From Actinopolyspora halophila DSM 43834 (GTDB lineage: Bacteria; Actinomycetota; Actinomycetes; Mycobacteriales; Pseudonocardiaceae), in the NCBI RefSeq assembly GCF_000371785.1, contig NZ_AQUI01000002.1, forward strand, positions 4,389,352-4,453,351: a stretch of DNA of 64,000 bases, read 5' to 3'. Below, in pieces: positions 1 through 64,000 of the stretch. How positions within the stretch are numbered: position 1 is the stretch's first letter; each line of letters starts with the position of its first letter. The notes beneath the pieces were generated by a model, which was given only the letters and a program-made list of their open reading frames with translations, did no database searches and was not told the origin of the DNA. The translations under genes and the position numbers were made by a program.

Positions 1-798
1 TCGCTGACCAGGGTCTACTGCGTCGCCTCCGGGAAGGGCGGTGTAGGCAAGTCCAGCGTGACGGTCAACCTCGCCGCTTCCATGGCCGAACGCGGACTCT
101 CCGTCGGTGTCGTCGACGCCGACATCTACGGCCACTCCGTACCGCGGATGCTGGGAACCGAGAGCAAGCCCACCCAGGTCGAGAACATGATCATGCCGCC
201 GCAGGCACACGGGGTCAAGCTGATCTCCATCGGCATGTTCACCCCCGGCAACACGCCGGTCGTGTGGCGTGGTCCGATGCTGCACCGGGCACTCCAGCAG
301 TTCCTGTCCGACGTCTTCTGGGGAGACCTCGACGTCCTGCTGCTCGACCTCCCGCCAGGTACGGGCGACGTGGCGCTGTCGACGGCCCAGCTGATCCCGA
401 ACGCGGAGATCCTCGTCGTCACCACCCCGCAGCAGGCCGCGGCCGAGGTGGCCGAGCGCGCCGGTGCGATCGCCATGCAGACGCGTCAACGGATCGCCGG
501 GGTCGTCGAGAACATGTCCTGGATGGAACTCGAGGACGGCCAGCGCGTCGAGGTCTTCGGGTCCGGAGGCGGTCAGATCGTCTCGGACTCGCTGACCCGC
601 TCGGTCGGCTCGGATGTCCCGCTGCTGGGACAGGTCCCGCTCGACACACGTCTCCGGGAATCCGGCGACAGCGGTGCTCCGCTCGTCCTGCAGGATCCCG
701 ATTCCCCCGCGAGCACGGTGCTCAGCGACGTGGCCCAGAAGCTCTCCACCAGAGCACGCGGGCTGGCGGGCCAGCTGTTGTCCGTTTCGCCCGCCTGA
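1..798 (+). CDS. mrp: Mrp/NBP35-family iron-sulfur carrier ATPase (5' end outside window)
   Basis: The reading frame is open from base 1, so the gene is cut at its 5' side. The Mrp/ApbC family consists of P-loop ATPases that carry Fe-S clusters in the cytosol. The deviant Walker A SGKGGVGKSS lies at residues 10-19 of the visible part. Further on come DADIYGHSVPRMLG, the switch-like DLPPGTGDV and TTPQQAAAEVAERAG, all typical of the family. The N-terminal DUF59-like domain usual in actinobacterial Mrp would lie upstream of the window. The gene converges with the O-methyltransferase-like gene. In M. tuberculosis mrp also lies a few genes from sigE-htrA-tatB, which supports the assignment. Confidence 0.93.
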   Translation, partial: SLTRVYCVASGKGGVGKSSVTVNLAASMAERGLSVGVVDADIYGHSVPRMLGTESKPTQVENMIMPPQAHGVKLISIGMFTPGNTPVVWRGPMLHRALQQFLSDVFWGDLDVLLLDLPPGTGDVALSTAQLIPNAEILVVTTPQQAAAEVAERAGAIAMQTRQRIAGVVENMSWMELEDGQRVEVFGSGGGQIVSDSLTRSVGSDVPLLGQVPLDTRLRESGDSGAPLVLQDPDSPASTVLSDVAQKLSTRARGLAGQLLSVSPA

Positions 799-912
799 TC
801 GGGGTTCTCCGTTCGAGGTCGCGCGAGTGCACCTCGCACGGCGGAATCTCTCGCCTGCTCGTGGGCGGGTACCCGACGTCGAACGGCCCCGAGCCCGGCG
901 GGTCGGCGGGGA

Positions 913-1590
913 TCAGTCGCGAGCGATCGCGAGCAGCCCGCTTCCCGTCGGCAGGGCCACCGGAACGAGACGGGGGTCCGTGTGGATCGCGTGCAACACC
1001 TCGCGCGGCATGCGCGGACTCCCGTCCGCTCCGAAGCGGTCGGGGCCCTGGTCCCGCTCGAACGCCCCGTTGAGGATCAGCGTCCCGCCCGGGCGCAACA
1101 ACGGCGTCGCGAGTTCCAGCAAGGAGGCCGTGCTGGCGCTGCCGACCACGATGTGCACCAGGTCGTAGGTTCCCTCCGCCAGTTTGGGCAACACTCCGGA
1201 GGCCACCTCGGTGATCATGCGCAGCCGGTGGGTCGACATCTCGGCCTCGGCGACGGCGCTGCGCACGGCACGCTGCACCTCCGTGTCCAGCGTGATGCAG
1301 GTCAGTGTGCCTTCCGCGACCATTCCCTCGCACAACGCGAGCGCGGTGGGGGTCGAACCGTCGACCTCGACCACGGACTTCGCCCGGAGCACGGCGGCCA
1401 GGAAGCGCAGCATCGCCTCGGGAGACCCGAAACGCTCGGCGACGCCCCACTCCGCGCCGTGATCGCTGTCGACCAGCTCCACGGGAGCGCGCCCGGAGGT
1501 TCGAGCACGACCTGACACGTCCCCGACGTTGTTCCGGGGGGACGGCGCACCGCCGCCCCTCGGCGCGGGGGAGGAAATTTCGGGTTGCAC
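913..1590 (-). CDS. O-methyltransferase-like protein with degenerate SAM site (Rv1220c position)
   Basis: This 225-aa protein starts with GTG. Its position beside sigE and its overall pattern (SVVEV near residue 73, TLDTE, YDLVHI, LLRPGGTLI) match the class I O-methyltransferase that mycobacteria encode next to sigE (Rv1220c). Two key motifs are altered. The glycine-rich SAM loop, normally E-x-G-x-G, reads EVDGSTPTA. The stretch that normally reads FIDAD, carrying the metal-binding acid, reads HIVVG. It may therefore be a non-catalytic homologue. The first ~45 residues are low-complexity, and an internal start is possible. It is transcribed away from sigE, leaving about 480 bp for promoters. 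Confidence 0.75.
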   Translation of the reverse strand: MQPEISSPAPRGGGAPSPRNNVGDVSGRARTSGRAPVELVDSDHGAEWGVAERFGSPEAMLRFLAAVLRAKSVVEVDGSTPTALALCEGMVAEGTLTCITLDTEVQRAVRSAVAEAEMSTHRLRMITEVASGVLPKLAEGTYDLVHIVVGSASTASLLELATPLLRPGGTLILNGAFERDQGPDRFGADGSPRMPREVLHAIHTDPRLVPVALPTGSGLLAIARD

Positions 1591-2002
1591 GGTTGAACAG
1601 GTTATCGTCGAACCGGGGCGGTCCCCGCGAGGTGGGTCACAACGATTTCGAAACGGATCGTGCCACGTCCGAACTTCGGAGTAACGTCGCGGCCACGCTC
1701 CACGATCACCCGGGTCCTCCGCCGGGCGCGTCTTCCACCACTCCTGTCCACGGCGCGGAAACAGCCGTCGAAACGACCCGCTCGTCCCGTGTCGAACCGG
1801 CCCGCGAGGGGTACCTTCGAAGGCGAAACGCCGGAAACGAGCCCGGGGGATTCCGACCGGTCGACCGCGTTTCCCTCCCCGACGGTCCGAGCCTCGGACA
1901 AGTTCTCAGCGGTTTCTCAGAGTTCTATCACGGTCAGCTCACCCGCGAGGGGGACAGTGGAGGCGTCACATCCGGCGGTTCGTGATCCCCTCCCGTGAGG
2001 AC
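1591..2002. other. Intergenic region upstream of sigE
   Basis: About 410 bp between the divergent methyltransferase-like gene and the sigE promoter. Open frames here have no recognisable protein features. The stretch is likely to hold further sigE promoters, since mycobacterial sigE has several, but I could not pin any down apart from the ECF-type site at 2003-2029. Confidence 0.4.
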
Positions 2003-2029
2003 GGGAACAAACCGACCGGGGAGATCGTT
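2003..2029 (+). promoter_or_regulatory. ECF (SigE/SigH-type) promoter of sigE
   Basis: GGGAAC at 2003-2008 is followed after 17 bp by CGTT at 2026-2029. This matches the actinobacterial SigE/SigR-type consensus GGGAAC-N16-18-CGTT. Transcription would begin near 2036, between this site and the ATG at 2072. The in-frame GTG at 1982 would then be upstream of the message. It implies positive autoregulation of sigE. Confidence 0.6.
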
Positions 2030-2071
2030 CTACGGGGCGCAACCCGCCCGCAGGAGGTGCCTTCTCGCCAC

Positions 2072-2746
2072 ATGGCCACTCACACGGCAGCACCGAGCTC
2101 GGCTTCGCCGCAGACGACCGACACCGGTTCGGAAGCCGCCAAGGCCGGCGATCCGCCGGCGCGGGCGGCAGCGAGCGACGAAGCGGCGGTCACTTCCCCC
2201 TCCGAGGCCACCGAGGCCAATTGGACCCCACCGTCCTGGGACGAGGTGGTTCGCGAACACGCGGACCGCGTCTACCGGCTGGCCTTCCGCCTCTCCGGGA
2301 ACAAGCACGACGCCGAGGACCTGACCCAGGAAACCTTCATCCGCGTGTTCCGTTCGTTGGCCTCGTACCGCCCGGGGACCTTCGAGGGATGGTTGCACCG
2401 CATAACCACCAACCTCTTCCTCGACATGGCGCGGCGACGTTCCAGGGTGCGCATGGAGGGACTCCCCGAGGACACCGATCGCATCCCCGGGAGCGGTCCC
2501 AGCCCGGAACAGGTGTATCAGGCGACACATCTCGACCCGGATCTGCAGGCGGCCCTGGAGGAGCTGCCTCCCGAATTCCGCGCGGCCATCGTGCTGTGCG
2601 ACGTCGAAGGACTCTCCTACGAGGAAATCGGCGCTACACTCGACGTGAAGCTAGGGACCGTGCGCAGCCGGATACATCGGGGCCGGCAGCTGCTCAAGTC
2701 GGCCCTGGAAGCTCGCCGTGAGCGCGATCGGGAGGAAACCGCATGA
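2072..2746 (+). CDS. sigE: ECF RNA polymerase sigma factor SigE
   Basis: A 224-aa ECF sigma factor controlling the envelope-stress response. Region sigma-2 spans about residues 55-122 and includes [14 protein letters not shown]. Region sigma-4 spans about 153-212 and includes [20 protein letters not shown], a helix-turn-helix. I chose ATG 2072 because AGGAGG lies 14 bp upstream and an ECF promoter ends at 2029. An in-frame GTG at 1982 would add 30 residues. The first ~50 residues are an Ala/Thr/Ser-rich tail, as in mycobacterial SigE. The stop overlaps the start of the anti-sigma gene by 4 bp (ATGA), so the two are translationally coupled. The order sigE-rseA-htrA-tatB is the conserved actinobacterial one. 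Confidence 0.93.
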
Positions 2747-3468
2747 CCGGTCTTCGAGGTTGGGGGTTGCCGGAGCAGCACCTCGCGCTGGACGCGTTGG
2801 TCGCTTTCGTGGACGGCGAACTGAGTCCGAGCGCCCACGACCGCGCCGCCGCCCATCTCGCGACGTGCCCCAGCTGCGCCGCCGAGGCGGACTCCCAGCG
2901 GCAGGCGCGTTCCGCGGTACGTACAGCCTCGACTCCTTCGGTATCCCCACAGTTGCTGCAGTCCCTGCAGTCGATCCCCAGCACCGCAGAGCTCCCCGAG
3001 CAACCCGACAACCTCGCTCTGAGCGAGGACGGTCGCCTCGTCACCACCAACGGGAGGAACGCCGGAGCGAAGTCCTCCCCGCTCGGAGCGAAGCTCCCGT
3101 TGGGCGGTGGTTCCTCCCGCCCCGACTCGTTGGACGGCGAGCCGACCGAGGCGGACGCCGACCAGCACCATTCGAAGTTCGGGGGGCGCCGGGCCAAACA
3201 AGGCGCCGGTGTGGTGTTCTCCGGCCTCGTACTGGGAGCACTCGCCTTCATGAACACTCCCGCCGACAGTGTCCGGAACAACGTCACCACGGTTCCGGAT
3301 CAGGCTCCTCACGGTGGAGCCATCGAGGAGGCCGAGTCCTCGGTGTCGTCCACCAGCCCCACACCGGAAACCATGGTTGCTTCCTCCCCGGGAAGCCCGG
3401 TTCGAACCACTCCGTCCGACTCCGGGGGAACCGGGGTGGCCACCCCCACCGCCCCCGAATCCCCTTGA
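2743..3468 (+). CDS. rseA: Anti-sigma-E factor RseA, zinc-finger type
   Basis: A 241-aa protein directly coupled to sigE. A ZAS-type zinc-binding motif H-x3-C-x2-C is formed by H38, C42 and C45, within a helical domain (residues 12-55) that binds the sigma factor. A hydrophobic stretch at about 154-171 ([17 protein letters not shown]) could be a membrane anchor, followed by a Ser/Thr/Pro-rich tail probably outside the membrane. Mycobacterial RseA is shorter and soluble, so the C-terminal extension is notable. By family knowledge it sequesters SigE until redox or phosphorylation-dependent release. Confidence 0.87.
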
Positions 3469-3517
3469 CAGAACCTTGTCGGCCCGGTTCGCGTAAGTGG
3501 TTCCGCGGGTGGGCGTG

Positions 3518-3544
3518 AGCGGCTGAAGCCGCTTGAAGAACTTC
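3518..3544 (+). terminator. Hairpin pair between rseA and htrA
   Basis: AGCGGCT at 3518-3524 pairs with AGCCGCT at 3527-3533 across a 2-nt loop, followed immediately by GAAG/CTTC (3535-3544). It lies 50 bp after the rseA stop. No T-tract follows, so it may be an attenuator or processing site instead of a terminator. The GCGGC-N-GCCGC unit recurs near several of the dispersed palindromes in this window. Confidence 0.35.
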
Positions 3545-3766
3545 CCGGGGCTCGGACCGCTCTTGAGCAGCGACCTGCGCGACCGTCAACGAAAACTTCA
3601 CACCCGGACCGGCAGAATGGATTCCGCCCGAAACGACCGGTCGTCGACGAGTCGGACGATTCCGGAGTTCGGCACGAGTTTCCGGCGCCGGTGAGCACGA
3701 AGCCCCCTTCGTGTGATGCACTCACGGGTAGCGGCCGAACCGAAACGTGCACACGACCGGGGAGCG

Positions 3767-5401
3767 ATGAGCGAGCAGCCGAGGACATCCGCGCACCAGG
3801 GGGACTCGCAGCATCCGAACACGGATGGACCCGCTGCGCACGCGAACCACGGGAGCGCTACCAGCCACTCCGGACAGTCTCCCTGGGCGGGACCGTCGGC
3901 GACCGAACACGAGGACGCGAGCGAGACTCGGGATCCGGACGAGACCCCTCCGCGGCGGGCGGCCGCGACTCCGGCGGAATCAGCCGTTTTCGGCAGGCCG
4001 GAAGGGGTTGCCGGAAGCTTCGACCGCAGCAACTCCCCCGATCCGTCACCCCGGGTGGAACAAGCGCCCCCACCACCGGAATCCCTGACCAAGGCTTTCG
4101 GACGCCCCACGAACAGCTCGGAATCGCTGCAGCGCTCCCCCTGGGACAGCGGTGAAACCGACGGTTCCACCGCGGAGAACCCCGTCCTCTGGGGTGACGG
4201 GAACGAGCACGACCCGTGGCGGGACCCCACCACCGGAGCCGTGCTGGGCGGTCCCGCCCTCACCGGTGAACGGGACGAGGAACCCGCCTCCCCCGGTTCC
4301 GGCCCGTTGCTCAGCGCGCGGGAGGTGCTCTTCGGCCGCAGAGTGCGTCCGTGGTCGTTGGTCACCCTCGGGATCGTGGTGCTGCTCGTGGGAGCCGCCG
4401 GAGGATTCCTCGGCCGGATAACCGCCGAGGAGGGCAACCCGCTGACCAACCCGGATGTGACCCTGGCCACTGTGGAACCGGGGGCGGACCGCCCCGCGAG
4501 CTCCATCGCCGGAGCGGCCTCCCGCGTGGTCCCCGCCGTCGTCTCCGTCGAGGTCAGGGTGGGTTCTCAGGGAGGAACCGGTTCGGGCGTCATGATAGAC
4601 GGCAACGGCTACGTCGTGACCAACAACCACGTGGTTTCGATGGCCGCGGACACCCCCGACGCGAAGATCTTCACCGTTTTCTCGGACGGCACCCGAACCT
4701 CCGCGCGGATCGTGGGCCGCGATCCCGAGACCGACCTGGCCGTGCTCAAGGTCGAAGTGGGTAACCCCACAGTCGCTCAGCTGGGGGACTCGAAGAACCT
4801 GCAGGTCGGGGACAAGGTCATGGCGGTCGGCTCACCACTCGGTTTGGAAAGCACGGTCACCAGCGGAATCGTGAGTTCCGTTCACCGGCCGGTGCGTCTC
4901 GCCGGGGAGGAAACCGACACGAACGCGGTAATCGACGCGATCCAGACCGACGCCGCGGTCAACCCTGGCAACTCCGGAGGAGCCCTGGTGGACGGCAACG
5001 GGGCCGTCGTCGGAATCAACACGGCCATCCGAACGATGGGAACGAGCGGCAGCGGAGGTTCGATCGGTCTGGGATTCGCCATCCCGATCGACCAAGTACG
5101 CGATATCTCCCAACAGCTCATCCACACCGGACAAGTACGGCATCCCGACCTCGGCGTGGACGCGAAATCCGTCACCGACGGAGCGGCGGACGGCGCCCAG
5201 GTGCAGAACGTGCGAGAAGGCGGCGCGGCCCAGGAGGCCGGACTCGCGGAAGGCGATGTGATCACCGAGGTCGGGGAGCGCGCGGTCGGTGGGGCCGATG
5301 AGCTGGAAGTCGCCGTCGACGAGCACGACGTGGGCACCGTGGTCCCCGTGACAGTCGTTCGCAAAGGACGCGAACTCGTCCTGGACGTCACTCTTCACTA
5401 G
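3767..5401 (+). CDS. htrA: HtrA-like serine protease/chaperone with PDZ domain
   Basis: A 544-aa membrane-anchored DegP/HtrA protease. It has a long Pro/Ser/Glu-rich cytoplasmic N-terminus (about 1-185), one membrane helix (about 196-217), a trypsin-like domain and a C-terminal PDZ domain (about 455-540). The triad can be read as H288 (NNHVV), D323 (ETDLAVLKV) and S403 (NPGNSGGAL). It handles misfolded envelope proteins and belongs to the SigE regulon in mycobacteria. I chose ATG 3767, preceded closely by GGGGAG; GTG 3713 would add 18 residues. It follows rseA after 298 bp with a hairpin between, so it may have its own promoter, although I could not identify one. Confidence 0.93.
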   Translation: MSEQPRTSAHQGDSQHPNTDGPAAHANHGSATSHSGQSPWAGPSATEHEDASETRDPDETPPRRAAATPAESAVFGRPEGVAGSFDRSNSPDPSPRVEQAPPPPESLTKAFGRPTNSSESLQRSPWDSGETDGSTAENPVLWGDGNEHDPWRDPTTGAVLGGPALTGERDEEPASPGSGPLLSAREVLFGRRVRPWSLVTLGIVVLLVGAAGGFLGRITAEEGNPLTNPDVTLATVEPGADRPASSIAGAASRVVPAVVSVEVRVGSQGGTGSGVMIDGNGYVVTNNHVVSMAADTPDAKIFTVFSDGTRTSARIVGRDPETDLAVLKVEVGNPTVAQLGDSKNLQVGDKVMAVGSPLGLESTVTSGIVSSVHRPVRLAGEETDTNAVIDAIQTDAAVNPGNSGGALVDGNGAVVGINTAIRTMGTSGSGGSIGLGFAIPIDQVRDISQQLIHTGQVRHPDLGVDAKSVTDGAADGAQVQNVREGGAAQEAGLAEGDVITEVGERAVGGADELEVAVDEHDVGTVVPVTVVRKGRELVLDVTLH

Positions 5402-5489
5402 CAGGCAAAGTTGGATAGGCTGAGCACGCACGGCACTCGACAGCGTGCCGATGTCCGGACAACAGCGTCATCCCCCGGAAGGAGTCGAG

Positions 5490-5900
5490 GTGTTCGATAG
5501 CATCGGCTGGGGTGAGATCCTGGTTCTCATCGTCGCCGGTCTGTTCATCCTCGGACCCGAGCGGCTGCCTTCCGCGGCGGCATGGCTCGGCAGGACGGTC
5601 CGTCAGGTTCGCGAGTACGCGACGGGCGCACGGGAACAGATCCGCTCAGAGCTCGGCCCGGAATTCGACGATCTTCGCAAACCGCTGCAGGATCTGCGGG
5701 AGGTCCGCAACTTCGACCCGCGGCGCGCGGTGAGCAAACACCTCTTCGACGGGGAGAACCCGCTGGACGACGTCACCGGCAACGGCGGTTCCAAGACCAA
5801 CGGCAACGGATCAGGGGCCGGACCGACACCTTCGCGGTCCCGCGAGCACAACCCCCTGGAGTCCGGGGAACGTCCCCCGTTCGACGGGGACACCACCTGA
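5490..5900 (+). CDS. tatB: Sec-independent translocase subunit TatB
   Basis: A 136-aa protein. The start is GTG 5490, with GGAAGGAG 5 bp upstream, giving the family-like beginning [18 protein letters not shown]. The N-terminal membrane helix (residues 3-22) is followed by GPERLP, an amphipathic helix (about 25-50) and a polar tail. TatB forms the twin-arginine signal receptor with TatC. Placement directly after htrA is as in M. tuberculosis (Rv1223-Rv1224). It converges with the leucyl aminopeptidase gene, and a partial copy of the dispersed palindrome lies between them. Confidence 0.93.
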
Positions 5901-5969
5901 CCCACCCCGGGACTGCGGGCAGAAAGCTTCGCCCGGCTCGGGCGGCTTCCGGCCCACGCAGAGCACGGC

Positions 5970-6035
5970 CCGGGTGCGTGAGTCGGATACATCGCAAGGC
6001 GTCAGGGCACGTGGCTACGGGGCGCTGCTCGAGGA
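5970..6035. repeat. Dispersed palindrome family, partial copy 1
   Basis: Begins GTGCGTGAGTCGGATACAT, nearly the same as the left arm of the copies at 14125 and 48212, and includes GTGGCTAC at 6011-6018. The right arm (CCGACTCACG) is missing, so it is a half-copy. It lies between convergent tatB and pepA. Confidence 0.5.
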
Positions 6036-6128
6036 GCCCTCCGAGGCTGTCGAGGCGGGGGCTCGCGCGAAACGAACTTCTCGGAACGGATCCGGTGGCT
6101 CGTCACGCGCGAAGCCCGTCCCCCTGCC

Positions 6129-7733
6129 TCACTCACCCAGTCCGGCCACCAGTTCCACCAGCGTCCGCGCGGCGAATCCGGTGGCCCCCGGGACCACTTC
6201 CTCGTAGTTCTCGTCCGCACGTCCCGGTCCCGCGATGTCCAGATGCGCCCAGGGCAGCCCCCCGGTGAATTCACGGAGGAACAACGCGGCCATCACACCA
6301 CCGGGCCCCTGCGGTGCCTGGCGGACATCGGCGTTCGTACCCCGCACGTCCTCGACGTGGTCCTCGGACAGGGGCATCGGCCACCAGCTCTCACCCGCAC
6401 GCTCACCGGCGGAACACACCCGTTCCCCGAAGGACGGCTCACTGCTGAACACGCCACCGGTACGGAGCCCGAGCGCCACCTTCATCGCCCCGGTGAGCGT
6501 CGCCACGTCCACGAGCATGTCGGGATCGTGCCCACGCACCGCGTAACCGAGCGCGTCGGCCATCACCATGCGCCCCTCGGCGTCGGTGTTGGCGACCTCC
6601 GTGGTGGTGCCGTCGTAGTGCCGGACCACGTCGCCGGGCCGGTAGGCACTGCCCGAAACGTGGTTCTCGGCCATGGGGACCAGCGCCGTGACCCGAACCG
6701 GCAGCTCCAGCCGCGCCACGGCCAGCATGGCTCCGATCACGGCTCCGCCCCCGGCCATGTCGGTACGCATCATCTCCATACCGTCGGCGGGCTTCAGCGA
6801 TATCCCCCCGGTGTCGAAGGTGATTCCCTTACCGACGAGCACTACGTGCCGTGCCTCGGAACTCCCCGTGCCGTCCCAGTGCATTTCCAACAGGCGCGGA
6901 GGACGGGCCGAACCTCCCCCGACGGCGAGAACCCCTCCGAAACCGTTCTCGGAGAGCCACTTCTCGTCGCGCACCGTGGTGCGCAGTCCGGGAACGGAAT
7001 CGGCGAGCCCGGCGGCGGTGCCTGCCAGCCAGGCCGGGTCCTTGACGTTCGAGGGCGTGTTGGCCAGGTCCCGCGCCAACGCCGTGGCGGAGGCCCATTC
7101 GCGGGCTCGGGACGCGGCGGGCCGCAACCGCTGCGCGTCCTCTCCCGTCTCGGCGACGAGAAGCACCTTGCGCAGCCGTGGCGGCGCGGGATGACTCGTC
7201 ACTCGAAAGCGGTAGTCGCCCAACGCCAGCCCCAGGGTCAGTGCCGCGACGAGCTCCTCGTCGGCCTCCGCGGGCAGCCGGAACTGGAGGTACTCCACAT
7301 CCAGCGCCTCACCGAGGTCCTCCGGGGCACCACCGTCCGCTCCGGCTTCCTCCAGTCTGGCGCGAGCGGCCCGCGCCAGTGCCGCGCCGACCGAGCGCCA
7401 GTTCGCGGAGGAGCCATCACCGCTGCCCACGGTCCAACCGAAGCGCGCCTCCGGCAACGGCACCGTGCGCACTTCCCCGGCTTTGCCGCTCACGTCCAGC
7501 GCACGCAGCATTCCGGCATCCACACCGAACACCTCGCAGGGGGTGTCCAGTTCCGGTTCACCGTCCACAGCCCGTATCGGCACCGCGGCCGGAATTCCGT
7601 CGCGCCACCGCTCTACGACGTCGACTTCGACCAGGGCAGTCGGAATAACGGGAAGGATCGCGTCTGTGCTCGAAGTCGAAGTTGCGGAACCGGACACTGC
7701 GGCACCTTCCTGATCAGGTTGTTCGGCTGACAT
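6129..7733 (-). CDS. pepA: Leucyl aminopeptidase, M17 family
   Basis: A 534-aa cytosolic metallo-exopeptidase that releases N-terminal residues; the active form is a hexamer with two metal ions. The C-terminal catalytic domain carries GKGITFDTGGISLKP and the M17 signature NTDAEGR at residues 382-388; VDVATLTGA and LDIAGPG follow. The N-terminal domain (about 1-180) is the usual less conserved M17 region. Length is normal for actinobacterial M17 enzymes (about 500). The gene stands alone. The ~180 bp upstream also holds the hairpin for the DUF3117 gene. Confidence 0.95.
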   Translation of the reverse strand: MSAEQPDQEGAAVSGSATSTSSTDAILPVIPTALVEVDVVERWRDGIPAAVPIRAVDGEPELDTPCEVFGVDAGMLRALDVSGKAGEVRTVPLPEARFGWTVGSGDGSSANWRSVGAALARAARARLEEAGADGGAPEDLGEALDVEYLQFRLPAEADEELVAALTLGLALGDYRFRVTSHPAPPRLRKVLLVAETGEDAQRLRPAASRAREWASATALARDLANTPSNVKDPAWLAGTAAGLADSVPGLRTTVRDEKWLSENGFGGVLAVGGGSARPPRLLEMHWDGTGSSEARHVVLVGKGITFDTGGISLKPADGMEMMRTDMAGGGAVIGAMLAVARLELPVRVTALVPMAENHVSGSAYRPGDVVRHYDGTTTEVANTDAEGRMVMADALGYAVRGHDPDMLVDVATLTGAMKVALGLRTGGVFSSEPSFGERVCSAGERAGESWWPMPLSEDHVEDVRGTNADVRQAPQGPGGVMAALFLREFTGGLPWAHLDIAGPGRADENYEEVVPGATGFAARTLVELVAGLGE

Positions 7734-7836
7734 GTGCTGGACAAGGAGGCTGTCCGCCCGATGAGGGCAACGACGACGACTCCTTCACCCGTCACGCGCG
7801 CGGACTCACCGAAGCGTGACGCGTTCACGTACTGTA

Positions 7837-7865
7837 ACCCCGGCACCATCGAAGGATGCCGGGGT
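7837..7865 (-). terminator. Hairpin downstream of the DUF3117 gene
   Basis: ACCCCGGCA (7837-7845) and TGCCGGGGT (7857-7865) form a perfect 9-bp stem with an 11-nt loop. It lies 50 bp beyond the DUF3117 stop on the minus strand and upstream of pepA. There is no clear T-run, as is usual in this phylum. Confidence 0.55.
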
Positions 7866-7915
7866 CGGCTCGCTGCGCCGGGGGTGGTTCGCCCGCCGAT
7901 CACCTCGCGGCGACC

Positions 7916-8083
7916 TCAACCGGTGACCGAGTTTAGAGCCTCGCTCAAATTCGTGGCCTCCTCCATCGTCATTTCGACGACAAGACGCCCACCACCCTCG
8001 AGTGGGATGCGCATCACCATTCCGCGTCCCTCCTTGGTCACCTCGAGGGGACCGTCACCGGTCCGGGGCTTCATGGCCGCCAT
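7916..8083 (-). CDS. DUF3117 small conserved protein (Rv1211-like)
   Basis: A 55-aa protein beginning MAAMKPRTGDGPLEV; GGAGGGA lies 7 bp upstream of this ATG. An in-frame ATG at 8107 would add eight residues but would cover the ribosome site. The sequence matches the actinobacterial DUF3117 family, of unknown function, almost throughout (KEGRGMVMRIPLEGGGRLVVE). M. tuberculosis Rv1211 has the same core and also neighbours tagA. It is probably a single-gene transcript ending at the hairpin at 7837. Confidence 0.9.
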   Translation of the reverse strand: MAAMKPRTGDGPLEVTKEGRGMVMRIPLEGGGRLVVEMTMEEATNLSEALNSVTG

Positions 8084-8505
8084 AGCGTGCTCCCTCCGTG
8101 AACTCATCCCACCGGCTGGTCACCAAACCAGCCTTTGTCCTACATTCTCCCCCATCCGGACGCACCCGCGAAACCGAACCGATCAACTTCCGTCCGTTTT
8201 GCGCTGGTCGAACGCCATTCCGGCCGGAGAGCCCCACCTCACTCCCCTGTTCGGGTAGCGAGGCGGTCACGGAACGCTTCCACATCGGGACTTTCCGGAT
8301 CGTTCGGACAACGACTCGTCCTCCCGCGCGGTTGTCCACGCCCTCCGCACATCCTTTTCGCGACCTTCGACAAGAACCCCCTCGCCTGGCACGCTCATCG
8401 CCAACCGCACACGACCACGAGGTCTACTGTGGAAGGCCGCCGGAAGTGGTTTTGTCCTCCACCAGGGTGAACGGCCGTCCCACCCCGACACGAGAAGGGC
8501 TCCCC
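8084..8505. other. Intergenic region between DUF3117 and enoyl-CoA hydratase genes
   Basis: About 420 bp between divergent genes. An open frame runs through from 8098 into the hydratase gene, but it shows no family features before 8506. I recognise no promoter or operator here. Confidence 0.4.
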
Positions 8506-9294
8506 GTGACCGAGGTACTGCTGACCGAGGATACAAACGGCGTGCGCAGGATCACACTGAACAGGCCGGACGCCTACAACTCCCTGACGACAGAGCTCAA
8601 GCTGCAGCTGATCGAAGCCCTGCGCGAGGCCGCCACCGCCGACTCGGTGCGCGCCGTCGTGCTCACCGGCTCCGGGAAAGCCTTCTGCGCGGGCCAGGAC
8701 CTCAAGGAGCACGTCAGCCAACTGGATTCGAACGATCCGACACCGCTGCGCACGGTCGAGGACCACTACAACCCGCTGATCCGCGCGGTGACCACGCTCC
8801 CCAAACCGATCATCGCCGCTGTCAACGGTGTGGCGGCCGGGGCGGGGGCCTCACTGGCTTATGCCTGCGACCTGCGGGTCGCGGCGGACAACGCCAAGTT
8901 CGTGATGTCCTTCGCCGGTGTCGGGCTCTCCACGGACTCGGGGGCTTCCTGGACCCTGCCCAGGCTGATCGGTTACGGCCGTGCCATGGAGCTGCTCCTG
9001 CTCGGTGAACCCGTGGAAGCCCCCGAGGCCCAGCGCATCGGAATGGTCAACCGCGTCGTGGCCGCAGGCGAGGCCCCGGACAAGGCCACCGAGCTGGCCG
9101 AACGAATGGCAACCGGTCCGACCAGCGCCTACGCCAGGATCAAGGAGACGATGCTCGCCGCCGCATCCGAAGGACTGGACGAGAGCCTGGCCGTCGAGGC
9201 CGGGGCGCAGAACCAGTGCGGCGGCACGCACGACCACCACGAGGCCGTCGCCGCCTTCGTCGCCAAGAGGTCCCCCCACTTCACCGGCACCTGA
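8506..9294 (+). CDS. Enoyl-CoA hydratase/isomerase family protein
   Basis: A 262-aa crotonase-fold protein. It starts at GTG 8506; the frame continues upstream but without homology, and 262 aa is the family's usual length. Crotonase motifs include RITLNRPDAYNSL, the oxyanion-hole region SGKAFCAGQDLKEH, and AAVNGVAAGAGASLAYACD. The position of one catalytic Glu of true hydratases is occupied by SFAGVGLSTDSGASW, which resembles PaaG-type isomerases and related CoA enzymes more than E. coli FadB. The substrate is unknown; phenylacetate or fatty-acid degradation is possible. It converges with tag. Confidence 0.88.
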   Translation: MTEVLLTEDTNGVRRITLNRPDAYNSLTTELKLQLIEALREAATADSVRAVVLTGSGKAFCAGQDLKEHVSQLDSNDPTPLRTVEDHYNPLIRAVTTLPKPIIAAVNGVAAGAGASLAYACDLRVAADNAKFVMSFAGVGLSTDSGASWTLPRLIGYGRAMELLLLGEPVEAPEAQRIGMVNRVVAAGEAPDKATELAERMATGPTSAYARIKETMLAAASEGLDESLAVEAGAQNQCGGTHDHHEAVAAFVAKRSPHFTGT

Positions 9295-9337
9295 TGAGCA
9301 GCAGCGATTTCTCGGCTCGGTTTGCTTGGTGGGTCAC

Positions 9338-9450
9338 TTGGCGGAACCTCTCGCGGGCTCTCGCTCCGGCGAGGCCCGACATCGGGTAGCCACCTACACA
9401 ACGTCGGGCCTTCCTCGCGAGAGCACCACGAGAGACCCCGCGGCGGTGCC
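9338..9450. repeat. Dispersed palindrome family, copy 2
   Basis: An imperfect palindrome. The outer arms CTCTCGCGGGCTCTCGC and GCGAGAGCACCACGAGAG differ at few positions. The inner arms AGGCCCGAC/GTCGGGCCT are perfect. The centre GGTAGCCACCTAC lies at about 9385-9397. It sits between the convergent hydratase and tag genes. The rest of the 373-bp gap holds nothing I recognise. Confidence 0.8.
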
Positions 9451-9667
9451 GACTGCCCAGGCTCAAAGCATTCGCGTTGGACGGAGCCTTTCGCGAGAAG
9501 TTCCCGTCCGGGTTTTCGGCGACTCGGTTCGCTCGCGGCGGTGCCGGTGGCTTGGGCTCAGAGCACTTGCGTTGGCGTGAAGGATTTTCGACGGCTCGAT
9601 CGCCGCAGGTGGGGGGTTTCGGCGGTGCCGGTGGGCGGGGTGGTGCTCGACGAGCTCCGGTGGCCGG

Positions 9668-10240
9668 TCAGCGCGCCAGCCAGCACCCGCCGAGATGGTC
9701 GTCGACCATCCCCGTCGCCTGCATCAACGCGTAACAGGTGGTCGGACCCACGAAGCGGAAACCACGTCCACGCAGCGCCTTGGCCATGGCTTTCGACTCG
9801 GGGGTGGTCGCGGGCACCTCCTCCATCGCGGCGGGACGCGCGTGCGCCTCCCGCCGCTCCGGGGCGAACGACCACAACAGCTCGTCCAGCGGGGTGTTCA
9901 GCTCCAGCACGGCCCGTGCGTTCGCGATCGTGGCGTCGATCTTGGCGCGGTTGCGGACTATCGTCCGGTCGGCCAGCAGCGACTCGCGCTCGCCTTCCCC
10001 GAACCGCGCGACCCGAAGCGGGTCGAACCCCTCGAAGGCGCGACGAAAGTCGGCGCGTTTGCGCAGAATGGTCAACCAGGAGAGCCCGGACTGGAACCCC
10101 TCGAGACACAGCCGCTCGAAAAGGGCGTGCTGCCCGTGCACCGGTCTGCCCCACTCGGTGTCGTGATACTCCCGGTAGTCCGCGGGGGCGGCGCCCCAGG
10201 GACACCGCCGCCTGCCGTCGTCACCGAGCACCGCGGTCAC
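9668..10240 (-). CDS. tag: DNA-3-methyladenine glycosylase I
   Basis: A 190-aa base-excision repair enzyme that removes 3-methyladenine from alkylated DNA. The start is GTG 10240, whose GTGA overlaps the stop of the upstream SRPBCC gene. Family features are the N-terminal RCPWG, YHDTEWGRP, LFERLCLEGFQSGLSW and the C-terminal FRFVGPTTCYALMQATGMVDDH. The N- and C-terminal Cys/His residues are those that bind the structural zinc in this family. In M. tuberculosis tagA also neighbours the DUF3117 and DivIVA-like genes. Confidence 0.93.
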   Translation of the reverse strand: MTAVLGDDGRRRCPWGAAPADYREYHDTEWGRPVHGQHALFERLCLEGFQSGLSWLTILRKRADFRRAFEGFDPLRVARFGEGERESLLADRTIVRNRAKIDATIANARAVLELNTPLDELLWSFAPERREAHARPAAMEEVPATTPESKAMAKALRGRGFRFVGPTTCYALMQATGMVDDHLGGCWLAR

Positions 10241-10698
10241 CGGTCCCCCCTCTCCCGTGCGTAACGCAGACAGCGGCGTGCGAAGTCGCGCAGCGATCGT
10301 TTCAGTCCCCAGGAGACCACGGGTTTCGCCAGCAACCACAGCGGCAGGAGCAAGGCGGGGAGCTCGAAGCGCTCCCACCACACGAAATCCGTCTCGTCCT
10401 CCCCGGTCGGCTCCACCGCGAAGCCGCCGGTGCCCCGCACCAGCTTCCCCTCGTGGCGCACCGTACAGCTCGAGGGCGGCTGCCAGAGCTCTATGCGCAT
10501 GGTGTCCAGGAATCCGAGGTCACCCACGCCGGTGAAGGCGACGAGTTCCGAACCGGGACTTCTCCCGTCTCCGCCCGTGACGCGCACCAGGGTGCCGAGC
10601 ATCCACTCGCTCTGTCCCGGCCAGTCGGTAGCCACCGTCCACACGGTTCTCCGGGAACAGGGGATCCGCACCCTCGAACGCACTTCACCAACGGCCAT
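10237..10698 (-). CDS. SRPBCC (polyketide cyclase/dehydrase-like) family protein
   Basis: A 153-aa protein from ATG 10698 (MAVGEVRSRVRIPC); an upstream in-frame ATG at 10743 would add 15 residues. The alternating strand pattern and motifs such as TVWTVATDWPGQSEWM and VWWERFELPALLLPLWL suggest the START/SRPBCC ligand-binding fold. The ligand is unknown. Its stop overlaps tag by 4 bp (GTGA), so the two are cotranslated. Confidence 0.75.
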   Translation of the reverse strand: MAVGEVRSRVRIPCSRRTVWTVATDWPGQSEWMLGTLVRVTGGDGRSPGSELVAFTGVGDLGFLDTMRIELWQPPSSCTVRHEGKLVRGTGGFAVEPTGEDETDFVWWERFELPALLLPLWLLAKPVVSWGLKRSLRDFARRCLRYARERGDR

Positions 10699-10787
10699 AC
10701 CGACCACCTCGTCCTGGACGAACCGGGGTTGCCAACCGGGCACGGAACCGAACGCGGTGCACGAATCGCACCGGGATCACCGGACGA

Positions 10788-11168
10788 TCAGAGCTCCCGC
10801 TCCGTCGAGGTGTCCTCCCCGTCCGCCGAGTCCTGCCCGTGCGTGTCCGCCGAATCGTCCCGTCGCTGCCGCTCGGCCTTCAGCTCTCGTTCCAGCAGTG
10901 TGACACGATGCCGCGCGTCGTCCAGCTCGTCGGCCAGCCGCTCGAGGGCCCAGTCCACCTCCGAAACCTTGTAACCGCGGAAAACCAGCTGGAAACGCAG
11001 CGACCGCACGTCGTGCCCCGCCAGGGGCGAGGGAGGTAACCGCGTGGGGGTCGCTCCCGGCCGCAACGGCTCCAGCTCTTCCCCACGTCCGAATACGAGG
11101 CTTGCGAGCAGGTAGACCACGGCGGCCACCGCGAGCACGACCACGACGTAGATGAGTGCACTTGCCAC
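10788..11168 (-). CDS. DivIVA-domain membrane protein (Rv1209-like)
   Basis: A 126-aa protein taken from GTG 11168. It then begins with a membrane helix (residues 2-22, ASALIYVVVVLAVAAVVYLLAS) followed by FGRGEELEPL, as in mycobacterial Rv1209. The segment RFQLVFRGYKVSEVDWALERLADEL resembles the DivIVA/wag31 N-terminal FxxxxRGYxxxEVDxxL motif. A short coiled coil and an acidic tail follow. Family knowledge suggests a link to the polar or septal cell-wall machinery. ATG 11213 is an alternative start. Confidence 0.8.
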   Translation of the reverse strand: MASALIYVVVVLAVAAVVYLLASLVFGRGEELEPLRPGATPTRLPPSPLAGHDVRSLRFQLVFRGYKVSEVDWALERLADELDDARHRVTLLERELKAERQRRDDSADTHGQDSADGEDTSTEREL

Positions 11169-11321
11169 AGCACCAGATAGTGGCACGTACTCCACGTTCG
11201 GCACGCACGGCACACCTCGACGACACCGGGTCCCGCGAGTTCCCGGGCGAGTCGGTCGCCGGGCGGCCCCTCCCCGGAGCGGCGGCGTCGAAACGACCGG
11301 CCGAGCCGTCGGAGTCCGTTC

Positions 11322-11654
11322 TCAGACGGCAGTCGTGGCGCCGCAGAGCACACCTTCGATAGCGGCCGTGAACTCGCGCCACTCCCGCCGCTCGTTCTCC
11401 AGGCTGCTCTTGCCGGAAGGGGTCAGGCTGTAGGACCTGCGCTGTCTGCCTCCGACCGTGCTCCACTCGCTGCGGACGTAACCCGCCTTCTCCAGTCGAC
11501 GCAGCGCGGGGTAGACGGTCCCGGTAGGCAGGGAAACGGCTCCGCCACTGCGCTGCTGCAGTGCCTCGATGATCGCGTAGCCGTGCAGCCGCCTGCCATC
11601 CAGAGTGGCCAGCAGCAGTCCGTCCAAATGACCACGAAGGGCATCAGCTTTCAC
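11322..11654 (-). CDS. PadR-family transcriptional regulator
   Basis: A 110-aa winged-helix protein. Residues 9-75 (LDGLLLATLDGRRLHGYAI, TGTVYPALRRLEKAGYV) are the PadR DNA-binding domain. It is of the short class lacking a long C-terminal dimerisation domain. It is divergent from the unknown two-gene membrane operon starting at 11924, with 269 bp between, so it may regulate that operon; this is inference from position only. Confidence 0.88.
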   Translation of the reverse strand: MKADALRGHLDGLLLATLDGRRLHGYAIIEALQQRSGGAVSLPTGTVYPALRRLEKAGYVRSEWSTVGGRQRRSYSLTPSGKSSLENERREWREFTAAIEGVLCGATTAV

Positions 11655-11923
11655 GAACAGCCACTCTACGTTGCACCACGAGCACTGTCACCGTTTTTGC
11701 CACCAGAGGCTTAGGTCCTGTTGACACCGCGGAAAGTTTGAGCTGTGTCACACGGTTCCGCTCCGCCATGCCGCACGGCACGACGAGACCGCCCGCTGCC
11801 GCCACTGCTCCGTTCGTGTGAGTTGTCCGGGAACGGCCCCGCCGTCATCACCACGGAGTGGACGATCACGTCGACGGCAAGAACGGAACCGCAGCGTAAT
11901 CGAAACCGGCACAGAGGCCTTCG

Positions 11924-13645
11924 ATGCAACCGAATCCCCAGGCAGCGGACCAAGAGCCTCGGAACGAGCCACGGTCGACCCCGGCTCTCTCCGAAATCGA
12001 CGGTCATCTCGTGGCTGCCGTGCACCTCAAACCCGAGCTGGCCGACCGGATCGGCGAGAACTACCTGAACGCTCCGCGAGAGGCGCTACCCCCTCCCCAG
12101 GGAACGGACGCCGTGCTCGTGCTCACCCAGGCGCTGGTGGCCCGGCGCAGAAGAGTCATACGCGACGTGCTGGTGCTGGTGCTGATAGTCGTGTCCGGAG
12201 TGGCCGTCCTGCCCTACACCCTGTTCTTCCTCTTCATCTGGGGCATACTTTGGCTGTTCTGGTCACTGACGTTCGGCAGGAACAGACCACCAGCGGCAAC
12301 AACCCCCCGCACCGACGAGGAGGAAACCAGTACAGCAGGTCTGATCTCCACACTGGTTTTCCTGGGAGGCTGGTTCGTTTTCGGAACGATCACGAGCATG
12401 ATCGTCGCCCTGTTCCACCCCTTCTCGAACGATCCGGACTCCTCCGGCATGTGGGCGAGCCTGCTGACCGCTCTACTGTTCATACTTCCCTGGGTACCCA
12501 TCCTCGTGGTGCTGTTGCTGGACAAGTGGGTGACCCGCTATCTGATCTCCTCGGGAGGAGGCAGAAAACCGGTCTCGGCCAACCCGGTGGTGGCCGGGTT
12601 GGCCAACGCACTGACCTCCTCGGTGACGTACAGCCACGTTGAGCTGCTGAACGCGGTCGCCCAGCGTCCCGACGGGAATACCGCTCTGGCGCACACGGGT
12701 TGGCACGCCTTTCCCGGCTACGGCCACCGGCTCAACGCCTGGACGTTTCCTCTCGTACTGCGTCCCCGAAAACAGGGTGCCGATCCCCCGGCACTTCGCC
12801 CCAAGGAGCTCTACAGCGCGGTCACCGAAGAACTGCTGTCGATGTCGGATTCGGACCGCCTCGCCCCGAACAAAAGGCTGCGGGAGTTGACCGTGAGGCC
12901 GGTCGTGGTGATCAACGCCGCGCAACTCCACCGCAACAGCGCCGCACCTACGGCCCGGGCATTGCTGTCGCGAGGGAGTGGTCCCCCGTTGAGCTCGGTA
13001 GCTCCCGAGACGATGGACGCCCTCCTCGAGGAGGACACCGAATGGGCACGGCACTTCCAGGAGAGCAGCGTACTCAGCTGGGACTCCGAGCTTCTCGTTA
13101 CGACCCTGTTCAACATCAGCTGCGATAACCGCACGCTGTACCTGGAGTGGAACGCTTACTGCCTTTTCCCGATGGCTCCGGAACACCGCTTGAACGGTTC
13201 CGTCGAGAACACCTTCAACGACGTGGCCTCCGCCACCCTGCTCGAGTTCCTCCAGACACTCGGAAGTATCGCCTGGCGCTGGAGAACACTGGACGGCGCG
13301 CTGCCACGGAGGAGGATCAACCGCCCTCGCGACAACAACGTGCACAGCATCAGGGAAATCGTCGCCGACCAGGAGTGCGTCAACGAGTTCCAGGACCTGG
13401 ACGGGCAACGCCACGTCACGCTGCTGCAGGAGCGCACGCTGTCCGCGGTGCGCAACCACCTGGCCGAACGAGGTTTCAGCACCGAAGCACTGGAGGAGCA
13501 GGCCACCCAGATCATCAACAACACCACCAACAACTTCCACGGATCGCAGTTCCTCGGAGCCCAGAACTTCGGGGCGAACAGCACCGCCACGGCGGTGGCC
13601 GCCTCTTCGACAGCGACGCACGTTCCCGGGAGGGATAACGGTTGA
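11924..13645 (+). CDS. Unknown multi-pass membrane protein with C-terminal NFHGSQFLGAQNF motif
   Basis: A 573-aa protein that I do not recognise. The N-terminus (1-78) is soluble. There are probably four membrane segments at about 80-97, 98-117, 139-163 and 176-199. A large soluble domain (about 205-530) contains YSHVELLNAVAQRP, LRELTVRPVVVINAAQLH and LYLEWNAYCLFP. The last 35 residues are Asn/Thr/Ala-rich and include NFHGSQFLGAQNF at 537-549. The next gene begins with a near-identical motif. The stop overlaps that gene's start by 4 bp (TTGA). No nuclease, NTPase or transporter signature is visible. The divergent PadR gene may control it. Confidence 0.8.
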   Translation: MQPNPQAADQEPRNEPRSTPALSEIDGHLVAAVHLKPELADRIGENYLNAPREALPPPQGTDAVLVLTQALVARRRRVIRDVLVLVLIVVSGVAVLPYTLFFLFIWGILWLFWSLTFGRNRPPAATTPRTDEEETSTAGLISTLVFLGGWFVFGTITSMIVALFHPFSNDPDSSGMWASLLTALLFILPWVPILVVLLLDKWVTRYLISSGGGRKPVSANPVVAGLANALTSSVTYSHVELLNAVAQRPDGNTALAHTGWHAFPGYGHRLNAWTFPLVLRPRKQGADPPALRPKELYSAVTEELLSMSDSDRLAPNKRLRELTVRPVVVINAAQLHRNSAAPTARALLSRGSGPPLSSVAPETMDALLEEDTEWARHFQESSVLSWDSELLVTTLFNISCDNRTLYLEWNAYCLFPMAPEHRLNGSVENTFNDVASATLLEFLQTLGSIAWRWRTLDGALPRRRINRPRDNNVHSIREIVADQECVNEFQDLDGQRHVTLLQERTLSAVRNHLAERGFSTEALEEQATQIINNTTNNFHGSQFLGAQNFGANSTATAVAASSTATHVPGRDNG

Positions 13646-14004
13646 GCGAGACAGGACAGACCTTCAACTTCCACGCGAGCTCGTTCGTGGGGGCGCAGAA
13701 CTTCGCCTCCGGGGGGAGCGCCAACGTGGAACGGGCGGTCGGCAGCGAGGCCGGGTCCCAGGGGGAGCTCGACGAGCTGCGCAGACTCGTGACGGAGCTG
13801 ACCACCCAGCTGGCCGAGCGTTCGGACACCGACGCCGTCAGGGCCCACGACCAGGCCACCGAGCTGGAGGAACTGCTGCGGGAGGAGCAGCCGGACGGCG
13901 ACAGCGTCCGGAAGCGCTGGTCCAAGCTCCGGCCCCTGCTGGACACGCTCGGACACGCGGGCTCGGTGGCTTCCATAGCGGGTCTGCTCGGCGGCCTGTT
14001 CTGA
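13642..14004 (+). CDS. Unknown 120-aa protein: N-terminal NFHASSFVGAQNF motif, coiled coil, hydrophobic tail
   Basis: The start is TTG 13642, overlapping the upstream stop, with GGAGGG about 8 bp before it. Residues 9-21 read NFHASSFVGAQNF, identical at 10 of 13 positions to the C-terminal motif of the upstream membrane protein. Residues about 41-84 are heptad-like and charged (ELDELRRLVTELTTQLAER), predicting a coiled coil. The last ~22 residues (LLDTLGHAGSVASIAGLLGG) are Gly/Ala-rich and hydrophobic and could insert into a membrane or oligomerise. The layout of a short adhesive motif, a helical body and a membrane-active tail resembles small signalling or effector proteins, but the function is unknown. 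Confidence 0.8.
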   Translation: MSETGQTFNFHASSFVGAQNFASGGSANVERAVGSEAGSQGELDELRRLVTELTTQLAERSDTDAVRAHDQATELEELLREEQPDGDSVRKRWSKLRPLLDTLGHAGSVASIAGLLGGLF

Positions 14005-14124
14005 TCCCCGCCCCTGGGAGTGAGTCGGCTTCATCGAGCGGCGAAAACCCGGACAGGAACTCCGGCAGGAAGAGCTCGTTCCGACGCGAGCGCTTCAGCC
14101 CGAGCAAAACGAGGAGATCCGGTG

Positions 14125-14213
14125 CGTGAGTCGGATGCATTGCAAGGCCGGGCCGCTCGCCGCGTAGGTGGCTACTCACCAGCGGGCCAACACTGGCAAG
14201 GCGCCGACTCACG
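14125..14213. repeat. Dispersed palindrome family, copy 3
   Basis: An 89-bp element with perfect 10-bp ends CGTGAGTCGG (14125-14134) and CCGACTCACG (14204-14213). Inner arms GGGCCGCT/AGCGGGCC also pair. The centre is GTAGGTGGCTAC at 14164-14175. It is almost identical in sequence and length to the copy at 48212-48300. It lies between the unknown 120-aa gene and folP, which converge. Confidence 0.85.
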
Positions 14214-14256
14214 TGACGGCTAACCGACCAACCACACGAGCCGCTGCTGAAAATTC

Positions 14257-15195
14257 CTAAGCCAGGGCACGCAAGACCTCGGTGGGAGGCCGAGTCCCCG
14301 CGATGCTGGCGACCATGTCGACCACGGCGCGGGTCTGCGCCACGTTGTGGGCGCGGAACACCTTGGCGCCCGCTCTGGCGCTGACCGCCGTGGCGGCCAG
14401 CGTGCCCTCCAGCCGTTCGTGCACCCCGGCACCGAGCGTCTCCCCGACGAAGTCCTTGTTGGACAGCGCCATCAGGACGGGCCAACCCGTTTCGACCAGC
14501 TCGTCGACCCTGCGCAGCAGTTCCAGCCCGTGCCAGGTGTTCTTGCCGAAGTCGTGGGTTGGGTCGATCAGGATGCTCTCCTGGGCGACACCGATCCCGG
14601 CCATGTGCTCGGCCCGCCGAGCGAGTTCGCCCACCACCTCGGTCACGACATCGGAGTACCGGACACGGTGTGGGTCGGTGCGCGGTGGGAGACCTCCCGT
14701 GTGGGAGCAGACCACCCCGACATCGAATTCGGCGACCACCTCGGCCAGCTCCGGGTCGGCTCCGCCCCAGCTGTCGTTGACCAGGTCGGCGCCCTGCTCG
14801 CAGACGCGGCGGGCCACCTGGTGCCGCCAGGTGTCCACGCTGATGACCAGCTCCGGGTAGCGCCGGCGGAGTTCGGCGACGAAGGGAACGACTCGACGGG
14901 TCTCCTCCTCGACGTCGACCCGCTCCCCTTCGGCTCCGGCGCGGACACCACCGATGTCGACGATGTCGGCCCCCTCCGCAACGGCCTGTTCCACGGCTTC
15001 GGCCGCCGAGCTCTGCTCGAAGGTGCGCCCACCGTCGAAGAAGGAGTCGCGGGTGCGATTGACTATGGCCATGACCAGCGGGCGGTCCGCGGCCACACGC
15101 TTGTCACCGAACCGGAGGGGCTGCACACTCCCATCCTGGCACAGCGGACCGCGCGGGAACGACTCCGCGCGCTCCCGTGCGGCCGAGCCGCTCAT
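14257..15195 (-). CDS. folP2: Dihydropteroate synthase-like protein (FolP2 type)
   Basis: A 312-aa TIM-barrel protein. The start ATG 15195 overlaps the stop of the LOG gene (ATGA) with GGAGG 10 bp upstream; GTG 15126 is an alternative. Pterin-binding motifs include MAIVNRTRDSFFDGG, DIVDIGGV and SVDTWRHQVA; NDSWGG replaces the usual NDVSGG. PTHDFGKNTWHGL and MALSNKDFVGETLG follow, as in mycobacterial FolP2 (Rv1207). In mycobacteria the FolP2 paralogue is not the main sulfonamide-target DHPS, so folate synthesis should not be assumed. Another folP would be expected elsewhere in the genome. Confidence 0.85.
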   Translation of the reverse strand: MSGSAARERAESFPRGPLCQDGSVQPLRFGDKRVAADRPLVMAIVNRTRDSFFDGGRTFEQSSAAEAVEQAVAEGADIVDIGGVRAGAEGERVDVEEETRRVVPFVAELRRRYPELVISVDTWRHQVARRVCEQGADLVNDSWGGADPELAEVVAEFDVGVVCSHTGGLPPRTDPHRVRYSDVVTEVVGELARRAEHMAGIGVAQESILIDPTHDFGKNTWHGLELLRRVDELVETGWPVLMALSNKDFVGETLGAGVHERLEGTLAATAVSARAGAKVFRAHNVAQTRAVVDMVASIAGTRPPTEVLRALA

Positions 15196-15764
15196 CCCAG
15201 GCAGGCCTCCAGCGCCGTGTCCACGTCCTCGGTCACGGTCAACAGGTCGAGGGATGCCCGGGAGGCGAATCCCGCCTCGACCAGTCCCCTCATCCAGTCG
15301 AGCAGGCCGCTGTAGTGCCCGTCCGGATCGAGCAGCACCACGGGTTTGGTGTGCATGCCGAGGTAGCGCGAGGTCCACACCTCGAACAGTTCCTCGCAGG
15401 TTCCGATTCCTCCGGGCAATGCCAGGAAGGCCGTGGCGTGGCTGTCCATCAGTCCCTTGCGTTCCCGCATCGTGTCCACCACGAGCAGTTCGTCCGCCTC
15501 GGTGTCGGCGACCTCCATGTCGACCAGTTCGCGGGGTATCACGCCGACGGTGCGCGCTCCTCCCGACCGGGCCCGGCGCGCGACCTCGCCCATCATGGAG
15601 ACCCGACCGCCGCCGGAGACCAGCCTCCAACCACGTTCGGCGATACCCGTTCCGATCTCGCCGGCCAACCGGACGTAGCGGTCCGGAACCGGCCGGGAAG
15701 CGCAGTAGACGCACACGGCCACTCGTTCGTGCTGCTGCACCGCTTCGACGTTCCCCGTCGTCAT
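15192..15764 (-). CDS. LOG-family protein 1 (Rv1205-like nucleotide 5'-monophosphate phosphoribohydrolase)
   Basis: A 190-aa Rossmann-fold protein starting at ATG 15764. The LOG signature is LPGGIGTCEELFE, and the glycine-rich loop is SGGGRVSMMG. LOG enzymes cleave cytokinin riboside 5'-monophosphates or other nucleotides to the free base and ribose 5-phosphate; M. tuberculosis Rv1205 does so and likewise neighbours folP2. The catalytic Arg/Glu pair of the family fits DTMRERKGLM and the GTCEE motif. It is translationally coupled to folP2. Confidence 0.88.
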   Translation of the reverse strand: MTTGNVEAVQQHERVAVCVYCASRPVPDRYVRLAGEIGTGIAERGWRLVSGGGRVSMMGEVARRARSGGARTVGVIPRELVDMEVADTEADELLVVDTMRERKGLMDSHATAFLALPGGIGTCEELFEVWTSRYLGMHTKPVVLLDPDGHYSGLLDWMRGLVEAGFASRASLDLLTVTEDVDTALEACLG

Positions 15765-15917
15765 GGGACCTCGCTCTCCTGGGGCTTCGGGTCGCTCACC
15801 GTTTCGGATGAACCCTAAGCGCCCACGCGGATCGAGCGAGCACCCGCTCGGTCGGCCCGCTCGTCGGGAAGCGGCTGCGCCGAAACACACCACCCGAGCA
15901 CTCGGCACCGCCGCGGG

Positions 15918-16010
15918 TTCTCTCGTGGTGCTCTCGCGAGGACGGCCGGAGACGTTGTGTAGGCCGCTACCCGATGTCGGGGATCCCACAGCGAGAGCCC
16001 GCGAGAGGTT
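15918..16010. repeat. Dispersed palindrome family, copy 4
   Basis: Outer arms TCTCGTGGTGCTCTCGCGAG (from about 15921) and AGCGAGAGCCCGCGAGAGG (from about 15990). The centre is GTAGGCCGCTAC at 15959-15970. It is inverted relative to copy 2. Flanks carry CACCGCC units shared with copies at 20334 and 53049. It lies between the two LOG genes, 3' of LOG2. Confidence 0.8.
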
Positions 16011-16054
16011 CCGCCACCCGCACCGCCACGCAAACCGCACCGCCGAGCTCCCCA

Positions 16055-16879
16055 TCAGTGAGTGGCGTCCCAGGCACCCCAGGCCTCCTCGACCACACGC
16101 ACCGCGTCGTCGACGTCGTCGGTCAGGTGCAGCAGACCGAGCTCCTCGTCGCCGATCTTGCCGCTGGAACGCATCGTGTCCCTGATCCAGTCGTAGAGTC
16201 CCTGCCAGTAGGAACGTCCGAACATCACGACGGGGAACTTGGTCACCTTCTTCGTCTGCACCAGGGTCAGCGACTCGAACAGCTCGTCGAGTGTGCCGAA
16301 ACCACCGGGCAGGCAGACGAAGGCCTGCGCGTATTTGACGAACATCGTCTTGCGCGTGAAGAAGTACCGGAAGTTCACCCCCAGGTCCACCCACGGGTTG
16401 AGTCCCTGTTCGAAGGGCAGCTCGATCCCGAGGCCGATGGAGAGCCCGCCCGCCTCGGACGCCCCCTTGTTGACCGCTTCCATCGTTCCCGGCCCGCCTC
16501 CGGTGATCACGGCGCTGCCGGTCTCGGCCAGGGAGGAACCCAGCCGCACTCCCCGCGAGTACTCCTCGTGTTCCCGCGGAGTGCGCGCCGAGCCGAAAAC
16601 CGTGGCCGCACGCGGCACCTCGGCCAGCGCCCCGAATCCCTCGACGAACTCGGCCTGGATGCGCAGCACCCTCCAGGGGTCGGTGTGCACCCAGTCCGTG
16701 GGACCGCGGGAGTCGAGCAGCCGCTGGTCGGTCGTGCTCATCTCCCCCGCCCTCGAACGCCGCACCACCACGGGACCGCGTCGCTGCTCGCTCGGGTGCT
16801 CGGCGTCGGGACCGTCGCCCTCGTGCGGGCCCGTCCCGTTGGTTTCCGTGCTCTGCTGCCACTGCCCGTCGGTACTCAT
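16055..16879 (-). CDS. LOG-family protein 2 (TIGR00730 type)
   Basis: A 274-aa Rossmann-fold protein, longer than LOG1. It has an extra polar N-terminus (about 1-75) containing a GPVVVRR segment. Family motifs are TGGGPGTMEAVNKGA and LPGGFGTLDELFE. AFVCLPGG and VVMFGRSYWQGLYDWI follow the usual pattern. Two different LOG genes in tandem are common in actinobacteria. The substrate is not predictable; nucleotide phosphoribohydrolase activity is inferred from the motif. Confidence 0.86.
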   Translation of the reverse strand: MSTDGQWQQSTETNGTGPHEGDGPDAEHPSEQRRGPVVVRRSRAGEMSTTDQRLLDSRGPTDWVHTDPWRVLRIQAEFVEGFGALAEVPRAATVFGSARTPREHEEYSRGVRLGSSLAETGSAVITGGGPGTMEAVNKGASEAGGLSIGLGIELPFEQGLNPWVDLGVNFRYFFTRKTMFVKYAQAFVCLPGGFGTLDELFESLTLVQTKKVTKFPVVMFGRSYWQGLYDWIRDTMRSSGKIGDEELGLLHLTDDVDDAVRVVEEAWGAWDATH

Positions 16880-17109
16880 ACGTCAGAGCTTATGCACTGC
16901 GTGTGAACAGGAGTTGATGTCCCCGGCACGAACGCGCGGCATCCGGCTCAACGGACTCCTCCCTTCGGACGCGAAAAACCGCTGTCCACAGAACCCCGCG
17001 AGATGTGAGCGGTGTAACATTGCCCGCAGCGGCCACATGAACGGCAGGACGGCGACCACTCGGTCGTCCCGTTCGCGCCGAACCGGAACTCCGGACCAGG
17101 GAGCCGGAC

Positions 17110-18048
17110 ATGTTCATCGATGTACTCATCGCGGTTCTGGTCTTCCTCGCGCTCTGCGCCGCCGCGAGCGTGCGGGTCGTCAACCAGTACGAGCGGGGCG
17201 TGGTGCTGCGTTTCGGACGGCTCCGGGAGCGGAGCAGAACCCCGGGGCTGACCGCGATCATTCCCGGTGCCGACCGGATGCGGAAGGTGAGCCTGCAGAT
17301 CATCACGATGCCGGTACCGGCCCAGGAGGGCGTGACCCGGGACAACGTGACCGTGCGCGTGGACGCCGTCGTGTACTTCAACGTCACCGATCCGCAGCGC
17401 GCGGTCATCAACGTGGAGGACTACAGGTTCGCCATGGGACAGGTCGCCCAGGCGTCGTTGCGCTCCATCATCGGCAAGAGCGACCTGGACGACCTGCTCT
17501 CGGACCGGGAGAAGTTGAACCAGGGCCTGGAGGTGATGATCGACAGCCCCGCCCTGAACTGGGGCGTGCACATCGACAGAGTCGAGATCAAGGACGTCGC
17601 GCTGCCCGAGGCGATGAAACGTTCGATCGCGCGCCAGGCGGAGGCCGAGCGGGAACGGCGTTCGCGGATCATCTCCGCCGACGGGGAGTTCCAGGCCTCC
17701 CGCAAGCTCTCCGAAGCAGCCGCCGTCATGTCCGACACGCCTGCCGCGCTGCAACTCCGCCTGCTGGAGACGGTCGTGGAGGTGGCGGCGGAGAAGAACT
17801 CCACGCTCGTGCTGCCGTTCCCCGTCGAACTGCTGCGCTTCGTCGAGCAGGACCAGCACGGGCGCGGAGCGCGGAAGCCCGGGGCCGACCCCGGGTCCGA
17901 GACAGCGCCCCCGGCCGCGGCCGAGCCCGAAGCAGCGGACACCTCCGGTTCCGCGGATCCCTCCGGTGAGATCGGCACCGGAGAACCCCGGGACGAGTTG
18001 CCCGGGCAGCGGGTTCCGGAGGAACGAACGCGGACGACTCCGAGCTGA
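17110..18048 (+). CDS. SPFH/Band-7 slipin (stomatin-like) membrane protein
   Basis: A 312-aa protein. An N-terminal membrane helix (residues 3-19, IDVLIAVLVFLALCAAA) is followed by the SPFH core: VNQYERGVVLRFGR, PGLTAIIP, TRDNVTVRVDAVVYF and QASLRSIIGKSDLDDLLSDRE. A coiled-coil AEAERERRSRII region and an Ala/Pro/Glu-rich tail (about 255-312) follow. Slipins form membrane microdomain scaffolds. The usual partner, an NfeD protein, is not adjacent. It converges with dapE. Confidence 0.9.
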   Translation: MFIDVLIAVLVFLALCAAASVRVVNQYERGVVLRFGRLRERSRTPGLTAIIPGADRMRKVSLQIITMPVPAQEGVTRDNVTVRVDAVVYFNVTDPQRAVINVEDYRFAMGQVAQASLRSIIGKSDLDDLLSDREKLNQGLEVMIDSPALNWGVHIDRVEIKDVALPEAMKRSIARQAEAERERRSRIISADGEFQASRKLSEAAAVMSDTPAALQLRLLETVVEVAAEKNSTLVLPFPVELLRFVEQDQHGRGARKPGADPGSETAPPAAAEPEAADTSGSADPSGEIGTGEPRDELPGQRVPEERTRTTPS

Positions 18049-18068
18049 CGCGCCCGCCGCACCCGGCT

Positions 18069-19151
18069 TCAGGAACCACCCAGGGCGTGCCTCAGCACCT
18101 CCGCGCAGTGGCGAACGTCGTCGGCCGTCACGTTCTCCTGCCGGGTGTGGGCCAGGGTCGGCGATCCGGGCCCGAAGTTGACGGCGGGCATCCCCCTGGC
18201 CGCGAACCGGGCCACATCGGTCCAGCCGAGCTTGGCCACGGGCTCCGATCCGGAAGCCTCGACGAGTTCGGCCGTGGCGGGCTCACTCAGCCCGGGATGG
18301 GCGGCGCGGGCCGCGTCGACCACCGTGACCTCGAACCCGTCGAAGACCTGCCGCACCCGTTGTTCGGCCTCCTCCAGGGTGGTGTCGGGGGCGAAGCGGT
18401 GGTTGACGGTGACCACGCACTCGTCCGGCACGACGTTGCCCGCCACACCGCCGTTGATACCCACCGCCTGCAGCCCCTCGTGGAACCGCAGACCGTCCAC
18501 ATCGACAGCGCGCGGCTCGTACTCGGACAGCTCGCGCAGAATCGGTTCGGCCGCGTGGATCGCGTTCACCCCCATCCAGGCCCGTGCCGAGTGGGCGCGC
18601 TGCCCCCTGGTCCGGACCTCCACGCGCAGCGTCCCCTGGCAGCCCGCCTCCACCGCGGCGTTGGAGGGTTCGCAGACCACGGCCAGATCGCCGTCCATCC
18701 AGTCGGGGAGATCGCTCTCGATGCGGTTGAGCCCGTTGCGGTCGGCCGAGACCTCCTCGCAGTCGTAGAAGACGAAGGTCAGGTCGTGCGCGGGGTTGTC
18801 CAGGGTGGCCGCCAGGTGCAGCATCACCGCGTCCCCGCCCTTCATGTCCACGGTCCCGCAGCCGTGCAGCACCTCGTCGCTTCCGCTGCCGGTGCGGGTC
18901 ACCGGAAGGTTCTCGTTGATCGGCACCGTGTCCAGGTGCCCGGCCAGCACGACGCGCGACCGCCGCCCCAGGCCGGTGCGCGCCAGCACGGCGTTACCGC
19001 TGCGGACGACCTCCAGCCCCGGTGCGTCGGCGCGGAGGGCCCGCTCGACGGCGTCGGCCAGTTGGTCCTCCGACCCGGAGACGCTGGGAACGTCGACCAG
19101 CGCGGCGGTGAGTTCGACGGGGTCGGTGGTTAGATCCAAGCGCGGCGTCAT
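18069..19151 (-). CDS. dapE: Succinyl-diaminopimelate desuccinylase
   Basis: A 360-aa M20-family zinc enzyme that converts N-succinyl-L,L-DAP to L,L-DAP and succinate in lysine and peptidoglycan synthesis. Metal-site motifs are [32 protein letters not shown] and the C-terminal [16 protein letters not shown]. Length matches the actinobacterial DapE (Rv1202). It is divergent from dapD, the preceding step in the pathway, with 92 bp between them; shared regulation is likely, though I see no operator. Confidence 0.94.
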
Positions 19152-19243
19152 GTCCGAGTACCCTACCGCCGGAGGGGAAGCGCTCGACTGACTCGCCGGT
19201 CCCCCGACGGCACGACACCGGTGCTCCGACTACCGTTTGCACC

Positions 19244-20233
19244 ATGAGCAGCCCAACCACTCCCGATACGCAGAACACCGGCGCCCACGGTGTGGGAATC
19301 GCGACCGTCACCGACGACGGGACAGTACTCGACACCTGGTTCCCCGCGGTTCGCCTCGGAGAACCGGAACAGGCAGGCAGCAGCCGGTTGACGGCCGAGG
19401 AGGCCGCCGAAGCGCTGGGGGCGACCGGGGCGGAACTGCTCGGCCGCGACGACGCTCGCGGTGTCGAGGTAGTAGCCGTGCGCACCGGCGTGGGCCGGCT
19501 CTCCGACGCTCCCGCGGACACCCACGACGTCTACCTGCGGCTGCACCTGCTGTCGCACCGGATGGTGCGTCCGCACGGGCAGAACATGGAGGGCATGTTC
19601 GGCCTGCTGTCCAACACGGTCTGGACCAACCACGGTCCCTGCCCGGTGGAGGGCTTCGAGGCCACCAGGCTGCGGCTCAGCGCGCGGGGCCCGGTCACGG
19701 TCTACAGCATCGACAAGTTCCCCCGGATGGTCGACTACGTCATCCCCTCCGGGGTGCGCATCGGCGATGCCGACCGGGTTCGGCTCGGGGCGCACCTGGC
19801 CAGCGGGACCACGGTGATGCACGAGGGATTCGTCAATTTCAACGCGGGCACTCTCGGTGCCTCCATGGTGGAGGGACGCGTCTCGGCAGGCGTGGTCGTC
19901 GGCGACGGCTCCGACGTCGGCGGCGGCGCCTCGATCATGGGAACGCTCTCCGGTGGAGGCCGCGAGGTGATCTCCGTCGGCGAGCGCTGCCTGATCGGGG
20001 CCAACGGCGGCTGCGGCATCTCCCTCGGGGACGACTGCGTCGTGGAGGCCGGGCTCTACCTGACGGCCGGAACCAAGGTCACCCTGGAGGACGGCACGTT
20101 GATCAAGGCCGCGGAGCTCTCCGGCTACGACGGTCTGCTGTTCCGCCGCAACTCCAACACCGGAGCGGTCGAGGCCGTGGCCCGCACCGGCGGGAAGGTC
20201 GAGCTGAACGCGGCGCTGCACGCCAACGACTGA
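19244..20233 (+). CDS. dapD: Tetrahydrodipicolinate N-succinyltransferase
   Basis: A 329-aa left-handed beta-helix acyltransferase of the actinobacterial DapD type (Rv1201c), longer than the E. coli enzyme. It adds succinyl to tetrahydrodipicolinate. The hexapeptide-repeat region (about 165-275) includes [35 protein letters not shown] and [14 protein letters not shown]. The start ATG 19244 lies 92 bp from divergent dapE. The start spacing and family-like N-terminus ([15 protein letters not shown]) support the call. Confidence 0.95.
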
Positions 20234-20333
20234 GTTCCCGCGGGATCGGGCGAGCGCTCGCTCGGTCGGGCCGGCCGTCGGACGAACGGCGGAGCCGCTT
20301 GCCACCACCCACGCGGCCTGCACCGCCGCGGGT

Positions 20334-20427
20334 TCTCTCCCGTGGTGCTCTCGCGAGGAAGGCCCCGACGTCGTGCGGAACCACTGCCCGATGTCGGGGC
20401 ACCCGCTCACGAGACCGCGAGAGGTTC
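20334..20427. repeat. Dispersed palindrome family, copy 5
   Basis: Outer arms TCTCCCGTGGTGCTCTCGCGAG and CTCACGAGACCGCGAGAGG. Inner arms GGCCCCGAC (20361-20369) and GTCGGGGC (20393-20400) pair. The centre is more diverged than in other copies (GTGCGGAACCACTGC). It is flanked on the left by CACCGCCGCGGGTT and a GCGGC-N-GCCGC unit. It lies in the 443-bp gap 3' of dapD; the rest of the gap has no recognisable gene. Confidence 0.75.
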
Positions 20428-20676
20428 CACCACCCGCACCCGCCGAGCGAAGCGATCCGCCGCGCCTCCGCGGCCGCCCGCAGGACGGTCGAGCCGGGCA
20501 GTCCCTCGGTTCGACCGCCGCTTCGCTCACCACCCGCGCTCGGGGCACATCGGCGAACACGTTCGGGATGGTGATTCAGGTCTCCATCCGATCACTGATC
20601 GCTTCCGCGATGTCACCCTGCGTCCGATTGGTCCCGAAATGGGGCGCGCTACGCGCATCCCGCGAGGAGGAGTGGA

Positions 20677-21393
20677 GTGGAGGACGAGGGCGCGTTCGGA
20701 CGCGCGACCGGCCGGAACCTCGAGGACGACAGCGGCAAGCCCCGGTACCTGCGCTACCAACGAAATCTCATGCTCCCGCACTGCGGCCGCAGCGTGCTCG
20801 AGATCGGCGCGGGAACCGGTGAGTTCGCCTCGCACGTACGGGGCCCGGATCGCTACGTGCTCACCGACGTCGATCCGGAAGCCGCTCAGTACATGAAGCA
20901 GCGGTTCGCCGGCCGTCCCGAGGTCGAAGTTCACACGCTGGACCTCGACGAGTGGCCACGGCTGGACCGACCGGTGGAGACAGCCGTGGCGATCAACGTG
21001 CTGGAGCACATCGAGGACGACGCCGCCGCGCTGCGTTCGCTGTCCCGGCTCGTGCTGCCAGGGGGGACCGTCGTCCTTTGGGTACCCGGCTATCAGCGGC
21101 TCTACGGGGAGTTCGACCGGCTCGTCGGCCACGTCCGCCGTTACACCCCCAGGACCCTGCGTGACGCGGTCCTGCGCGCGGGCCTGACCCCGCACATCAC
21201 GAAGCCGATCAATTTCCTGGGCGCACTCGCCTGGTGGGCGATGGTGCGCAAGGGCAGTACCAACGCCCCGAACAAGCGACTGGTCCGGATCTACGATCGC
21301 TTCGTGGTTCCCGTGACCGAACTGACCGAGAAGGCCGTCCCGGCTCCCTTCGGCCAGTCGATCCTCTGCGTCGCACGGACGCCGGAAAGCTGA
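20677..21393 (+). CDS. Class I SAM-dependent methyltransferase
   Basis: A 238-aa protein starting at GTG 20677 behind GAGGAGGAG. SAM motif I is VLEIGAGTGEFASHV, followed by LTDVDP, AVAINVLEHIEDDAAALRS and LVLPGGTVVLWVPGYQRLYG. After that come GHVRRYTPRTLRDAV and a C-terminal helical part. This pattern is common to methyltransferases attached to glycosyltransferase or lipid-modification functions, but the substrate cannot be read from the sequence. It stands alone between dapD and the convergent dapC. Confidence 0.85.
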   Translation: MEDEGAFGRATGRNLEDDSGKPRYLRYQRNLMLPHCGRSVLEIGAGTGEFASHVRGPDRYVLTDVDPEAAQYMKQRFAGRPEVEVHTLDLDEWPRLDRPVETAVAINVLEHIEDDAAALRSLSRLVLPGGTVVLWVPGYQRLYGEFDRLVGHVRRYTPRTLRDAVLRAGLTPHITKPINFLGALAWWAMVRKGSTNAPNKRLVRIYDRFVVPVTELTEKAVPAPFGQSILCVARTPES

Positions 21394-21474
21394 GCGCGGA
21401 GTGACCGTGCCCGGAGCCGTCCGTTCACGACGCCTCGTCCACCTCTTTCGGGCCGCTTGCCCGGCCGGAAGAGC

Positions 21475-22623
21475 TCACCGGGTCAGCCGCTCCGCGGCTG
21501 CTCCGATCCGCTCGTCGGAGGCGGTGAGCGCGACCCGCACGTGCCACTTCCCCTCGGGACCGTAGAACGTGCCCGGGGCCACGAGTATCCCGCGCTCGGC
21601 CAACCACTCCACCGTCTTCCAGGCGTCCTCGCCTCCGGTGGCCCACAGGTAGAGGCCCGCCTCGGAGTGGTCGATCCGGAAACCCGCCTGTTCCAGCGCG
21701 GTCCACAACCGATCGCGCCGGTCAGCGTAGCGCGCACGCTGGGCACGCAGGTGCTCGTCGTCGCCCAGCGCGGCCGTCATGGCCTCCTGGACCGGACGGG
21801 GGACGATCATCCCCGCGTGCTTGCGGAGTTCGAGCAACTCGCCGACGATCCGGGGATCGCCCGTGACGAACCCGCCCCGGTAACCGGCGAAGTTCGAGGT
21901 CTTGGACAACGAGTGCACCGCGAGCAGCCCTTCGAAGGAGCCGCCGCACACCGCCGGATCGAGGACCGAGACGGGCTCGGCGTCCCAGCCGAGCGAGAGG
22001 TAGCACTCGTCGGAGACCACCACCGTCCCGCGCTCGCGGGCCCACTCGACGACCTTGCGCAGGTGCTCGCTCGGAAGCACCCTGCCCGTCGGGTTGGACG
22101 GCGAGTTCAGCCACAGCAGCGCCGGACGCTCGGGCCCCAGGGGGTGCGTGGCATCCGTGCGCACGATGTCGGCCCCGGCCAGCCTGGCGCCCGCCTCGTA
22201 GGTCGGATACGCCAGTTCCGGGATCACCGCGGTGTCGCCCGCCCGGAGCCCCAGCAACGTGGGCAGCCAGGCGACGAACTCCTTCGAGCCGATCGTGGGC
22301 AGCACGGCGTGTTGGTCCACACCCGTCACGCCGTGTCGCCGGGACAACGCCTCGACGGCTGCCCCGCGAAGCTCGCCGGTCCCGTGCGTGGCGGGATAGC
22401 CGGGAGCGTCGTCGGCGGAGCGAAGGGCCGCGCGCACCACGTCCGGAACCGGATCGACGGGCGTTCCCACCGACAGGTTCACCACCCTGTCGGGATGCGA
22501 ACGCGCCGTCTCCCCGGCGGAGGCCAGCGAATCCCACGGGAACTCGGGCATGTGCCGGTCTCGCGGCACGGACGGGTTCCGTCCGGACGCCGCGACACCA
22601 CTGGACGAGCCCTGCGAACTCAT
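21475..22623 (-). CDS. dapC: N-succinyldiaminopimelate aminotransferase
   Basis: A 382-aa fold-type I PLP aminotransferase catalysing the third step of the succinylase DAP pathway. The start ATG 22623 overlaps the fdxA stop (ATGA); [10 protein letters not shown] further in is where homology begins. Motifs are [35 protein letters not shown] and the PLP lysine in [15 protein letters not shown]. In M. tuberculosis fdxC and dapC (Rv1177-Rv1178) form the same pair. With dapD and dapE close by, three of the DAP steps lie within 5 kb. Confidence 0.93.
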
Positions 22624-22940
22624 TCGCCCTGTGGGGGGAGGCTGGTGACGGGTTCGACGTCCTTGTTCACCTTGCCGACCTTGGCGGCCCCGCCCGGCGA
22701 TCCGAGCTCGTCGAAGAAGTCCACGTTGGCCTGCGTGTAGGAGGTCCACTCATCGGGGACGTCGTCCTCGTAGTAGATGGCTTCGACCGGGCAGACCGGT
22801 TCACAGGCCCCGCAGTCGACGCACTCGTCCGGATGGATGTAGAGCATCCGCCCGCCCTCGTAGATGCAGTCGACGGGGCATTCCTCGATGCATCCCTTGT
22901 CGAGCACGTCGACGCAGGGCTCGGCGATCACGTAGGTCAC
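22620..22940 (-). CDS. fdxA: Seven-iron ferredoxin
   Basis: A 106-aa [3Fe-4S][4Fe-4S] ferredoxin. It begins [24 protein letters not shown]; the second cluster motif is [12 protein letters not shown] (about 41-52). A C-terminal extension ends with the conserved [15 protein letters not shown]. It is a small electron carrier, similar to mycobacterial FdxC/FdxA, and translationally coupled to dapC. Confidence 0.95.
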
Positions 22941-24267
22941 GGTAGCTCTCCTGCTTGGTACGTTTCGTCGTCCCGCGCCGAATTCGCGCGGCTGCCGTCA
23001 GTATCCCTCGGAGGTGCCCCGCACACATAGGCGGTTCCACAGCACGGGAGCGTGATCGAGGGTACTCGGCCGTTTGGCCACCGGTAAACGGCGACTCAGG
23101 GGCTCCCGGAGTCATCTTCTCACCCGGTTGACAAGCCGTGCTGTTCATCGACCCACTTGCCCCCCTTACGGGTGATCCGGCGCAACGCGAACCGTTGTCC
23201 CAGGTGACCGCCGAGCACGCTGACCACGGCACCGAGCGGATCAGCTCGTACCCCACCCCGCCCTTCGGATACGAATCAAGTTCGGATTGGTTTCCCCAGG
23301 GGGCACGTGCCATTCGCCACACGGCACGTCCGAGAGCTCCCCGCGCCGGAGCACCGGGCCTCGTCGACCCCCGAACCACGCGCCGCGCGGTAGGCGCGCA
23401 CCGAATCGAGCACGTTCAGCGGCCGAACGCGGGACTCCCCGTGTGAAGTCCGCCGCGAGTGGGTATCACGGGTATGTACGGGGTGTGCGATGCCAGGACC
23501 CGCTTCGTCCCCCGACCTCGGCGACAGTGCACGAAGCACACCACTCGTGGGCGATGAGGCAGTACAGGGGGCAACCGGATCGCCGTGCTCGGCGACCGGC
23601 CGCGCCCGCTTTCAGCCCGCACGGTGGCCGAGGAGTGACTCCGTTGCCCGGATCGGGGGTCGGCCGTTCCAGCGCTGACCCGACCACCCACGTGATGTGA
23701 GAGGGAAGCTGCCATGACTCAGCCTCGCGGCGCCGACGGCGCCGACCGCACGACCGGAGAAACCACGACAAGGCCCCGTACTCCTGGGGTTGCCCCGAGG
23801 GACGAAGCACAGGCGTGCCGGGGCGTCGTGTCGCCGTGAGCGGGGATCGCGGCCCGGAAAGACCCGCCCCCGACTTTGCGCTCCCGGACGCGTCCGGGAG
23901 CGCAAAGTCGGCAAGCGAGGGCCACGCGAGCTCCTGGAGCGCGAGCGGACCGTCCGCTGCGGCTCGGGTCAGGAGCGGCGTCGTGGTGACGTTCGCCTCG
24001 GTGCTCGGGTCGCCGCACGCATCCTCGCGCTCACCGGCGAAGGCGCCGCGACCGGTGGACCGGTCCGCGCCGCGCTTGCTCCGCCACTGGACATCGTCGG
24101 CATCGTTGGCGTGGCGATGAGATCGCTCGGCCCGATCCTGCACGGTCCTGTGCGACAACAGTTCAGCACCCTCATCGGCTGGTTCCCCCGACAGCGGCGT
24201 GGCCGCACCGGAGTGGTCCCAGCCGCCGGGTCCGACGGCCCTTTACCACGAAAGAGCTTTTCTCACC
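22941..24267. other. 1.3-kb region without a convincing gene
   Basis: Several long open frames cross this stretch on both strands, but none has family features, good ribosome sites or normal composition, and they overlap each other. The region contains the perfect 42-bp palindrome at 23870-23911. A 35-codon minus-strand frame at 23120-23227, ending in RITRKGGKWVDEQHGLSTG, looks protein-like but is too short to support. The region could be promoter DNA for fdxA plus decayed sequence next to the desaturase. Confidence 0.5.
23870..23911. repeat. Perfect 42-bp palindrome
   Basis: The left half CCGACTTTGCGCTCCCGGACG is followed directly by its exact reverse complement, with the axis between 23890 and 23891 and no loop. 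It lies in the gene-poor stretch about 360 bp upstream of the desaturase. No T-run follows on either strand, so a terminator role is uncertain. Confidence 0.9.
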
Positions 24268-25326
24268 ATGACCGCATCACCAGCACAGCCCCCGGACGAC
24301 AAGCTCGGCAGCGACTTCGCGAAGCTGTCCCGGTCGGTCAAGCGCGCCGGACTGCTCCAACGGCGATACACCTACTACGCGGTGCGTATCACGATCAACG
24401 CCCTGCTGCTCGTCGCGGGAGCCGTCGCGTTCGTGCTCCTCGGTGACTCCTGGTGGCAGCTGTTCACCGCCGTGTTCTTCGCCGTGATGTTCACCCAGTC
24501 CGCGTTCATCGGCCACGACGCCGGACACCGGCAGATACTCAACACCCGGCGTGGCAACAATCTCGTCGGGCAGGTGCACAGCACCATAACCGGGATCAGC
24601 TACGAGTGGTGGGTCGGCAAGCACAACCAGCACCACGCCAACCCCAACCACGAGGAGGAAGACCCCGACATCGAGATCGCCGCACTCGCGTTCAGTCACG
24701 AGCAGTCCCACACCAAGCGCGGACTGCTCCGGTGGGTGGCCAAGTACCAGGCTTTCCTGTTCTTCCCGATGCTGCTGGCCGAGGCGGTGATGCTGCGCAT
24801 CCGCAGCGTCCAGGCCGTGCTGCGACGCGAGGTCAAGTCCGTCAAGCTGGAAGCAGGGCTGCTCACCGCCCACGTCCTCGGCTACCTGGTTGCGGTGTTC
24901 CTCGTGCTCTCCCCGGGCAAAGCGGTGGTGTTCCTCATCGTGCACCAGGGCCTGATGGGCGTGTACCTGGGATGCTCCTTCGCGCCCAATCACAAGGGCA
25001 TGCCCATCCTGGCCGAGGGCGAAAAGCTGGACTACCTGCGCAAACAGGTGCTCACCTCCCGCAACGTGATCGGAGGCCGCGGGGTGGACTTCCTGCTCGG
25101 GGGCCTGAACTACCAGATCGAGCACCATCTGTTCCCCGGCATGCCGCGTCCCAACCTGCGCCGTGCCCAACCGCTCATCCGCGAGTTCTGCACCCAACGC
25201 GACATCTCCTACAGCCAGTGCGGCCTGCTGTACTCCTACGCCGAGGTCCTGCGCCACCTGCACGCCGTCGGCACACCACTGCGCCGCCCGGAACCGGTGC
25301 CCCCCAACGCTCACACGGGCACGTGA
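24268..25326 (+). CDS. Membrane fatty acid desaturase (acyl-CoA/acyl-lipid type)
   Basis: A 352-aa integral membrane di-iron desaturase. The three histidine boxes are HDAGH (83-87), HNQHH (119-123) and QIEHH (283-287). Two hydrophobic hairpins lie at about 45-80 and 160-255. Length and boxes match the FADS-like branch that includes mycobacterial DesA3. It probably introduces a double bond into fatty acyl chains. A reductase partner is not adjacent. ATG 24268 is preceded only by a weak GAAAGAG; GTG 24199 is an alternative, less likely start. Confidence 0.92.
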   Translation: MTASPAQPPDDKLGSDFAKLSRSVKRAGLLQRRYTYYAVRITINALLLVAGAVAFVLLGDSWWQLFTAVFFAVMFTQSAFIGHDAGHRQILNTRRGNNLVGQVHSTITGISYEWWVGKHNQHHANPNHEEEDPDIEIAALAFSHEQSHTKRGLLRWVAKYQAFLFFPMLLAEAVMLRIRSVQAVLRREVKSVKLEAGLLTAHVLGYLVAVFLVLSPGKAVVFLIVHQGLMGVYLGCSFAPNHKGMPILAEGEKLDYLRKQVLTSRNVIGGRGVDFLLGGLNYQIEHHLFPGMPRPNLRRAQPLIREFCTQRDISYSQCGLLYSYAEVLRHLHAVGTPLRRPEPVPPNAHTGT

Positions 25327-25568
25327 GTGTCGAGGAACGACGGCGGTCTCGAGGGATCACTGCATCCCGTTCGCCCCACCGCCCGCACGAGGTGGCGATG
25401 CGGGCCGTCGACCAGACGAGCGCCTCGATTCGAGGTCCCGCTCGAGCGGAGAGGCCGACACGACCTCATCGTCACCAACGCCTACGAAGAACTCGTCGCC
25501 GCCCGCACCCGCGAACGCGCAGCACGGCCGCCACGCGCTCGTCACTGATCACCTCGGCCGCGGTGCGC

Positions 25569-25952
25569 TTACCTCGTACGTGGCTGCTTGCCCCGGATGA
25601 TCCCGAGCATCGCTGCGGCGGGCAACGTCCCGCCTCCGATCAGCAGGTAGCTCCGCCAGTCCTCCGCGGGCAGCAGCATGTCCCCACCGGGCCCCATGGT
25701 GCCGAAAACGACGACGGTGGCGAACCAGACCAGCAACGGCCCCGCGGTGACCAGACCGTTCGACGAGAGGCGCCCGGCCACGGCCACCAGCAGCGGATTG
25801 GTGAACACGGCCAGAGCCACCGTGACGGGGAACTGCACCGAACCGATGTAGGAGGGCAGGAACAACAGTTCGAGTATCGCCAGCAGCACGGCGTCGAACA
25901 GCAGCACGGCCACAGTGCAGCGATCGACCCAGTTGCGGGAGTGCTCGCTCAT
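25569..25952 (-). CDS. DUF6113-like small membrane protein downstream of mshB
   Basis: A 127-aa protein with about four membrane helices (13-31, 38-58, 66-85 and 100-118). It is coupled to mshB by an ATGA overlap. M. tuberculosis has a small membrane protein (Rv1171) in the same place. Function unknown; the position suggests cotranscription with mycothiol synthesis. The 240 bp between it and the convergent desaturase has no supported gene. Confidence 0.8.
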   Translation of the reverse strand: MSEHSRNWVDRCTVAVLLFDAVLLAILELLFLPSYIGSVQFPVTVALAVFTNPLLVAVAGRLSSNGLVTAGPLLVWFATVVVFGTMGPGGDMLLPAEDWRSYLLIGGGTLPAAAMLGIIRGKQPRTR

Positions 25953-26863
25953 CGCAGCTCCAACGGGTCGCCGCCTGCCACGTCCAGTCCGCCGAACAGG
26001 TCCGCGCTCGGCGGGGAACCCTCCCCCTGCCCGAGAACGTAGTGCTCGGTGCTCACCACGGGCTGGCCGATCCCGTTGGACAGCGCGTAGGCGGCAGCGC
26101 CACTTCCGCCGTCCCGCTCCGCGGTCCAGAGCCGCACCTGGGTGCGGTGCGCGCGCAGCGCGTCGAACTTGGCGGGCAACCCGCCGGACACGTCGATCAC
26201 GGTGCTGATGACCGTGTCGTCCACGGCGGGCAACTCGTCGGCTCCGGGAAGGGGGAACGGCACCCCGTCGGTCACGGCCAGCCTGTCGATGCCGTCCCGC
26301 ACCGCGGCCGCGGAGGGAGTCGCGTAGAAGAGGCGGCGCACGGCGGGAACGCGCTCGGCCGCCGCCACGGTGATCCGGTGCGCCCTGACGTGGTCCGGGT
26401 GCCCGTATCCCCCGTCCGCGGCGTAGGTGACCACCACCTGGGGCTCGACCTCGCGCAGGATCTCCTCCAGCTGCGTGGTCTGCGTGCCGATGTCACCGGC
26501 CACCAGGGCCCGGGGATGTGTCTCGGGGGCGGCCACGGCGGTTTTGCCGTGCTGCTGCCACACCATCCCCGAATCACGCCAGTGCCCCGTGCCGCCGAGG
26601 AACCGTTGGTCGGACACCCCGAGTGCCGCGCAGGCCTCGTTCAGCTCGCCGATGCGGTAGCCGCCGAGCTGGTCGGCCGCGGAGGAATCGAGGCCGCGCA
26701 GTTCGGACGGGATCACTTCCCCCTCCTCGCCGAGGGTGCAGGTGACCAGCGTCACGTGTGCCCCGGCGGCGGCGTAGCGGGCTATCGTCCCGCCGGTCCA
26801 GAGCGTCTCGTCGTCCGGATGAGCGTGTACCAGCAGTAGGCGCGGTTCGGTCGTCAACGTCAC
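25949..26863 (-). CDS. mshB: GlcNAc-Ins deacetylase of mycothiol synthesis
   Basis: A 304-aa zinc deacetylase (LmbE/PIG-L fold). It converts N-acetyl-glucosaminyl-inositol to glucosaminyl-inositol, the second enzymatic step to mycothiol. Zinc-site motifs are LLLVHAHPDDETLWTGG near the N-terminus and GHPDHVRAHR around 145. TCTLGEEGEVIP and RFLGGTGHWRDSGM are typical of MshB, distinguishing it from Mca. Length matches Rv1170. Confidence 0.95.
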   Translation of the reverse strand: MTLTTEPRLLLVHAHPDDETLWTGGTIARYAAAGAHVTLVTCTLGEEGEVIPSELRGLDSSAADQLGGYRIGELNEACAALGVSDQRFLGGTGHWRDSGMVWQQHGKTAVAAPETHPRALVAGDIGTQTTQLEEILREVEPQVVVTYAADGGYGHPDHVRAHRITVAAAERVPAVRRLFYATPSAAAVRDGIDRLAVTDGVPFPLPGADELPAVDDTVISTVIDVSGGLPAKFDALRAHRTQVRLWTAERDGGSGAAAYALSNGIGQPVVSTEHYVLGQGEGSPPSADLFGGLDVAGGDPLELR

Positions 26864-27019
26864 CGCTCCAGCCTAGGAGCTGCCTTCTCCGAGGACGTCC
26901 CCGACGACCCCGTCCCACTGCGCGGACCTGCCCGCCAGAGGTCTCCAAAGCCTCAGGAGTCCTGTCGGAAAGCGGCGAAACCGCTTTGCATCCGTGCGAG
27001 CGACCGGCACCGCCGGGGG

Positions 27020-27112
27020 TATATCGGGCGCGGGCCTCGCGCGGACAGCCGGGACGTGGCGCAGGTGCCTACTCGATGTCCCGGCTCCCACAGCGAGGCC
27101 CCGGCCGAGGTT
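27020..27112. repeat. Dispersed palindrome family, copy 6
   Basis: Inner arms AGCCGGGACGT (from 27047) and GATGTCCCGGCT (27075-27086) pair around the centre GCAGGTGCCTAC (27061-27072). Outer arms GGGCCTCGC and GCGAGGCC also pair. It lies in the 300-bp gap 3' of the threonine-synthase-like gene and 5' of mshB. A GCGGC-N-GCCGC-like unit (AAAGCGGCGAAACCGCTTT, about 26970) lies just to the left. Confidence 0.75.
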
Positions 27113-27163
27113 CGGCCACCCGACCCACCACGCAAAGTTCCGCCATGAGTTCCAAAGCCCCGA

Positions 27164-28405
27164 TCAGGAGTTCCCGGGCAGAGCGGAGGGCTGGTGCGCG
27201 GCGTGCGAGGTGAGCACCTGAACCACTCGGTCCCGCCCGCTCAGCTCTCCGCTCCGGCACAACCGTTCGACGGCGACCAGCGACGCCGCCGAACTCCGCT
27301 CGGCCGCGAGCCCGGAGTGGGCCAGGGTTCTCGTGGCGGCGCGGAGCTCCTCCTCCGAACAGGCCACGGCGGTGCCCCCGGACTCGCGCAGCACGCGCAG
27401 CGACATCACGGTCGCCTGCGGGTTGCCGATGGAGGAGGCGAGGCTCTCGGGATCCACCGGCTGTTCCGGCGGGAGCTCCAGACCGGCGCGCAACGCCGTG
27501 GAAAGCGAGGGATAGCGTTCGGCCGCGATCATGCGCGGAAGAGCCCCGATCAGTCCCAGCTCGAACAGCTCGCGGAAACCGGCCCACATCCCCGCGAAAC
27601 CGTCTCCCCGGGAAACGGGGAAGCTCACCGCGTCGGGGGCGTCGCCGAGCTCCTCGACGATCTCGTGGGCCAGCGTCTTGTAGCCCTCCACACCGGCCCA
27701 CAGGCTGCTCACCGGCACCGCCGAGGTGTTGGTCAGCACCGACCAGCCCTTCTCACCGGCCTCGCGCCGCAGAATGTCCCAGCGCTCGGCCGCGTCCACG
27801 GCGTAGAGCATCCGACCGCCGTGCAGTTCGACCAGGTCGCGCCAGACCGCCCCTATGTCGGGAGTGGCCACCACGACGCAGTCCAACCCGGCCGCCGCGC
27901 TGTAGGCCGCGGCGGAGACAGCCGCGTTGCCGCTGGAGGCCAGCGCCACGGTCCGCGTCCCCTGCCACGCCGCCCAGGAGATCGCCGCGCTGTAGAAGCG
28001 GTCCTTGAAGCTGCCGGTCGGATTGCGGCGTTCGTCCTTGACCAACGTCTCGGGGAGATCTCCCTCGCCCGGCGCGGGCAGCGCCACCAGCGGGGTCGCC
28101 CCTTCGCGCAGCGTGACGGCCCGCTCCGCCGGAACGGGGAGCAGCTCGCGGTACGACCACATCCCGTCCCGCCTCCGGGACCAGCGCTCGGCCAACAGCC
28201 TGCCGTCCGTGCCGGACAGCTCGTGCTCGGCCAGCAACGCGGAAGGAACCCCCTCCGCCCGGCACCGCCGACACCCCTCGGTATCGGCGCGGAGCGAACT
28301 CCGCGTCCCGCACCGCACGCACCGCAACCCGCGCAGGCTCGGAAGCGCGGTCCCACGCGCGAAACCGTGGTCATCGGAACGTTCCCCGGCGATCGTGAAC
28401 GACAT
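27164..28405 (-). CDS. Threonine synthase-like PLP enzyme
   Basis: A 413-aa fold-type II PLP enzyme. The N-terminus carries a probable zinc ribbon (CVRCGT and CRRC, residues 30-48), seen in one class of threonine synthases. The PLP lysine is in NPTGSFKDR and the phosphate-binding loop is ASSGNAAVSAAA. FPVSRGDGFAGMWAGF corresponds to the G-rich loop of ThrC. It may make threonine from O-phosphohomoserine, or be a related lyase; it is not in a hom-thrB cluster, so I leave the symbol empty. The C-terminus lacks other domains. Confidence 0.8.
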   Translation of the reverse strand: MSFTIAGERSDDHGFARGTALPSLRGLRCVRCGTRSSLRADTEGCRRCRAEGVPSALLAEHELSGTDGRLLAERWSRRRDGMWSYRELLPVPAERAVTLREGATPLVALPAPGEGDLPETLVKDERRNPTGSFKDRFYSAAISWAAWQGTRTVALASSGNAAVSAAAYSAAAGLDCVVVATPDIGAVWRDLVELHGGRMLYAVDAAERWDILRREAGEKGWSVLTNTSAVPVSSLWAGVEGYKTLAHEIVEELGDAPDAVSFPVSRGDGFAGMWAGFRELFELGLIGALPRMIAAERYPSLSTALRAGLELPPEQPVDPESLASSIGNPQATVMSLRVLRESGGTAVACSEEELRAATRTLAHSGLAAERSSAASLVAVERLCRSGELSGRDRVVQVLTSHAAHQPSALPGNS

Positions 28406-28619
28406 GCCACCGCCCTTTCCGGGTCGTCACCTGCCAGTGCTTCCTCGGGGTGTTCGTCCGCCGGCGAGCGCTCGGTGCCCTTTCGAACGCGGCGACGTCG
28501 CGTCCCGCGGTCGAAAAAGCCACGGCGCCGGCCGAGGAACCGACGACACGACCCCGCCACTCCGGACAACGGTGCCCCACGAACGGGAAAAGCACTACCT
28601 CTCTCGGGGGGAACGGCGT

Positions 28620-30368
28620 TCACCAGTCGTAGTTCTCGCCCGGGGTGCCGACCCAGTCGCCCGCGGAACTGAACGGACCCGCGAACCCCGGACCGTCCTC
28701 CACCCCGCTGACCTCGCGTCGCACGGCCAGCACCTGTGCCTCCTGGTAGAGCGGCAACGCCACGGCGCTGGACCACAGCACGGGCTCGACCCGCTCGGAG
28801 GCCCGCTCGAAGGAGGCCTCGCCCGTGGTGGCGGCCTCGATGGTCGGCTGCACCAGCCGGTCGCAGAAACCGGTCATGTTGAACGTGGCCGTTCGTCCCG
28901 TGTCCGGATCAGCCCTGGGGCACCCCCACTGGGCGGCCATGGTGGAAGCGGGATCCGAGCTCACCGGGCGCGGGGCCACGGCGAGATCGACTCCGGCCGA
29001 GTCCGGCGAACCCTGCGCCTCCGGGTCCGCCGGCAGCATCGTGCGGTAGAGCTCGTCACCCTCCGGGGTGATTACGGTGGCCTGAATGTCCTGCGCGGCG
29101 AGTTGCTCGGCCATGGCGTTGGCCACGGCCTCGTAGGACTCGTCCTCGAACTGGGCCGCGATCACGAGGTTCAACGGAGCACCGTCGCGCACCCAGGCGC
29201 CGCCGGTGTGCTGGTACCCCGCTTCCTCGAGCAGCCGCGTGACCCGTTGCGGCTCCGGCGAGTCGGAGAACTCGCCCGCGGGTTCGGTGGGGGAGTAACC
29301 GGGCTGCGAGGGCGCCAGGACCTGCGCGTGGGCACGCAGCTGCTGCGCGGGGCCACCACCGGTCCCCTCCCGCACCAACGCGTTCCGGTTCAGCGCGGCC
29401 AGCACGGCGCGCCGGACCCGGACGTCGGCGAGCTGGGGGCTGCTGCGCCGCAGGAGCAGGGTGCTCGTCACGGGACGGGGCAGGGTGGTCAGGTGGACCT
29501 CGTCACCCAGGCCGCGCAGTGCGTCCATGGTGCTCCCGTCGGCGGTGAACATGCCCATCTGCACTTTCCCGCTGCGCAGGGCGTTCAGGTTCGCGGAGCG
29601 GTCAGCGGCCCGCAGCACGATGCGGTCCGACTTCGCCGGTTCCCCCCAGAACCGCTCGTTGCGCATCAGCACGACCTCTCCCCTGTCGAGGTCGAAACGG
29701 CGTATCGCGAAGGGGCCTCCCGAGGCCGGGTACCCCTTGTCGAGGGTGTCCGCCCAGCCGCCGGGAGCGTCCTTGAGCAGATGGGCGGGCAGCAGGTGGT
29801 CGAACAACGACTTCCACCCCGGATAGGGCTGGTCGAAGGTGACCAGCACGGTCTTGCCGCCCTGCCTGGACTCCACGTCGGAGATCATGCGGTAGCCCAC
29901 CGGGTTGACCACTCCGGAGCGGTCCCGCATCTGTTCCCAGAGGTACACGAAGTCCTCTGCCGCGATCGGAGCACCGTCCGACCACCCGGCCCCGGTGCGG
30001 ATCCGGTAGCGCACCGTGAACTCGTCGGTGTCGGTGACGACCTCGGCCGACTTCAACAGGGTGTCGTTGAGCACCTGCTTGCCGTCGGGACCCGGCACGA
30101 ACGCGGAGGGCAGCATGAGTTCGGAAAGCGCGTCGGTCACCGGGGACTGATCCGCCAGGGTGTGCGGGTTGAAACCACCGCTGAGCTCGTCGATCCCGGC
30201 GACGACCACCTTGGGCTGCGCCGGTTCCGTCGGCGGTTCGGAGCTCGGAGTGGACGAGGTGCTCTCCACCAGTGGCGGTGGCGGCGCGTTCGTGCACCCG
30301 GCGAGCACACTCAACGACACCAACAGCAGTGCCACCACGGGAAGCGGACGACGCCGACTTCGGTACAC
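28620..30368 (-). CDS. lpqW: LpqW-like lipoprotein, family 5 solute-binding fold
   Basis: A 582-aa protein taken from GTG 30368. It has a lipoprotein signal: RSRRRP, a hydrophobic core and VLAGC with the lipidated Cys at residue 25. The mature part has the oligopeptide-binding-protein (SBP_bac_5) pattern, e.g. LKSAEVVTDTDEFTVRYRI and DFVYLWEQMRD. No permease or ATPase genes follow. In M. tuberculosis the same position after typA holds lpqW, an SBP-like lipoprotein that influences LAM/PIM synthesis instead of import. That role is inferred here from synteny. Confidence 0.82.
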   Translation of the reverse strand: MYRSRRRPLPVVALLLVSLSVLAGCTNAPPPPLVESTSSTPSSEPPTEPAQPKVVVAGIDELSGGFNPHTLADQSPVTDALSELMLPSAFVPGPDGKQVLNDTLLKSAEVVTDTDEFTVRYRIRTGAGWSDGAPIAAEDFVYLWEQMRDRSGVVNPVGYRMISDVESRQGGKTVLVTFDQPYPGWKSLFDHLLPAHLLKDAPGGWADTLDKGYPASGGPFAIRRFDLDRGEVVLMRNERFWGEPAKSDRIVLRAADRSANLNALRSGKVQMGMFTADGSTMDALRGLGDEVHLTTLPRPVTSTLLLRRSSPQLADVRVRRAVLAALNRNALVREGTGGGPAQQLRAHAQVLAPSQPGYSPTEPAGEFSDSPEPQRVTRLLEEAGYQHTGGAWVRDGAPLNLVIAAQFEDESYEAVANAMAEQLAAQDIQATVITPEGDELYRTMLPADPEAQGSPDSAGVDLAVAPRPVSSDPASTMAAQWGCPRADPDTGRTATFNMTGFCDRLVQPTIEAATTGEASFERASERVEPVLWSSAVALPLYQEAQVLAVRREVSGVEDGPGFAGPFSSAGDWVGTPGENYDW

Positions 30369-30568
30369 GCTGGTCGAACCTCCGTTGCGGATCCGGCCGG
30401 AAGACCACACCGGCGGGGGTGGAACGGCGGCCGGGAACGGCCGTGAATCTCCACGACCATCCCATACCGGCATGTCCCGGCGCGGGCCAGCCGGTACCGC
30501 CGCCCGGAAGCGCGCCGCCCGAGCCGACGGTCCGAGCCCGTCGCGCGGACGTTCCGGCGACAGAAGAA

Positions 30569-30611
30569 CGGCGGCCCGTCCCCATCCGGGCCGGATGGGG
30601 ACGGGCCGCCG
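30569..30611 (-). terminator. Perfect-stem terminator of typA
   Basis: Stem arms of 21 bp (30569-30589 and 30591-30611) are exact reverse complements separated by a single G. The hairpin begins 25 bp after the typA stop, and TTCTTCTG follows on the transcribed side. It separates typA from the lpqW-like gene. Confidence 0.8.
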
Positions 30612-30635
30612 AAACCCGCCTTCGAAAAAGAGCGG

Positions 30636-32540
30636 TCAGCCCTGGTCCCGCGACTTGGCGCGGGCACGCTCCCTGCTGCGCTGGGAGCCCTCCAAGGTCG
30701 TCTTACGCACCCGCAGCGCCTGCGGTCCGACCTCGACGCACTCGTCGGTGGAGCAGAACTCGAGCGCTTCCTCCAGGCCGAGCCTGCGCGGAGGAGCCAG
30801 CCGCTCGAGCTCCTCCGAACCCGCCGAGCGCATGTTGGTCAGCTTCTTCTCCTTGGCGACGTTGAGGTCGAGGTCCTCGGTGCGCGGGTGCTCGCCCACG
30901 ACCATGCCCTCGTAGACCTCGTTGCCCGGTTCGACGAAGAAGGTCCCCCTGTCGGAGAGCTGCATCAGCGCGTAGGCGGTCACCGGCCCCGCGCGGTCGG
31001 CGACCATGGACCCGTTGTTGCGGGTGCGGATCTCACCGGCCCAGGGGGCGTAGTGCTCGAAGACGTGGTTGGCGATGCCCGCACCCCTCGTCTCGGTGAG
31101 GAAATCGGTGCGGAAGCCGATCAGGCCACGTGCCGGGATCACGTACTCCATCTTGATCCGGCCGGTCCCGTGGCCGTCCATGGTCTCCATCCGGCCCTTG
31201 CGCGTAGCCAGCAACTGGGTGACGGCGCCGAGGTTGTCCTCCGGCACGTCCAGCGACAACCTCTCGAACGGCTCGCACACCTTGCCGTCGATGGTCTTGG
31301 TGACCACTTCCGGTTTGCCCACGGTGAGCTCGAAGCCCTCCCGGCGCATGGTCTCCACGAGCACGGCGAGCGCCAGCTCGCCCCTTCCCTGAACCTCCCA
31401 GGTGTCCGGACGCTCGGTCTCCACGACGCGCAGGCTGACGTTGCCGATGAGCTCGGCGTCGAGCCTGTTCTTGACCAGCCGCGCGGTGACCTTGGTACCA
31501 CCGTTGCGCCCCGCCGTGGGCGAGGTGTTGGTTCCGATGGTCAGCGAGATCGCGGGGGCGTCGACGGTGATGCGCGGAAGCGGCTCGGGGTTCTCCGGCT
31601 CGGCGATCGTGTCCCCGATGTTGATGTCCGGGATCCCGGCGACCGCCACCAGGTCGCCCGCCGAGGCGTACTCGGCGTTGACCCGGTCGAGGTTCTCGGT
31701 GACCATCAGCTCGCTCAGGCGCACCTTCTCGACGCTGCCGTCCTCGCGGCACAGTCCCACGGTCTGGCCCTTGCGCAGCTCACCGGCGTGAATCCGGCAG
31801 AGCCCGATACGGCCCAGGAACGAGGAGGCGTCGAGGTTGGTGACCAGCGCACGCAGGGGGGCCTGGGGGTCCCCCTCCGGAGCGGGCACGTGTTCGAGCA
31901 GGGTGTCGAACAGCGGAGTCAGGTCCTTCTCGGGCACCTCACCCGACTCGGGGGCGGTCAGGTCGGCGCGCCCGGCACGGGCCGCCGTGTAGATGACCGG
32001 GATGTCGAGCACCGACTCGTCGGCCCCCACCTCGGCGGCCAGTTCGAGCAGGAGCTCGTGGGTCTCCTCCACGACCTCGGCGACCCTGGAGTCGGGGCGG
32101 TCGACCTTGTTCACCACCAGGATCACCGGCAGCTCGGCGGCAAGCGTCTTGCGCAGCACGAACCGGGTCTGGGGCAGCGGCCCCTCACTGGCGTCGACCA
32201 GCAGCATCACGCCGTCGACCATGGACAGGCCACGTTCGACCTCACCGCCGAAATCGGCGTGACCCGGGGTGTCGACGACGTTGATCGTCACCGGACCGTC
32301 CTCGGTCATGCGCTGGATGGCGGTGTTCTTGGACAGGATCGTGATGCCCTTCTCGCGCTCCAGGTCGTTGGAGTCCATCACGCGATCGACGGGCTCGGTG
32401 CGCTCGGAGAACGCGCCGGACTGCCGGAGCATGGCATCCACCAGGGTGGTCTTGCCGTGGTCGACGTGCGCGACGAGCGCGAGGTTGCGCAAATCGGTAC
32501 GGGTGCGCTGGTTCGGGCTGGCGACACTGGTGGCGGACAC
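30636..32540 (-). CDS. typA: Ribosome-associated GTPase TypA/BipA
   Basis: A 634-aa translational GTPase of the elongation-factor family. G motifs are AHVDHGKTTLVDAML (G1), REKGITILSKNT (G2), DTPGHADFGGEVER (G3) and NKVDRPDS (G4). Domain II, EF-G-like domains III and V (PARGLIGFRTDFLTETRG), and the BipA-specific C-terminal domain follow. It is normal length. It acts on the ribosome under stress and cold. It is monocistronic, with a strong hairpin downstream. Confidence 0.96.
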   Translation of the reverse strand: MSATSVASPNQRTRTDLRNLALVAHVDHGKTTLVDAMLRQSGAFSERTEPVDRVMDSNDLEREKGITILSKNTAIQRMTEDGPVTINVVDTPGHADFGGEVERGLSMVDGVMLLVDASEGPLPQTRFVLRKTLAAELPVILVVNKVDRPDSRVAEVVEETHELLLELAAEVGADESVLDIPVIYTAARAGRADLTAPESGEVPEKDLTPLFDTLLEHVPAPEGDPQAPLRALVTNLDASSFLGRIGLCRIHAGELRKGQTVGLCREDGSVEKVRLSELMVTENLDRVNAEYASAGDLVAVAGIPDINIGDTIAEPENPEPLPRITVDAPAISLTIGTNTSPTAGRNGGTKVTARLVKNRLDAELIGNVSLRVVETERPDTWEVQGRGELALAVLVETMRREGFELTVGKPEVVTKTIDGKVCEPFERLSLDVPEDNLGAVTQLLATRKGRMETMDGHGTGRIKMEYVIPARGLIGFRTDFLTETRGAGIANHVFEHYAPWAGEIRTRNNGSMVADRAGPVTAYALMQLSDRGTFFVEPGNEVYEGMVVGEHPRTEDLDLNVAKEKKLTNMRSAGSEELERLAPPRRLGLEEALEFCSTDECVEVGPQALRVRKTTLEGSQRSRERARAKSRDQG

Positions 32541-33295
32541 GCAGGAACTCCTGGCTTCGTACGGGTCGGTTGAAAACGGCGTCGTTCGAGGAGCGGCCCC
32601 TGCGGTTCACATGAGCACGGAACCCGTGGGCCGCGGCCGCCGCGGAAATCTGGTGTCTGTTCGGCACGCCTGACGTGCCCATCTCCGACGGCCGGATATC
32701 CCCCACCAGCGTAGTCCACGAACCCGGTCCGGGGATCGTGTGGCTCACCACCGTCGCGGTCGGCCCGGCGCACGGGCCTCTTCGTCCGGGGCGAGGGCCA
32801 CGAGAACGTGAAGCACAGAGGTGCTCGATGAGTGACCGTTCGGACACCGTTCCGCGAACCGCTCGACGGCCGGAGCACCGGCAACCGAGCCGGAACGACA
32901 CATCGGGCTCAACACGGAGGAGCGAACGGATATTCCCGTTGCGGAACGGGATCCGCAAATCCTCGTCGGTCGTCGGTCGGGGCTCCCCCGTCGGCCGGTC
33001 GCCACCGGGTGATCACTTCCGCGAACCCGGCCCGCCCCACGCCGCGCCCCGGTGAGCAACGACACTGAATCATCACCCATTCGAGTGGCATTCGGCATTC
33101 ACTCGAATGCGGTCGACCACGAAAAGGAACCAAGAGGACGAAAAAGGGAAAACGGGCGCGCCCGAACGCCGTCCGGCGTGCTGAACAGCACCGGAATCCG
33201 CCTCCGTACCCCTTTCCGCCAAAACGGCTTCTCGGGCCGCCCCGGGACGCGGTTTCGGGACCACGGCGAAACCGCGCGCCGGGACGGCCCGACTC
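32541..33295. other. 755-bp region without a supported gene
   Basis: Upstream of typA and downstream of the YCII gene. Open frames are short and unconvincing. The region contains a hairpin at 33078-33109 built from repeated ATTCG units. It probably holds the typA promoter. Nothing else is recognisable. Confidence 0.5.
33078..33109. promoter_or_regulatory. Inverted repeat with ATTCG units
   Basis: CATTCGAGTG (33078-33087) and CACTCGAATG (33100-33109) are perfect 10-bp inverted arms. The 12-nt loop contains a further GCATTCG and GCATT. It may be an operator; no regulator gene is adjacent. Confidence 0.4.
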
Positions 33296-33601
33296 TCACT
33301 CCGCCGGAGTCAGGTGATCCGCGTAGTCGGCCAGCTCCGAGATGGTGCGCAGCGCCTGGAACTCGATCACCTCCTGCTTCGCGACCTTGTGCACCACGAA
33401 CGGGTCGGTGGCCAGAATCGCGTCCAACTGTCCACGCGACATCGAGCGCGCGATGACCACCCCACCGGTCCGCGGGTGGCGCCTGCCCGCGGCGATGAAC
33501 TCACCCGAATCCTGATGATGGGCCAACCACTCGGAATGATCGGCCAACAATGCGTCCACCTCGGCCAGGGGCGCGGTGTAATGAACCAGAACAACGTACA
33601 T
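33296..33601 (-). CDS. YCII-related domain protein
   Basis: A 101-aa protein of the YciI-like dimeric alpha/beta barrel family. MYVVLVHYTAPLAEVDALLADHSEWL and GEFIAAGRRHPRTGGVVIA contain the conserved His of the family (H24 or the H near residue 29) and GxxxxxGxxP-type turns. DPFVVHKVAKQEVIEF is also typical. Function is uncertain; YciI-like proteins range from dehalogenase-like to unknown. An AT-richer stretch of 150 bp separates it from the Nudix gene. Confidence 0.85.
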   Translation of the reverse strand: MYVVLVHYTAPLAEVDALLADHSEWLAHHQDSGEFIAAGRRHPRTGGVVIARSMSRGQLDAILATDPFVVHKVAKQEVIEFQALRTISELADYADHLTPAE

Positions 33602-33755
33602 TCCTCAATGATATGTCCGAAGAGGCGACGTTGACGACCAAGAAGGAACAACGACACACTTTTCGATCAATTTTCCCGTCGTTCCCGACAAATCCGAAAA
33701 ATAATCATGATCCTTTTCCGGGGCGGGCGCTCCCCGAACCGACCGGCCCCGCGCG

Positions 33756-34583
33756 TCACCGCGCCGCCCCCTCCAGGGCGGAACGCATCGAATCGACCAG
33801 CAAGCGGTCGGTCTCCAGCCACTCCAGTTCGGGCAACCGAGCGACTCCGACCCAACGCACGGCCCGGTGCTCCACCGGACGCGGAGCGGCCGACCGGTCC
33901 CGCAAGCTGGCCAGGTAGGCGCGCAACAACATCCCGCCGTCGGCGGCGACGGGGACATCGGTTCCGAAACCGCGCAGCACCCGCACGTCCACGGCCAGTT
34001 CCTCGCGGCACTCACGCACCACCGCCGCCGCTTCGGTCTCGCCGGCCTCGACCCTTCCCCCGGGGAGCTCCCACCCGCCCGCGTGCCGCGCCGGACGACG
34101 TCGTTGCTGGGCGAGCAACCGCCCCTCGTCCACGATCGCCGCGGCCACCACGACCGGTCTGCCGCACCACTCCGCCGTGATTTCCCTCACGGCCACCGGG
34201 TAGCCGTCCAACACCTCCTCCAAGCGGGCGAGCTCGGCTCCCCCGGGGTCCCCGGCGGGACGCGCGGTGACGGTCATCGACGTACCCGCGGCGCTGCCGG
34301 TCAGCGCGACCTCGAACTCCGCGGACCGGCACCGGGCGTCGTGCGGCCGGGCCAACAGCACACCGCGCTCGTCCGCCCTGCGCACCGCGAACGAACCACG
34401 CGCCGAATCCCGTGCCCCGCCGGAGCACAGTTCCAGCCCGTCCCCGGGAACCAGCAGCTCGCCCACGGGCGGAACAGGAGCGGGGCGGAAAGCGGCGAAA
34501 CCGGTCAGCACCGTGCGGGTGTGCCGCGCAGCGGCTGCCACGGTGCGAACAGGGGCATCGATCGAGACGGTACGAACCAACAC
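33756..34583 (-). CDS. Nudix hydrolase fused to an SRPBCC-like domain (MutT2 position)
   Basis: A 275-aa protein taken from GTG 34583; the frame extends 39 codons upstream without homology. The C-terminal half (about 145-275) is a MutT-type Nudix domain with the Nudix box GGRVEAGETEAAAVVRECRE EEL pattern (G-x5-E-x7-R-E-x2-E-E). WELPGGRVEAGE and PARHAGG fit 8-oxo-dGTP/CTP pyrophosphatases such as MutT2. The N-terminal half (about 1-140; SIDAPVRTVAAAARHT, GELLVPGDGLEL) looks like a START/SRPBCC ligand domain. M. tuberculosis MutT2 (Rv1160) lies in the same neighbourhood but consists of the Nudix domain only. Confidence 0.8.
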   Translation of the reverse strand: MLVRTVSIDAPVRTVAAAARHTRTVLTGFAAFRPAPVPPVGELLVPGDGLELCSGGARDSARGSFAVRRADERGVLLARPHDARCRSAEFEVALTGSAAGTSMTVTARPAGDPGGAELARLEEVLDGYPVAVREITAEWCGRPVVVAAAIVDEGRLLAQQRRRPARHAGGWELPGGRVEAGETEAAAVVRECREELAVDVRVLRGFGTDVPVAADGGMLLRAYLASLRDRSAAPRPVEHRAVRWVGVARLPELEWLETDRLLVDSMRSALEGAAR

Positions 34584-34712
34584 GAACGGGCATCCTGCAC
34601 CGCCCGCCGAACCTCCTCGCCCCGGCCCCCGAACACCGTTGAGGACGCTCCCGGGTGCCGACCCACGTACGGCACGCTCCCGGCCGGACGGGCGAAGCAC
34701 TGCTGAACGGCC

Positions 34713-35420
34713 TCACGTCTCGCCCACCCGATAGCCGTGCCCGGGCACCGTCCGGAGCAGATCCCCCGCTCCGACCGCGTCCAGCTTGCGCCGCAGATAA
34801 CCGATGTAGACCTCCACCACGTCGCGGGTCGCGTCCCGGTCCGCGCCCCAGACCTCACGCAGCAGGTCCTCCTCGGTCAGCACCGTCCCCGGCCGACCGG
34901 CCAGGGCCAGCAGCAGCTTGTACTCCCGCGGGGAAAGCGCGATCGGTTCGCCCGCCCAGCTGACCTTGCGGCCCACGCGGTCGATCTCCAACCCCTCCAC
35001 CCGCACCACGTCCCCCTCCCCGGCGACGCCGCTCCCGCGCACCAGCGCCCGCACCCGCCCGGCCAGCGCCGCGGAGGAGAACGGGCGCACCACGCGATCG
35101 TCGGCTTCCGGAGCGGTCCCGTCGGGCCGGTCGAGATCGCCGTCCGCGGACGCGACCATCAACACCGGGGTGGTCGTCCCGCCTTCACGCAACTGCTCGA
35201 GCACCCGGTGACCGGACGTCCCGGCGAGCGGCACGTCCAGCAGGATCACGTCGAAAGCTCCGGTCGAACCGAACCGCAGGGCTTCGGCTCCCCCTGCGCA
35301 AGCGGTGACCGCCATTCCCTCGGCGGACAACCCTCGACGCAGGGCGGAGCGAGCTTCCGTCTCGTCGTCGACAACCAGCACCCGCACCGGGGTATCCTCT
35401 TCGTTCACGGCCGTCAGCAT
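34713..35420 (-). CDS. Orphan OmpR-family response regulator with altered receiver
   Basis: A 235-aa protein. The receiver domain (about 12-122) has acidic D18, D19 and the phospho-acceptor D62 (VILLDVPLAG). The conserved Lys before Pro is Arg (VVRPF, R112), and the switch Thr/Ser position is Ala or shifted (LMVASAD). The C-terminal winged helix (about 135-232; LSPREYKLLLALAGRPG, DVVEVYIGYLRRKLD, TVPGHGYRV) is intact. No histidine kinase is adjacent. It may be controlled without phosphorylation or by a remote kinase. It is divergent from the LolA-like gene, leaving 195 bp. Confidence 0.87.
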   Translation of the reverse strand: MLTAVNEEDTPVRVLVVDDETEARSALRRGLSAEGMAVTACAGGAEALRFGSTGAFDVILLDVPLAGTSGHRVLEQLREGGTTTPVLMVASADGDLDRPDGTAPEADDRVVRPFSSAALAGRVRALVRGSGVAGEGDVVRVEGLEIDRVGRKVSWAGEPIALSPREYKLLLALAGRPGTVLTEEDLLREVWGADRDATRDVVEVYIGYLRRKLDAVGAGDLLRTVPGHGYRVGET

Positions 35421-35615
35421 GCCCCCGACCCCGCGATCAACGCAGCGGACTCGTCCCGCGACCGGCGGGAGCCGCTCGAGGGCTGTTCGCGGTACCCTGC
35501 AACCTGCCGGAACACCGAATCGTGGGGTCGTCGGACAATCTCGTCAGTGATATCTCGGCGAATCGGGTGCAGGCTGAGAAGCGACGGCACTACGGATTCA
35601 ACCGGAAGGATCCGC

Positions 35616-36698
35616 ATGAGACGCAAGAGCATCGCGCTGACGGCCTCGGCCGGGATGGCGGCCGGAGCCCTCGGACTGACCTCGCTGGCCTTACCCGCCG
35701 GAGCCCAGGACCCGAACCTGCCCCGGGCCACGGCCGAGGGGCTGGTCTCCTCCGTACTGGAGACCGATGCCCCGGCTATGGCGGGCACGGTCACGGTCGA
35801 CAACAACCTCGGACTTCCCGCCCTCCCCGGAATGGGGGATTCCGGGGAGTTCCTGTCGGCGGGAAAGCAGTCCCTTCGGGTGTGGTCCGACGGGCAGCGG
35901 GCTCATCGGATGTCCGTCCAGCAGGACAACGGTGAGATCACCGTCGTGGACGACGGCAGCACCCTGTGGAAGTGGGACTCCTCCGAGCGGACCGTCGTCA
36001 AACACCCCGATGTCCGGCAGCGAGCCGAGTCCGAGGCCGACGAAGCGGACCCGAGCGAGCTCGCCCGGAGCATCGTGGGCAAGCTGCGGGACAGCAGCTC
36101 GGTCACCGTGGACGGGACGACGAGCGTGGCCGGTCAGGACGCCTACGAGCTCGTACTGACACCGAACCCGGGTGAACGCACCAAGCTGAGCGAGGTCCGG
36201 ATCGCCGTGGACGCCGAGCACCGGATTCCGCTGCGGGTCGAGATCGGGACGAACGGTTCAGCGGACCCCGCGCTGCGCGCGGGCTTCTCGCGGATCGACT
36301 TCGGCTCCCAGGACCCCGAGCTGTTCCGGTTCACCCCGCCCGACGACGCACGGGTCCGCACCGCGGATCCGCACGGGGAGGCGAAGCAGCACGGCCAAGC
36401 CCAGCGGGAGGCGGAACGTCCCGAGCCCCGCACGACGGGCGAGGGCTGGGACACGGTCGTGACGACCCGGGTGCCCGCGGAGGCCGTGCGTGGTGCTCAG
36501 CAGGACAGCGGTGGCCAGGAGAACGGCGGGAACCTTCGCGGCGTGCTCGAACGGGTCGGGGAGCCGGTCAACGGTTCCTGGGGCCACGGGTGGGCCGTCG
36601 ACACCTCGGTCGGATCGGCCGTGATCACCTCCGACGGACGGGTCGTGGCCGGAGCCGTGCCCAGGCCGGTGCTGATCGAGGCGCTGAAGGAAGCCTGA
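35616..36698 (+). CDS. LolA-like exported protein
   Basis: A 360-aa protein starting at ATG 35616 with GGAAGGA 6 bp upstream. It has a signal peptide (RRKSIALTASAGMAAGALGL, cleavage probably after PAGA near residue 29). The body resembles the LolA/LppX outer-membrane lipoprotein-sorting fold: GTVTVDNNLGLP, SLRVWSDGQRAHRMSV, VVDDGSTLWKWDSSERTV, and RIAVDAEHRIPLRVEI. Similar genes precede ABC exporters in Streptomyces. It overlaps the ATPase gene by 1 bp (TGATG), suggesting a three-gene export operon. It may bind a lipid outside the membrane. Confidence 0.82.
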   Translation: MRRKSIALTASAGMAAGALGLTSLALPAGAQDPNLPRATAEGLVSSVLETDAPAMAGTVTVDNNLGLPALPGMGDSGEFLSAGKQSLRVWSDGQRAHRMSVQQDNGEITVVDDGSTLWKWDSSERTVVKHPDVRQRAESEADEADPSELARSIVGKLRDSSSVTVDGTTSVAGQDAYELVLTPNPGERTKLSEVRIAVDAEHRIPLRVEIGTNGSADPALRAGFSRIDFGSQDPELFRFTPPDDARVRTADPHGEAKQHGQAQREAERPEPRTTGEGWDTVVTTRVPAEAVRGAQQDSGGQENGGNLRGVLERVGEPVNGSWGHGWAVDTSVGSAVITSDGRVVAGAVPRPVLIEALKEA

Positions 36699-37672
36699 TG
36701 AGCGGCTCCACCGGGACGGCCGAGGCGGGGGCGAGCGCTCCCGCCTCCGGGCCGGAGCGGGAGCCTGCGCTGCGCACCAGCTCCCTGCGCAAGACGTACG
36801 GCCGAACCGTGGCGGTATCCGATGTGGACCTCCTCGTTCCCCGGGGCGCGGTGCTGGGCATGCTCGGCCCCAACGGCTCGGGCAAGACGACCACCATCAG
36901 GATGTTGCTCGGGTTGACCGAGCCCTCCTCCGGTTCCGTCGAGCTGCTCGGTCACCGGATTCCCGAGCACACGGGCCGGGCGCTTCCGCTGGTGGGGGCG
37001 CTGGTCGAGGGGCCGGGGTTCCACCCGTTCCTGTCCGGCAGACGCAATCTCGCGCGCTGCGCGGCGATGGAGCCGGCTCTCTTCGGCACCGATGCGGGCA
37101 CCGCCGTGGACCAGGCCCTGGAAAGGGTCGGCCTGCGCGAGGCGGCCGACCGCAAGTACCGCTCCTACTCGCTCGGCATGAAACAGCGGTTGGGGCTGGC
37201 CGCCGCGCTGCTGGTTCCGCGCGAGCTCGTGGTGCTCGACGAGCCGACCAACGGGCTGGATCCGGCGGGCACCCGGGAGATCCGCAGGATCGTGGCGGAG
37301 CTGCACGCGGGCGGGACCACGGTCCTCGTCTCCTCGCACCTGCTGTCCGAAGTGGAGGCCATCTGCACGCACGCCGCCGTGATGCGGCACGGTTCGCTCA
37401 TCGCCCAGGGTGAGCTGAGCTCGCTGCTGGAATCCGGGGGACCGCACCTGCTGGTCTCCGTCGCGGACCGCGAGGCGGGGCTGGAGGCACTCCGCGACAG
37501 CGGGATACCGGCTCGTGCGGAGAACGGTGCGTTGCGCGTCGAACTGTCCGACGGGGACGCTCCGGAAGTGATAGCCGGGCTGGTGCGGGCCGGGGTTGAT
37601 GTGCACGAGGCCCGCAGGGAGCGCGCGGGGCTGGAGGACATCTTCACCCGGCTCACCGAGGAAGAGAGTTGA
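36698..37672 (+). CDS. ABC exporter ATP-binding protein
   Basis: A 324-aa ABC ATPase starting at ATG 36698. Walker A is GPNGSGKTTT, the signature is YSLGMKQRLGLA, Walker B is LVVLDEPTNGLDP and the H-loop is SSHLL. It belongs to the ABC-2/DRA exporter subfamily with a C-terminal extension (about 235-324). Together with the next gene it forms a two-component exporter; the substrate is unknown. Confidence 0.93.
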   Translation: MSGSTGTAEAGASAPASGPEREPALRTSSLRKTYGRTVAVSDVDLLVPRGAVLGMLGPNGSGKTTTIRMLLGLTEPSSGSVELLGHRIPEHTGRALPLVGALVEGPGFHPFLSGRRNLARCAAMEPALFGTDAGTAVDQALERVGLREAADRKYRSYSLGMKQRLGLAAALLVPRELVVLDEPTNGLDPAGTREIRRIVAELHAGGTTVLVSSHLLSEVEAICTHAAVMRHGSLIAQGELSSLLESGGPHLLVSVADREAGLEALRDSGIPARAENGALRVELSDGDAPEVIAGLVRAGVDVHEARRERAGLEDIFTRLTEEES

Positions 37673-37677
37673 ACGGG

Positions 37678-38535
37678 ATGACATCGCGGGTGGAGTTGCC
37701 GTCCGGAACGAGACAACGCGAGTCCGCACCGCTCGGGCGCGTTGTCCGCGCGGAGCTCGGCTGGGTGCTGCGCAGGCCGCGCAATCTGCTCGCGCTGCTC
37801 GGTCTGACCGCGCTGCCCGTACTCATCGGAACCGTGATCGCCCTGACGGGAACTCCCGCCGCGGACTCCGGCCCCCGGTTGCTGTCGGCGATGGCGGGCA
37901 ACGGCCTGGTGCTGCCCGTCTTCAGTCTGATGATGACGCAGAACCTGCTGCTTCCACTGGTCACGGCCATGGTCGCCGCCGACGCGCTGGCGGGCGAGTC
38001 GGCCAACGGCACGCTGCGCGGACTGCTGCTGGCCCCGGTGGGACGGGTGCGGCTCGTCGCGGTGAAGGCTGTGGGGGTGCTGACCGTGGTCGTGCTGGCG
38101 GTGGGGCTGATCGCGCTCAGCGGCGCGTTGACCGGCCTGGTGGTCGTGGGCGGCGACGGGTTCGTCACCCTGTCCGGCACGACCCTGTCGCTCGGGCCCG
38201 CCCTGGGAAGGGTCGCCATGGCCGCCGGGTGGTGCGCGGTGCAGATGGCCGCCGTGGGTGCGGTGGCGCTGGCCGTCTCCGCGATGACGGATCATCCGCT
38301 GGTGGTCATGGCCGTCGCGGTCGGCGGGTTGATCGTGTTCGGCGTGCTGGAGGCCCTGCCTGCGCTGGAGTGGTTGAAACCCGTGTTCCTCACCGCGGAC
38401 TGGTACTCCATCGGCGATGTGCTCAGCGATCCGGTCCGCTCCCAGGACCTGCTGACGGGGCTGTGGCGTGCGGGGTGCTACGTCCTCGTCGGGATGTCGG
38501 CGGCGACGGCGCGGATGGCCACCAAGGACACCTGA
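37678..38535 (+). CDS. ABC-2 type permease
   Basis: A 285-aa protein with six predicted membrane segments, starting in the region LARNLLALLGLTALPVLIG. GESANGTLRGLLLAPVGRVRLVAVK is the typical ABC-2 cytoplasmic segment. I chose ATG 37678; a TTG at 37669 overlapping the ATPase stop is also possible. It is the membrane partner of the ATPase immediately upstream. Confidence 0.9.
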   Translation: MTSRVELPSGTRQRESAPLGRVVRAELGWVLRRPRNLLALLGLTALPVLIGTVIALTGTPAADSGPRLLSAMAGNGLVLPVFSLMMTQNLLLPLVTAMVAADALAGESANGTLRGLLLAPVGRVRLVAVKAVGVLTVVVLAVGLIALSGALTGLVVVGGDGFVTLSGTTLSLGPALGRVAMAAGWCAVQMAAVGAVALAVSAMTDHPLVVMAVAVGGLIVFGVLEALPALEWLKPVFLTADWYSIGDVLSDPVRSQDLLTGLWRAGCYVLVGMSAATARMATKDT

Positions 38536-38722
38536 GGGGGCGCTTCCACCAGCCCGTCCGGGCCGAAGCGCCCGCGACGAGGTGGGACACGCGCCGACGG
38601 TCTCAGCGGCGTTCGATCGATGTTTCCGCGCGAAACCCCGCGAGTGTCGGGGGGCGGTGCCAGCATCGGGTGCGCGGTTCCGGAACGGGACCGCACGTCC
38701 ACCTTCCGTGAGGAGATCACCT

Positions 38723-39310
38723 ATGTCACCGTTGCTGACACGACAGGTCACCGACGACCGCGACGGTTTGCTGACCTTCCTGGAACAGCAGCGCAACGCG
38801 CTGCGAGCCGCCGCCCACGGGCTGGACGAGCAGCAGGCCCGGCAGCGCACCACGGCCAGCACGCTGAACATGGCGACCCTGCTCAAGCACGCCGTGCGCA
38901 CCGAGCGGCGTTGGGTCGTCGTCCAGATCGGCCAACGCGAGCTTCCCGGGCTGTGGCCCATGACGGACCTGGAGGAGGAGTTCCGGGTCGAGGCGCACGA
39001 GTCGCTGTCCGGCTGCCTGGAGGCCTACTCGGCCGTGCCCGCGGAGACGGAGCGCACCGTGGCCGAGGTGAGCGATCTCGACGCTCCGCTGCCGCTGCCT
39101 CCCGAGATGCGCGACCGCACCGACATCGAACCGTTCTCGACCCGCTGGGTGCTGCTGCACCTGATCGAGGAAACCGCGCGTCACGCGGGACACGCCGACA
39201 TCATCCGCGAATCGCTGGACGGCAGGCTCGCGCACTCGCTGATGAGCGAGTTCGAGGCGAGCGCCGTCTCGGAGGAGCCGGAGGGAGCACCCGCCCGCGG
39301 CGGCACGTGA
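38723..39310 (+). CDS. DinB/YfiT-like family protein (DUF664)
   Basis: A 195-aa four-helix protein from ATG 38723 with AGGAG 8 bp upstream. DinB-type features are LKHAVRTERRWVVVQ (first metal His) and STRWVLLHLIEETARHAGHADIIRE (the HxxxH pair). Members often act as mycothiol- or bacillithiol-dependent S-transferases. That fits the nearby mshB in outline, but the substrate is unknown. It converges with the thiamine transporter genes. Confidence 0.9.
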   Translation: MSPLLTRQVTDDRDGLLTFLEQQRNALRAAAHGLDEQQARQRTTASTLNMATLLKHAVRTERRWVVVQIGQRELPGLWPMTDLEEEFRVEAHESLSGCLEAYSAVPAETERTVAEVSDLDAPLPLPPEMRDRTDIEPFSTRWVLLHLIEETARHAGHADIIRESLDGRLAHSLMSEFEASAVSEEPEGAPARGGT

Positions 39311-39389
39311 CGGGCCTCCCAGTTATAGGCAAAATTGCGCCCCACCGCCAAGCAACCACCCAAGCAGAGGGAGCCGCCGAACTCTCCCA

Positions 39390-40484
39390 TCAACGTCCGA
39401 GCAGGGCGACTCCTGCCGGGTCGAGGGTCAACGCCACGTCCTCGCCCGGCTCGGGGACATCGGTGTCGGCCACCACCGCCTCCAGCGAGTCCACACCGGC
39501 GAGCTCCGGAACCGCCACGGTCAACCGCACGTGATCGTGGCGGTGCAACCGCCGCACCACTTCTCCCCGGCGCCCCGGATCCCGCTCCGTCCCCGACCGG
39601 TGAGCACGCACTCCGGTGGCGCGCAGCCCCAGCAGCACCTCGCCCGCGTGCTCCCCCGGGCACGGAACCGACCCGAGCGGGCACGAGGCGATCCCGTCCT
39701 CGATCCGCCCGCGCAGGAACGTCGTGCACCCGAGGAACCCGGCAACCTCCTCGTCCGCGGGCCGCGTCCAAAGCCTGCGCGGACGTTCCTCCTGCAACAC
39801 GCGCCCCTCGGACAGCACCGCCACCCGGTCCGCCAGGGTGAACGCCTCGTCGAGATCGTGGGTCACGACCACGGCGGTGGTGGCGCTGTCGGACAGCAGC
39901 TCCGCGAGATCGACCGCGAGCCGTTCGCGCAGCATCCGGTCCAGTCCCGACAGCGGTTCGTCGAGCAGCAGCAATCGCGGCCGGGCCGCGAGAGCGCGGG
40001 CGAGCGCGACGCGCTGCGCCTGCCCGCCGGACAGTTCGCTCACCCTCCGCCGCTGGTACCCGGCCAGTCCGACCAGCTCCAGCAGCCGTGCCACTTCCCG
40101 ACGCCGTTCGCGCCTGCCGACCGAACGCATCCGCAGTCCGAACTCGACGTTGCCCGCGACATCGCGGTGCCCGAACAGCTGCCCGTCCTGGAAGACCATC
40201 CCGAAGCCACGGCGGTGCACCGGCACCCCGGAGAGGTCCTCCCCGTCGAAGCGAACCGCGCCCCGCGAGGAGCCCTCCAAACCGGCCACGGTGCGCAGCA
40301 GGGTCGACTTGCCGCCCCCGGAGGGCCCGAGCACGGCCAGCACCTCGCCGCTCGACGCGGAGAGGTCGATCCCGGACAGTGCCGTCGTGCTCCCGTACCG
40401 GACCGTCACGTTCTCCAGGCACAGGCCCTCGTCCCGCTGCCGCACCTCGGGCACCGCCACGTCGTCGACCTCGGAGGTGCGCAT
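39390..40484 (-). CDS. thiQ: Thiamine ABC importer ATPase (ThiQ-like)
   Basis: A 364-aa ABC importer ATPase. Walker A is GPSGGGKST, the signature LSGGQAQRVALARALA, Walker B LLLLDEPLSGLD and the H-loop VVTHDLDEAF. A C-terminal TOBE-like regulatory region (about 245-364) makes it longer than E. coli ThiQ and more like FbpC or PotA. It is the last gene of the riboswitch-controlled thiB-thiP-thiQ operon, whose TPP aptamer supports a thiamine/TPP substrate. Confidence 0.88.
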   Translation of the reverse strand: MRTSEVDDVAVPEVRQRDEGLCLENVTVRYGSTTALSGIDLSASSGEVLAVLGPSGGGKSTLLRTVAGLEGSSRGAVRFDGEDLSGVPVHRRGFGMVFQDGQLFGHRDVAGNVEFGLRMRSVGRRERRREVARLLELVGLAGYQRRRVSELSGGQAQRVALARALAARPRLLLLDEPLSGLDRMLRERLAVDLAELLSDSATTAVVVTHDLDEAFTLADRVAVLSEGRVLQEERPRRLWTRPADEEVAGFLGCTTFLRGRIEDGIASCPLGSVPCPGEHAGEVLLGLRATGVRAHRSGTERDPGRRGEVVRRLHRHDHVRLTVAVPELAGVDSLEAVVADTDVPEPGEDVALTLDPAGVALLGR

Positions 40485-42130
40485 CAGAACTCCCCAACCG
40501 AATCCGTACGGAGGCTTTCGATCACCAGCACCGCGCCCGCGGTCACGAGCATGAGCAGCGCGCAGGACGCGTAGGCCATCTGCGTGTTGAGTTCGCCGGG
40601 ACGGCTGATGAGCTCGCTGATGGCCACGGGCAGCGTCGGCTCCTCCGGGCGGGCCAGGAAACCGGTGGCCCCGAACTCCCCCAGCGCGATGACGAACCCG
40701 AATCCCGCCGCGGTGCAGAGTGCCCTGCCCGTCAACGGCAGGTCCACCTCACGGCGAACCCGCCACGGCCCGGCCCCGAGAGTCGCCGCCACCTCACGCA
40801 GCCGATCGTCCACCGAGCGCAGGACGGGCAGCACCGTGCGCACGACGAGCGGGGTCACCACCAGGGCCTGCGCGAACGGCACCAGCAGCGGCGAGGTGCG
40901 CAGGTCCCCGGGAAGCAGCTGCAGCGTGATCAGATAGCCGAACCCGACGGTCACGGCCGAGACCCCGAGCGGAAGCATCAGAGCGGTGTCCATCAGCTCG
41001 GCGGTCCAGCGCTTCCGCAGCGAGACCAGCACCAGACAGGCGAGCACTCCCAACGACAAGGCCATCCAGGTGGCATCGGTCGCCGTGCGCAGCGAGTTCA
41101 GCGCCGCCTGCCACCCGGAGACGCCCAGCACACCGTCCCCGGTCCCGGAGAGGGCGCGATAGCCGGCAAGGCTCCACCCGCTCCGCGAACTCACCGAGCG
41201 GACCAGCAGCGCCCCGATGGGCACCAGCAGCGCGGCCAACACCACTCCACCGGCCGCGACGATCAACCACTCGGCCCCTCGGGGTTTTCGCGCCGACCTC
41301 TCCACGGCACGCACCACTCCGACGGACTCGCGGCGTCGTCTGGCCAGGGCCGCGACGGCCAGGGCCGCCAGCACCGCGGCGAACTGCAGCAGCGACAGCG
41401 CGGCCGCACCGGACAGGTCCAGCATCCGAACGGTGCGCAGGTAGATCTCCGTCTCCAGGGTCCGGTACCTGCCCGCGCCGAGCACCAGCACCACCCCGAA
41501 GCTCGTGGAGCAGAACAGGAAAACCACGGCGGTCGCCGACCACAGGGCCGGGCGCAGCGCGGGCAGGGTGACGGTGCCGAAGGTCCGCAGCGGTCCCGCA
41601 CCGAGACTGCGGGCCGCGTCCTCGGCCCGCCGGTCCAGCTGGGCCCACAGCCCACCGAAGGTGCGGGCGACCACGGCGACGTTGAAGAACGCGTTGGCCA
41701 GCACGATCGCCGTCACGCTCGGTTCCGTGGTGCCGAGCAGCGCGCGGAAGGCCATGCCCACCACCAGGGTGGGCAGCACGAACGGAACCGTGATCACCGC
41801 GCGGAGCAGCACCTTGCCCGGGATCCGCACCCTGGCGAGCAGGTAGGCCAGCGGCATCCCCGCCGCCAGGGCCAACGCGGTGGAGGCCGCGGCCTGCCCG
41901 AGAGTGAAGGCGACGATCCGCCACGTCCCCGGGTCGACCAGCACCCGCACCGTTTCCGGGCGCAGCCCGCGGTGCAGGATGGCCAGCACGGGCCAGGCGA
42001 AGAAAACACCGAGGAAGCCGAGCACCGCTACGGCTCCGACGAACAGGAGCGGACGGCGGGCCGCGGGTCCGGCGGGCTCGCCAGGAGTCGCGACGGCTCC
42101 GGTGCGGCCGGAGCACCGTGTCCGGAACAC
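40484..42130 (-). CDS. thiP: Thiamine ABC importer permease, two fused permease domains (ThiP-like)
   Basis: A 548-aa protein with about twelve membrane helices. The two binding-protein-dependent permease domains (about 60-265 and 330-540) each carry an EAA-like loop: EDAARSLGAGPLRTFGTVTLP and REVAATLGAGPWRVRREVDLP. This fused layout is typical of ThiP and FbpB. Its stop shares one base with the thiQ start (TGATG), and it starts 2 bp before the thiB end. Confidence 0.9.
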   Translation of the reverse strand: MFRTRCSGRTGAVATPGEPAGPAARRPLLFVGAVAVLGFLGVFFAWPVLAILHRGLRPETVRVLVDPGTWRIVAFTLGQAAASTALALAAGMPLAYLLARVRIPGKVLLRAVITVPFVLPTLVVGMAFRALLGTTEPSVTAIVLANAFFNVAVVARTFGGLWAQLDRRAEDAARSLGAGPLRTFGTVTLPALRPALWSATAVVFLFCSTSFGVVLVLGAGRYRTLETEIYLRTVRMLDLSGAAALSLLQFAAVLAALAVAALARRRRESVGVVRAVERSARKPRGAEWLIVAAGGVVLAALLVPIGALLVRSVSSRSGWSLAGYRALSGTGDGVLGVSGWQAALNSLRTATDATWMALSLGVLACLVLVSLRKRWTAELMDTALMLPLGVSAVTVGFGYLITLQLLPGDLRTSPLLVPFAQALVVTPLVVRTVLPVLRSVDDRLREVAATLGAGPWRVRREVDLPLTGRALCTAAGFGFVIALGEFGATGFLARPEEPTLPVAISELISRPGELNTQMAYASCALLMLVTAGAVLVIESLRTDSVGEF

Positions 42131-42132
42131 GA

Positions 42133-43188
42133 TCAGCTCCGAGTCAGCTCACGCCACTGACTCACCCACCGCTCACGGTTCTGCCCCACGACCTCCGGCT
42201 TCATCTCGGCGGAGTCGGACGGCAGCGGCGCCACGTCCTGCCAGCTCTTCGGGGGCTCGACTCCCAGCATGGTCGGGTAGACGTACATCTGTTCGGAAAC
42301 CTGGGACTGGAACTTCCACGACAGCAGGAAGTCCATCAGCTCCCTGGCACGCTTCGGGTGCTTGGCTCCCGTGAGCACCCCGGCGTACTCGACCTGGCGG
42401 TAGCAGGTGTCCAGCAGGGCGCGGGTGCGGGACTCGCCGTCCTCGCCCACCTCCGCGGCCGGGGAGGAGGCGTAGGAAAGCACGATGGGGCGCGACCCGT
42501 TACCCGCGGAACCGGAGAAGTCCTGGTTGTAGGCCTCCTGCCAGCCCGAGGAGATCCGGACGTCGTTGGACATCAGTTGGCGCCAGTAGTTCTTCCAGCC
42601 CCCCTGCCTGCCGAAACCGTCGATCGTGTTCAGCAGGAACGCCATGCCCGGCGAGGAGGTGGCCGGGCTGGGCACGGCGAACAGTCCGCGGTAGCGCGGT
42701 TCCGTCAGATCGGCCAGGTTCTCCGGCTCGGGGACGTCGTGCTGCGCGAACCAGCGCTTGTCGATGTTGACGCACACGTCGCCCGCGTCCACGGGGGTGA
42801 GTCTCGGGTCGACGACCGAGTACTTCACCGGGATGGACCCGGATCCCCGCGGCCGGTAGGGCGCGAAGGCACCGGAGTCGAGCGCGCGGGAGTAGAACGT
42901 GGAGTCCACTCCGAAGGCCACGTCCCCGACGGGGGCATCCTTGGTGAGCACGAGTTCGTTGGTCAGCGCTCCGGCGTCGCCCATCTTGTTGACGCGCAGT
43001 TCGTAGCCGGACTCGCGTTCGAAGTGCCGCCGCGCCTCGTCGCTGATCGCGAACGAGTCGTGGGTCACCAGGGTGACGGTCTCTTCCTCCGAACCGCCGT
43101 CGGTACCGATCAGCGAACAACCCGCGACCAGCAGCACGGCGGCGGTGGCCACCGCGGCACGCACCCGGCGTGCGGTGTGTCGTTTCAA
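42133..43188 (-). CDS. thiB: Thiamine-binding lipoprotein (ThiB/TbpA-like)
   Basis: A 351-aa protein from TTG 43188, with GGGAGG 6 bp upstream; an upstream in-frame ATG at 43257 lies within the leader. It has a lipoprotein signal ending LLVAGC (Cys24). The mature part matches the TbpA pattern: VTLVTHDSFAISDEARRHFE, LVLTKDAPVGDVAFGVDSTF and SPGMAFLLNTI. It binds thiamine or its phosphates outside the membrane. The TPP riboswitch in its leader is the strongest evidence for the substrate. Confidence 0.9.
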   Translation of the reverse strand: MKRHTARRVRAAVATAAVLLVAGCSLIGTDGGSEEETVTLVTHDSFAISDEARRHFERESGYELRVNKMGDAGALTNELVLTKDAPVGDVAFGVDSTFYSRALDSGAFAPYRPRGSGSIPVKYSVVDPRLTPVDAGDVCVNIDKRWFAQHDVPEPENLADLTEPRYRGLFAVPSPATSSPGMAFLLNTIDGFGRQGGWKNYWRQLMSNDVRISSGWQEAYNQDFSGSAGNGSRPIVLSYASSPAAEVGEDGESRTRALLDTCYRQVEYAGVLTGAKHPKRARELMDFLLSWKFQSQVSEQMYVYPTMLGVEPPKSWQDVAPLPSDSAEMKPEVVGQNRERWVSQWRELTRS

Positions 43189-43235
43189 TGGTCCTCCCGA
43201 AGACACACCACGAGCAGTGCGACACCGAGCTGACC

Positions 43236-43328
43236 GCACGCCTCCCTGCGCCGGCATTGTCCGGTTCAGGTGGACGGTCGAGGACCCCGTGCCCTCCTCT
43301 CAGCCCAGCGCACTGGACTCCCGTGGCG
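43236..43328 (-). ncRNA. TPP riboswitch (THI element) of thiBPQ
   Basis: On the minus strand the THI-box landmarks occur in order: GGGCTGAGAGG (CTGAGA at 43298-43303) and ACCTGAACCGGACAATGCC followed by GGCGCAGGGA (43271-43243). These are the pyrimidine- and pyrophosphate-sensor motifs of the TPP aptamer. It ends about 48 bp before the TTG start with the ribosome site between, which suggests control of translation initiation as is usual in actinobacteria. High TPP should repress the importer. Confidence 0.9.
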
Positions 43329-43507
43329 GCGGGCAGTCTACTCGACCCGCTCGCGGGCACGAGAGCCTGCCCGGGGGTGGCCGGATCGGTGCTCACCACC
43401 CCGCTGGTCGCCGCCGCCGCGGGGTCCGCCAAGCAAACCGAGTCCCCGGGAAATCCATCACTCCAACGAAAGCGCTTACGAGCCCACGCAGCCCGACCAA
43501 CCGCGGG

Positions 43508-43596
43508 TTCTCAGTCGAGTGCCCGGTGAGGAAGGCTCGACGTGGCGTAGGTGGCTACTCGATGTCGGGCACCCGGAGCCGGGCGCCGACTGAGGT
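43508..43596. repeat. Dispersed palindrome family, copy 7
   Basis: Outer arms CTCAGTCGAGTGCCCGG (43511 on) and CCGGGCGCCGACTGAG (43579-43594) pair with few mismatches. The centre is GTAGGTGGCTAC at 43547-43558, the same as copy 3. It lies 3' of the D-amino-acid oxidase gene and upstream of the riboswitch. Confidence 0.8.
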
Positions 43597-43636
43597 TCCG
43601 CCAAGCGACCACCCGAGCGAGCCGCGCGGGAACACG

Positions 43637-44608
43637 TCAGTCATCGAGGTCGGTCAGCAACAGTTCGACCACCTCGTACGCACAACCCCAGGAAACCATG
43701 ACCCCGCTGCCCCCGTGACCGTAGTCGTGCACGATGCGGGCTCCCGCGTAGTGCTCGGTGTGCAGCCGCACCGCGTCGCTGTGCGGGCGCAGCCCGACGA
43801 GTTCCTCCCGGACCCGCGCGTCGTGCAGCACCGGCTGTATGGCGCCGCAACGCCGGAGAATCCCTTCCGTGACCTGCGGATCGGGAGTGCGGTTCCAGTC
43901 GTGCTCGACCGCGGTGCCTCCCAGCACGAGTCGCTGCCCGTGCGGCATGTAGCTCGTCCACTCCCCGACGTCGCTGAGTTCGACGAAGAACTCGTCGAGT
44001 CCGGGGTTCTCCACGACCACGTGCTGTCCGGACACCGGGCGCACCCCGGGGTCGCCGACCAGTTCGCGCGCCCCGACACCGGCGCAGTTGACCACCAGCG
44101 AGCTCTCCCCGGCCGCATCGGACAGGCTCGGAACCGTGCTGTGCACCAGCTCCCCGCCCGCGTCCAGGAACCGGTTGCTCAGGTACTCCATGTAGCGCGG
44201 CATGTCCACCAGCGGCAGGTTGGCCCGCATTCCCACCGCGAACCCTGGCGGCAGTTCTCCCGCTCCGCACGGCCGGACCCCGTCGAGCAGCCCCAGCGAA
44301 CCCGGCGGGGTTTCGGGGAACCCCGTTCTGCCCGCCACGATCCCCGCGGCCGAGTGCACACCGGTGGCCGGATCGGTCGCGAGTTCGAGGAAGACACCGT
44401 AAGTACGTTCCGCCCAGCGTCTGGCGCGTTCGACCGGCCACAACGAGGTCGGGCCCCACACCGCTCCGGCGACGGCCGAAGTCGTCTCGGAAGGGTGCTC
44501 GCTGGTTCTGACGCGGACCCGGTGTCCCGCCTCGGCGAGGACCGTCGCGGTGCTCAAGCCCTGAACACCAGCACCGATGACCAGCACGGAACGTGAGCGA
44601 TCATTCAC
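43637..44608 (-). CDS. D-amino-acid oxidase (FAD-dependent)
   Basis: A 323-aa flavoprotein from GTG 44608; the frame runs 26 codons further but homology begins at SVLVIGAGVQGLSTA (FAD Rossmann motif). DAAO features include AGAVWGP, the central VVNCAGVGAREL, and C-terminal DYGHGGSGVMVSWG, the family signature. Length is normal (320-350). It would convert D-amino acids to 2-oxo acids with H2O2. ThiO-type glycine oxidase is an alternative given the thiamine transporter nearby, but the C-terminal signature favours DAAO. Confidence 0.87.
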   Translation of the reverse strand: MNDRSRSVLVIGAGVQGLSTATVLAEAGHRVRVRTSEHPSETTSAVAGAVWGPTSLWPVERARRWAERTYGVFLELATDPATGVHSAAGIVAGRTGFPETPPGSLGLLDGVRPCGAGELPPGFAVGMRANLPLVDMPRYMEYLSNRFLDAGGELVHSTVPSLSDAAGESSLVVNCAGVGARELVGDPGVRPVSGQHVVVENPGLDEFFVELSDVGEWTSYMPHGQRLVLGGTAVEHDWNRTPDPQVTEGILRRCGAIQPVLHDARVREELVGLRPHSDAVRLHTEHYAGARIVHDYGHGGSGVMVSWGCAYEVVELLLTDLDD

Positions 44609-44732
44609 CGGAAGAACGATACCAACCCCGAACGGGGGGAGGCACCCCTTTTGCCGGGTTTCGCCGGAAAGGCGGAGAGTCCTCACGGCCCACCTGCGGG
44701 GGTTCCACTGACGAGGCCTTTCGGTCGGACTC

Positions 44733-45419
44733 TCATCCCGGTACCCCCCACACCCCGCCGAGTTCGGGGGACAACCAGCAGCGCGCCCGCTCGCCGAAGC
44801 TCTCCCGGTCGTGGCCGGCGGCCTTCTCCGCGAGCGCCCCCAGCAGCGGCACCCCGGTGATCCGGGGCAGGTCCACGAGATTGCACCGCTCGGCCGTGCC
44901 CGGCTCTGCCGGCCAGCTCCCGAACACGGTTCCGAGACAGCGCAGCCCGCGACGCAGCACTTCCCGGACGGTCAGCGCCGTGGAGTTCAGCGTGCCGAGA
45001 CCGGACGGGCACGCCACGAGCACCGTCCCGTCCGTTCGCTCGGCCACGTCGAGCAACGTGCCGCCCCGGTCGTCGTAGGGCACCAGCACTCCTCCCGCCC
45101 CCTCGACCAGTACCGTCTCGTAACCGGCCGGGAGCTCGGCGAGTTCGCGAACGATCCGCTCCGGGGTGACGGGGGGTTCGCCCGCGAGGCGCGCTGCCGT
45201 AGCCGGGGCGAGCGGATCCGGGTAGCGCGCGAGCTCGAACACGTCCACGTCACCGACCAGCCGCAGGACCTCGGCGCAGTCGCCTCCTCCCCGGGTCCCG
45301 GTCTGGACGGGTTTGACCACGGCCACCGGAGCGCGGGCCAGCGCGGCGACCGCTGCCGTGACCACCGTCTTTCCCACGTCGGTTCCGGTTCCCGTGACGA
45401 ACAGCGGGGTCGGGAACAT
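44733..45419 (-). CDS. bioD: Dethiobiotin synthetase
   Basis: A 228-aa P-loop enzyme forming the ureido ring of dethiobiotin from DAPA, CO2 and ATP. Motifs are FVTGTGTDVGKTVVTAA (P-loop), VKPVQTGT (catalytic Lys) and LVEGAGGVLVPYD. It starts 3 bp after the bioA stop, so the two form an operon. Confidence 0.95.
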   Translation of the reverse strand: MFPTPLFVTGTGTDVGKTVVTAAVAALARAPVAVVKPVQTGTRGGGDCAEVLRLVGDVDVFELARYPDPLAPATAARLAGEPPVTPERIVRELAELPAGYETVLVEGAGGVLVPYDDRGGTLLDVAERTDGTVLVACPSGLGTLNSTALTVREVLRRGLRCLGTVFGSWPAEPGTAERCNLVDLPRITGVPLLGALAEKAAGHDRESFGERARCWLSPELGGVWGVPG

Positions 45420-45422
45420 CGT

Positions 45423-46736
45423 TCACCCCACCCGTGCCGCGGCCACGGCCGCGTCCGTCACCCTGCCGAGGTCCGCGGCGTCGATCACGTACGGCGGCAT
45501 CGTGTAGATCAGGTCCCGGAAGGGGCGCAGCCAGACACCTCGTTCGAGCGCCGCCGCGCTCGCTGCGGCGACGTCCACCTCGTGGTCGAGCTGGATCACC
45601 CCGATGGCGCCGAGCACCCGAACGTCCCGCACCCCCGCGATCTCCCGGGCCGGGGCCAGTCCGGACTCCAGTCCGGCCGCTATCCCGTGGACCTTCGCTC
45701 TCCAGTCGTCCCGGAACAGCACCCGCAGCGACGCGTTGGCCACGGCCGCGGCCAGCGGATTGCCCATGAACGTGGGGCCGTGCGCGAGCACCGGCACGTC
45801 TCCGCCCGCGATCCCCTCGGCCACCCGCTCATCGCACACGGTCGCGGCCATCGTCAGGTATCCGCCGGTGAGTGCCTTGCCCAGGCACATGACGTCCGGG
45901 GACACTCCCGCGTGCTCGGCGGCGAACAGCTCGCCGGTGCGCCCGAAACCAGTGGCTATCTCGTCGAGGACGAGCAGCACGTCGTAACGGTCGGCGAATT
46001 CGCGCAACCGGCGGAGGTACTCGGGCGCGTGGAAGCGCATACCACCCGCGCCCTGCACCACCGGTTCGACGACCACCGCGGCGAGTTCATCCGCGTGCCG
46101 CCGCAGCAGTCGTTCGAAACGCTGCAGGTAGGCCTCGTCCACGTCCGCGTCGAACCCCTCCGGGGGCGCCTCGGCGAAGACCTGCTCGTTCAGCACCCCG
46201 CTCCAGAGGTGGTGCATGCCGCCTTCCGGGTCGCACACCGACATCGGGTGCCACGTGTCCCCGTGGTAACCGCCGCGCCACGTCAACAGCCGCCGCTTCT
46301 CCGGGCGGCCGAGTCCGCGCCAGTACTGCAGGCACATCTTGAGCGCGACCTCCACCGACACCGACCCCGAGTCGGCGAGGAAGACGTGGTTCAGCCCTTC
46401 GGGGGTTGTCTCGGCCAGTGTCGCGGCCAGCCGTACCGCGCTCTCGTTGGTGAGCCCGCCGAACATCACGTGGCTCATCCTGTCCACCTGCGCGCGGGCG
46501 GCCGCGTCCAGTTCGGGGTGCGCGTAACCGTGAACGGCCGCCCACCAGGACGACATCCCGTCGACGAGTTCCTCCACCCCGTTCACCGGCCTGGCCAACC
46601 GCAACCGGACCCCCGAAGCCGATTCGACCAGCAGCTGCGAGCTCTCGGTGGGAGACGTGGTGTAGGGATGCCAGACACGGCGACGGTCCAGTTCGGTCAG
46701 TTCCTCCGCGCTCAGCGGAGCATCGAGCGACAGCAC
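45423..46736 (-). CDS. bioA: Adenosylmethionine-8-amino-7-oxononanoate aminotransferase
   Basis: A 437-aa PLP aminotransferase that makes DAPA using SAM as amino donor. The start is GTG 46736; the frame extends 79 codons upstream without homology. Motifs are [60 protein letters not shown] and the PLP-Lys region [20 protein letters not shown] and the early HPYT are specific to BioA. It is divergent from bioF. Confidence 0.95.
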
Positions 46737-46806
46737 GCACCGGACCCTGCCCGGTTCCGGGAGCCGTTTCCCATTCGTGCCACGGACAAAACGGGGGCGC
46801 TTCGCT

Positions 46807-46821
46807 TGTTCGTTCCGAACA
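46807..46821. promoter_or_regulatory. Inverted repeat in the bioA-bioF intergenic region
   Basis: TGTTCGTTCCGAACA is a 6-bp inverted repeat with a 3-bp spacer, central in the 122-bp divergent promoter region. Position suits an operator for a biotin repressor (BioQ-type TetR regulators act on actinobacterial bio genes), but I cannot confirm the motif match. Confidence 0.4.
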
Positions 46822-46858
46822 CTGTCGGAATCCGATCCGGTCCGCACAGTATGGACGC

Positions 46859-48028
46859 ATGACGGCGAGTGGTTCCGCGAACGGATGTCCCGCGAATGAG
46901 GCGGTTTTCGACTGGGTCGACCGGCACGCGCGGCACCGGTGGGAGAACGGGCTGCACAGAGTCGTCGAGCCACGCGGTTCCGCGGAGGACGTGCTGGACC
47001 TGGCCGGCAACGACTACCTGGGCTTCGCCCGGCACCCCGCGGTCACGGAGGCCGCCGCGGTGGCGGCACGTCGCTGGGGCACCGGTTCCACCGGCTCCAG
47101 GCTCGTCACCGGAACGACCGAGTTGCACACGACCCTGGAGTCCGAGCTGGCCGCGTTGTACGGCACCGAGGCCGCCTTGGTGTTCTCCTCCGGATACACC
47201 GCGAACCTGGCGCTGGTGACGACGCTGACCGGAGCGGACTCCACGATCGTCTCGGACAGCGGCAACCACGCCTCGCTGATCGACGGATGCAGGCTGTCCA
47301 GGGCACTGGTGCGGGTGGTCCCCCACGCCGATCCGGACGCGGTGCGCAGCGCCCTGGCGGAGAGCGCCCCTCCCCGAGTGGTGCTGAGCGAGTCGGTGTT
47401 CTCCGTGGACGGGGACACCGCCGACCTGGACAGCCTGCTCACCGTGTGCCGCGAGCACGGGGCGGGACTGCTCGTCGACGACGCGCACGGCCTCGGTGTG
47501 CTCGGTGGAGGCGCCGGGGCGTTCTCCGCCTTCGCCCTCGGAGCTCCCCACGACGCCCTGGCCACCGTGACCCTGTCCAAGGCGCTGGGCGCGCAGGGCG
47601 GTGCGGTGCTGGGGCCGCGCCGCGTGATCGACCACATCGCACAGGCGGCCCGCACCTTCGTGTTCGACACGGGGCTCGCTCCTCCCGCGGCCGCGGCCGC
47701 GCTCGCCGGAGTGCGCCTGTTGCGGGAGGCCCCACGGCGCGCGCAGCGGGTTCAGGAAGTGGCCCACGGGTTGCACGAGGCGCTGGCCGAGCGCGGCGTT
47801 CCGGCCGGCTCCCCCGGTGCTGCCGTGCTCGGCGTTCCCGTCGGCGCGCCGCGCACCGCCGTCACCTGGGCACGCTCCTGCCTGGAGCGCGGGGTGCGCG
47901 TGGGATGCTTCCGCCCGCCCTCCGTTCCGGACGGGGAGTCCCGACTGCGGCTGACGGCCCGGGCCGACCTGGACGACGACGATGTTCGGCGAGTGGCCCG
48001 GACGCTCGCCGAGACCGCACCGGGATGA
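46859..48028 (+). CDS. bioF: 8-amino-7-oxononanoate synthase
   Basis: A 389-aa alpha-oxoamine synthase joining pimeloyl-ACP/CoA and alanine. Motifs are [70 protein letters not shown] and the PLP lysine in [15 protein letters not shown]. It is normal length. With bioA-bioD it covers three of the four late steps; bioB is not in the window. Confidence 0.95.
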
Positions 48029-48211
48029 TGGAGGGTTTCCGGTACCGGTTGCTCGGGCTCAGAGCGCCCGCGTTGAACGGAAGTCTTTCGCTGGAAGTTC
48101 CCGTCCGGCAGTGCGGCACCGGCTCGCCGAAGGGAAACCCCGAGAACCTCGGACAAAGGGGGTTCCTCCAACGCGGGCGCTTCAGCCTGAGCAGGACGAG
48201 AAGATCCGGTG

Positions 48212-48300
48212 CGTGAGTCGGATGCATTGCAAGGCCGGGCCGCTCGCAGCGTAGGTCGCTACTCAAGAGCGGCCCAACGCTCCCAAGGCGCCGACTCACG
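48212..48300. repeat. Dispersed palindrome family, copy 8
   Basis: An 89-bp element with ends CGTGAGTCGG (48212-48221) and CCGACTCACG (48291-48300) and centre GTAGGTCGCTAC (48251-48262). It is near identical to copy 3 at 14125, with similarity extending some 35 bp to the left (CGCTTCAGCC and AGATCCGGTG). It lies between convergent bioF and the DUF574 methyltransferase; the rest of the 322-bp gap has nothing recognisable. Confidence 0.85.
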
Positions 48301-48350
48301 TGCCGGCTACCCGACCACCCGATCAACCGGAGCCGACGTTCTCCGTCCCA

Positions 48351-49190
48351 TCAGGGTTTGCGTCCCACGGCCCCCACGATGCAGTTGGACACTTCGGGCT
48401 GCTTCCGCAGTCGCGGGCCGTCGGGCCACCAGTCGCAGCACAGCACCAGGCCCGGTTCGATCAGCTCCAGTCCGGGGAACATGGCTTCGATCTGTGCTCG
48501 GGAGCGGAACACTCCGGTTCCCATCGGGCTGTTGGTGAAGCTCTTCTCCATCCGCCGGGCGAGCCCGCTGTAGTAGTCGCCGTCCTCCGGGTCGTAGAAG
48601 TGGCTCAGCGCCACCAGGGATCCGGAGGGCAGCGCGTCCACGTACTCCCGCATCACGTCGCCGGGGTCGCGGTCTCCGACGTGGTGGTGCAGTGTGCCGA
48701 TCTGGAAGAGCGCGATCGGCTCGGAGAAGTCGAGGTGCCTGTTCACCACCGGATCCTCGAGAACATGGCGCGGCTCGAAGATGTCGGTCGGGCTGAAGTG
48801 CGTCTGCTCGTTCTCCTCCAACAGCGCACGCCCGTGGGCGAGCACCACGGGGTCGTTGTCCACGTAGACCACTTTGGCCTCGGGGTTGAGGCGTTGGGCC
48901 ACCTGGTGGGTGTTCTCGGCGGTGGGGAGTCCGGATCCGCAGTCGAGGAACTGGCGCACTCCCGTCTGATTGGCGACGAAGCGGGTCACCCGGATGAGGA
49001 ACTCGCGGTTGTCCCACGCCAGATCGGCCGCCTCCGGGGTCACGCGCTTGACGTCCTCGAAGACCGCTCTGTCCACTTCGTAGTTGTCCTTGCCACCGAG
49101 GAAGGCATCGTAGACCCTGGCGATACTCGCCTTGCTCGTGTCGATGTGGACCGGGGTGGCGCTCTCTACTAACGGGTTGACTTCGGTCAT
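48351..49190 (-). CDS. DUF574 (SAV2177-family) SAM-dependent methyltransferase
   Basis: A 279-aa protein from ATG 49190, with GTGAGG about 6 bp upstream. Family hallmarks are SIARVYDAFLGGKDNYEVDR near the N-terminus, RVTRFVANQTGVRQFLDCGS for SAM binding, VVYVDNDPVVLAHGRALL and LFQIGTLHHHV. This family is abundant in actinomycetes, often beside XRE/DUF397 genes as here. The substrate is not established. Confidence 0.93.
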   Translation of the reverse strand: MTEVNPLVESATPVHIDTSKASIARVYDAFLGGKDNYEVDRAVFEDVKRVTPEAADLAWDNREFLIRVTRFVANQTGVRQFLDCGSGLPTAENTHQVAQRLNPEAKVVYVDNDPVVLAHGRALLEENEQTHFSPTDIFEPRHVLEDPVVNRHLDFSEPIALFQIGTLHHHVGDRDPGDVMREYVDALPSGSLVALSHFYDPEDGDYYSGLARRMEKSFTNSPMGTGVFRSRAQIEAMFPGLELIEPGLVLCCDWWPDGPRLRKQPEVSNCIVGAVGRKP

Positions 49191-49426
49191 CGAAACCTCA
49201 CGTGAATGCCGGCGAGTACTCCACAATTGGGCACGTGGCGTAAAAGAACCATCGCGTGCGGTAAATGCAAGCACAAGGAGGTAATCTCGCGAAACCGTAC
49301 GACAGGACTCGAATCGGAGCGGGAACGGCACCGCTGGGCCTTTTCGGACACCTCCGAGCCGAACACCCTCCCGACGGCTCGGGCCCACCGCGGACCGGTT
49401 CCTACACCGAGGAAACAGGAGCGGCG

Positions 49427-50317
49427 ATGACCACTGTCGATTCCGGCGATCACCACGAGCCACCCGAGGAGCACCCGAAGCCGACCGCACGGCGGATCGT
49501 GCTCGGGACGCAGCTACGACGCCTGCGGGAGGCGGCCGAGATCACCAGGGCCGAGGCTGCCGAGTCCATACGCGGCTCCGAGTCGAAGATAAGTCGCATC
49601 GAACTGGCCAAGGTGAGCATCAAGGAACGCGACATAGTCGATCTGCTGAAGTGCTACGGAGTAGACGAACAGCACCGGGAGCCGTTCCTGGACATGGCCC
49701 GCGAGTCCAACCAGCCCGGCTGGTGGAACCGCTACAGCGATCTGATGCCCGACTGGTTCCAGGACTTCGTGGGGCTGGAGGAGTCCGCCGCGCGGATCCA
49801 GACCTTCGAGCTCCAGTTCGTTCCCGGCCTGTTACAGGTCGAGGACTACGCCAGGGCGATAGCCAGCCGGGGCAGACCCGAGCTGGCCGACGAGGACGTC
49901 CAGCGCAGGGTCGCGCTGCGGATGCAGCGGCAGAAGCTGCTCAACCGCCCCGACGCCCCTCGTGTCTGGGCCGTGATCGACGAGTCCGTGCTGCACCGCC
50001 CCATAGGCGGGATAAGGGTGATGCGCGCGCAGCTCGATCACCTGCTCGAGATGACCAAGCGCTCCACGATCACTCTGCAGGTCGTGCCTTACCGGCTCAG
50101 CGGTTACGCGGCGGAGGGGTCATTCAGCATGTTGCGGTTCGCCGAGCCGGAACTTCCGAACCTGGTCTACGTGGAGCACCTGGCCGGGGCACTGCATCTG
50201 GACAAGCCGGACGAGATCGAGAAGTACGGCAGGGTTTTCGACCGCCTGACCGTGGACGCGGAGACGCCGGAGGCGTCCAGGCAACTGCTGCAGAAGATGC
50301 GGGCGAGCATCGGCTAA
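49427..50317 (+). CDS. XRE-family regulator with DUF5753 domain
   Basis: A 296-aa protein from ATG 49427 with AGGAG about 5 bp upstream. An N-terminal helix-turn-helix (about 24-80; LGTQLRRLREAAEITRAEAA, SESKISRIE) precedes a DUF5753 domain (about 105-290; ESAARIQTFELQFVPGLLQ, YARAI, VIDESVLHRPIGG, LQVVPY). This is the BldB-associated WhiJ-type regulator family of actinomycetes, generally paired with a DUF397 protein. The DUF397 gene follows after 197 bp. Confidence 0.93.
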   Translation: MTTVDSGDHHEPPEEHPKPTARRIVLGTQLRRLREAAEITRAEAAESIRGSESKISRIELAKVSIKERDIVDLLKCYGVDEQHREPFLDMARESNQPGWWNRYSDLMPDWFQDFVGLEESAARIQTFELQFVPGLLQVEDYARAIASRGRPELADEDVQRRVALRMQRQKLLNRPDAPRVWAVIDESVLHRPIGGIRVMRAQLDHLLEMTKRSTITLQVVPYRLSGYAAEGSFSMLRFAEPELPNLVYVEHLAGALHLDKPDEIEKYGRVFDRLTVDAETPEASRQLLQKMRASIG

Positions 50318-50422
50318 CCACTTCCGACAGCGTGATTCGCCGCGGTGGCGCGGGACCACGGGAAGTGAACCTCCGGAGAACGAGGGGACAACAAACTCCC
50401 ACGATCGAGTGGCGTTTGCAGC

Positions 50423-50489
50423 TGCACGTGCATATGCATTGCCACCCTGAAAGCTCCCTTGGCAGGATCACCGTGCACGTGCACATGCA
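50423..50489. promoter_or_regulatory. Paired TGCACGTGCA direct repeats upstream of the DUF397 gene
   Basis: TGCACGTGCATATGCA (50423-50438) and TGCACGTGCACATGCA (50474-50489) match at 15 of 16 bases with starts 51 bp apart, near five helical turns. Each contains a palindromic TGCACGTGCA. They lie between the XRE gene and the DUF397 gene, a natural place for the regulator's operators. Confidence 0.6.
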
Positions 50490-50514
50490 CACAACACACA
50501 GGAGGAGTGACCTC

Positions 50515-50754
50515 ATGCACGGAGAGACCCGCACCAGCACATCGGCCGCCCGGCTCACCGGAGCGCAGTGGCGCAAGAGCAGGCACAGCGGGGCGATCGG
50601 CAACTGCGTGGAGGTCGCCGCGCTGGACGGGAACGAGGTGGCGATGCGGAACTCACGCGACCCGCAGGGCCCCGCTCTGGTCTACACCCGTGCCGAGATC
50701 GCGGCGTTCGTGGCCGGCGCCAAGGACGGTGAGTTCGATGACTTCATCCGCTGA
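50515..50754 (+). CDS. DUF397 protein (WhiJ partner)
   Basis: A 79-aa protein from ATG 50515 with GGAGGAG 8 bp upstream. It has the DUF397 pattern: GAQWRKSRHSGAIGNCVEVA, VAMRNSRDPQGPALVYTRAE and AFVAGAKDGEFDDF. Such small proteins work with XRE/DUF5753 regulators in development and silent-gene control in Streptomyces. The 3' end overlaps the next gene by 17 bp. Confidence 0.93.
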   Translation: MHGETRTSTSAARLTGAQWRKSRHSGAIGNCVEVAALDGNEVAMRNSRDPQGPALVYTRAEIAAFVAGAKDGEFDDFIR

Positions 50755-51079
50755 CACCGAAACGGAGTACGAAACCCGCCTGCTGCAGCTCATCGCGCGT
50801 GGTTTCCAATTCGTCCAGTCCACGGACTCCGCGGGGGAACTACAGTCCATAGTGGGTTTCCGCGGACACGACAACGTCATCGACGTGATCCGGTTGGAAT
50901 CCGAGGACCAGGTGTTCGCCACCAGAATGCCCGGTTCGGAGGAGAACATCTACGCACCGAGCACGATCTTGTGGCACTCCGGCGGAACCGTCTACGAAGT
51001 GATCGACCAACTGCTCGAGCTCCCAGACGACCACACTCCCGGATCGTTGCTCGTCGCCACGAGCGGCACGACCTCGTAA
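50738..51079 (+). CDS. Small unknown protein overlapping DUF397 gene
   Basis: A 113-aa acidic protein from ATG 50738, inside the DUF397 coding end. Segments such as YETRLLQLIARGFQFVQSTD, GFRGHDNVIDVIRLESEDQV and TVYEVIDQLLELP suggest a compact alpha/beta fold. I do not recognise a family. The overlap points to translational coupling with DUF397, so it may be a third member of the XRE/DUF397 module. Confidence 0.7.
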   Translation: MTSSADTETEYETRLLQLIARGFQFVQSTDSAGELQSIVGFRGHDNVIDVIRLESEDQVFATRMPGSEENIYAPSTILWHSGGTVYEVIDQLLELPDDHTPGSLLVATSGTTS

Positions 51080-51353
51080 CGGCTCCGCGGGTGAGCAGAC
51101 TGCCTCCCGAGCCCACGCCACTGACGCCTTCCGAACCGCGCGCCCTCCCTGCGGAAGCAGCCGTTCACAGCGGAGCTCGTCCGTACCGCCTCATCCGCAC
51201 GGGTTCCGCTGCACGGGAGCCCGCCCCGGAAAACCGTTCCTCGCGCACGCTCGAACGTTCCGGGCGGGCCCACCCGATCCCGAAAAGCCTGTCCGAGCCA
51301 CCCGCTGCCGGGTATCGTGTCCGTCGACGGAACTCCCGCCAGAGGGTGCGCAG

Positions 51354-52040
51354 ATGAACGAAGTCGGAACGCACGGTTCCGCCACCGATCAGCTCGGATC
51401 GACGGACGGCGAAACCACCGAGTTCACCGAGATCACGGACGCGCGGCAGCTGCACGAGCTGGTCGGCACCCCGCTGCGGCGCACGCTGGACAAGGAAAGG
51501 TCCACGCTGCACGAGCTGGACAGGCAGTGGCTGGCCCGCTCGCCGTTCTGCCTGGTCGCCACTTCCGACGAGCACGGCAACTGCGACGTCTCCCCCAAGG
51601 GCGATCCGCCCGGGTTCACGCTCGTGCTGGACGAGAGCACGATCGCGCTTCCGGAGCGGCCCGGCAACCGCCGCGCGGACGGGTTCCACAACATCCTGCG
51701 CAATCCGCACGTCGGGTTGCTCTACATGATCCCCGGGCGCGGGGACACGCTCCGGATCAACGGACGGGCGCGCATCGCGACCGACGCGCCGTTCTTCGAA
51801 CGCATGGAGGTCGGTGGGCACCGCCCAGCACTCGCCCTGGTCGTCGAGACCGAGCAGATCTTCCACCACTGCGCGAAGTCCTTCATGCGGGCCGACCTGT
51901 GGAACCCGGAAAGCTGGAACCCCGGCGCGGTGGACTCGCGACCGCGGATAGCCAAGACCCTGGAATCCCCGGAAAAGAGCCTCGCGGAGCTGGAGCGGTA
52001 CTACGGGGACTCCTACGCCGCGAAGCTGTACGGAGGATGA
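51354..52040 (+). CDS. PPOX-class FMN-dependent flavoprotein (MSMEG_1061/DR2398 type)
   Basis: A 228-aa split-barrel protein. FCLVATSDEHGNCDVSPKGD is the N-terminal PPOX motif; GFHNILRNPHVGLLYMIPGR and DTLRINGRARI follow; the C-terminal CAKSFMRADLW is typical of the subgroup. It binds FMN or F420. The reaction is unknown. The ~275 bp upstream between it and the previous gene holds no supported gene. Confidence 0.87.
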   Translation: MNEVGTHGSATDQLGSTDGETTEFTEITDARQLHELVGTPLRRTLDKERSTLHELDRQWLARSPFCLVATSDEHGNCDVSPKGDPPGFTLVLDESTIALPERPGNRRADGFHNILRNPHVGLLYMIPGRGDTLRINGRARIATDAPFFERMEVGGHRPALALVVETEQIFHHCAKSFMRADLWNPESWNPGAVDSRPRIAKTLESPEKSLAELERYYGDSYAAKLYGG

Positions 52041-52104
52041 CCCTCCCGCGGAACTCACGGCCGGGACGGAACACGGACACCAAGCACGTGACGGGGGTTC
52101 GACG

Positions 52105-52506
52105 ATGACCTCCACGAGCCCGAAGAGCTCGGGGCACGGACACCGCTCCGGCGGCACCGGAAGCAACGCACACCTCGGTGGCAGCTCATCCGTTCAACCC
52201 TGGAACTCCATGTCCCCGCGGGACCGGCTCCTGCTCATCGTCGGGTTCATCGCGCCCTCCACCACCGCGATGGTGCTCAACCTGACCGATCCCCCGCTCG
52301 GCGTTTCCGTGCCCTGCTTCCTGGCATCCGTCGTACTCGGGTTCCTGACGTACCGCCGCGTGCCGAAGAAACCGCAGGAGGCGCAGCACTGGCGGCTCAC
52401 CCCGCGGCAGTGGCGCTTCGGCCCGAAGAAGTGGCGACTCGGCCTGCCGAGCAGGGCCACGTTGCGGCCGCGAGCGACTCGCTCCGAAACTCCGGCCCGT
52501 GGGTAA
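52105..52506 (+). CDS. Small membrane protein of unknown function
   Basis: A 133-aa protein from ATG 52105. It has a Ser/Gly-rich N-terminus, two hydrophobic helices (about 42-60 and 66-82), then a basic tail with three Trp-Arg units (HWRL, QWRF, KWRL). No family recognised. Coding composition is normal for the genome. Confidence 0.6.
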   Translation: MTSTSPKSSGHGHRSGGTGSNAHLGGSSSVQPWNSMSPRDRLLLIVGFIAPSTTAMVLNLTDPPLGVSVPCFLASVVLGFLTYRRVPKKPQEAQHWRLTPRQWRFGPKKWRLGLPSRATLRPRATRSETPARG

Positions 52507-52599
52507 CCGCAACCTCCCGAACCGCCCCGCCCGCAGCGGTCCGCGCGGTGACACCGATAATTCACTCGGACCAGGCCTCGATTGAAAGCGAGCATCCCG

Positions 52600-52857
52600 G
52601 TGGCGCGTGACCAGGGGAGTTCCCGCCCCAATCCCTCGTTTTTCGGCAGTATCGATCCGTTCTGCTGGATCTTGGTGATCCCGCTGTTCCTCGTCGGTGT
52701 GTTCCTCGGGGTGGTGATCTCGGCGGCGTTGGGCGCCGGAATGGCCGTGCTGGCGCTGCTCGTGCTGCTCGTGGACGCCTGGGTCAACTGGCGCTGGCAC
52801 CGGACCTGGGGGCGCAAGCCGGTTCCGCGGGAGTCCCGGCGGGGACGGCGCCGGTAA
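52600..52857 (+). CDS. Small membrane protein of unknown function
   Basis: An 85-aa protein taken from GTG 52600 (a TTG at 52582 would add six residues). Two membrane segments (about 20-46 and 48-62) are followed by NWRWHRTWGRKPVPRESRRG, a basic Trp-rich tail reminiscent of the preceding gene. Function unknown. Confidence 0.6.
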   Translation: MARDQGSSRPNPSFFGSIDPFCWILVIPLFLVGVFLGVVISAALGAGMAVLALLVLLVDAWVNWRWHRTWGRKPVPRESRRGRRR

Positions 52858-52874
52858 CGCCGCCCCCGCGATCG

Positions 52875-53034
52875 GGTCCGGCCCCAGTCAAGCGGCGCAG
52901 CCGCTTGTCACCACCCACGCAGTAGGCGCCGCCGAGCTCCCACGGATTCGCCGAGAAGCCGCACGGATCGGCGCGCACTCAGTCGGTCCGGCCATCAGTC
53001 AAGCGGCGCAGCCGCTTGTCACCACCTACGCAGT
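52875..53034. repeat. Two direct copies of a ~49-bp unit
   Basis: Units at 52875-52923 and 52985-53034 start GGTCCGGCC and share CAGTCAAGCGGCGCAGCCGC and the following TTGTCACCACC-YACGCAGT. Each contains the perfect hairpin AAGCGGC-GCA-GCCGCTT. They lie directly left of palindrome copy 9. The same hairpin unit, more diverged, lies beside copies 4, 5 and 6. Confidence 0.8.
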
Positions 53035-53048
53035 CTGCACCGCCGGGG

Positions 53049-53138
53049 TTCTCAGTCACGGGTCTCGCGAGGACAGCCTCGACGTTGTGTAGTGCCTACC
53101 CGATGTCGAGGATCCCGCAGCGAGACCACGACTGAGGT
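53049..53138. repeat. Dispersed palindrome family, copy 9
   Basis: Outer arms CTCAGTCACGGGTCTCGC (53051-53068) and GCGAGACCACGACTGAG (53119-53135) pair closely. Inner arms are CTCGACGT and CGATGTCGAG. The centre GTAGTGCCTAC is near 53089-53099. It lies between convergent small-membrane-protein and molybdenum-subunit genes. Confidence 0.8.
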
Positions 53139-53189
53139 TCCCCAACCCGCACCGCCAAGCAAACCGAGCCGTGGAATCTCCAGGTTCCA

Positions 53190-55274
53190 CTAGGTAAGGA
53201 ACTTCTCCGGGGTGAGGGGCAGCTCACGGATCCGGATCCCGGTGGCGTGCCGAGCCGCGTTCCCGATGGCAGCTGCCACCCCGACGATGCCGATCTCACC
53301 GATTCCCTTGATCCCCATGGGATTGACGTGCGGGTCGTGCTCGTCGAGCCAGCTCACCTCGACCGAACCCACGTCGGCGTTGCCGGCTATGTGGTACCCG
53401 GCGAAGTCGTGGTTGACGACGTGGCCGAACCGTCCGTCGAAGACGCCGTGCTCGTGCAGCGCCATGGACAGGCCCATGGTCATCCCGCCGAGGAACTGCG
53501 AACGCGCGGTGCGCGCGTTGACGATGCGCCCGGCGGCGAAAACACCCAGCATGCGCGGCACACGGATCTCGCCGGTGTCGGTGTTCACCGCGACCTCGGC
53601 GAACTGCGCCCCGTAGGCGTTCATCGCGTACTCACCGACGGCGGGGTTGGACGCGGCCTTCGCCGTGGTCTCGGCACCCTCCGCCGGTTCCGCGCCGTGC
53701 TCGGCGCGGAACTCGTGCGCGGCCTGGACGATCGTCGAACCCCAGGACGCCGTTCCCGAGGATCCCCCCGCGAGGCTCGCCCGCGGCTGCTCGGTGCTGC
53801 CCAGGTGCAGCCGCACCACCTCCACGGGCACTTCCAGCGCCTCGGCCGCGATCTGGCTCAGCGCCGTGCGGGAACCGGTACCGAGGTCCACGGCCCCGAT
53901 CTCCACCCGGTAGTACCCGCCGGGCTCGTAACCGATGGTGGCCTTCGAGCCGGGGATGCTGAAGCTCGGGAAGGTCGCCGCGGCCACACCGGTTCCGAGC
54001 AGCCAGCCGTTCTCCTCCCGGACGCCCGGTTCGGGGTCGCGGTCGTTCCAACCGAAGCTCGCGGCCCCCTGGCGCAGGCAGGACACCAGGTTGCGGCTGG
54101 AGAACGGCAACCCCGACTCCGGGGCGCGTTCGGGTTCGTTGCGGACGCGGAACTCGACGGGATCCACACCGCAGGTCAGGGCCATCTCGTCCATGGCCGT
54201 CTCCAGCGCGTACATCCCCCCGGCCTCCCCGGGGGCACGCATCCACGTGGGCACGGGCACGTCCAGCGTGGCCAGCTCGTTGGTGACGCGGCGGTTGGCC
54301 GAGACGTACATGTTCCGCGCCGCGCTGGCGCTCTGCTCCGCGTACTCCTTGACCCGCGAGGTCTGCTCGAGCGCCGAGTGCTCGGTCGCGGTCAGCCTGC
54401 CCGCGGAGTCCGCTCCCAGCCGAACCCGCTGCCTGGTCGGCGGCCGGTACCCCACGAGGGAGAACATCTGCCTGCGGGACAACGCGCACTTGACCGGTCG
54501 CCCCTCCAACTTCCTGGCGGCCAGCGCCGCCAGCACCACGTGCGCGTGGGGGACCCCCTTGGAGCCGAAACCACCACCGACGTGGGGGGCGAAGACGTGC
54601 ACCCGCTGCGGGTCCAGCCCGAGCGTCGGGGCGATCATGTCCCGCACGGTGTAGGAACCCTGGTTCGAGTCGTACAGGGTCAGCTCCGCCTCCGCCCACA
54701 CCGCTATGGCCGCGTGCGGCTCCATCGGGTTGTTGTACTCCGCCGGGGTGGTGTACGTGGCGTCCACCGCGTGCTCGGCAGCGGCCAGCGCACCGTCCAC
54801 ATCGCCCTGGTCGAGGTCCTCGCCGATCATCGGGTCGGAGCTGTCCGGGGTGTAGACGATCTCGTCGTCGGAGCGGAACACGGTGTCGTGCGGGTGACGT
54901 TCGTAGGTGACCTCGACGAGGCCGGCGGCGTGCGCCGCGATCTCCTGGGTGTCGGCGACCACGGCACCGATCACCTGCCCCCGGTAACCGATCTCGGGGG
55001 ACTGCAGGACGGCCAGTTCGACGTCGACCCCGGAGTTGAGCGACTCCGCGTTCTCGTGGGTCAGCACGGTGTGGACCCCGCTCAGGGCCTCGGCCGGGCT
55101 CGTGTCGATCGTGACGACCCGTCCCCGCGCGATGTCGGCCTGCAGCGGATGCAGGTAGAGGGGGTCGTCCACGGGCTGTTCGAAGGCGTACCTGGCCGTT
55201 CCCGTGACCTTGGCCGGCCCGTCGAGACGTTCCAGCGGTTCTCCGAGCTTGCCGGAGTTCGACACGTCGGTCAC
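53190..55274 (-). CDS. paoC: Aldehyde oxidoreductase molybdopterin-binding subunit (PaoC-like)
   Basis: A 694-aa xanthine-oxidase-family large subunit from GTG 55274, which overlaps the FAD-subunit stop (GTGA). Motifs are RLDGPAKVTGTARYAFE at the start, VFAPHVGGGFGSKGVPHAH for the molybdopterin region, and WMRAPGEAGGMYALETAMDE. The conserved C-terminal Glu region is GIKGIGEIGIVGVAAAI. It oxidises aldehydes or heterocycles with water as oxygen donor. No Tat signal is seen in any subunit. Confidence 0.92.
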   Translation of the reverse strand: MTDVSNSGKLGEPLERLDGPAKVTGTARYAFEQPVDDPLYLHPLQADIARGRVVTIDTSPAEALSGVHTVLTHENAESLNSGVDVELAVLQSPEIGYRGQVIGAVVADTQEIAAHAAGLVEVTYERHPHDTVFRSDDEIVYTPDSSDPMIGEDLDQGDVDGALAAAEHAVDATYTTPAEYNNPMEPHAAIAVWAEAELTLYDSNQGSYTVRDMIAPTLGLDPQRVHVFAPHVGGGFGSKGVPHAHVVLAALAARKLEGRPVKCALSRRQMFSLVGYRPPTRQRVRLGADSAGRLTATEHSALEQTSRVKEYAEQSASAARNMYVSANRRVTNELATLDVPVPTWMRAPGEAGGMYALETAMDEMALTCGVDPVEFRVRNEPERAPESGLPFSSRNLVSCLRQGAASFGWNDRDPEPGVREENGWLLGTGVAAATFPSFSIPGSKATIGYEPGGYYRVEIGAVDLGTGSRTALSQIAAEALEVPVEVVRLHLGSTEQPRASLAGGSSGTASWGSTIVQAAHEFRAEHGAEPAEGAETTAKAASNPAVGEYAMNAYGAQFAEVAVNTDTGEIRVPRMLGVFAAGRIVNARTARSQFLGGMTMGLSMALHEHGVFDGRFGHVVNHDFAGYHIAGNADVGSVEVSWLDEHDPHVNPMGIKGIGEIGIVGVAAAIGNAARHATGIRIRELPLTPEKFLT

Positions 55275-56263
55275 GCTCCCTCCTGCCTGGTGAGCTCGCG
55301 CAGCACCGCGCTGAGGGTGTTGCGGGTCATGGGGATCTTGAACGCGTTGTCGCGCAGTGTCCGCGCTTCGGCCAGCTCCGCCTCGGCCGCGTCCCGGAAG
55401 GCCTCCTCGGTGGCCGGGGCGCCGCGCAGCGCCTCCTCGGCGGCGGTGGCCCGCCACGGTTTGTGCGCCAGTCCACCGAGGGCGATGCGGGCGTGGCTGA
55501 TCGCGCCTTCGGAGACCTCGACGACGGCGGCCACCGAGACCAGGGCGAACGCGTAGGAGGCGCGGTCCCGGACCTTCCGGTAGGCGGAGCGGGCGTTCTC
55601 GGAGGGAGCGGGCAGCTCGACGGCGGTGATCAGTTCACCGTGCTCGAGCACGCTGTCGCGCTCCGGTTCGTCGCCCGGGAGCCGGTGCAGCTCGGTCACC
55701 GGGATGCGGCGCTGACCCCGCTGCCCCTGAACCAGCACTGTGGCGTCGAGCGCGGCCAGGGCCACGGCCATGTCGGAGGGGTTGGTGGCCACGCAGTGCT
55801 CGGAGGCCCCGAGTATCGCGTGGTAGCGGTTCCAACCCTCCAGGGCCGAGCACCCGGTTCCCGGTTCGCGCTTGTTGCACGGCGTGCTCGTGTCCTGGAA
55901 GTAGGAGCAACGGGTACGCTGGAGCAGGTTTCCCCCGGTCGTGGCGAGGTTGCGCAGCTGCCCGGAGGCCCCCGCCAGCAGCGCCTGGGCCAGCACCGGG
56001 TAGCGCTGGCGGATCACGTGGGAAGCCGCGAGGTCGCTGTTGCGCACCGTGGCGCCGACGCGCACCCCGCCGTCGGGCAGCGTCTCCACGGAGTCGTACG
56101 GCAACCGGGTGATGTCGACCAGCTTCTCCGGTTCGGTGATCCCCAGTTTCATGTGGTCGACGAGGTTGGTCCCGCCGCCGATGTACCTCGCCTCGGGGTC
56201 ACCGCTGACGGTCGCGATCGCGCTGTCCGCGTCGTCCGCGCGTTGGTAGTCGAAGGGTTTCAC
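55271..56263 (-). CDS. paoB: Aldehyde oxidoreductase FAD subunit with 4Fe-4S motif (PaoB-like)
   Basis: A 330-aa CO-dehydrogenase-type FAD subunit from GTG 56263 (GTGA overlap). The FAD-binding motifs are ARYIGGGTNLVDHMKLG and TTGGNLLQRTRC. The Cys-containing insert C-x6-8-C-NKREPGTGC is the extra [4Fe-4S] cluster motif of the E. coli PaoB/YagS branch and separates it from plain CutM. The C-terminal CO_deh_flav domain spans about 220-325. Confidence 0.92.
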   Translation of the reverse strand: MKPFDYQRADDADSAIATVSGDPEARYIGGGTNLVDHMKLGITEPEKLVDITRLPYDSVETLPDGGVRVGATVRNSDLAASHVIRQRYPVLAQALLAGASGQLRNLATTGGNLLQRTRCSYFQDTSTPCNKREPGTGCSALEGWNRYHAILGASEHCVATNPSDMAVALAALDATVLVQGQRGQRRIPVTELHRLPGDEPERDSVLEHGELITAVELPAPSENARSAYRKVRDRASYAFALVSVAAVVEVSEGAISHARIALGGLAHKPWRATAAEEALRGAPATEEAFRDAAEAELAEARTLRDNAFKIPMTRNTLSAVLRELTRQEGA

Positions 56264-56763
56264 TCCGCGGCCTCTCGGATGGCTGAGACGATGTTGGCGT
56301 AGGCACCGCAGCGGCAGAGGTTGCCGCTCATCCTTTCCCTGATCTCCTCGTCGTCCAGTTCGGGCGGTTCGTCGAGGTCCTCGGTCACGTGGCTGGGCCA
56401 GCCCGCCTTGACCTCGTCGAGCATCCCGACGGCCGAGCAGATCTGCCCCGGCGTGCAGTACCCGCACTGGAAACCGTCGTTGTCCAGGAAGGCCTGCTGC
56501 ATCGGGTGCGGTTGTTCGTCCTCGGCCAGCCCTTCGGCCGTCACGACCTCGCTGTCGTCGTTGGCGACGGCGAAGGTCAGGCAGCTGGTGGCCCTGCGGC
56601 CGTCGAGCAGCACCGTGCACGCGCCGCACTGCCCGTGGTCGCAACCCTTCTTCGGCGAGGTCACCCCCAATCTCTCCCGCAGCGCGTCCAGCAAAGTGGT
56701 CCGGGTGTCCACGGACAGCGTCCGCCGCTGTCCGTCCACCCGCAGCGTTATCTCCGCGTCCAT
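56260..56763 (-). CDS. paoA: Aldehyde oxidoreductase 2Fe-2S subunit (PaoA-like)
   Basis: A 167-aa subunit with two [2Fe-2S] clusters. The plant-type cluster is in KKGCDHGQCGACTVLLDG with a later C in TSCLTF; the second is in CGYCTPGQICSA and GNLCRCGAY. It starts directly with the ferredoxin fold (MDAEITLRVDGQRRTLSVD), with no twin-arginine leader, so the enzyme should be cytoplasmic. In E. coli the equivalent subunit is exported. It is first gene of the paoA-paoB-paoC operon. Confidence 0.93.
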   Translation of the reverse strand: MDAEITLRVDGQRRTLSVDTRTTLLDALRERLGVTSPKKGCDHGQCGACTVLLDGRRATSCLTFAVANDDSEVVTAEGLAEDEQPHPMQQAFLDNDGFQCGYCTPGQICSAVGMLDEVKAGWPSHVTEDLDEPPELDDEEIRERMSGNLCRCGAYANIVSAIREAAE

Positions 56764-57007
56764 CCGACGGGCGCCTCTCCTCGCGTACTGGTGGTGCTGG
56801 ATGACGTTGCCCCTGCAAGAAGGAGCTCTTGATCAGCCTACGCGGACCGGCGAGCGCGGAACCAGGATTCCTCGTGCGGAAACGAGCGCCGCAGGACTCG
56901 TTTTAACCCGATCGGAGGTATCGCGACACGAGGGTCGGTCGACGGAAAAGGGGGCGGGGTGTTTTCCGCCCCCGTGTCCGCTCGGGAACGAGTCGGCACC
57001 GTGCGGA

Positions 57008-57877
57008 TCAGTTCCCGCTCTCGTGCTCGACGGGTATCCAGAGCTCGCAGGACATCTCGGCTCCGTCCGCGGAGAGCTCGGTGCGCAGGATCTCCGGTCC
57101 CGCGACGCTGCGGTAGGGATTGGACGGGAACCATTCGGTGAACACGTCCCGCCAGAGGTACTGCGCGGCTTCCGGGGCCTTGCCGCCGGTGGGGAACACG
57201 GCCCACTTGCCGGCGGGAACGAGTCGTTCGGCCAAGTCTTCCGCGGCGGAGGACGCGGACACGACCCCGTGCAGGTAGTCCGCGCTGCTGCCTTCCGAGC
57301 GGGAGGGATCCAGCGGCTCCACGGCCGAGACGATGCCGCGCGGCTCCTGGTCCGAGAGCGCTTCCAGGCGCTTCAGCTCCGCGGCACCGATTCCCGAGAC
57401 GAAGTCGGCGATGGCGCTGTTGTGCCCTTCGTGGACAACCGGGACCTCGGTGCGGTGGCCGATGAGCCGGAAGGCGTCCTTCTCCACGATCCGGTGTTCC
57501 ATCGGGGTGCTCCCTTCGATCGTCAGGTGAAACGTCATCCGTGGTTGGGATCGGAGGGCGGCACCGCGACTCCTCGCCTCGGACGGCCCGACACCGTGCA
57601 CGGAGCGGAACGCACGGGCGAACGCCTCGTTGGATCCGTAGCCGTGCTCGACGGCGATGTCGAGCAGGGACCGTTCCCCGGAGAGCACGGCTCCCGCGGC
57701 CAGGGTCATCCTGCGCCTGCGCACGTACTCCGACAGCGGGATCCCCGCCAGGGCGGAGAACATCCTGCGGAAGTGGTGCTCCGAGGTGCGCGCGATCCGG
57801 GCCGGTTCCCGAACGTCGACCTCCTCGGTGAGGTGACGTTCGATGTGGTCCATGGCCTCGTTGAGGTGTTCGAGCAC
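57008..57877 (-). CDS. AraC-family regulator with GyrI-like effector domain
   Basis: A 289-aa protein. The N-terminal AraC DNA-binding domain (about 5-105; HLTEEVDVREPARIARTSEH, FSALAGIPLSEYVRRRRMTL, GSNEAFARAFRSVHG) is followed by a GyrI/Bacterial transcription activator effector-binding domain (about 120-289; EHRIVEKDAFRLIGHRTEVP, WAVFPTGGKAPEA, WFPSN). This layout (Rob/YdeE-like) senses amphipathic or multidrug ligands. It lies upstream of paoABC on the same strand, but 245 bp away, so a link is possible. Confidence 0.9.
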   Translation of the reverse strand: MLEHLNEAMDHIERHLTEEVDVREPARIARTSEHHFRRMFSALAGIPLSEYVRRRRMTLAAGAVLSGERSLLDIAVEHGYGSNEAFARAFRSVHGVGPSEARSRGAALRSQPRMTFHLTIEGSTPMEHRIVEKDAFRLIGHRTEVPVVHEGHNSAIADFVSGIGAAELKRLEALSDQEPRGIVSAVEPLDPSRSEGSSADYLHGVVSASSAAEDLAERLVPAGKWAVFPTGGKAPEAAQYLWRDVFTEWFPSNPYRSVAGPEILRTELSADGAEMSCELWIPVEHESGN

Positions 57878-57999
57878 GGTGGCCTCCTTCCCGACTTTCG
57901 AAGCTAGGCGTTGGCGGGCCTTCCGACCCGACTATCCGTGTCCGCTGCGATCGGCCCTCTCCTGGTGACGACTTCGCGCGGTGCCGGTCGGCAACCGGA

Positions 58000-58302
58000 T
58001 CACGGGGTGTCGGTGCGCTCGAGTTCGGCCCTGATGCTCTCCGGTGTTCGACGTCCGGAGCCGTACGGGCAGCCCGCGCAGGTGCTCTCCGGTTCGGGAG
58101 GCTGCTCCAGCAGGACGTTCCAGCAGTACCAGCAGGTGGGGCACTGGATCCAGTCCATCTCGCTGGGGACTGCCAGCGGAAGCATCGAGCCGCACGCGCT
58201 GGCCAGCACTGGCGATCCGTCCCACCGCCTGCCCCGGAAGGCGTGGCGCTTGCCCTCGGGGGCGGGCACCGGCATCCAGAAGTGCGGGCACTCGAAATCC
58301 AT
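58000..58302 (-). CDS. Cys-rich small protein, probable zinc-binding
   Basis: A 100-aa protein from ATG 58302 with GAGGAGG 4 bp upstream. It contains C5, then CPTCWYCWNVLLEQ (about 54-67) and CAGCPYG (about 75-81), giving two CxxC pairs that could bind zinc. No family recognised. It is divergent from the MerR-like gene across a 118-bp AT-rich region with direct repeats. Confidence 0.7.
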   Translation of the reverse strand: MDFECPHFWMPVPAPEGKRHAFRGRRWDGSPVLASACGSMLPLAVPSEMDWIQCPTCWYCWNVLLEQPPEPESTCAGCPYGSGRRTPESIRAELERTDTP

Positions 58303-58328
58303 CGGACCTCCTCATCAAGGTACTCAAT

Positions 58329-58379
58329 CTGCCAAAACTGCTAACAAATGAATCTTAACCGAACTGCCAAAACCGCTAA
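58329..58379. promoter_or_regulatory. Direct repeats CTGCCAAAAC-Y-GCTAA between divergent genes
   Basis: CTGCCAAAACTGCTAA (58329-58344) and CTGCCAAAACCGCTAA (58364-58379) match at 15 of 16 bases, 35 bp apart. The stretch is markedly AT-rich for this genome. BldC-type MerR proteins bind direct repeats, which makes the adjacent 63-aa protein a candidate binder. Confidence 0.6.
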
Positions 58380-58420
58380 AGCGACAAGCGTCGACCGATC
58401 GAGCGAATTACCTTCGGGGC

Positions 58421-58612
58421 ATGTCCGATCGACTGCTGACGAGCGGGGAGTTGGCGAAAGCTCTCGGGATCTCCCACCAGTCGATCACGCACTACGCCCG
58501 CACCGGCCAGCTGGAGCCCGCGCTGACGACGCCGGGCGGTCACTACCGCTGGGACCTCGACGACGTGAAGCGCCAGCTCCGCGAGCTCAACGAGCGCCGC
58601 CGCAGGGGCTAG
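58421..58612 (+). CDS. BldC/excisionase-like MerR mini-regulator
   Basis: A 63-aa protein with a single winged-helix MerR-type DNA-binding domain: LLTSGELAKALGISHQSITH, ARTGQLEPALTTPGGHYRW. BldC of Streptomyces has the same size and the same LxT-x-GGHRRY wing pattern. It could equally be a phage-type excisionase, but no integrase is nearby. It directly follows the direct-repeat region. Confidence 0.85.
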   Translation: MSDRLLTSGELAKALGISHQSITHYARTGQLEPALTTPGGHYRWDLDDVKRQLRELNERRRRG

Positions 58613-58749
58613 GGACGCTGACCCCTGAAGAGAGCTCGCTCTCCTTGTGGTCAAGAACACTTCCCGCGCTGTTCGCCGTGGACGTGAACCCGTTCCGGTC
58701 GTAACTAACCTGTTCCGGACCGTTGCTGCCGTGCTGGTGTGAGGTACGG

Positions 58750-59124
58750 ATGGGAAGCGTTTCCGTCGGTGGTGAAGTAGCCGAAGCCGCGCGGCGACTG
58801 CACGCCGATGAGTGCTCACTGGCGGAGTTCCTTCCGGTGTTCGCCGCCGGGTTCTTCTACACGCGCACGTCCGCCGAGTCGCCGAAGTTGTTCGTAGCCG
58901 ATGTGTCCGGCCAGGGATGTTGGGCGTGCGTGTTCACCACCAAGCAACGCCTGGCCTCGCATGCCGGAGAGTGCGATTACCTGGGGTTGAGCGGTGGGGA
59001 GTTCGCACGTTTCGTTCCTGCCGATGTGGGCTTGGTGATCGATGTGGAGGACGAACACGCGGTGTCGTTACCTCCATCGGTGCTGGCCGAGGTCGCGACC
59101 ATGCCGCTCGCGGAAGAGGAGTGA
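58750..59124 (+). CDS. SseB-like protein of a type VII secretion locus
   Basis: A 124-aa protein from ATG 58750 with GAGG about 6 bp upstream. The pattern VFTTKQRLASHAGE, YLGLSGGEFARFVPADVGLV and VSLPPSVLAEV resembles the SseB N-terminal domain that often accompanies actinobacterial WXG100/T7SS toxin genes. It is followed after 6 bp by the WXG100-like gene. The function could be chaperone-like. Confidence 0.7.
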   Translation: MGSVSVGGEVAEAARRLHADECSLAEFLPVFAAGFFYTRTSAESPKLFVADVSGQGCWACVFTTKQRLASHAGECDYLGLSGGEFARFVPADVGLVIDVEDEHAVSLPPSVLAEVATMPLAEEE

Positions 59125-59130
59125 CCGGGT

Positions 59131-59427
59131 GTGAGTAGTGATGTGCGGGTGACGATGCGGGCTCTGCTGGATGCCTCCGGCGGAGTGGACGCGGCGATCG
59201 AGCAGGCGAACGAGGCGAACGTGGGCGGACTCGGCGAGGAGTCGTCCGTCTACGGACACGAACGGCTGGCCCGGTCAGTAGCCGGATTCGGCGATGCGTG
59301 GAAGTACGGGGTCTCGGTGCTGCTGCGCGATGCCACCGGCCTGCGCGATGCGCTGTCCGACAGCGCGAAGACGTACGCGGAGACGGAGAACGTCAACGTC
59401 GATCGTCTGATGTCGTCCGGGGAGTGA
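59131..59427 (+). CDS. WXG100-like (ESX secretion-associated) small protein
   Basis: A 98-aa helical protein: MRALLDASGGVDAAIEQANE, an SSVYGHERLARSVAGFGDAW segment and a C-terminal helix. Two helices around a GxxxxV-like turn and its position before a T7SS-like toxin suggest the WXG100/ESX-1 EspC-like family. No exact WxG is visible. It ends 6 bp before the next gene. Confidence 0.7.
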   Translation: MSSDVRVTMRALLDASGGVDAAIEQANEANVGGLGEESSVYGHERLARSVAGFGDAWKYGVSVLLRDATGLRDALSDSAKTYAETENVNVDRLMSSGE

Positions 59428-59433
59428 GCGACC

Positions 59434-60621
59434 GTGGCCGAATTGGGCAGCACCACGGACCCCCGTGCTCTGGTTCCGGGCAAGCCGGACGCCATGCGGG
59501 AGGAAATCGCCCAGTGCAACAGAACGAGCGCCGCCTATCTGCGGGCCGGGGACGGACTCAAGCACCTGGACACCGCCGACTGGGAGGGCAAGGCAGCCGA
59601 CGCGTTCCACGAAGCCTTCGACGGCCATCCGAGCGCCTGGATCAAAGCCGGGGACGCGTTCCTGGATGCGGCGAACGCGCTGACCGAATACGTCGAAACT
59701 CTGGAGTGGGCCCAACAGCGGGCGGGTGAGGCGATCGCGGTGTGGCGGGAGGGGCAGGAGGCAGGCGAGCAGGCGCGCGCCCAACACGAAGCCGCTGTTC
59801 AGCAGGCCCAGCAGGCAGGCGAGTCACCACCGGAGTTCACCGATCCGGGGGCAGAGAAACGGCAGCAGGCCCAAGACCTGTTGTATCGAGCCCGTGGGCA
59901 GCTGAACGAGGCCGGGGAACGCGCCGCCGACGCTCTCGAGGACGCACGTGATCGCGCCCCGGACAAACCCGGTTTCTGGGGAAGCGTCGGTTCCGGGGTG
60001 TCCCAGTTCTTCCAGGGGGTGGGCGACTGGGCCGGCGACATCGGCGACATCGTCACCAATCTGGACCAGATACCGGCCAGCGTGCGCTCGGCTTTCGCTC
60101 ATCCGGTCGAGTTCGCCAAGGGTATGGTGTCCTGGGACCAGTTCCACACCAATCCCACCCGGGCGGCTGGCCACGTACTGCCCGACGCGATCCTGAGTGC
60201 CCTCGGCGGAGCCGGAGCCGCCAAGAAGGGCGGCGATGTCCTCTCCGGCGTGAACACCGCCCTGAAGTCCGCCAAGAGCCAACGTATCCTCGACAAGGCC
60301 ACCTACAACGGCAAGAACATCGCCGACCACGTAGCCAATCGGGGCACCGACATCGGTCACGAACCCCCAAAGAAGAAAAAGACGCCGATGCGACACGTTG
60401 ATAGTGCTGAGGACATAAACGAAGCCTGGGAAAATCTTTCCCGAGGTGGAACGCCGATAGAACGCCCCGGTTATGACAAGATCGTCATGCTTCCCGACGG
60501 AAGCACGGTTGGATATCGCACCAAAAGCGGACAAGGACCGGAGAGCACGGTACTGGACTTACGAGATCCGACCAAGAACGAACTCAAGATTCACATCGAT
60601 CCGAAACAAGGAGGAAAATAA
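59434..60621 (+). CDS. Putative T7SS-secreted polymorphic toxin with exchanged C-terminus
   Basis: A 395-aa protein from GTG 59434. The N-terminal helical domain (about 1-170) with ADWEGKAADAFHEAF (a WxG-like WEG turn) is the trafficking part. A middle region with GFWGSVGSGVSQFFQGVGDW follows. The last ~75 residues (about 318-395; PGYDKIVMLPDGSTVGYRTK, STVLDLRDP, ELKIHID) look like a toxin domain of the DGxxVxxR-SxSG type common at CDI/LXG/Rhs tips. From about 60360 on, GC falls to about half, against about 70 percent before. The immunity gene follows at once. Confidence 0.78.
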   Translation: MAELGSTTDPRALVPGKPDAMREEIAQCNRTSAAYLRAGDGLKHLDTADWEGKAADAFHEAFDGHPSAWIKAGDAFLDAANALTEYVETLEWAQQRAGEAIAVWREGQEAGEQARAQHEAAVQQAQQAGESPPEFTDPGAEKRQQAQDLLYRARGQLNEAGERAADALEDARDRAPDKPGFWGSVGSGVSQFFQGVGDWAGDIGDIVTNLDQIPASVRSAFAHPVEFAKGMVSWDQFHTNPTRAAGHVLPDAILSALGGAGAAKKGGDVLSGVNTALKSAKSQRILDKATYNGKNIADHVANRGTDIGHEPPKKKKTPMRHVDSAEDINEAWENLSRGGTPIERPGYDKIVMLPDGSTVGYRTKSGQGPESTVLDLRDPTKNELKIHIDPKQGGK

Positions 60622-60623
60622 CG

Positions 60624-60968
60624 GTGGAACTTCCACAGGAATTTATTGACGATGTCCTCGATCTCGGCGAGGACGACGATGTTCAGTTTATAGACCTGGC
60701 TTACCTCCTCAAAGAGGACACCGGAGAGGAAGCGAACCTCGTCGAGCGGACGGTGGATTCCGCTATCATTCTCATGGATCGTGGATATCTGTACCCAGGA
60801 GATATCGTCGACAACATGTTCCACCGCTGGAAGGCCCCTCGCGAGGAGATCATCGAACGTTTCCGCCAAGGCCAGCAAGAAGTGATGCGAGGCGAGGGAC
60901 AGTTCAACTTCGGGGACATCTGCTGGTTTCACACCTCCAGCTACAGCGGCCCTGGCGAGGCCAGCTGA
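60624..60968 (+). CDS. Probable immunity protein
   Basis: A 114-aa acidic helical protein starting at GTG 60624, two bases after the toxin stop, with AGGAGG inside the toxin's last codons. It begins MELPQEFIDDVLDLGEDDDV and carries IERFRQGQQEVM. Composition is as low in GC as the toxin tip, as expected for a cassette acquired together. No family recognised; the role is inferred from position, size and charge. Confidence 0.72.
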   Translation: MELPQEFIDDVLDLGEDDDVQFIDLAYLLKEDTGEEANLVERTVDSAIILMDRGYLYPGDIVDNMFHRWKAPREEIIERFRQGQQEVMRGEGQFNFGDICWFHTSSYSGPGEAS

Positions 60969-61079
60969 ACCGCGACGCGGCCGGATGGGCCCGGCAAACT
61001 CCGGAGTCACAACACTCTCGCGGGATGCGGCAGTTACAGTTTGCGCCGTAGCAGCAGTCGTCAGTGGTGAGGATTCGTC

Positions 61080-63026
61080 ATGCCGAGGTCACGAACCTGG
61101 GTTGTGGTCGCGTCCCTGTCGGCGTCAGTGGGCGTCAGCATCCTGATCATCGGTACGGCTGTCACCGAGGGGCTGGGAACCGGCAACGACCTCGCGGGCA
61201 TCGTCGCCGCTGTCGCCACGCTCATTCCGCTGGCGTGGACAGTCATCTCGGCGACGAGATCGGGGGCGGACACGGAAGACCCGGCAGAGCTACTCGCGGC
61301 CGCGGTGAGCGAACAGTGGGAGAAGGCCGCGCGGGAACGAGGACTCGTGCGACCACACCCACTTCCGGTGTGGTGGCGTCGTTCGAAGTCACCGGTGGCC
61401 GGACCGGTAACCGCCACCACCGAGACCACACCATCAGGAGCCCGCTTCGATCCGCTCCCCGGACTGGGCAGCGTGCACCGCGAACACCTCGAGGAAGGGG
61501 ACGCGGCAGCGCTCCACACGGTGTACGGCGGATTGGCCTCGGGACGACTGCTGCTGCTCGGTCCCGCCGGTTCCGGTAAGAGTTCGGCGGCGATCCTGCT
61601 GCTACGCGAGGCGCTACGCTTCCGCGAGCACGCATCGGGAGAGCACCGGGCACGAATCCCCGTACCGGTGATGTTCACCCTGCACGGTTGGACTCCCGAA
61701 ACCGCGGTCACCGACTGGCTGACCGACAAGCTCGTCGAGAACTACCCGATGTTTCGGGGCCGTCGCGAGCACGCCGCCAAGCTAGTGGTCACCGGTCGGG
61801 TGGCGGTGTTCCTGGACGGACTCGACGAGATGCCCGAATACCTGCGCTCCAGCGCGCTCACGGCACTGGCCGACGCCCCGTTCCGGCTGGTAGTCACCAG
61901 CCGCATCGACGAAGCCCTGACCACAGCCAAGACAACGATCCTGACCGGGTCCGTCGCCCTCGAAATCCAACCCGTTCCCTCGGAGACCGCAGCCAAGTAC
62001 CTCCTCGAACCATTGGTCGACCCGCCGCCACCCTCCTGGAAAGTACTCGTTGAGCACCTCACCGGCGGCTCGGACAGCGCTGTCGGCAACGCACTGGACA
62101 ACCCGCTCACGCTCAGCCTTCTGCGCGACGTCTACGGGTCAACCGAACCCGTCGACGAACTCCTCGACACCACCCGCTTTCCCACCTCAACCGACATCGA
62201 CAACCACCTGCTCGACCACGCGATCCACGCCGCCTACCGCCCCCGCCCGGGGCGACCACCACCGCCCTACACCGCCGAAGCAGCCCACCGCACCCTGCGA
62301 TACCTCGCCTCCCGCATGACCGCCGCAGGAACCCGCGACCTCGCCTGGTGGCAGTTGCCCAGACTGGCCAGTGAGAACCCCACAGCCGCAACTCCCCTGT
62401 TCCCCAAACAGCTGAGGTTGGCCCCGAGCGCACTCAGATACGGGCTTATGCACGGACTCCCGGCCGGGCCTGCAACCGGGCTCGCGATCTGGCTCAAGAC
62501 TGGCCCCACGGCTGAACTCGTAGCGCTCGTTACTGCGCTCGCAGTCGGTCTCATAGGCGGCGGGCTTTTCGGCCTCGTACTCGGACTCGTGAGCTCGGCT
62601 CAGGATTCGAAGGAAGTCGAACGGGGAGTCCGAGGCCCTGTGGAGGTCTGGGTTCAAGACCGGAGGGCTGGGCTCACGTACGGGATCACGATGGGGCTCG
62701 CAGGCAGCCTCTCAACCGGCCTCCTCACTGGCTACACGGTCGGGTTCGCGGCCGGGGCCACGGTTGGGATCGTCGTCGGGCTCGGCCTTGGGACTTTAAC
62801 AACCTTCAGCGGTTTCGCATCTAGCTCAACCACGGCATCCTTTGCTCGACTCTCGATCGCACACCGCACCCCGCCACGAATGATCCTCTTCCTCGAGGAC
62901 GCCCGTGCACGGAACCTGCTCCGGACGGTCGGACCCCTCTACCAGTTCCGCCACGCCGAGATTCAGGACAGACTCGCCTCCACATCGACCGAGCAGCCTG
63001 CACGCGAAGCCGGGGCTCCCGACTGA
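61080..63026 (+). CDS. Membrane-anchored NACHT-type NTPase
   Basis: A 648-aa STAND NTPase. Two N-terminal membrane helices (about 8-28 and 38-57) precede a NACHT domain with Walker A LLLLGPAGSGKSS (157-169) and Walker B VAVFLDGLDEMP (241-252); DE at the end of Walker B is the NACHT feature. LVVTSRIDEAL is sensor-1 like. The C-terminus has two Gly-rich hydrophobic regions (about 479-510 and 530-580), likely several helices, then a soluble tail with RHAEIQDRLA. Similar multi-pass NACHT proteins are widespread in actinomycetes; some bacterial NACHT proteins act in phage defence. No repeat sensor domain is visible. Confidence 0.85.
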   Translation: MPRSRTWVVVASLSASVGVSILIIGTAVTEGLGTGNDLAGIVAAVATLIPLAWTVISATRSGADTEDPAELLAAAVSEQWEKAARERGLVRPHPLPVWWRRSKSPVAGPVTATTETTPSGARFDPLPGLGSVHREHLEEGDAAALHTVYGGLASGRLLLLGPAGSGKSSAAILLLREALRFREHASGEHRARIPVPVMFTLHGWTPETAVTDWLTDKLVENYPMFRGRREHAAKLVVTGRVAVFLDGLDEMPEYLRSSALTALADAPFRLVVTSRIDEALTTAKTTILTGSVALEIQPVPSETAAKYLLEPLVDPPPPSWKVLVEHLTGGSDSAVGNALDNPLTLSLLRDVYGSTEPVDELLDTTRFPTSTDIDNHLLDHAIHAAYRPRPGRPPPPYTAEAAHRTLRYLASRMTAAGTRDLAWWQLPRLASENPTAATPLFPKQLRLAPSALRYGLMHGLPAGPATGLAIWLKTGPTAELVALVTALAVGLIGGGLFGLVLGLVSSAQDSKEVERGVRGPVEVWVQDRRAGLTYGITMGLAGSLSTGLLTGYTVGFAAGATVGIVVGLGLGTLTTFSGFASSSTTASFARLSIAHRTPPRMILFLEDARARNLLRTVGPLYQFRHAEIQDRLASTSTEQPAREAGAPD

Positions 63027-63521
63027 TCAGCCGGACACCCCGCCGAGGGCCTCGGCCAGCAGGTCCAGCGCGCCGGTGACCTGCTCGCGCTGCTGCGCGG
63101 TGAGGGAGCTCAGCACCCGCTCCTCGAGTACCAGCTGCCGGGGGAACACCTCGTCTATCCGCTGGCAGCCGAGTTCGGTGATGCGCACCAGGACAGCGCG
63201 CCGGTCCGCGGGGTTGGGCTCCCGCGCGACCAGTCCGCGTTCGTCCAGTTTGGACAGGATGCGTCCTATCGCGGCCCGCGAGCACCCGCGCAGCCGGGCG
63301 AGCTCGCGCGCGATGATGGGTTCCTCCAGGTGCCGCAGCAGCACCAGCACGTCCACTTCCGGCGGGGACAGCGACGCTCCGGAGAAAACCGGTTCCACCG
63401 CGGTCTCGTGCAGGGCCTGGATCAGCTTGAGTCGCCCGAAGACCTCCATCGCGGAAATGTCCAGGTCCGGACGCGCCCGCCGCCACGCGTCGTGAATGTC
63501 TCCCAGGGTGTCAGCGCACAC
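63027..63521 (-). CDS. MarR-family transcriptional regulator
   Basis: A 164-aa winged-helix protein. LSPPEVDVLVLLRHLEEPII, LARLRGCSRAAIGRILSKLD and GLVAREPNPADRRAVLVRIT form the MarR DNA-binding domain. I chose GTG 63521 with GGGAG 5 bp upstream; TTG 63533 and GTG 63527 are alternatives. It is divergent from the efflux gene and probably represses it and itself. Confidence 0.9.
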   Translation of the reverse strand: MCADTLGDIHDAWRRARPDLDISAMEVFGRLKLIQALHETAVEPVFSGASLSPPEVDVLVLLRHLEEPIIARELARLRGCSRAAIGRILSKLDERGLVAREPNPADRRAVLVRITELGCQRIDEVFPRQLVLEERVLSSLTAQQREQVTGALDLLAEALGGVSG

Positions 63522-63534
63522 GTGCACTCCCAAT

Positions 63535-63552
63535 TAGTAAACAGGTATACTA
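63535..63552. promoter_or_regulatory. Candidate MarR operator
   Basis: TAGTA (63535-63539) and TACTA (63548-63552) are inverted around an 8-bp spacer in an AT-rich stretch directly upstream of the MarR gene. Size and composition fit MarR-family operators. Confidence 0.55.
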
Positions 63553-63637
63553 TTTGTATCTCATCTTCGGTCCGACCGCTCGTGTCCCGGACGCGTCCAC
63601 GCCACGCCGTCAACCGCACCGGAAGGAGCAGCCCGTC

Positions 63638-64000
63638 CTGTGCACTCTGCCGAAACCCGAATCCCACGCGCGAAGCCGACCCACACCCAACCACCCCGGC
63701 ACACCGGTGTCCTGATCACGGTGCTGGCGGCGCTGAGTGCCGTCTCGCCACTGGCCACGGACATGTACGTTCCCGGATTCCCGCAGCTGTCCGCGGAGCT
63801 GGACATCAGCAGCGCGGGCACCCAGCTGTCGCTGACGATGTTCCTGCTCGGACTCGTCGTGGGCCAGCTGTTCGCGGGCCCGCTGAGCGACGGCCTGGAC
63901 CGACGGCGCCCGCTGCTGGTCGGCAGCGCCCTGTTCGCGGCCTGCTCGGCCGTGTGCGCGCTGGCCCAGAACGCGCTCACACTGGACATCGCACGACTGC
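63638..64000 (+). CDS. Bcr/CflA-type MFS drug efflux transporter (3' end outside window)
   Basis: The first 121 codons of a major-facilitator gene starting at GTG 63638, with AGGAG about 11 bp upstream. After a polar N-terminus comes TM1 (VLITVLAALSAVSPLATDMY), the Bcr-like VPGFPQLSAELDIS, TM2 (LSLTMFLLGLVVGQLFAGPL) and motif A SDGLDRRRPLLVG, then TM3. It is divergent from the MarR regulator, a classic drug-efflux divergon. Confidence 0.9.

Follow-up and report, generated by a model that had tools for sequence, protein, structure and literature searches.

Two overlapping genes lie at positions 11,924 to 14,004 of the window (that is, the whole stretch of 64,000 nucleotides of Actinopolyspora halophila DSM 43834 DNA that was analysed). 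Gene A (11924..13645, + strand) encodes a 573-residue protein, taken for a membrane protein from its hydropathy; gene B (13642..14004, + strand) starts at a TTG and encodes its 120-residue partner. The TGA stop of A and the TTG start of B overlap by 4 bases, and this spacing recurs: B starts at -4 relative to A in 43 of 65 homologous pairs. The two proteins share a 13-residue motif at their facing ends: NFHGSQFLGAQNF on the "receptor" side (A residues 537-549; 13532..13570, + strand) and NFHASSFVGAQNF on the "effector" side (B residues 9-21; 13666..13704, + strand) are identical at 10 of 13 positions. In these particulars--coordinates, lengths, both peptides and their placement--the first-pass annotation of this DNA stands as written.

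Protein A consists of an N-terminal part, a group of hydrophobic segments, a domain of ~330 residues, the C-terminal motif and a short tail. The hydrophobic stretches cover residues 75-119 (12146..12280, + strand; one or two transmembrane (TM) helices), 135-165 (12326..12418, + strand; a TM helix) and 173-205 (12440..12538, + strand; a TM helix), so that hydropathy predicts 3-4 TM helices in all. Pfam and NCBIfam give no match to A at E<=1, and neither an NTPase nor a repeat family turns up at E<=0.01 in 29 divergent members of its family. The first-pass annotation had remarked that no NB-ARC or TPR gene is present; A itself, too, is free of an NLR domain. The predicted structure of A is too poor for use (mean pLDDT 44.8).

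In protein B, AlphaFold2 folds residues 35-119 (13744..13998, + strand) into a four-helix bundle (helices at residues 35-58, 63-79, 86-103 and 106-119, with pLDDT near 90 and block means of 87-93 from residue 41), and leaves the motif unstructured and of low confidence in the monomer model. The hydrophobic C-terminal tail of B, which had been taken for a membrane-active element, is the fourth helix of this predicted bundle, and no 19-residue window of B rises above a hydropathy of 1.4 (the threshold used here). Since the final hydrophobic helix belongs to the predicted bundle, B might damage membranes, but there is no indication that it does. B homologues are 104-135 residues long, and 13 of 31 B relatives match the helical domain DUF5955 (PF19380) at E<=0.1 (best E 2.7e-6); the B of the window itself (E 0.26, 12.1 bits) stays below the Pfam gathering cut-off of 27.1. 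In nine further matches to the B profile (L169-L177) inspection by eye showed no motif, and the 6-kb stretch around them lacks an A gene; presumably they, too, resemble DUF5955. Pfam finds no caspase match in B.

A divergent gene for a PadR-family regulator (11322..11654, - strand; Pfam PadR E 2.2e-21) is the neighbour of the pair, and had been suggested to control it. The PadR gene is present in 14 of 30 loci (L010-L039), is conserved far more than A, and also flanks a motif-less A gene (L032). Control by PadR is therefore conjectural, and the gene may be no more than an adjacent one.

The best local alignment of the whole of A with the whole of B falls on the motif region, with a score of 67 that was reached by 0 of 2,000 whole-protein shuffles and by 0 of 20,000 end-to-end shuffles; chance is rejected as the origin of the match. 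When 29 residues of the A tail were used as a query against the 5.35-Mb host genome, they returned the A tail itself (E 9e-14), the B head (E 0.006) and no further A-tail-like peptide at E<=10. A low-complexity linker scattered through the genome, the alternative that the first-pass annotation had itself raised, is accordingly rejected at this sensitivity: the query matches A and B only.

Matched ends in homologous pairs

A is widely distributed: it is matched in 80 of 249 genomes of the host family (E<=0.001), spread over 22 of 46 genera, and within the host genus 6 genomes have a match and at least 4 do not. Across the phylum an A profile matches 15 of 396 sampled genomes at E<=1e-6; eleven of these belong to one genus (f5/g53, probably Streptomyces), and two of the eleven (G419, G441) have a motif-less A-like gene only. 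In the host family 90 A loci were examined, with seven weak or partial matches left out (G002, G019, G094:C172, G152:C26, G167, G170:C18, G170:C213). At 69 of the 90, the head of the downstream adjoining protein matches the A tail with a score of at least 45 (a script counted 70; L063, with a score of 58, was excluded as a wrong-frame, high-GC alignment). The partner is of B type at 67 of these loci and belongs to another family at two (L047, L053). Elsewhere, B is present and the match is weak (32-39) in L043, L070 and L071; 13 loci have a motif-like A tail and no partner directly downstream (11 of them scanned on both strands, L029 and L037 excepted); A lacks the motif in L032 and L094; and in L096 the A frame is broken, while its B still matches in the covariation test described below. 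One locus (L086) is a natural fusion, a single open reading frame in which A is followed by one motif and then by the helices of B. It had been argued that an operon kept with the motif lost from one partner would count against a joint role; no such case was seen in this survey, where every A that adjoins a B-profile protein has a motif-like end and so has its partner (motif-like tails being told from motif-less ones by eye).

Outside the family the match is kept in 12 loci (L101-L107, L109, L111, L112, L117, L119). For four other A genes (L108, L110, L115, L116) no partner was found; the last three, some of which lie near contig ends, have motif-like tails. A-like genes at ten further loci (L113, L114, L120-L126, L129), some of which cover one gene, have neither a motif by eye nor a B. 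In genus g17 no convincing motif match to unlinked B or cyclase-like genes of that genus came to light (best p 0.06).

For quantitative comparison 67 pairs were recognised, of which L051 (a spurious B call) and L018 (a near-duplicate of L017) were set aside; the remaining 65 served the covariation, codon, class, composition and overlap analyses. (A technical note: L036, L041, L048, L078 and L092 were identified as pairs in the later 90-locus scan only, and L006-L009 duplicate the loci L011, L012, L014 and L015.) In 31 of the 65 pairs, chosen so that A bodies are less than 60% identical, A tails score on average 70.3 against their cognate B heads and 30.0 (sd 10) against non-cognate ones. For 22 of the 31 A proteins the best-scoring B is the cognate one, for 26 of the 31 B proteins the best-scoring A is, and the observed cognate sum was reached by 0 of 100,000 permutations. 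A partial Mantel test of tail against head similarity, with the similarity of A bodies and B bodies taken out, gives r 0.30 (0 of 5,000 permutations). The first-pass annotation had held that the peptide is being kept, and had proposed covariation between homologous partners as a test; across these homologues the peptide is kept, and it does covary.

The motifs are diverse. Single linkage at a score cut-off of 55 (our choice, which makes the count approximate) sorts the 65 pairs into ~14 classes, in one of which VHITGPVISSNIGTSGKARTG is found with FEIRGPVIGSNVGTSGRARTG and in another NQGVIQTGGVSNVGNQAIG with NYGIQQSGGVSNVGNQAVG. Fine differences are also matched: in the host genus both partners of L010-L012 have GAQNF and both partners of L013-L015 have GPQNF, and in L016, from another genus, HSW stands in place of QNF in both partners. 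Genomes with two scored pairs provide an internal comparison, and in 9 of 9 the pairs are orthogonal, with cognate scores of 73-99 and cross scores of 20-28. In 192 of 225 locus pairs with A bodies 40-80% identical, the cognate scores add up to more than the cross scores; in the other 33 they do not. The sequences, then, show a motif that comes in pairs, is specific to lineages and covaries between partners; two pairs in the same cell have mutually exclusive motifs, and the A-B fusion has a single copy. That it couples A and B specifically we regard as highly probable.

Pairwise similarity could also arise without contact between A and B, if each peptide separately bound a third component that co-evolves with them (a chaperone, a cell-wall or a lipid component), the likeness then stemming from a common binding site. 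The unrelated motifs of two pairs in one cell would then call for a separate third partner for each, and the fusion of L086 manages with a single motif; we consider this explanation very improbable. Nor is recent copying of DNA the main source of the match. The first-pass annotation had argued against a fresh duplication from synonymous differences between the two coding sequences; 3 of the 10 shared residues do differ in codon, but the other 7 have the same codon, and the bases agree at 28 of 39 positions, so that the argument holds in part. Over the 65 pairs, identical degenerate residues share a codon in 63% of cases, compared with 55% expected from codon usage. Recent duplication is rejected as the main source on the strength of both comparisons, and a small excess of shared codons remains, to which gene conversion could owe something: it could add to the similarity of the A and B motifs. 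Might the whole resemblance be without function, a side effect of gene conversion between the ends of the two genes or of recurrent local duplication there? The codon excess speaks for such a process, yet the match is maintained over widely divergent A bodies and ~14 classes, motif and B are both absent from the A-like genes of the ten loci already listed, and nine genomes hold orthogonal double pairs. We think a by-product extremely unlikely.

Other partners and other receptors

The motif is not tied to one kind of partner. At L047 and L053 the protein downstream of A is not B: it has 221-225 residues, belongs to another family and matches the A tail with its head, at scores of 73 and 80. In L094 a relative of this partner follows A, and both proteins lack the motif. 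A profile of the L047/L053 motif class was run on 120 genomes of the family. Its ten best matches (E<=1.2e-7, in five genomes) are A tails and partner heads, as was to be expected, since three of the five genomes had supplied rows of the profile. Weaker matches (E 0.001-0.3) led to new adjacent pairs, four of which were read (L233-L236): in these a P-loop NTPase with a related motif near its N-terminus lies beside a partner. The NTPases of L234, L235 and L236 have weak to moderate matches to NB-ARC, AAA_16, AAA_22 or nSTAND, with AAA_22 in L235 alone exceeding the Pfam cut-off; the NTPase of L233 is cut at the end of its stretch and resembles that of L235 by eye. The partner is of B type in L234 (B-profile E 3e-13) and L236 (E 1e-11), and cyclase-like in L233 (related to the L047 partner) and L235 (like L233 by eye). 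The scores of these pairs are 64 (L234), 56 (L235), 80 (L236) and 54 (L233, for which the shuffle maximum of 58 exceeds the observed score). Both types of partner seen beside A thus recur next to NLR-like receptors, again matched by a motif of this kind. A right-handed beta-helix protein also occurs with B-type proteins: in L178 (Pfam E 3e-49) its C-terminal motif matches the head of an adjoining B-type protein by eye, and in L167 such a protein is fused to a B-type domain.

These arrangements would fit a code of matched amyloid-like motifs, general among actinobacteria and able to evolve, into which different receptors and effectors plug interchangeably and in which A would signal by amyloid templating without an NLR; we hold the chances of this generalisation to be about even. 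The inventory of the proposed code comprises, as receptors, membrane protein A, STAND-like NTPases and right-handed beta-helix proteins, and, as effectors, the four-helix B and the cyclase-like domain.

Tight translational coupling (the 43 of 65 pairs at -4) and a small partner would also suit a toxin-antitoxin-like module, with the motif serving one of the two proteins to hold the other in check. The location and the company of the genes speak otherwise: the same PadR neighbour at six A loci of the host genus (L010-L015) suggests a fixed chromosomal place; plasmids, with 72,556 records searched, yield one partial match to A (Streptomyces griseorubiginosus, 29% of A); the motif is matched and homotypic; and in L047 and L053 the partner comes from another family. 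A module of this type seems to us very improbable.

A proposed mechanism

We favour, as rather probable, the following reading: A is a membrane receptor, B its effector, and the shared peptide a homotypic coupling motif that works by amyloid-like templating. A is placed on the sensing side because of its size, its anchoring in the membrane and the parallel with NLR-like NTPases; B is taken for the effector because it occurs with several types of receptor. In outline: 1) In the resting state, both the tail of A and the head of B would be disordered. 2) A trigger acting on the cytosolic domain of A, or a clustering of A in the membrane, would let the tails form a beta-arch or cross-beta nucleus. 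3) This nucleus would template the same fold in B heads. 4) B, polymerised at the membrane, would have its four-helix domain activated. 5) Activated B would most likely stop or kill the cell, as has been proposed for BASS/Bell and HET-S systems. We infer what triggers A, what B does, any part in defence or cell death, and the cross-beta step itself; that this step is the means by which A and B are coupled we would still call probable.

Homotypic templating is the simplest account of a motif that is similar rather than complementary on its two sides, rich in G and N, disordered before assembly, and private to each pathway. Pairing, specificity, orthogonality and the fusion would also be accounted for by a static docking tag, by which A and B would form a permanent complex of limited size (say, a mixed coil of beta-roll or beta-solenoid type) that does no more than tether B to the membrane protein, without polymerisation. 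Some motif classes (SVAVG.GA.A) look like the beta-roll repeats of YadA heads, which would suit such a complex. However, the similarity of the two sides suggests like-on-like stacking, and a related motif joins NLR-like NTPases, a known setting of amyloid signalling, to the same types of partner. We rate the static tag as unlikely.

Relation to known systems

The first-pass annotation had likened the motif to those of bacterial amyloid signalling (BASS/RHIM-like), as an Asn/Gly-rich peptide joining receptor-like to effector-like proteins. The composition bears this out (G 17-20%, N 10-13%, L 1-2%, P 2%, few charges), and the motif does link the two kinds of protein; the likeness to a named BASS/RHIM family is one of principle. 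The single BASS3 peptide printed in the accessible portion of PMC8086366 gave p<0.01 in 0 of 130 comparisons with A-B motifs, a BASS3-like archaeal peptide from the same portion in 13 of 130, and the fungal sigma peptide in 6 of 130 (these tests not being independent).

The fungal HET-s, sigma and PP/RHIM systems resemble A-B in that a homotypic templating motif joins a receptor and an effector encoded by neighbouring genes, and in the case of sigma there is the weak likeness to some A-B motifs just mentioned. They differ in having NLR receptors and in placing the effector motif at the C-terminus; their effectors are of HeLo type.

A further comparison is with the EAD-coupled conflict systems and the EACC1 two-gene membrane system (PMC7159879). 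Like A-B, they couple receptors and effectors of actinobacteria through a common adaptor, with adjacent copies more alike, a membrane-associated two-gene layout and cyclase-type components. EADs are small globular domains rather than motifs of 20-30 residues, however, whereas A and B share a short peptide that is unstructured in the B model, and no EAD-named family appears among the Pfam matches shown for A, B and their relatives. In EACC1 the 5' gene encodes one TM helix and the 3' gene an N-terminal caspase or cNMP cyclase; A, in contrast, has 573 residues and several hydrophobic segments, and B is a helical protein of 120 residues without a caspase match.

No description of the A-B pair was recognised in the literature searched by title and abstract (Dyrka et al. 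2020 being outside its scope). Judged from its sequences, the pair of the window is one example of a large family of receptors and effectors matched by diversified private motifs. Whether there are bacterial signalling amyloids independent of NLRs is treated as an open question in a 2021 review (PMC7889193), and the family offers a widespread and experimentally simple candidate: two genes, ~14 natural classes, orthogonal examples in single cells, a variety of partners and receptors, and a natural fusion. With such material a specificity code of functional amyloids would become testable through peptide cross-seeding alone. The pair also points to a class of membrane receptors, and to partner domains, that are without Pfam annotation.

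The closest comparison is with BASS1-10, the motifs of NLR/Bell gene pairs (Dyrka et al. 2020, as relayed in PMC7889193, PMC8086366, PMC12261475 and PMC9815663). As these papers present them, the BASS pairs, like A-B, are adjacent or overlapping genes that have a short motif in common between a receptor and a small helical effector, and comprise many motif families in filamentous actinobacteria. The differences are of architecture. The BASS receptor is there an NLR (NB-ARC or NACHT with repeats), while A is a protein of 3-4 predicted TM helices without NTPase or repeats; the BASS motif occupies the N-terminus of the receptor and the C-terminus of the effector, and in A-B this polarity is inverted; and the BASS effector has its Bell domain followed by the motif, while B has the motif first and then a predicted four-helix body. 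With a receptor that is not an NLR and a motif of inverted polarity, A-B falls outside the definition of a BASS pair given in PMC7889193. By analogy, and on the sequences in hand, A is best read as an NLR-free membrane receptor that would use the BASS principle of templating through matched motifs.

Partners of the putative receptor and its divergent neighbour

The PadR regulator (window 11322-11654, - strand), divergent from the gene for A, the putative receptor, is 75-98% identical over several genera and far better conserved than the A gene itself. At two loci an A-type receptor is followed by a Pfam-less domain of about 190 aa that differs from B, the four-helix putative effector, and carries a motif matched with that of A (L047, 781-1443, - strand; L053, 2029-2703, + strand). 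We take this domain to be cyclase-like; it has matches in 76 of 200 genomes of the host's family, often in multiple copies.

Fused and unlinked arrangements

A and B are naturally fused in frame at L086 (G182, contig C54), with a single copy of the motif; other proteins of the phylum (L133, L145, L149, L159) have an N/G-rich stretch and then a B-like helical domain within one polypeptide. In genus g17 (L163-L165, L179, L197) A is without an adjoining partner. The orphan, unlinked B heads (N-terminal motifs) of this genus (YVAGRDQHIG) and the cyclase-like tail (VVGRDKHVG) resemble one another (p 0.002).

B-type proteins in other company

Matches to the B profile in f5/g53 genomes (L169-L177) possess the helical body of B and presumably resemble DUF5955; no motif was seen in them by eye, and no A gene was found within the 6-kb stretch. 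The B-type protein of L166 (G057) has its own head motif, with a Caspase-WD40 protein encoded upstream. Two right-handed beta-helix proteins (L178, 3356-5071, and L167, 2896-4998, both - strand) bear C-terminal motifs of the NNY.GPVFH.AV...Q.AWNN type, which are matched, by eye, in a B-type domain that adjoins the first and is fused to the second. Finally, P-loop NTPases at L233, L234, L235 and L236 have a motif of the VGG..SG.VVVGD.N type near the N-terminus, and the proteins beside them, either B-type or cyclase-like, carry a motif that resembles it; weak Pfam matches suggest that three of these NTPases are STAND-like.
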